16,318 nt of DNA, taken from the NCBI GenBank assembly GCA_030613505.1, contig JAUWLW010000057.1:1-16318 (forward strand). Reading direction: 5' to 3'. The notes below the pieces were generated by a model that had not been told where the DNA came from, searched no databases, and saw only the letters and a program-made list of their open reading frames with translations. Position numbers and translations under genes: made by a program. Of the stretch, positions 1 through 16,318 are shown in pieces; the stretch's first letter is position 1, and each line of letters opens with the position of its first letter. Origin of the DNA: Candidatus Zixiibacteriota bacterium (GTDB lineage: Bacteria; RBG-13-66-14; B26-G2; WVWN01).

Positions 1-261
1 CCCTTCGCCGTCTACCCGAACCCATATTGCTACGCGACATCCACCGGCGGCGTGAACTTCGTAGGCCTGAAGTCGCCGGCGACGGTGGAGATATACGACC
101 TCGCCGGTCGCCGCGTAGCGCGGGAGGAAGTGGCCGCGGGCCGCGACGAGTGCGTGTGGACGCCCGCAGCGGGCGACGGGGCCCTCGCGCCAGGCGTCTA
201 CTTCTACCGCGTCGACGGGCAGGAGCAACGCAAGGCGGGCAAAATCGTCGTCGCGAAATAG
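1..261 (+). CDS. 3' end of a secreted protein with C-terminal FlgD-like/T9SS sorting domain (5' truncated by window)
   Basis: The reading frame is open from base 1 to the TAA at 259-261, so the gene begins outside the window. The 86 visible residues are almost entirely a C-terminal sorting domain: 'VYPNP' near the start, 'VEIYDLAGRRVA' in the middle and 'LAPGVYFYRV' followed by 'KAGKIVVAK' at the end. In FCB-type bacteria such immunoglobulin-like tails direct proteins through the type IX system or are trimmed at the surface. The tail closely resembles that of the M28-like protein just downstream, so the two may share an export route. The catalytic or binding part of the protein is not visible, so no function can be given. 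The internal ATG at 52 lies inside the domain and is not a start. Confidence 0.85.
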   Translation, partial: PFAVYPNPYCYATSTGGVNFVGLKSPATVEIYDLAGRRVAREEVAAGRDECVWTPAAGDGALAPGVYFYRVDGQEQRKAGKIVVAK

Positions 262-289
262 TAAAGGCACCTAACGGGTTAAATTACCT

Positions 290-322
290 GCCGGCCTGCT
301 TAACGCGGGCCGGCGTTTTCAC
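290..322 (+). terminator. Rho-independent terminator after the truncated sorting-domain gene
   Basis: A ten-base-pair stem (290-299 with 305-314, one G-T wobble) has the five-base loop TTAAC and is followed by GTTTTCACGTTTT. It lies 29 bp after the stop codon. It separates this gene from the promoter of the next one. Confidence 0.8.
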
Positions 323-361
323 GTTTTAAGCCGTACGGCGGCTATTTTTTTCGCCCACGAT

Positions 362-389
362 TTGCCATTTCGGCTGAGTCTGCTATAAT
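362..389 (+). promoter_or_regulatory. Sigma70-type promoter of the M28-like peptidase gene
   Basis: TTGCCA at 362-367 (5 of 6 to consensus) is followed by a 16-base spacer and a perfect TATAAT at 384-389. A TG one base upstream of the -10 box (381-382) makes an extended -10. The start codon at 423 would give a leader of roughly 25-30 bases. Confidence 0.7.
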
Positions 390-422
390 TAACATACTCC
401 GCGACGCGCTCCGGGTAGGGTT

Positions 423-2558
423 ATGGCTTTGAAGTATCTTAAATCCCTCAGTTTATTATATTTGGCTTGCGGCGCGTTCGCGCCGGCCTTGGCCGGCGAG
501 CCCCCCCCCACGTCCCAAGACCCCGTTATTGCCGCCGCGTTAAAAGATATCACGCCGGGCGCCCTCGAAGGTTATATTCAAACGCTGCAAAATTATAAGA
601 GCCGGTATTCTTATATGCCCGGGTGCGACGAGGCTCGCGATTATATAAGGCAAACTTTGGCGGCCTTCGGCTATTTTACGCGCCTGCAGGAGTTCGAGGG
701 CCCGTACCTCAAGAAGGTATATTGGGGCGACGTCGGCAAAACGGCCTGGGCGTTGACCGCGGGGAGCACGTTGTACAATTCGGCGGACGGCGGCGCGACG
801 TGGCGGCGCCAGGTTCCGGCCGCGCCCGGCTACGTCTACGACGCCCACTTCGTCGACGCCTCCGTCGGGTACGTGGCGTCGGCCAAAGGCGCGATAGTGA
901 AGACCGAGGACGGCGGCAGTACGTGGGAGAGCGTCCGCGCCGAAAAGTCGACCTCCGACGCCGTACGCGCGATATTCTTCCTCGACCGCGACGTGGGCTG
1001 GGCGGCGTGTGGCGGCGGGGCCTCGAGCCGCGTCTTCCATACCGTCGACGGCGGCGCGAACTGGTCCGTCCAAATGTTGCCGCCCTACGGTTGCCCCCAC
1101 GTCTTGGCCTTCGGCGACGCCAAGAAGGGTTGGGCCGTCCCCAACTGGTACGAGGACAACGTCGTCCTCCGGACCGAGGACGGCGGCGCGACGTGGGCGG
1201 CGCAGGATTTTCCGGTTCCGCCGGCGGACGTGCGTTCGTTAGCGGTCGTTGACGGCGAGGTCGCCTGGGCGGCGTACGGCGGCCCGGGCCTCATCTATAC
1301 CGACGACGGCGGCCGGAACTGGTCGTACGTCGGGATGCCCTCGCAGGTCGTCGTGACGGCTGTTTGCTTCGTCGACGCCGCCACCGGGTACGCCGCCGGC
1401 GACGGCGTAATATATAGAACCGACGACTACGGCGGGACGTGGCTGCCGCTTTCGGGCGCCCCGGAGGTCTTTTGGGGTAACGCGGCTTTCGGCGACGCCG
1501 ACCACGGCCTGTTGGTCGACCTCTTCGGCCGCGAGTTGTATTTAACCCGCGACGGCGGCCGGACCTTCGAGAATATCCGCGGCCGGCTGGATATGTATTG
1601 GGAGAACGTAATAGCGGAGAGCCGCGGCTCGGCGGCCCCCGACGAGATCGTTCTCCTGGGGGCCCATTACGACTCGGCCTCCGACAGGCCGGCGGACGGC
1701 GCGCCCGGCGCGGACGCTAACGCCTCCGGCGTGAGCTGCGTCCTCGCGGCCGCGGCGGCTTTCCGAAACCTCGACGTCGACCGAACGCTGCGGCTCGTCC
1801 TCTTCGGCGGCGGCGAGCAGAGCTACATCGGCAGCCGCGCCTACGTCGAGGAAGCTTTGGCCAAGGACGAAAATATCGTCGCCGCGGTCATATTGGACAT
1901 GGTTGCGTACGACGAGGACCGGGGCCGGCGCGACGACGTCGTCGTTAGGGTGGACGGCCGCTCGGTGTGGCTGGGCGACTACGTGGCCGCGATCGGCAGG
2001 CTCTACGGCCTCGGTTTGATATTCGATTATCACCTCTACGGCGGCCCCGGCGACCATTGCTCTTTTTGGGATAGCAATTACGAGTCCATCGGCCTTTTCG
2101 AGGGGGGCCCGGGTTACAATACCGACCCGGTTTACCCCTACTATCACACGCCGGAAGACACGGTGGATAAATTGAACCTCGCCCTCGCGGCGTGGGTGGC
2201 GAAGGCCGCGGCCGCGACCGCCGGGCACCTCGCGCGCTCGGGCTATATCGGTGTGGGGGAAGACGCGGTAGCGGAGGGGACAAAACCGCGCAAGCGCCCT
2301 TGGGCCGTCTATCCCAACCCGTTCGCGTACGGCTCGGCCGCCGGGATAACGTTTGACGGCGTCTCGGCCCCCGCGGCCTTGACTGTTTACGACGTCGCCG
2401 GCCGGAAAGTCGCTTCCGTCGCCGTCGCCGCGGGGGTGGAGCGTTTCGTGTGGCGGCCCGGGCGCGACGGCGCGCCGCTCGCGCCGGGGATTTACGTCTA
2501 CCGTGTTTTGGGGGAAGGCCAGCGCAAGGTCGGCAAATTGGTCGTCGCCGGACGGTGA
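423..2558 (+). CDS. Secreted M28-family metallopeptidase homologue with inserted seven-bladed YCF48/BNR-like propeller and sorting domain
   Basis: This 711-residue protein starts with a signal peptide ending near 'ALAGE' (about residue 25). Residues ~43-93 look like the N-terminal part of M28 peptidases ('GCDEARDYIRQTLAAFGY'). The fold is then interrupted by seven repeats of about 42 residues with a DGGxxW-type turn (residues 122, 163, 209, 253, 295, ~335, 377), as in YCF48/BNR propellers. The M28 domain resumes at ~392 and the zinc ligands H415, D431, E465, D492 and H575 are all present. The Glu that normally precedes the E465 ligand and acts as general base is Gly ('FGGGEQSYIGS', G464). M28 enzymes are exopeptidases that remove single amino acids; with this change the protein may be inactive, altered or a binding protein. 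Residues ~623-711 form the sorting domain. It has its own promoter and terminator, so it is likely monocistronic. Fold assignment is confident; activity is not. Confidence 0.88.
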   Translation: MALKYLKSLSLLYLACGAFAPALAGEPPPTSQDPVIAAALKDITPGALEGYIQTLQNYKSRYSYMPGCDEARDYIRQTLAAFGYFTRLQEFEGPYLKKVYWGDVGKTAWALTAGSTLYNSADGGATWRRQVPAAPGYVYDAHFVDASVGYVASAKGAIVKTEDGGSTWESVRAEKSTSDAVRAIFFLDRDVGWAACGGGASSRVFHTVDGGANWSVQMLPPYGCPHVLAFGDAKKGWAVPNWYEDNVVLRTEDGGATWAAQDFPVPPADVRSLAVVDGEVAWAAYGGPGLIYTDDGGRNWSYVGMPSQVVVTAVCFVDAATGYAAGDGVIYRTDDYGGTWLPLSGAPEVFWGNAAFGDADHGLLVDLFGRELYLTRDGGRTFENIRGRLDMYWENVIAESRGSAAPDEIVLLGAHYDSASDRPADGAPGADANASGVSCVLAAAAAFRNLDVDRTLRLVLFGGGEQSYIGSRAYVEEALAKDENIVAAVILDMVAYDEDRGRRDDVVVRVDGRSVWLGDYVAAIGRLYGLGLIFDYHLYGGPGDHCSFWDSNYESIGLFEGGPGYNTDPVYPYYHTPEDTVDKLNLALAAWVAKAAAATAGHLARSGYIGVGEDAVAEGTKPRKRPWAVYPNPFAYGSAAGITFDGVSAPAALTVYDVAGRKVASVAVAAGVERFVWRPGRDGAPLAPGIYVYRVLGEGQRKVGKLVVAGR

Positions 2559-2583
2559 CGCCGTTCCGATAACCACTTCCCCG

Positions 2584-2606
2584 CCGCCGCGTTCGGCGGT
2601 TTTTTT
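2584..2606 (+). terminator. Rho-independent terminator of the M28-like gene
   Basis: The stem CCGCCG / CGGCGG (2584-2589 with 2594-2599) has the four-base loop CGTT and is followed directly by seven T. It starts 26 bp after the stop codon. Confidence 0.88.
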
Positions 2607-2715
2607 ATGCGCCGAGGTAGCCCCTATAATTTTTTACGCCCGGACTTCCCGCCCCGGCGGCGCGCCGAGTCTCGCGGAGCCTTTTTCCCTTGCTATTTAG
2701 CGCGGCGTCTTTTAG

Positions 2716-2721
2716 TATGAT
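2716..2721 (+). promoter_or_regulatory. Possible -10 box (TATGAT) for the S8 protease gene
   Basis: TATGAT matches the -10 consensus at 5 of 6 positions and would give a leader of about 45 bases before the ATG at 2773. No convincing -35 box lies at the normal distance (TTGCTA at 2690 is 20 bases away). A perfect TATAAT at 2625-2630 is an alternative, but it sits just past the upstream terminator and also lacks a good -35. Confidence 0.35.
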
Positions 2722-2772
2722 TTGAAGCGAACGGGTCGGCCGTAAGCGGGGCCCGGGTTAACGGAGGATGTT

Positions 2773-4803
2773 ATGAGACCGACCTTGATTATAGCGGTTG
2801 CCTTAGGCGCTGTCGTTTCGGCATGGGCCTTCGACGGTATGACGCCGGAGCTGGCCGCGCACCTCGAGACCCTCGCCCCCGGCGAGCTGGCGCGCGTCAA
2901 CGTCATTATGGCGGAGCGGTACGACCCGTCGCGGATGACTTCCGTAACGGCGGGCCTTACGCGCGCCGAGCGCCGCGCCGTCGTCGTAGGCGAGCTCAAG
3001 GGATATGCCGACCGTACGCAGCGCGACGTTTTGGCGCTGCTGGCCGACGCCGAGCGGGCCGGCCGCGCCCGCGCCGTACGCGTTATGTGGCTCGTAAACG
3101 GCATAAATACCTGGGTGGATGCCGATACCGCGTACCGGCTGGCCGCCCGGGCCGACGTCGCCAGCGTCGATTGGGACGAAGAAATTCCGCTGGAGCAAGT
3201 CCTGGAGGCGGAGGTCGCGGCCGCCGGCGCCTCGCGCGACGAGATAGCCTGGGGGGTCGCCAAGGTCCGCGCGCCCGACGTGTGGGCGACGGGCTACCGG
3301 GGTGAGGGCGTTACAGTCTGCGTCTTCGATACCGGCTGCAACTACAACCACCTCGACCTGCGCGACCATATGTGGGACGGCGGCTCCGAATACCCCAAAC
3401 ACGGTTGGAATTTCGCCGACAATAACAACGAGACCATGGACTACAACGGCCACGGGACCCACGTGTGCGGTACCGTGGCCTCCGACGGCACGGCCGGGAC
3501 GCAGGCCGGCGTAGCGCCCGAAGCCACCATTATGATATGTAAAATAAGCGGCGTCGAGTCGACCGTGTGGCAGGCCTGGCAGTTCGCGCTCGAGCAGGGC
3601 GCGGACCTGGGGACGCTTTCTTTCGGGTGGCGCCGCTACCACAATCCGGATTACGCGACGTGGCGCTACGGCTCCGAGATGCAGCTCGCCGCGGGATTCA
3701 TTCAGTTCAAGTCGGCGGGGAACTATCGGAGTACCATACATGGTACCGACCCGCTGCCGTGGAACGTTTCGGCGCCGGGCAACTGCCCGCCGCCCTGGCT
3801 GCACCCCGACCAGGAGTTGGAGGGGGGCCTGGCGTCGATGATGGCGGTGGGCGCCACGACCCAGGACGACGTCTACGCATACTTCTCGAGCGCGGGCCCG
3901 AGCAGCTGGGAGACCATCGACCCCTGGTGGGACTATCCGTACGAGAGCGGCGAGATGGGTTTGCTGAAGCCGGACGTCGCCGCGCCGGGGTACCAGATAA
4001 AGTCCTGCCTCCACAACGACAACAGCGGGTACACCAGCAAGTCCGGGACGTCGATGGCGGCGCCGCACGCCGCGGGTTGCGCCGCGTTGCTGCTCGATAT
4101 AGATGACGAGCTTGCGCCGGCGGAGCTGTCGGAGGTTTTACAGATGACGGCGTTGGACCTGGGCCCGGAGGGGAAGGACAACGACTACGGCGCGGGCCGG
4201 CTCGACGTCTACGAAGCGGCGCGGTCGCTTTTCACGCCCGTCGAGCTGCGATACTTCCGCGCCCAGGGTCGGCCCGGGGCGGTGCTCCTGGCCTGGGATT
4301 ACGAAGAGGGCGCGTCGTCGGGGACGTTCAACCTCTACCGCGAGCGTACGGACGGCGTAAAAGAAATACTGAACGCGGCGCCGGTAAGCGGTAGGCCGCC
4401 GCTGCGTTTTCTTGACGGATCGGCCCAGGAAGGCGTGACGCACCGCTATTGGCTGGAGTACGTCTTGCTCGCCGGCGCGAGCCGGACCTTCGGCCCGGCG
4501 GAGGGCCGGGCGGGCGCGAAGGTCGCGTCGTTCGCCTTCGCGGCGCCGCGGCCCAACCCCGCCCGGGAGTGCGTAACGTTTAATTTCTCAATCCCTTACG
4601 ACGACCGGCGCGCCGAGCTCGCGGTATATGACATCGCCGGCCGGCGCGTGGCCACCGTCGTGCGGGGAGCCCGGGCCGGAGCAAATGCCGCGGCCTGGTC
4701 CCTAGTCGACGCGCGCGGCCGGCCGGTCCCGCCCGGCGTTTACGTCTGTCGCTTGACGTCTACGGCCGGTTCCGCGGCGCGGCGGGTGGCGGTCGTACGC
4801 TAG
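2773..4803 (+). CDS. Secreted subtilisin-like serine protease (peptidase family S8) with C-terminal sorting domain
   Basis: This 676-residue preproprotein has a signal peptide (residues 1 to ~19, ending 'VSAWA'), an inhibitor-I9-like propeptide (~20-150), an S8 catalytic domain (~155-490), an Fn3-like segment (~498-590) and a C-terminal FlgD-like/T9SS domain (~597-676, 'LAVYDIAGRRVATV' and 'PPGVYVCRL'). All catalytic residues are visible: D186 in 'VFDTGCN', H227 in 'NGHGTHV', oxyanion N317 in 'KSAGN' and S427 in 'SGTSMAAPHAAG'. The protein should be an active endopeptidase matured by propeptide removal and exported to the cell surface or medium. GGAGG at 2762-2766 supports the start. Its sorting tail is more divergent than those of the two upstream genes. 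The stop is 18 bp before coaD with no terminator between them, so read-through into coaD is likely. Confidence 0.93.
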   Translation: MRPTLIIAVALGAVVSAWAFDGMTPELAAHLETLAPGELARVNVIMAERYDPSRMTSVTAGLTRAERRAVVVGELKGYADRTQRDVLALLADAERAGRARAVRVMWLVNGINTWVDADTAYRLAARADVASVDWDEEIPLEQVLEAEVAAAGASRDEIAWGVAKVRAPDVWATGYRGEGVTVCVFDTGCNYNHLDLRDHMWDGGSEYPKHGWNFADNNNETMDYNGHGTHVCGTVASDGTAGTQAGVAPEATIMICKISGVESTVWQAWQFALEQGADLGTLSFGWRRYHNPDYATWRYGSEMQLAAGFIQFKSAGNYRSTIHGTDPLPWNVSAPGNCPPPWLHPDQELEGGLASMMAVGATTQDDVYAYFSSAGPSSWETIDPWWDYPYESGEMGLLKPDVAAPGYQIKSCLHNDNSGYTSKSGTSMAAPHAAGCAALLLDIDDELAPAELSEVLQMTALDLGPEGKDNDYGAGRLDVYEAARSLFTPVELRYFRAQGRPGAVLLAWDYEEGASSGTFNLYRERTDGVKEILNAAPVSGRPPLRFLDGSAQEGVTHRYWLEYVLLAGASRTFGPAEGRAGAKVASFAFAAPRPNPARECVTFNFSIPYDDRRAELAVYDIAGRRVATVVRGARAGANAAAWSLVDARGRPVPPGVYVCRLTSTAGSAARRVAVVR

Positions 4804-4821
4804 GGGCGGAAGCAGTCGCCT

Positions 4822-5322
4822 ATGGAGGTTAAAGGGACCGCGGCGTTGTACCCGGGGACCTTCGACCCGGTGACGTACGGCCATCTCGACATCGCGGAGA
4901 GATGCGTGCGTATATTCGACCGCTTTATAATGGCGGTGGCCGTTAACCCTACCAAGGAGCCGCTGTTCGACGTCGACGAGCGGCTCGAGATGTTGCGCGC
5001 CGTTACGGGCGATATGGCGGGAGTCGAGGTAGACAGGTTCGAAGGCCTGACGGTGGAATACGCCCGGAAGCGCGGCGCGCAGGTGATAGTGCGCGGTTTG
5101 CGGGCGCTTTCGGACTTCGAAGAGGAGTTCAAGATGGCGGCCGCCAACCGCAAGCTCGCCGACGAAATTAACACCGTGCTCATGCTGCCGTCGGAGAAAT
5201 ATTTTTACCTGAACTCGAGCCTGGTGAAAGAGATCGCGCGGTTGGGCGGGCCGGTGGAGTGTTTCGTGCCGCCCGTGGTGGAGGAGCGCTTGCGCGAAAA
5301 GTTGGCCTCGCGGGCGTACTGA
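4822..5322 (+). CDS. coaD: Phosphopantetheine adenylyltransferase
   Basis: This enzyme transfers AMP from ATP to 4'-phosphopantetheine, the next-to-last step of coenzyme A synthesis, in the cytoplasm. The 166-residue protein shows the nucleotidyltransferase signature 'YPGTFDPVTYGH' (T/HxGH at residues 18-21), the substrate-binding 'VRGLRALSDFEEEFKMA' and the C-terminal 'NSSLVKEIARLGG', which corresponds to the usual ISSS/TxVKEI segment. Length and motif order are normal for CoaD. The chosen ATG puts the first motif about three residues further in than in many homologues. There is no strong ribosome-binding site. The following UspA gene starts two bases after its stop, so the pair is co-translated. 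Confidence 0.96.
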   Translation: MEVKGTAALYPGTFDPVTYGHLDIAERCVRIFDRFIMAVAVNPTKEPLFDVDERLEMLRAVTGDMAGVEVDRFEGLTVEYARKRGAQVIVRGLRALSDFEEEFKMAAANRKLADEINTVLMLPSEKYFYLNSSLVKEIARLGGPVECFVPPVVEERLREKLASRAY

Positions 5323-5323
5323 T

Positions 5324-5782
5324 ATGCCGGAAGATCTCCTGAAAGAAGGCGGTTTCCATACCGTCGTCGTGAGCACGGACGGGACGCCGTTTTCGGCGCA
5401 CGCCGTGGAGGTAGCGTTCGGCCTGGCCAAGAGAGACGGCGCCAAAACAATAGTAATTTCGGTAATAGATACGTCGGTGCTGGCGGATTTCGTCGGCCAG
5501 TCGCCGCGGCAGCTGCGCAAGGTGGAACGCGAGCTCGAGATCAACGCCGACGAGGCGGTGGCCCAGGTAGGTAAGTTGGCCGCCCGTGAGGGCGTTGACG
5601 CGGAGATGATCGTGAAGAGAGGTCGTCCCCACATCGAGATCATTACCGTAGCCAACCAGGCGGAGGCGGACCTCATCGTTATGGGCAAGAGGAGCGGCTA
5701 CCGGACGGGGCGCGATCCGGTCGGGAGCGTTACCCGGCGCGTCGTCGAGGACGCCGACTGCGCCGTCCTAGTCGTACCTTGA
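5324..5782 (+). CDS. Universal stress protein (UspA family)
   Basis: This 152-residue single-domain protein has the Usp fold. 'TVVVSTDGTPFSAHAVEVAF' is the first strand and helix, and the C-terminal part 'ADLIVMGKRSGYRTG' runs into 'DPVGSVTRRVV' and 'CAVLVVP'. Usp proteins of this type bind ATP and help cells through starvation or other stress; the ligand here is inferred. In the nucleotide-binding loop (residues 121-135) the first Gly and the terminal Gly-Ser keep the usual spacing, but the inner glycines are shifted (GxxxGxxxG rather than GxxGxxG). The start codon lies one base past the coaD stop and has no separate ribosome-binding site, which points to translational coupling. No terminator follows, but a new promoter starts about 30 bp downstream. 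Confidence 0.92.
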   Translation: MPEDLLKEGGFHTVVVSTDGTPFSAHAVEVAFGLAKRDGAKTIVISVIDTSVLADFVGQSPRQLRKVERELEINADEAVAQVGKLAAREGVDAEMIVKRGRPHIEIITVANQAEADLIVMGKRSGYRTGRDPVGSVTRRVVEDADCAVLVVP

Positions 5783-5811
5783 GTACCGCGGGGGTCGAAA
5801 ACAGTTTGGCC

Positions 5812-5840
5812 TTGACACCTCGTGAACGGGTTGGTAAACT
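5812..5840 (+). promoter_or_regulatory. Sigma70-type promoter heading the lipid-gene operon
   Basis: A perfect TTGACA at 5812-5817 is followed by a 17-base spacer and TAAACT at 5835-5840 (4 of 6 to TATAAT). The leader before the ATG at 5881 would be about 34 bases, with a GGGAGCGAG ribosome-binding site just upstream of the start. This is the only convincing promoter seen ahead of the run of seven plus-strand genes. Confidence 0.72.
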
Positions 5841-5880
5841 ACGGCAAGTAAGGGTTAATTAAATATTCCGGGAGCGAGAT

Positions 5881-6786
5881 ATGAAACGAGTACTTTCCTT
5901 CATCGCGGTAGTAGCTTTAGCGGCGGCATGCGCGGCGACGTTGTCATGCCGGCGAGGCGAAGACATTTCGGAGACGGAAGCGAACGTCGTGCTGCTCGGG
6001 CCGACGTTCGACCCGGCGCGGGCGCCGAAGCAGTTCGGGCCGCTCACGTCCTATCTTCAGGAGAACGTCGGTCAGCGGTTCGAGTTCCGCCCCACCAAGT
6101 CGCGCGAGGAATTCGCGTCGTTGGTTACGGAGGGCAAGGCCGCCTTCGTCTTCGCCAATCCCTTGGACTACTTCGAGGTCGCCGACCAGTGTATCGTCCT
6201 CGTCAAGCCCAATTACCCCGGTATGGGGTCGATGGCCCAAGGGTGCATTGTCGTCAAGGAGGGAGAGGCGGTGAAGATCCGCGAGGTCACCGAGTTAAAG
6301 GGAAGCTCGATTATGATAGTGTCGAAGAGCGCGCTCGACGGCTACCTGTCGCAGAAGATGTTCTTCGACCGCAGCGGCCTCGACCTCGACCTCGACTTCG
6401 ACCTCCGCGAGTCCCCCGACGGGACGGCGGAGAGCGTCGTCGCCGCGGTGGCCGCGGGGGAAGTGGAGTACGGCTGCGTGCCGGCCGACCTCTTCCCCGA
6501 CCGTAAACCATTTAAAGGGACCGAGGTTTTAACGTACTCCGAGAAGGTGCCGGTAGAGGTCTTCGCCTTCGTCCAAATGGGCGGCGACAAGATGTTGGGC
6601 GGCAAGGTGCGGGACGTTTTGAAAGCCATCCCGAAGGGCGACCCGGTGTTGAAGCCGCTGGGGGTGGAGAACTTCATCCTGGCCGCGCCGGCGGAGTACG
6701 GCCTGGTGACCAATTTCCTGATCCAGGATAAAATAGAGAAGGCTCAACGATTGTCCGAGGCGCCGGCGGAGGCCGGTGAGTCTTAA
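5881..6786 (+). CDS. PhnD-like phosphate/phosphonate-type substrate-binding lipoprotein (orphan)
   Basis: This 301-residue exported protein resembles the periplasmic component of phosphate/phosphite/phosphonate ABC importers. It has a hydrophobic N-terminal signal (residues ~4-20) followed by 'ATLSCRR', a plausible though imperfect lipoprotein cleavage site. The body has family traits: 'VVLLGPTFDPARAPKQFGPL', then 'LVTEGKAAFVFANPLDYF', and a second lobe with 'GTAESVVAAVAAGEVEYGCV'. The family clamps a small anion between two lobes. No permease or ATPase gene lies beside it, so a transport role is unsupported; it could act with components encoded elsewhere or as a sensor or binding protein. 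A short CTCGAC-type tandem repeat encodes the Leu-Asp stretch around residues 167-174. The gene is first in the operon, 12 bp ahead of the phosphatidyltransferase. Confidence 0.8.
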   Translation: MKRVLSFIAVVALAAACAATLSCRRGEDISETEANVVLLGPTFDPARAPKQFGPLTSYLQENVGQRFEFRPTKSREEFASLVTEGKAAFVFANPLDYFEVADQCIVLVKPNYPGMGSMAQGCIVVKEGEAVKIREVTELKGSSIMIVSKSALDGYLSQKMFFDRSGLDLDLDFDLRESPDGTAESVVAAVAAGEVEYGCVPADLFPDRKPFKGTEVLTYSEKVPVEVFAFVQMGGDKMLGGKVRDVLKAIPKGDPVLKPLGVENFILAAPAEYGLVTNFLIQDKIEKAQRLSEAPAEAGES

Positions 6787-6798
6787 GACCTACCTAAA

Positions 6799-7404
6799 TT
6801 GCGAGCGCTTCACGAATTAGGCCGGCGGGTAAGCGATAAATTATTATATCCGCCGGCCCGTTTAATGGGCCGGCTCGGCGTCAGCCCTACCGTTTTCACG
6901 CTACTCGGCTTGGCGTTGGCCGTGGGGGCGGGGGTGGCGTTCGCGTTCGGCCGGTTGCGCACCGGCGCGCTGCTCGTGCTGGCGGCCGGCTTCGCCGACA
7001 TGGTCGACGGCGCCGTGGCGCGGGCGGGGGAAAGCGGCAGCCCGTTCGGGGCGTTCATGGATTCGGTCGTAGACCGTTACAGCGAGGCCGCTTACTTCAC
7101 GGGGTTGGTTTATTTTTACGCCGCGGGCCGGGATAAGATTATGGCGGTCCTCATCGTCCTCGTTTTAACCGGCTCGCTCTTGGTATCGTACACCAAGGCC
7201 CGGGCCGAGAGTTTGATAGACGAGTGTAAGGTCGGAATAATGGAGCGGCCGGAGCGGGTTATCCTCCTCGCGTTGGGTTACCTCGTGGGGGGATACGGCG
7301 CTTTGGCGGCGCTGATACTTTTGGCGGCGTTGACGCATTTTACGGCGATCCGCAGGATATTGTATACGCGGGCCAAGCTCGCGTCGTCCTCTCGGGGTCG
7401 TTAG
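6799..7404 (+). CDS. CDP-alcohol phosphatidyltransferase family enzyme (membrane phospholipid synthesis)
   Basis: This integral membrane enzyme of 201 residues carries the complete family signature DG(x2)AR(x8)G(x3)D(x3)D: D70, G71, A74, R75, G84, D88 and D92. These residues bind the metal and the CDP group. The family moves a phospho-alcohol between CDP-lipid and a polar alcohol, so this gene should set a phospholipid head group; the exact alcohol cannot be read from the sequence. About six hydrophobic segments are visible. The start is the TTG at 6799: the first ATG (6865) would remove a conserved N-terminal helix, and an upstream in-frame stop (6784-6786, that of the preceding gene) limits the choice. 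With UbiA and geranylgeranyl-reductase genes next door, an archaetidyl-type head-group transferase is a reasonable but unproven assignment. Confidence 0.88.
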   Translation: MRALHELGRRVSDKLLYPPARLMGRLGVSPTVFTLLGLALAVGAGVAFAFGRLRTGALLVLAAGFADMVDGAVARAGESGSPFGAFMDSVVDRYSEAAYFTGLVYFYAAGRDKIMAVLIVLVLTGSLLVSYTKARAESLIDECKVGIMERPERVILLALGYLVGGYGALAALILLAALTHFTAIRRILYTRAKLASSSRGR

Positions 7405-7445
7405 GGCCGTGGCTGTCGCGCCGGGTCGCGCCGCACGGAGAGAAG

Positions 7446-8306
7446 ATGGTTCGTAAACGGGACCCTAACGCCGCGGCGTTGGGCTTTATACGTTTAGTGC
7501 GGCCCGCGGATTGGGGAGTAGCTTTCGCCGGCGCGAGCCTGGGCGCTTGGCTCGGGGGCGGCGCTTTTCGCTTCGTCGTGGCGTTAGCCGCGGCGGCCGT
7601 CGCGACGGTCATAGCCGGCGCCTTCGTCAACGGCGATTGGTACCACCGGCGCACGCGGGTATTGGCGAGCCCCCGCAACCCCATCGCGCGCGGCCTGGTT
7701 CGGCCGGGCGAGGCGAAGTGGTTGGGCATCATATTGCTCGCGGCCGGCCTGGCCGCGGCCGCTTACCTCGGCCTACGAACCTTCGCCGCCGCGTTCTTTA
7801 CGGCGGCGATTGTATTATTGTTCAATTATTTTTTCGATAAGGCGTACTTCGCCCGCAACGTCGTCGCCGCGAGCGTGGTGGCCTTGCCGGTATTCTGCGG
7901 ATGGTTTGTTTTCGGCGGCGCTGCGGACCCGCCGGTGGTGGCCGCGGCCGTGGGCGGGTTGGTCGCGTTGTCGGTGAGCGTATTTCGGGACGTCGAGAAC
8001 CGAGACGGCGACGAGGTGGTGGGCCGGAAGACCATAGCCGCTGCGGGTGGGCGCTTCCCGGTATGGGTGGCGGGCGCGTTCGCGCTCGCCGCGACGGCGA
8101 TTGCGATCGTCCCGTATTGGGTCGGCGAATACTCCCGCCGGTACCTGACGTTCGTAGCCGCCGTGGGCGGCCTTATGATATTCTATACGATCCTAAACCT
8201 CCGCCGCCCCGAACCGGACCCGTTGTTGGCGGGTTCTACGGCGAGGATGTTTAAATTTTTAATTTTCGTATATTTCGTCGGAACGTACTGGGAGGTCTTT
8301 TTGTAG
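7446..8306 (+). CDS. UbiA-family prenyltransferase (possible digeranylgeranylglyceryl phosphate synthase-like)
   Basis: This 286-residue protein is mostly hydrophobic, with about eight or nine membrane segments, as expected for UbiA enzymes that transfer a prenyl chain from a diphosphate to an acceptor. The second aspartate-rich motif is present ('FRDVENRDGDEVVGRKT', D182, E184, D187, D189), and 'SPRNPIARGLV' matches the family's 'APxRPIPSG' loop. The first motif, normally NxxxDxxxD, reads 'NGDWYHRRTR' from N62 and lacks both spaced Asp residues, so metal-diphosphate binding must differ or activity may be altered. GGAGAGAAG just before the ATG supports the start. The neighbours (CDP-alcohol transferase before, GGR-family reductase 4 bp after) suggest ether-lipid synthesis. 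Quinone, tocopherol-like or other isoprenoid acceptors cannot be excluded. Confidence 0.85.
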   Translation: MVRKRDPNAAALGFIRLVRPADWGVAFAGASLGAWLGGGAFRFVVALAAAAVATVIAGAFVNGDWYHRRTRVLASPRNPIARGLVRPGEAKWLGIILLAAGLAAAAYLGLRTFAAAFFTAAIVLLFNYFFDKAYFARNVVAASVVALPVFCGWFVFGGAADPPVVAAAVGGLVALSVSVFRDVENRDGDEVVGRKTIAAAGGRFPVWVAGAFALAATAIAIVPYWVGEYSRRYLTFVAAVGGLMIFYTILNLRRPEPDPLLAGSTARMFKFLIFVYFVGTYWEVFL

Positions 8307-8310
8307 CGGT

Positions 8311-9516
8311 ATGGCTTCGTACGCGGAAGAAGTGCTCGCGCGGGAATACGACGTGGTCGTCGTGGGCGGCGGACCGGCTGGCTCCGCGGCGGCGCTGTCG
8401 TTGGCGCGGGACGGCGTGAAGGCGCTGCTGCTCGAGCGTAAGAGAGAGGCCGGCCAGCCGGTGCGCTGCGGCGAGGGCGTCCCTCGGAAGAAGTTCGAGT
8501 CGCTGCTCGAGCTGGACGAGAAGTGGGTGAGCGCCGTCGTCAACGGCGGCGTGGGCCATTCGCCCTCCGGCATCACCGTCCGGCGGGATTACCCGAACGT
8601 GGGGTACGTACTGGACCGGGAGGTGTTCGAGCGCGGCCTTTTCGCCCGGGCCGCGGAGGCCGGCGCGACGACGCTGCTCGGCGCGGAAGGCCGCGACGTT
8701 CGGATTACCGGCGGCGGCGCGGAGGTCGACGTCGTATGCGAAGGCCGGTTGCGGCGGACCGTTTCCTGCCGCGCGCTGGTGGGCGCGGACGGCGTCGAGT
8801 CCGTCGTGGGCCGGACGGCGGGCCTCGCTACCGCGATATCGCCGGCCGACGTGGACGTCTGCGCCGAGTATATATTGGCCGGCGCCCGCGAGGAGTTCCC
8901 CGACTACGTCCATTTCTTCCTGGGGCGGTGTTTCGCTCCCGGCGGCTACGCCTGGGTATTCCCGAAGGGTGACGGCCTGCACGCCGTCGGCGTGGCCATT
9001 ACTCCCGCGGAGGCCGCGGGCCGCGGCCCCTTCCACTACCTCGATGCTTTCGTCGCCAAGCGCTTTCCCGGCGCTAAGGTCGTCGCCGTGCGATCCGGCG
9101 CGGTCCCGGCCTGCAAGCCCCTGCCGAAAATAAGAAACGACTGCGTCGCGCTCGTCGGCGACGCGGCCCGGCAATCGGACCCGTTCTCGGGCGAGGGGAT
9201 CTGCCAGGCGCTGACGGCGGGGCGGTTCGCGGCGCGCGCCATTAGCCGGGGCCTGGGGAACGGCAACCTGGCGCGGGAGCTGGAGGGGTACCAGGAAGAA
9301 TGGATGGATACGTACGGCCGGCGGTACAAACAGCATTACAAAGTCCGCCGCGTGATTTTGGCGATGGAGGACGGCGAGATCGACGATACGGTCGAGATAT
9401 TGCGCGACAAGCTGGAAGTGGGCAAGATACAGTCGTCCGATATATTCGCCACCTTCTTAAAGGCTTTGCTGAAAAACCCCAAACTCGTGCTGCGCTTGCG
9501 GCACCTTTTAAGTTGA
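8311..9516 (+). CDS. Geranylgeranyl reductase family FAD-dependent oxidoreductase
   Basis: This 401-residue flavoprotein has an N-terminal Rossmann motif 'VVVVGGGPAGSAAA' (GxGxxG at residues 19-24) ending at acidic E42, which binds the FAD ribose. The family-typical 'PVRCGEGV' contains C53. Further motifs are the 'GGYAWVFPKG' block at 211-220, which corresponds to the YxWxFPK substrate-site signature, and the FAD-phosphate motif 'GDAARQSDPFSGEG' at 283-296. Such enzymes saturate double bonds of geranylgeranyl chains: archaeal glycerolipids, the chlorophyll tail, or menaquinone side chains. The four-base spacing from the UbiA gene suggests that the reductase acts on the product of that prenyltransferase. 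The substrate is inferred from context. The C-terminal ~70 residues are charged and helical. Confidence 0.9.
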   Translation: MASYAEEVLAREYDVVVVGGGPAGSAAALSLARDGVKALLLERKREAGQPVRCGEGVPRKKFESLLELDEKWVSAVVNGGVGHSPSGITVRRDYPNVGYVLDREVFERGLFARAAEAGATTLLGAEGRDVRITGGGAEVDVVCEGRLRRTVSCRALVGADGVESVVGRTAGLATAISPADVDVCAEYILAGAREEFPDYVHFFLGRCFAPGGYAWVFPKGDGLHAVGVAITPAEAAGRGPFHYLDAFVAKRFPGAKVVAVRSGAVPACKPLPKIRNDCVALVGDAARQSDPFSGEGICQALTAGRFAARAISRGLGNGNLARELEGYQEEWMDTYGRRYKQHYKVRRVILAMEDGEIDDTVEILRDKLEVGKIQSSDIFATFLKALLKNPKLVLRLRHLLS

Positions 9517-9527
9517 GGGCGTAACGT

Positions 9528-10244
9528 ATGGAAGGCCTGAGCGATTTCGACGCGTCAGTGGCGCTGGCGGAACTGGACGTCCGTAAAAAAGAACTCGACG
9601 CGCTCGCGGCGTCGCTGCCCACCGAGGCCGAGGGAAGGGATGTTGACCTGGCCGCCCGGCGGGACGAGCTCGAAAAACTCCAGAGAGGTTTCGAGATCGC
9701 GCAACGTGAGCGCCGACGCCTCGAAGCGGAGGTGGACGATAAGACGCAGCTACTGGGGAAGTACCGGACGCAGCTGGACTCGGTCAAGACCAATAAGGAA
9801 TACCAGAGCCTGCAGCACGAGATCGCCGTCACCCGGGAAGATATCTCGCTCATGGAGGACAAACTGCTCGAGCTTTTGGACGAGGTCGAGAGGACGCAAC
9901 GCGAAGTCGACGAGAAACGGCGCACGCTGGAGCAACTCACGGCTGACGTCGCCGCCGCCAACGAGGAGGCGAAAGCCCGCCTGAAAGACGCGGAAGTCCA
10001 ACTCATCGAGGTGGAGGAGAAGCGCAAGCGGTTGCTGCCGGCCTTGTCGCAGGCCGTCCGCGCCGAGTACAAACGCCTGTTCGAGCGTTACGGCGGGAAC
10101 GCGTTCGCTGCCGCGGCCGAGGGCGTGTGCCAAGGTTGTTTCGTGAACGTGCCGGCCAAAGTCGTGGCCGAGCTGCGCGCCGGCGGCAAGCTGTACCGGT
10201 GCGAGTCTTGCGGCCGGTTCATCATCAGCGTCGTAGAGGAATGA
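9528..10244 (+). CDS. Coiled-coil protein with C-terminal C4-type zinc ribbon (COG1579 / zf-RING_7 family)
   Basis: This 238-residue protein has a long charged heptad-rich region (about residues 10-170), which should form an extended antiparallel coiled coil. It is followed by a four-cysteine zinc ribbon, 'CQGCF' and later 'CESCGRF', the hallmark of the widespread bacterial COG1579 family. It contains the family's typical 'TNKEYQSLQHEI' segment at the tip of the helical hairpin. The molecular role in most bacteria is unknown, and binding to nucleic acid or protein has been suggested for such ribbons. GAGGG lies just upstream of the start. It sits 11 bp after the reductase and 19 bp before the radical SAM gene, so it is co-transcribed with lipid genes, but this order alone does not prove a shared function. 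Confidence 0.9.
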   Translation: MEGLSDFDASVALAELDVRKKELDALAASLPTEAEGRDVDLAARRDELEKLQRGFEIAQRERRRLEAEVDDKTQLLGKYRTQLDSVKTNKEYQSLQHEIAVTREDISLMEDKLLELLDEVERTQREVDEKRRTLEQLTADVAAANEEAKARLKDAEVQLIEVEEKRKRLLPALSQAVRAEYKRLFERYGGNAFAAAAEGVCQGCFVNVPAKVVAELRAGGKLYRCESCGRFIISVVEE

Positions 10245-10263
10245 TTGCCGGGGTGGGGCCACG

Positions 10264-11703
10264 GTGAAAATACTTTTCTTAAATCCCCCCTTCTTACCCA
10301 AATATTCCCGCGAACAACGGAGTCCGGCGGTAACCAAAAGCGGGACTATTTATTACCCGATGTGGTTGTCTTACGCCGCCGGCGCCGCGGCTTCCGCCGG
10401 CCACGACGTCGACCTCGTCGACTCTCCCGCCGACGAGCGCTGGACGCTCGAGCGCGTCGTGGACGCCGTCGCCGCCGAGCTGGCCGTCGTCGACACCAGC
10501 ACCCCCAGCATCGCGAACGACGCCGGCGTCGCGCGCGCTCTCAAAGACCGGCGGCCGGAGCTGAAGGTCGTATTGGTGGGACCGCACGTGTCCGCCCTTC
10601 CGGAGGAGACGCTGCGCGAGTACCCGTGGCTCGACGGCGTGCTGCGCGGCGAGTACGAGCGGACCGTTCTGGAGCTGGCCGACGTTCTGGCCGGGGGAGG
10701 GAACCCGGCCGCGGTACCCGGCGTAACGTGGCGGCGCGACGGCGACGTCGTCGCGGGTCCCGACCGCGTGCCGGAGGACCCCGACCGGTGGCCTTTCGTC
10801 GCCGAGACCTACGCCCGCTTCCTCGACGTGCGCAACTACTTCTACGCCCACAGCCTCTATCCCATCGTGACCGTACTTTCGGCGCGGGGATGCCCCAACC
10901 GCTGCATCTATTGCGTCTACCCCCAGACCTTCTCCGGCCACTCCTATCGGCCTAGAGCCGTATCCGCCGTGGTGGACGAGTTGCGCTTCATCCGCCGGAC
11001 CTGGCCCGACGTCCGCGAGGTGATGTTCGAGGACGACACGTTCTCCGTCGACCACGAGCGCACCAGGGAGCTGTGCGAGGCTATCGCCGCCGCCGGCCTT
11101 AAGCTTAAGTGGAGCGCCAACGCCCGCTGCGACCTCGACCTCGAGACGCTTAAGCTTATGAAGCGGGCCGGCTGCCGCTTATTGTGCGTGGGGGTAGAGA
11201 GCGGCTCCGACGAGATGCTGGGCGGCATGAAAAAAAGTATCGACCGCGCCCGCATCGAACCGTTCTTCGCGGACGCGGCTCGAGCCGGAATAATGATCCA
11301 CGGCTGCTTTATGGTGGGCAACCCGGGCGAGACGCGCGAGACGATGGAGGCGACGCTTGCCTTCGCCAAAAAGCTCAAACCGGACACGGCGCAGTTCTTC
11401 CCGGTGATGGCCTATCCCGGGACGGCGCTCTACCGTTGGGCCGAGAAACACGACTACCTTAGCGCGAGCTGTTTCGCCGATTGGCTTACCCCCGAGGGCC
11501 AGCACAACTGCGTCGTCGACCGTCCCGACCTCCCGGCGGCGGCGCTGGTCGCGTTCTGCGACCGCGCCCGGCGCGAATTTTATTTATCGTTCGGTTACCT
11601 CGCCCGCAAGTTCGCGCAGGTCCTCACCAGCCCGGCCGAGTTGAAGCGGACGTGGCGCTCGGGCCGGCGTTTCTTGCGGCATCTCGCACGGGGTACGCGC
11701 TAG
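10264..11703 (+). CDS. B12-binding-domain radical SAM protein (class B type, HpnJ-like)
   Basis: This 479-residue enzyme has an N-terminal cobalamin-binding-type Rossmann domain (~1-150, 'MKILFLNPPFLPKY' and 'VVLVGPHVSALPEE') and a radical SAM barrel (~195-410). The iron-sulfur cluster motif is 'RGCPNRCIYC' (C210, C214, C217; CX3CX2C). The barrel also shows 'FEDDTFSVD', 'CVGVESGSDEML' and 'GCFMVGNPGETRETMEATL'. The classical DxHxxG cobalamin motif is not evident in the N-terminal domain, as in many members of this group. The GTG start at 10264 is chosen because 'MKILFLNPP' is the normal beginning of the family. Relatives include hopanoid enzymes such as HpnJ and many methyltransferases, so a lipid substrate made by the upstream genes is possible. 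The substrate is not determinable from sequence. Its stop is two bases before the next start. Confidence 0.88.
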   Translation: MKILFLNPPFLPKYSREQRSPAVTKSGTIYYPMWLSYAAGAAASAGHDVDLVDSPADERWTLERVVDAVAAELAVVDTSTPSIANDAGVARALKDRRPELKVVLVGPHVSALPEETLREYPWLDGVLRGEYERTVLELADVLAGGGNPAAVPGVTWRRDGDVVAGPDRVPEDPDRWPFVAETYARFLDVRNYFYAHSLYPIVTVLSARGCPNRCIYCVYPQTFSGHSYRPRAVSAVVDELRFIRRTWPDVREVMFEDDTFSVDHERTRELCEAIAAAGLKLKWSANARCDLDLETLKLMKRAGCRLLCVGVESGSDEMLGGMKKSIDRARIEPFFADAARAGIMIHGCFMVGNPGETRETMEATLAFAKKLKPDTAQFFPVMAYPGTALYRWAEKHDYLSASCFADWLTPEGQHNCVVDRPDLPAAALVAFCDRARREFYLSFGYLARKFAQVLTSPAELKRTWRSGRRFLRHLARGTR

Positions 11704-11705
11704 CT

Positions 11706-12722
11706 ATGACCCGCCCAACGGCTAAGTATCGCTACCAGGAAATCCTGTGGGGTAAGGAGGGGCAGGCCCGCGTCCGCGCGGGCCGCGTCGGCATCTTCGG
11801 CGTCGGCGGCACCGGCGCCGCCCACGCCCAGATCCTGGCGCGCGCGGGCGTCGGGCACCTTCGCCTGGTCGACCGCGACGTCGTCGACGTGCTGGACCTG
11901 CACCGAACGCAGCTCTACGACGAACGCGACGCCGCGGAACTCATACCCAAGGCGGAAGCGGCCGCGCGCCGCATCGCCGACATCAACGGCGACGTCCGGG
12001 CCGAGGCCGTAGTCGCCTTCGCCAACGCCGATAATATATCCCGACTCGCCGACGGCCTGGACGTCCTGGTGGACGGCTCGGATAATTACCGGTTGCGCTT
12101 TTTGCTCAACGACGTCGCGGTTAAGGCGGGCGTGCCGCTGGTCTACCAGGGCGCGGAGGGAGTCCTGGGCGCCGTCATGGCCGTCGTACCGGGCGCGGGG
12201 CCGTGCCTGCGTTGCCTGTTGGCGCCGCCCGCGGCGCTGGACGACGCGGGCTCGTGCGCGCGGACGGGCGTGTCGCCGGCGACAGTGGCCGCGACGGCGG
12301 CTTTGGGTGCCGCGCTGACGTTCGCCCTCTTGCGGGGCGAGGGCGCGGCCGTGGCGGGTCGGTTGAGCCGCGTCGTGGACCCCGGCTACGTTACTACCGT
12401 CGACGTTAAGCGCGGCGACGACTGCCCCGCCTGTCGCCGGCGGGAGTTCGAGTTCCTGGACGCGGTCGTCGCCGCGTACGTGAGCCGGTGTTGCGGCGGC
12501 GACGCGTTCGAGGTCTTCGGCGGAGGCGCCGCCTTCGAGCTGGAGGAGGTAGCCGAGCGCCTGTCCCGCGGCCGGGTCGTCAAGAGAACGGGCGACCTTC
12601 TCTTTGTGAACGACGTCGACGTCTCGGCGGTAATATTCCGCGACGGCCGCGCCCTCGTATACGGCGCGCGCGACGCCGCGCAGGCGCGAGCGATTTACGA
12701 CGGGCTTCTGAAGGGGCAGTGA
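11706..12722 (+). CDS. ThiF/MoeB/HesA-type E1-like adenylyltransferase
   Basis: This 338-residue protein activates the C-terminal glycine of a ubiquitin-like sulfur carrier (ThiS, MoaD or similar) as an acyl-adenylate. Evidence is the nucleotide-binding 'GVGGTGAAHA' (residues 32-41), 'LVDRDVVDVLDLHRTQLY' for Mg-ATP and the conserved Arg, and 'DGSDNYRLRFLLNDVA'. The zinc site has two CxxC pairs (C167/C170 and C240/C243), and C184 is in the usual place of the catalytic cysteine. The C-terminal ~90 residues end with 'DGRALVYGARD', a tail seen in many stand-alone family members. The ATG at 11706 is preferred over an in-frame upstream extension that would overlap the radical SAM gene by more than 200 bases. 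No ThiS or MoaD partner, rhodanese or JAMM gene is visible, so the carrier must be encoded elsewhere. Confidence 0.92.
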   Translation: MTRPTAKYRYQEILWGKEGQARVRAGRVGIFGVGGTGAAHAQILARAGVGHLRLVDRDVVDVLDLHRTQLYDERDAAELIPKAEAAARRIADINGDVRAEAVVAFANADNISRLADGLDVLVDGSDNYRLRFLLNDVAVKAGVPLVYQGAEGVLGAVMAVVPGAGPCLRCLLAPPAALDDAGSCARTGVSPATVAATAALGAALTFALLRGEGAAVAGRLSRVVDPGYVTTVDVKRGDDCPACRRREFEFLDAVVAAYVSRCCGGDAFEVFGGGAAFELEEVAERLSRGRVVKRTGDLLFVNDVDVSAVIFRDGRALVYGARDAAQARAIYDGLLKGQ

Positions 12723-12751
12723 GCTTCGGGGGGCTCAACGGCTCAACGGCG

Positions 12752-12781
12752 AAGGCCGGCGCGTTGGACGCCGGCCTTTTT
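12752..12781 (+). terminator. Strong rho-independent terminator ending the seven-gene operon
   Basis: A perfect ten-base-pair stem AAGGCCGGCG / CGCCGGCCTT (12752-12761 with 12769-12778) has a seven-base loop. The last two T of the stem and the next three form a short T-run. It lies 29 bp after the ThiF-like stop and between convergent genes. The minus-strand side has no T-run, so it mainly serves the plus strand. Confidence 0.85.
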
Positions 12782-12802
12782 GTCGCGAAAAAGGATCGGT
12801 TG

Positions 12803-13837
12803 CTATTTCTTGTGAACGATGAACGACGGCCCGGCGTTCAGGCTCTTTCCCATTACGCCCCATACGTCGCGTTCGGCGGCGATGCTTACGGCGCGTACGT
12901 CGCCGAGCTCGCTCGAGGGCACGTACCCCAGCACGTTCACGTCGTCGCCCTTGATCTCGAAAGCCGCGTTCGGCCCCGCGAAGAAGAAATAGTCGGGCGC
13001 TAAGAAGTCGCAAGCCGTAAGGCGGCGCCGTTGGTCGGTGGCGTAGATCCTTTCATAACTCGGTTGCTCGCCGGGTAGGCGGCGATAGATGTTCGTGCGT
13101 TCGGTTACCGGCGGGATAATCACGTAATCGGCGTAGAGGCCCGAACCGTCGGCCTTGAAGTAGAAGGCGGTGGCGTCGTAGAGGGGGTGCGGCTCGAGCG
13201 TCCAGCCCCCCATTTCCGACTTCCAGCTGTAGCAGTAGCCGGTTTCGTAGCAAACCGCCCAGCCGGCCTCGGCGTTGGGAAAAACCCAGGTATCCACTTC
13301 GCCGCCCTCGGACAGCGGGTAATACGACCACCAACCGCCGTCGAAATGGAAAGCGCTGACGCCGTCCGAGGCCCAGACGTTGTTGTCTCCCACTACGGCC
13401 AATAGCCTCATAGAGCCGCCGTTAAGGCCTTCGGTGGGAACTTCGTTCCACGTCTCGCCGTCGTAGCGGAAGACCGCCGGACCGGGGATGTTTCCGCTCT
13501 CGCGGTTGCCGAGGGCCCAGCCGTTCTTTTCGCCCTGGAAATCGATGGCGGTTAGCTTGGCCCCCAGGTCGCCCGCCAGGAACAGCGCCACTTCCCAGTT
13601 CGTGCCGTCGTACCGGAAGATGAGCGCGTCGGTCGCCCCGGTCATCTCGTTGTACCGGTAGCCGCAGGCCCAGCCCGATTTCTCGCTCAGCATTTCTATG
13701 TCGGTGAGGACCGTGTCCGGCGACGACCACGCGATGTCCCAATATTGGACGCCGCGCGAGCCCACCGGGCCTTCGTCCCCGCCGCAGGCCGTCAAAATCG
13801 CGGCTACGATTGCCGTTATAAATACTACCCTCTTCAT
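12803..13837 (-). CDS. Propeller-like lipoprotein of unknown function
   Basis: This 344-residue protein begins with a clear lipoprotein signal: a basic start, a hydrophobic core and the lipobox 'LTAC' at residues 15-18, so it should be lipid-anchored in the envelope. The body carries degenerate repeats with 'FRYDGTNWE', 'FRYDGETWN' and 'FHFDGGWWS', interleaved with 'GWACG', 'GWALG', 'VWASD' and 'GWAV'. This pattern is that of a beta-propeller related to YCF48/Kelch-like folds. A good ribosome-binding site (AAGGAG, complement of 13843-13848) precedes the ATG at 13837. It lies 36 bp downstream of the barrel gene on the same strand, so the two are probably co-transcribed. No catalytic motif is visible; a structural or binding role on the cell surface is the simplest reading, at low certainty. 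Confidence 0.85.
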   Translation of the reverse strand: MKRVVFITAIVAAILTACGGDEGPVGSRGVQYWDIAWSSPDTVLTDIEMLSEKSGWACGYRYNEMTGATDALIFRYDGTNWEVALFLAGDLGAKLTAIDFQGEKNGWALGNRESGNIPGPAVFRYDGETWNEVPTEGLNGGSMRLLAVVGDNNVWASDGVSAFHFDGGWWSYYPLSEGGEVDTWVFPNAEAGWAVCYETGYCYSWKSEMGGWTLEPHPLYDATAFYFKADGSGLYADYVIIPPVTERTNIYRRLPGEQPSYERIYATDQRRRLTACDFLAPDYFFFAGPNAAFEIKGDDVNVLGYVPSSELGDVRAVSIAAERDVWGVMGKSLNAGPSFIVHKK

Positions 13838-13873
13838 GATAACTCCTTTATCGCCGATGACCCCCGTCGCGCC

Positions 13874-15349
13874 CTAAAAGTACCGCGTTATCATAAACCG
13901 GTGACTGGCCGGTTTAACGATATCCTCGAAAGGCACGAACAGCGATAGGTTGTTTACCGTCAGCTGGCTCCCTCGATAATCGTAATTTATCAACCAATCG
14001 TCGTCGAATTTGTACGTCAGGCCGCCGAAGAAGACGTTGCGCGGGTAACCGAAGAGGTTTTGTTCCCACCCGATTTTAGCCGCCAGGTTGTCGATGACCC
14101 AACGTTCGGCGCCGAGCCGCGTGAAGGTATGGTAGGCGGAGAGCTGGAGCTCGTCGACCTCGACGCTGTCGTCGTCGTAGACGTCGGCCGATATAGTCAA
14201 ACGGTCGTAGCCGTAGTCGAAGGCCAACGTGGTTTTTTCGTCCGGGTAGAAAGCGAGGCCGCCGCCGAACTTGACGTGCCGCTCGCCGGCATCGGCCAGG
14301 CGGTAATCCTGGGTCGTGCGCTCGCCGAACGGGCCGACGAGGTCCCAACGCTCGCCGCGCCGGTCGACCCTAATGCCGGGTATGAACTGCAGCTCGAGCA
14401 TCCCGCCCGCGCGCAGGTTGTCCAGGAGCTTGTACCGGCCGCCGCCCTCTATCGTGACGCCCACACCTTTGAGGTCGACGTCGCCGGTGGAACCTTTGTT
14501 CACGATACCCGAGGGTTCTTCCTCGACGCTCTCGTCGCGCCAATTTAACGTGCTGCGCAGGACCCGCACGCCGAAGGCGCCGCCGACGTCGTACGCGCCG
14601 CCCGGTTTGAACGAATAACCGCCCTTGACGCGATACTCCTTGAGCTCCCGCCGGCCCCACAGCGTGTCGAAGCGATGCGTCCCGGTTTCGCCGGGCGCCG
14701 GCAGGTACTCGAAGTCGTATTCGCCCTCCAACCTCTCGGGTTTAAACGAGAACGAGACGCCGGCGAAGTGGGGCTCGAGCGCCGCGGCGCCCACGGCCGT
14801 AATGCCGTAACGCTGGCTCACGACGTCGACGTCGATCCAGCCGTCGTCGGTGGTGAAGAACGAGTCCAACGTCATGCCGGCGCCGTTGTATCCCAGCGAC
14901 GCCGCGTCGCGGTTGAACTCGAACGAGCCGCCCGCCATCCAGGGGCCGAAGCGATACGCGCCCAGCGCCATGACGCCCAGGCCCGCGGTGTAGCCGACGT
15001 CGAGGCCCGCCCTCTTGTCGGGCTCCGTCGGCCCGGGGCCGGAGGTCCCCTTGTTCTTCGAGTAGCTGAAGCCGCCGAAGCTCAGGTCGCCGCCGACGTC
15101 GCCCGCTATGAACGTCTCGTCGAAGAGAATGAAATCGGCGGGATTGGCCAGGTAGGCGCGATATTTGTTCTGTTCGGCGAAGAACTCGACGTGGGTGCCG
15201 CCGGCGAAGGCCGGGTAGTCCACGGCCTTGGCCGGTGGCGCCGACGTAGGGGCGGGGGCGGGCGTGGGTGCCGTCGTCGCGGGGGGCTCTTGCCCAAAGG
15301 CCGCGAGGGCGGCGGCGAAAAAGACGACAATACTCGTTACCGAGCGCAT
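13874..15349 (-). CDS. Outer-membrane beta-barrel-like protein with Pro/Ala-rich N-terminal linker
   Basis: This 491-residue exported protein has a signal peptide ending near 'LAAFGQ' and then a low-complexity Pro/Ala/Thr linker (about residues 20-42). The long remainder alternates polar and hydrophobic residues and ends in 'MITRYF', a C-terminal aromatic as in barrels assembled by the BAM complex. Many strand pairs such as 'GYTAGLGVMALGAYRFG' are visible. It probably forms an outer-membrane channel or attachment protein; substrate unknown. The ATG at 15349 is preferred to a GTG at 15355, because GAGGTGA (complement of 15352-15358) would be the ribosome-binding site of the ATG and overlaps the GTG. 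The tRNA gene ends 43 bp upstream with no terminator in between, and the propeller lipoprotein follows 36 bp downstream. Long antisense open frames over this gene arise from its GC-rich third positions. Confidence 0.84.
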   Translation of the reverse strand: MRSVTSIVVFFAAALAAFGQEPPATTAPTPAPAPTSAPPAKAVDYPAFAGGTHVEFFAEQNKYRAYLANPADFILFDETFIAGDVGGDLSFGGFSYSKNKGTSGPGPTEPDKRAGLDVGYTAGLGVMALGAYRFGPWMAGGSFEFNRDAASLGYNGAGMTLDSFFTTDDGWIDVDVVSQRYGITAVGAAALEPHFAGVSFSFKPERLEGEYDFEYLPAPGETGTHRFDTLWGRRELKEYRVKGGYSFKPGGAYDVGGAFGVRVLRSTLNWRDESVEEEPSGIVNKGSTGDVDLKGVGVTIEGGGRYKLLDNLRAGGMLELQFIPGIRVDRRGERWDLVGPFGERTTQDYRLADAGERHVKFGGGLAFYPDEKTTLAFDYGYDRLTISADVYDDDSVEVDELQLSAYHTFTRLGAERWVIDNLAAKIGWEQNLFGYPRNVFFGGLTYKFDDDWLINYDYRGSQLTVNNLSLFVPFEDIVKPASHRFMITRYF

Positions 15350-15391
15350 CCTCACCTCACAGGTACGGCCGCTCGTGCGCGGTTTTCGTTA

Positions 15392-15465
15392 TGGGCCCAC
15401 CAGGATTCGAACCTGGGACCGACCGGTTATGAGCCGGTGGCTCTATCCAGCTGAGCTATGGGCCC
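15392..15465 (-). tRNA. tRNA with CAT anticodon (tRNA-Ile2 favoured over elongator tRNA-Met)
   Basis: On the minus strand a 74-base cloverleaf is complete: acceptor GGGCCCA/TGGGCCC, D stem GCTC/GAGC, anticodon stem ACCGG/CCGGT around loop CTCATAA, five-base variable loop, T stem CCAGG/CCTGG with loop TTCGAAT, and discriminator A. The CCA end is not encoded. The paired G1-C72 end excludes an initiator tRNA. The C4-G69 and C5-G68 pairs match the known TilS identity elements for the isoleucine tRNA whose CAT wobble base becomes lysidine, so tRNA-Ile2 is favoured; elongator Met cannot be excluded by eye. Confidence 0.96.
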
Positions 15466-15480
15466 GTTTCCCTGCATAAC

Positions 15481-15509
15481 AGTATAGAAATGAAACATTC
15501 GTTTGTCAA
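15481..15509 (-). promoter_or_regulatory. Near-consensus sigma70 promoter of the tRNA gene
   Basis: On the minus strand a perfect TTGACA (complement of 15504-15509) is followed by a 17-base spacer and TATACT (complement of 15481-15486, 5 of 6). Transcription would begin around 15474, about ten bases before the mature tRNA. The surrounding ~100 bases are unusually AT-rich for this window. Confidence 0.85.
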
Positions 15510-15593
15510 GCTTTTTTAAATAAACTAATTAACATCGCCCGCCCTAACCGCCCGAATGCGCAATATTTAGAGGTTTTTTCCTCGCAAGGCCGT

Positions 15594-15625
15594 TTGAAGA
15601 AAAAGCGGCCCTCGCGGGCCGCTTT
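15594..15625 (-). terminator. Rho-independent terminator of the small outer-membrane barrel gene
   Basis: Read on the minus strand, the perfect stem AAAGCGGCCC / GGGCCGCTTT (15616-15625 with 15602-15611) closes the four-base loop GCGA and runs into TTTTTCTTC. It lies 23 bases past the stop codon of the barrel gene. The rest of 15466-15648 is AT-rich and shows no gene besides the tRNA promoter. Confidence 0.88.
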
Positions 15626-15648
15626 AGTTCCGGTGCAGGGATTGCGGC

Positions 15649-16248
15649 TTAGAAGTAGTAGTTAACACCTACCAGCAGCTCTATTAACTGGCTCCGGTGC
15701 TCGGACCTGACGAAACCGCGAACGTTGTAGTCTTTGTAATAAACGACCGGCTCGTCGAAGAGGTGCGTGTAGCGCGGCCCGGCCTCCAGCGCAAAGCTGT
15801 TAACTACGAAGTAGCGCGCGCCGCCCTCGACGTATAGGCCGCCGTACCAATCGATTGCGGTATAGCCACGAGCTTCCGCGGACTCCCGGGCGATCGCGGC
15901 GCCGCCGCCGACGAAAGGCCGAAAGGGCCCGGTTGGGAAGGCGTAGTCAGCACCGAGCGTCAAAATGACCATGGGTATAGATTCTACCGCGGGTTGCTCT
16001 TCCGTCCAGAGGAGGTACCTACGGTATACGAATTCGTTATAACCGAACCCAATGGCCAGGTTGAAGTCTTCGTAGATGCCCAAGGAGATGCGGCCTTTAA
16101 AGCCACCCCGGTCTACACCGTTGTTAATGCTCGCGCCGCCGGCGACGTAGCCCGGCGCGTAGGAGCCGCCGACGCCTACGTCGAGCGCGAACGTCGTCGC
16201 CGCGAGCATAACTACGCTCAATACCGCGATAACCGTTATCTTGCCCAT
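15649..16248 (-). CDS. Small outer-membrane beta-barrel protein
   Basis: This 199-residue protein has a signal peptide ending near 'ATTFA' (about residue 21) and a barrel-like body of alternating strands, such as 'GRISLGIYEDFNLAIGFGY', 'PFRPFVGGGAAIA' and 'SFALEAGPRY'. It ends in 'VGVNYYF', the terminal aromatic expected for insertion by the BAM complex. Its size and pattern match eight-stranded barrels of the OmpA/OmpW-like or 'outer membrane protein beta-barrel domain' type. No ligand or peptidoglycan-binding domain is present. A strong ribosome-binding site, GGAGGT (complement of 16255-16260), supports the start. It is followed by its own terminator, so it forms a single-gene unit or the end of one starting outside the window. 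No clear promoter is seen in the remaining 70 bases to the window edge. Confidence 0.87.
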   Translation of the reverse strand: MGKITVIAVLSVVMLAATTFALDVGVGGSYAPGYVAGGASINNGVDRGGFKGRISLGIYEDFNLAIGFGYNEFVYRRYLLWTEEQPAVESIPMVILTLGADYAFPTGPFRPFVGGGAAIARESAEARGYTAIDWYGGLYVEGGARYFVVNSFALEAGPRYTHLFDEPVVYYKDYNVRGFVRSEHRSQLIELLVGVNYYF

Positions 16249-16318
16249 CCCGTTACCTCCCGATCATTTTTGTGGCGTACGATTTCTTATCGGATTAATT
16301 TTACCTGCACCCGGCCGT

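Follow-up and report, generated by a model that had tools for sequence, protein, structure and literature searches.

Gene organisation of the locus

The window, which is the entire 16,318-nucleotide stretch of DNA analysed here, corresponds to contig C81 in a genome of 2.86 Mb and 93% completeness. Three contiguous genes on its forward strand encode a CDP-alcohol phosphotransferase, a UbiA-family protein and a GGR-family reductase (Table 1). These are real genes, with open reading frames at the positions that the preliminary description had given and Pfam scores above the cut-offs: 50.2 bits for CDP-OH_P_transf (cut-off 22), 81.2 bits for UbiA (34.2) and 66.3 bits for GGR_cat (27). We compared the window with a phylum sample of 14 genomes, comprising the window genome, three other species of its genus, one of its order, two of its class and seven of its phylum. 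Completeness is at least 90% in nine of the 14, and is estimated at 100% in two.

Table 1. Features of the window around the three lipid-related genes.
Feature	Positions	Strand	Remarks
Promoter-like site, TTGACA-N17-TAAACT with TG	5812-5840	+	Consensus scan alone; no evidence of function
PhnD-like substrate-binding lipoprotein, orphan	5881-6786	+	First gene of conserved unit; Phosphonate-bd 97.9 bits
CDP-alcohol phosphotransferase	6799-7404	+	201 aa; TTG start
UbiA	7446-8306	+	286 aa
Degenerate first aspartate motif, GDWYHRRTR for NDxxDxxxD	7632-7658	+	Codons 63-71 of ubiA; from alignment
Second aspartate motif, DVENRDGD	7989-8012	+	Codons 182-189 of ubiA; fourth position N/S in genus, D elsewhere
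GGR	8311-9516	+	401 aa
CdsZ/CT398-type coiled-coil zinc-ribbon protein	9528-10244	+	Conserved neighbour of ggr phylum-wide
B12-binding radical SAM protein, HpnJ-like	10264-11703	+	378.8 bits, under the 577.6 cut-off

All four species of the genus share the gene order phnD-cdpOH-ubiA-ggr-cdsZ, so chance does not account for the unit. Identities to the window for cdpOH, ubiA and ggr are 89, 90 and 93% in one congeneric species, 81, 72 and 81% in another, and 75, 69 and 75% in the third. The open reading frame coordinates give gaps of 12, 41, 4 and 11 bases between successive genes; together with the conserved order, this makes it very probable that the five genes form a single transcription unit. 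The promoter-like site lies about 40 bases upstream of the phnD-like ATG, and may mark the start of the operon. The PhnD-like lipoprotein is always the first gene of the unit across the genus, and no transporter genes adjoin it in the window.

There are also two matches to T9SS-type sorting tails, one above the cut-off and one just below, and the closest named bacterial relatives of the GGR are from Edwardsbacteria and Zixibacteria; both observations fit an FCB-like lineage. Elsewhere in the window (423-2558), a secreted protein joins Ycf48-like repeats, an M28-type aminopeptidase region and a T9SS sorting tail.

Kinship of the UbiA protein and the reductase

The UbiA protein falls within a DGGGP synthase clade of 41 rows (support 93/81), apart from the MenA, ChlG, EboC-like and decaprenyl-phosphate phosphoribosyltransferase rows. 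Within it, the protein groups with FCB homologues (support 81/99). Model scores point to the same placement, while deep support in the tree is moderate, from a bootstrap that had not settled. The reductase groups with FCB and archaeal lipid GGRs and apart from BchP, the sole chlorophyll row, which sits on a long branch; the tree holds no MenJ rows. A few distant plasmid sequences served solely as additional tree rows. FCB-type bacteria are the nearest named bacterial kin, and the earlier suggestions of an FCB link and of kinship with archaeal-type lipid enzymes are borne out. The reading of UbiA as a quinone or chlorophyll enzyme was rejected on its placement in the tree and on the presence of a separate MenA gene; MenA and decaprenyl-phosphate phosphoribosyltransferase are both encoded as genes of their own. 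Insofar as kinship can be read from trees, these genes are shown to have their ancestry in the archaeal lipid pathway.

The sequence of the reductase indicates that it is catalytically intact. It scores 213 bits against TIGR02032 (GG-red-SF, cut-off 158.8) and retains the GxGxxG motif, the catalytic Cys53, PxxYxWxFP (as PGGYAWVFP) and LxGD (as LVGD). The last three features are shared with the TIGR02032 GGRs of Thermoplasma (3oz2) and Sulfolobus (3atq), from which the window protein differs in that its RxxFD motif reads RxxFE, and in that GGR genes of the phylum are partnered with polysaccharide-export genes.

UbiA has lost its active site

The preliminary description matched UbiA to the second prenyl transfer of a possible archaeal-type route, and did not record that its active-site motifs are not intact. 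We aligned the eight residues that have been studied in MjDGGGPS and AfUbiA (PMC9385802, PMC4106721). In 40 other aligned proteins these read N, D, D, Y, K, D (mostly), D and D, whereas in the genus they read G, H, R, F/I, D, D, N/S and D, such that six of the eight are altered in all four species. In the window protein, Gly63, His67, Arg71, Phe126, Asp131 and Asn185 stand for Asn, Asp, Asp, Tyr, Lys and Asp, residues that the 40 relatives keep in 39, 39, 40, 40, 40 and 40 cases, respectively.

The losses extend over all three motifs. Across all four species of the genus the first reads GDWYHRRTR, as in the window, or GDW[FL]HRxxR. In the second, Tyr125 and Lys130 (MjDGGGPS numbering), present in 40/40 other rows, are replaced in the genus by Phe or Ile and by Asp. 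In the third, Asp180 and Asp187 are kept and Asp183 has become Asn or Ser. The window protein retains Arg19, Asp64 and Asp189. An earlier alignment register, which placed window Asn62 opposite the motif asparagine, was superseded when more sequences set GDWYHRRTR against NDxxDxxxD; the catalytic aspartates of the first motif are lost under either register. We rejected sequencing error or misassembly as the cause, as the loss is common to four separate assemblies at 69-90% identity. A second UbiA-like protein in another genome (G052, L032:9258-10283) has the motif NDYFHRETD, in which a first-motif aspartate has become histidine and the other motif residues are kept.

The active site is intact in the genome from the same order (G004), in one from the same class (G005) and in the f5 genomes, and the loss therefore occurred on the branch leading to the window genus. 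On this stem branch, UbiA has accumulated 2.13 changes per site compared with 0.88 for GGR. Within the genus, dN/dS is 0.12-0.21 for ubiA, 0.11-0.18 for ggr and 0.09-0.15 for cdpOH; these values are rough for the more distant species, where synonymous distances are high, and the closest pair gives 0.12 for ubiA. By this measure, ubiA is shown to be under purifying selection like its neighbours. An AlphaFold2 model of the window protein displays a confident UbiA fold (pLDDT 92.1), with MjDGGGPS (6m31) as the best fold match (Z 28.9, r.m.s.d. 4.3 across 277 residues). The window protein thus resembles MjDGGGPS in family, clade, full-length fold and adjacency to a GGR gene, but differs at Asn62, Asp66, Asp70, Tyr125, Lys130 and Asp183, which are Gly, His, Arg, Phe/Ile, Asp and Asn/Ser in the genus, and in belonging to a genome without a GGGP synthase.

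In relatives of UbiA, mutations at the N/D positions abolished or weakened GPP binding and abolished function (PMC4106721). The Mg/diphosphate site has thus been lost in this genus, and the window UbiA is, as judged from its residues, a conserved protein without a prenyl-diphosphate-binding site. We consider this selected DGGGPS homologue lacking an active site, which the preliminary description had passed over, to be the most interesting feature of the locus. A limited literature search found no precedent for a UbiA pseudoenzyme, and one may exist. The non-catalytic subunits of soluble prenyl diphosphate synthases, such as the GPPS small subunit and OsGRP, are prenyltransferase-fold partners that have lost catalysis. 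Both (3qkc and 5xn6) are among the weaker fold matches of the UbiA model; they are soluble and of a different family, and offer an analogy only.

A CDP-alcohol enzyme with an inositol-phosphate pocket

The first of the three enzymes has an unbroken CDP-alcohol signature (DMVDGAVAR...GAFMDSVVD), in line with the preliminary description. The best NCBIfam models are archaetidylinositol phosphate synthase (149.3 bits, cut-off 180) and phosphatidylinositol phosphate synthase, PIPS (133.7 bits, cut-off 170), with both scores below the cut-off. Among proteins of solved structure, RsPIPS and enzymes of the M. tuberculosis PgsA1 type match it best. When it is aligned with RsPIPS and MtPgsA1, the inositol-phosphate pocket (Ser132, Lys135, Pro153, Arg155 and Arg195) proves to be kept, with the binding residues of PIPS enzymes taken from PMC4634129. 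The window enzyme therefore has both the signature and the pocket of RsPIPS (5d92) and MtPgsA1 (6h53), and its genome encodes an inositol-phosphate synthase; it differs from the prokaryotic PIPS enzymes in being slightly nearer to the archaetidylinositol-phosphate model, while lying under both curated cut-offs. On these residues, it is assigned to the phosphatidyl/archaetidyl-inositol-phosphate synthase type.

Inositol-phosphate synthase is encoded in 13 of the 14 phylum genomes, including the window genome, and adjoins the orthologous PIPS gene in two of them (G010 and G011). Bacterial CdsA is present in 8/8 genomes tested, the window genome among them. Because both enzymes are encoded, CDP-diacylglycerol is likely to be the donor; taken with the PIPS-type residues, they suggest ordinary phosphatidylinositol phosphate as the simplest product. 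The preliminary description had assigned this enzyme to head-group addition on an archaeal lipid, a role that is not supported, since an inositol-phosphate-type enzyme can use ordinary CDP-diacylglycerol where CdsA is present.

Enzymes of the archaeal-type route in the genome and phylum

The preliminary description had noted that GGGP synthase and CarS are missing from the window; the search of the whole genome found neither, and the lack of a GGGP synthase is an outcome that the description itself had named as refuting its reading. For GGGP synthase (PF01884), profile searches gave no match in the 14 phylum genomes (0/14), with no candidates in the window genome, whereas, of 19 named bacteria with a related GGR, the same search was positive above the cut-off in 16 (a 17th matched below the cut-off), as it was in both archaea tested (2/2). 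CarS (PF01864) was likewise found in 0/14 phylum genomes, with positive controls in all four archaeal genomes. G1P dehydrogenase was not found in the window genome, where the sole Fe-ADH_2 (PF13685) match, on contig C90, was rejected as a candidate as it is AroB by TIGR01357 (271 bits). Orthologues of this AroB gene occur in G001 and G003, and the other PF13685 matches in the phylum are below the cut-off. Polyprenyl diphosphate synthases are present in the genome.

FCB genomes have been reported (Villanueva et al. 2020; PMC7852524) to carry GGGP and DGGGP synthases, and this pair was shown to produce unsaturated archaeol in E. coli. The window is similar in having a bacterial DGGGPS-like UbiA of FCB kin, and also has a GGR, but differs in that GGGP synthase is absent across its sampled phylum. 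Co-localisation of GGGP and DGGGP synthases in bacteria was reported as seemingly restricted to Cloacimonetes (PMC7852524). A complete module, in which ubiA and ggr directly neighbour a GGGP synthase gene, is found in two Poribacteria (L094:4731-7929 and L097:4900-7981) and in an archaeon (L112); compared with this, the window locus appears as a stripped and rebuilt version.

Synteny with polysaccharide-export genes

The order genome (G004) has the arrangement ubiA-ggr-Poly_export-Wzz-CdsZ-radicalSAM, while one of the class genomes (G005) has ggr-Poly_export-Wzz-CdsZ, without ubiA. The f5 genomes encode two GGR paralogues, one beside ubiA and the other beside Poly_export-Wzz-CdsZ. The order ggr-Poly_export-Wzz-CdsZ is conserved across the phylum (L246, L247, L248, L249 and L022). 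The window genus keeps ubiA-ggr-cdsZ-radicalSAM, with the PIPS gene upstream, and Poly_export and Wzz are gone from the locus. The ancestral cluster was likely ubiA-ggr-Poly_export-Wzz-cdsZ. Gene order thus connects ggr with the assembly of surface polysaccharides in this phylum, and hence suggests that the reductase may saturate a polyprenyl carrier or anchor.

An HpnJ-like radical SAM gene lies beside ggr/cdsZ both in the genus and in the order (L022:14268-15734), and in Edwardsbacteria another lies about 1.7 kb downstream of ggr (L091:8863-10245); a lipid-modifying role for this protein is possible. In G010, the ubiA-adjacent GGR is split into two overlapping open reading frames in different frames (L026:3592-4730), by a frameshift or an assembly error.

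A proposed derived descendant of an archaeal-type lipid module

The preliminary description proposed an archaeal-type isoprenoid lipid module. The ancestry of UbiA and GGR agrees with this proposal; a working pathway in this organism is not supported, given the missing GGGP synthase and CarS, the lost UbiA site and the inositol-phosphate type of the head-group enzyme. We propose instead that the unit descends, in derived and non-canonical form, from an archaeal-type (FCB) ether-lipid module, and that in it GGR and UbiA have been reassigned, an explanation that, taken as a whole, we hold with about even confidence. The CDP-alcohol enzyme would transfer L-myo-inositol-1-phosphate to CDP-diacylglycerol made by CdsA, yielding phosphatidylinositol phosphate. 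The reductase would act on a different membrane lipid and saturate its isoprenoid chain; the likeliest candidates are a polyprenyl (phosphate) carrier or anchor used in assembling surface polysaccharides, or the menaquinone that MenA makes. The dead UbiA would carry out no prenyl transfer, but may still bind an isoprenoid within the bilayer and act as a partner in the membrane, docking the reductase or presenting its substrate. This partner role and the substrate of the reductase are proposed from gene position and residues only; the 4-base gap between ubiA and ggr is counted in favour of the explanation, and the absence of Poly_export and Wzz from the locus in the window genus is counted against it. 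More specifically, that UbiA is a conserved membrane pseudoenzyme and isoprenoid-binding partner of GGR, in a lineage that dismantled the archaeal-type pathway and reassigned the reductase to envelope polysaccharide lipids, is a tentative and somewhat doubtful proposal.

It would tell against our explanation if GGGP synthase had given way to an enzyme unrelated to it, as is conceivable. On this rival reading the pathway works as in archaea, with an unrecognised GGGP-making enzyme, addition of the second chain by UbiA, saturation by GGR and transfer of inositol phosphate to give archaetidylinositol phosphate. The clade membership of UbiA and GGR, the ranking of archaetidylinositol phosphate synthase as the top (sub-cut-off) model and the intact UbiA of G004 and G005 are in keeping with this, but none of the 14 genomes has a GGGP synthase or CarS, G1P dehydrogenase was not found and the genus has lost the UbiA active site, leaving it very improbable. 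Alternatively, the reductase could act on the menaquinone chain as a MenJ-like enzyme, with UbiA incidental. The MenA gene, on contig C99, lies some 7 kb from one for a polyprenyl diphosphate synthase, and a GGR paralogue of archaea reduces menaquinone (PMC10821996). However, the window GGR scores 176.9 bits against the DGGGPL reductase model and 74.5 against MenJ, a comparison of model scores made beside a tree lacking MenJ rows, and the adjacency to ubiA and the polysaccharide-export synteny would be left unexplained; we regard this alternative as unlikely.

The remaining alternatives concern UbiA itself. Our explanation would also suffer if His67 binds a metal, as it could in principle, and UbiA is an enzyme of altered chemistry, for example with a different donor, in which His67 and Asp64 replace the aspartate motif. 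Purifying selection, the uniformity of the new residues (Gly, His, Arg and Asp are fixed in four species) and the retention of Arg19, Asp64 and Asp189 would suit such an enzyme. Against it, the tyrosine, the lysine and both metal motifs are lost, the residue set is not seen outside the genus among the aligned rows, and mutation of relatives at the N/D positions costs them their function (PMC4106721), so that the idea has a small chance of being correct. That ubiA is instead decaying, as a pseudogene in progress, agrees with its long stem branch relative to that of GGR, but the full-length open frame in four species, dN/dS values like those of its neighbours and the confident fold model make this the least credible alternative.

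When a bacterium has UbiA and GGR genes, this may be read as a sign that it makes archaeal lipids. Their co-occurrence alone is insufficient evidence for such lipids, because here both genes have been inherited from the families of that pathway while the first step is absent phylum-wide and the active site of the second enzyme is lost; for this organism, a reading as an archaeal-type pathway finds no support. The locus places a conserved, putative UbiA-fold pseudoenzyme beside an intact reductase. With the intact orthologues in the order and class as natural controls, the way in which an archaeal-type lipid route is lost and reassigned can be tested directly.
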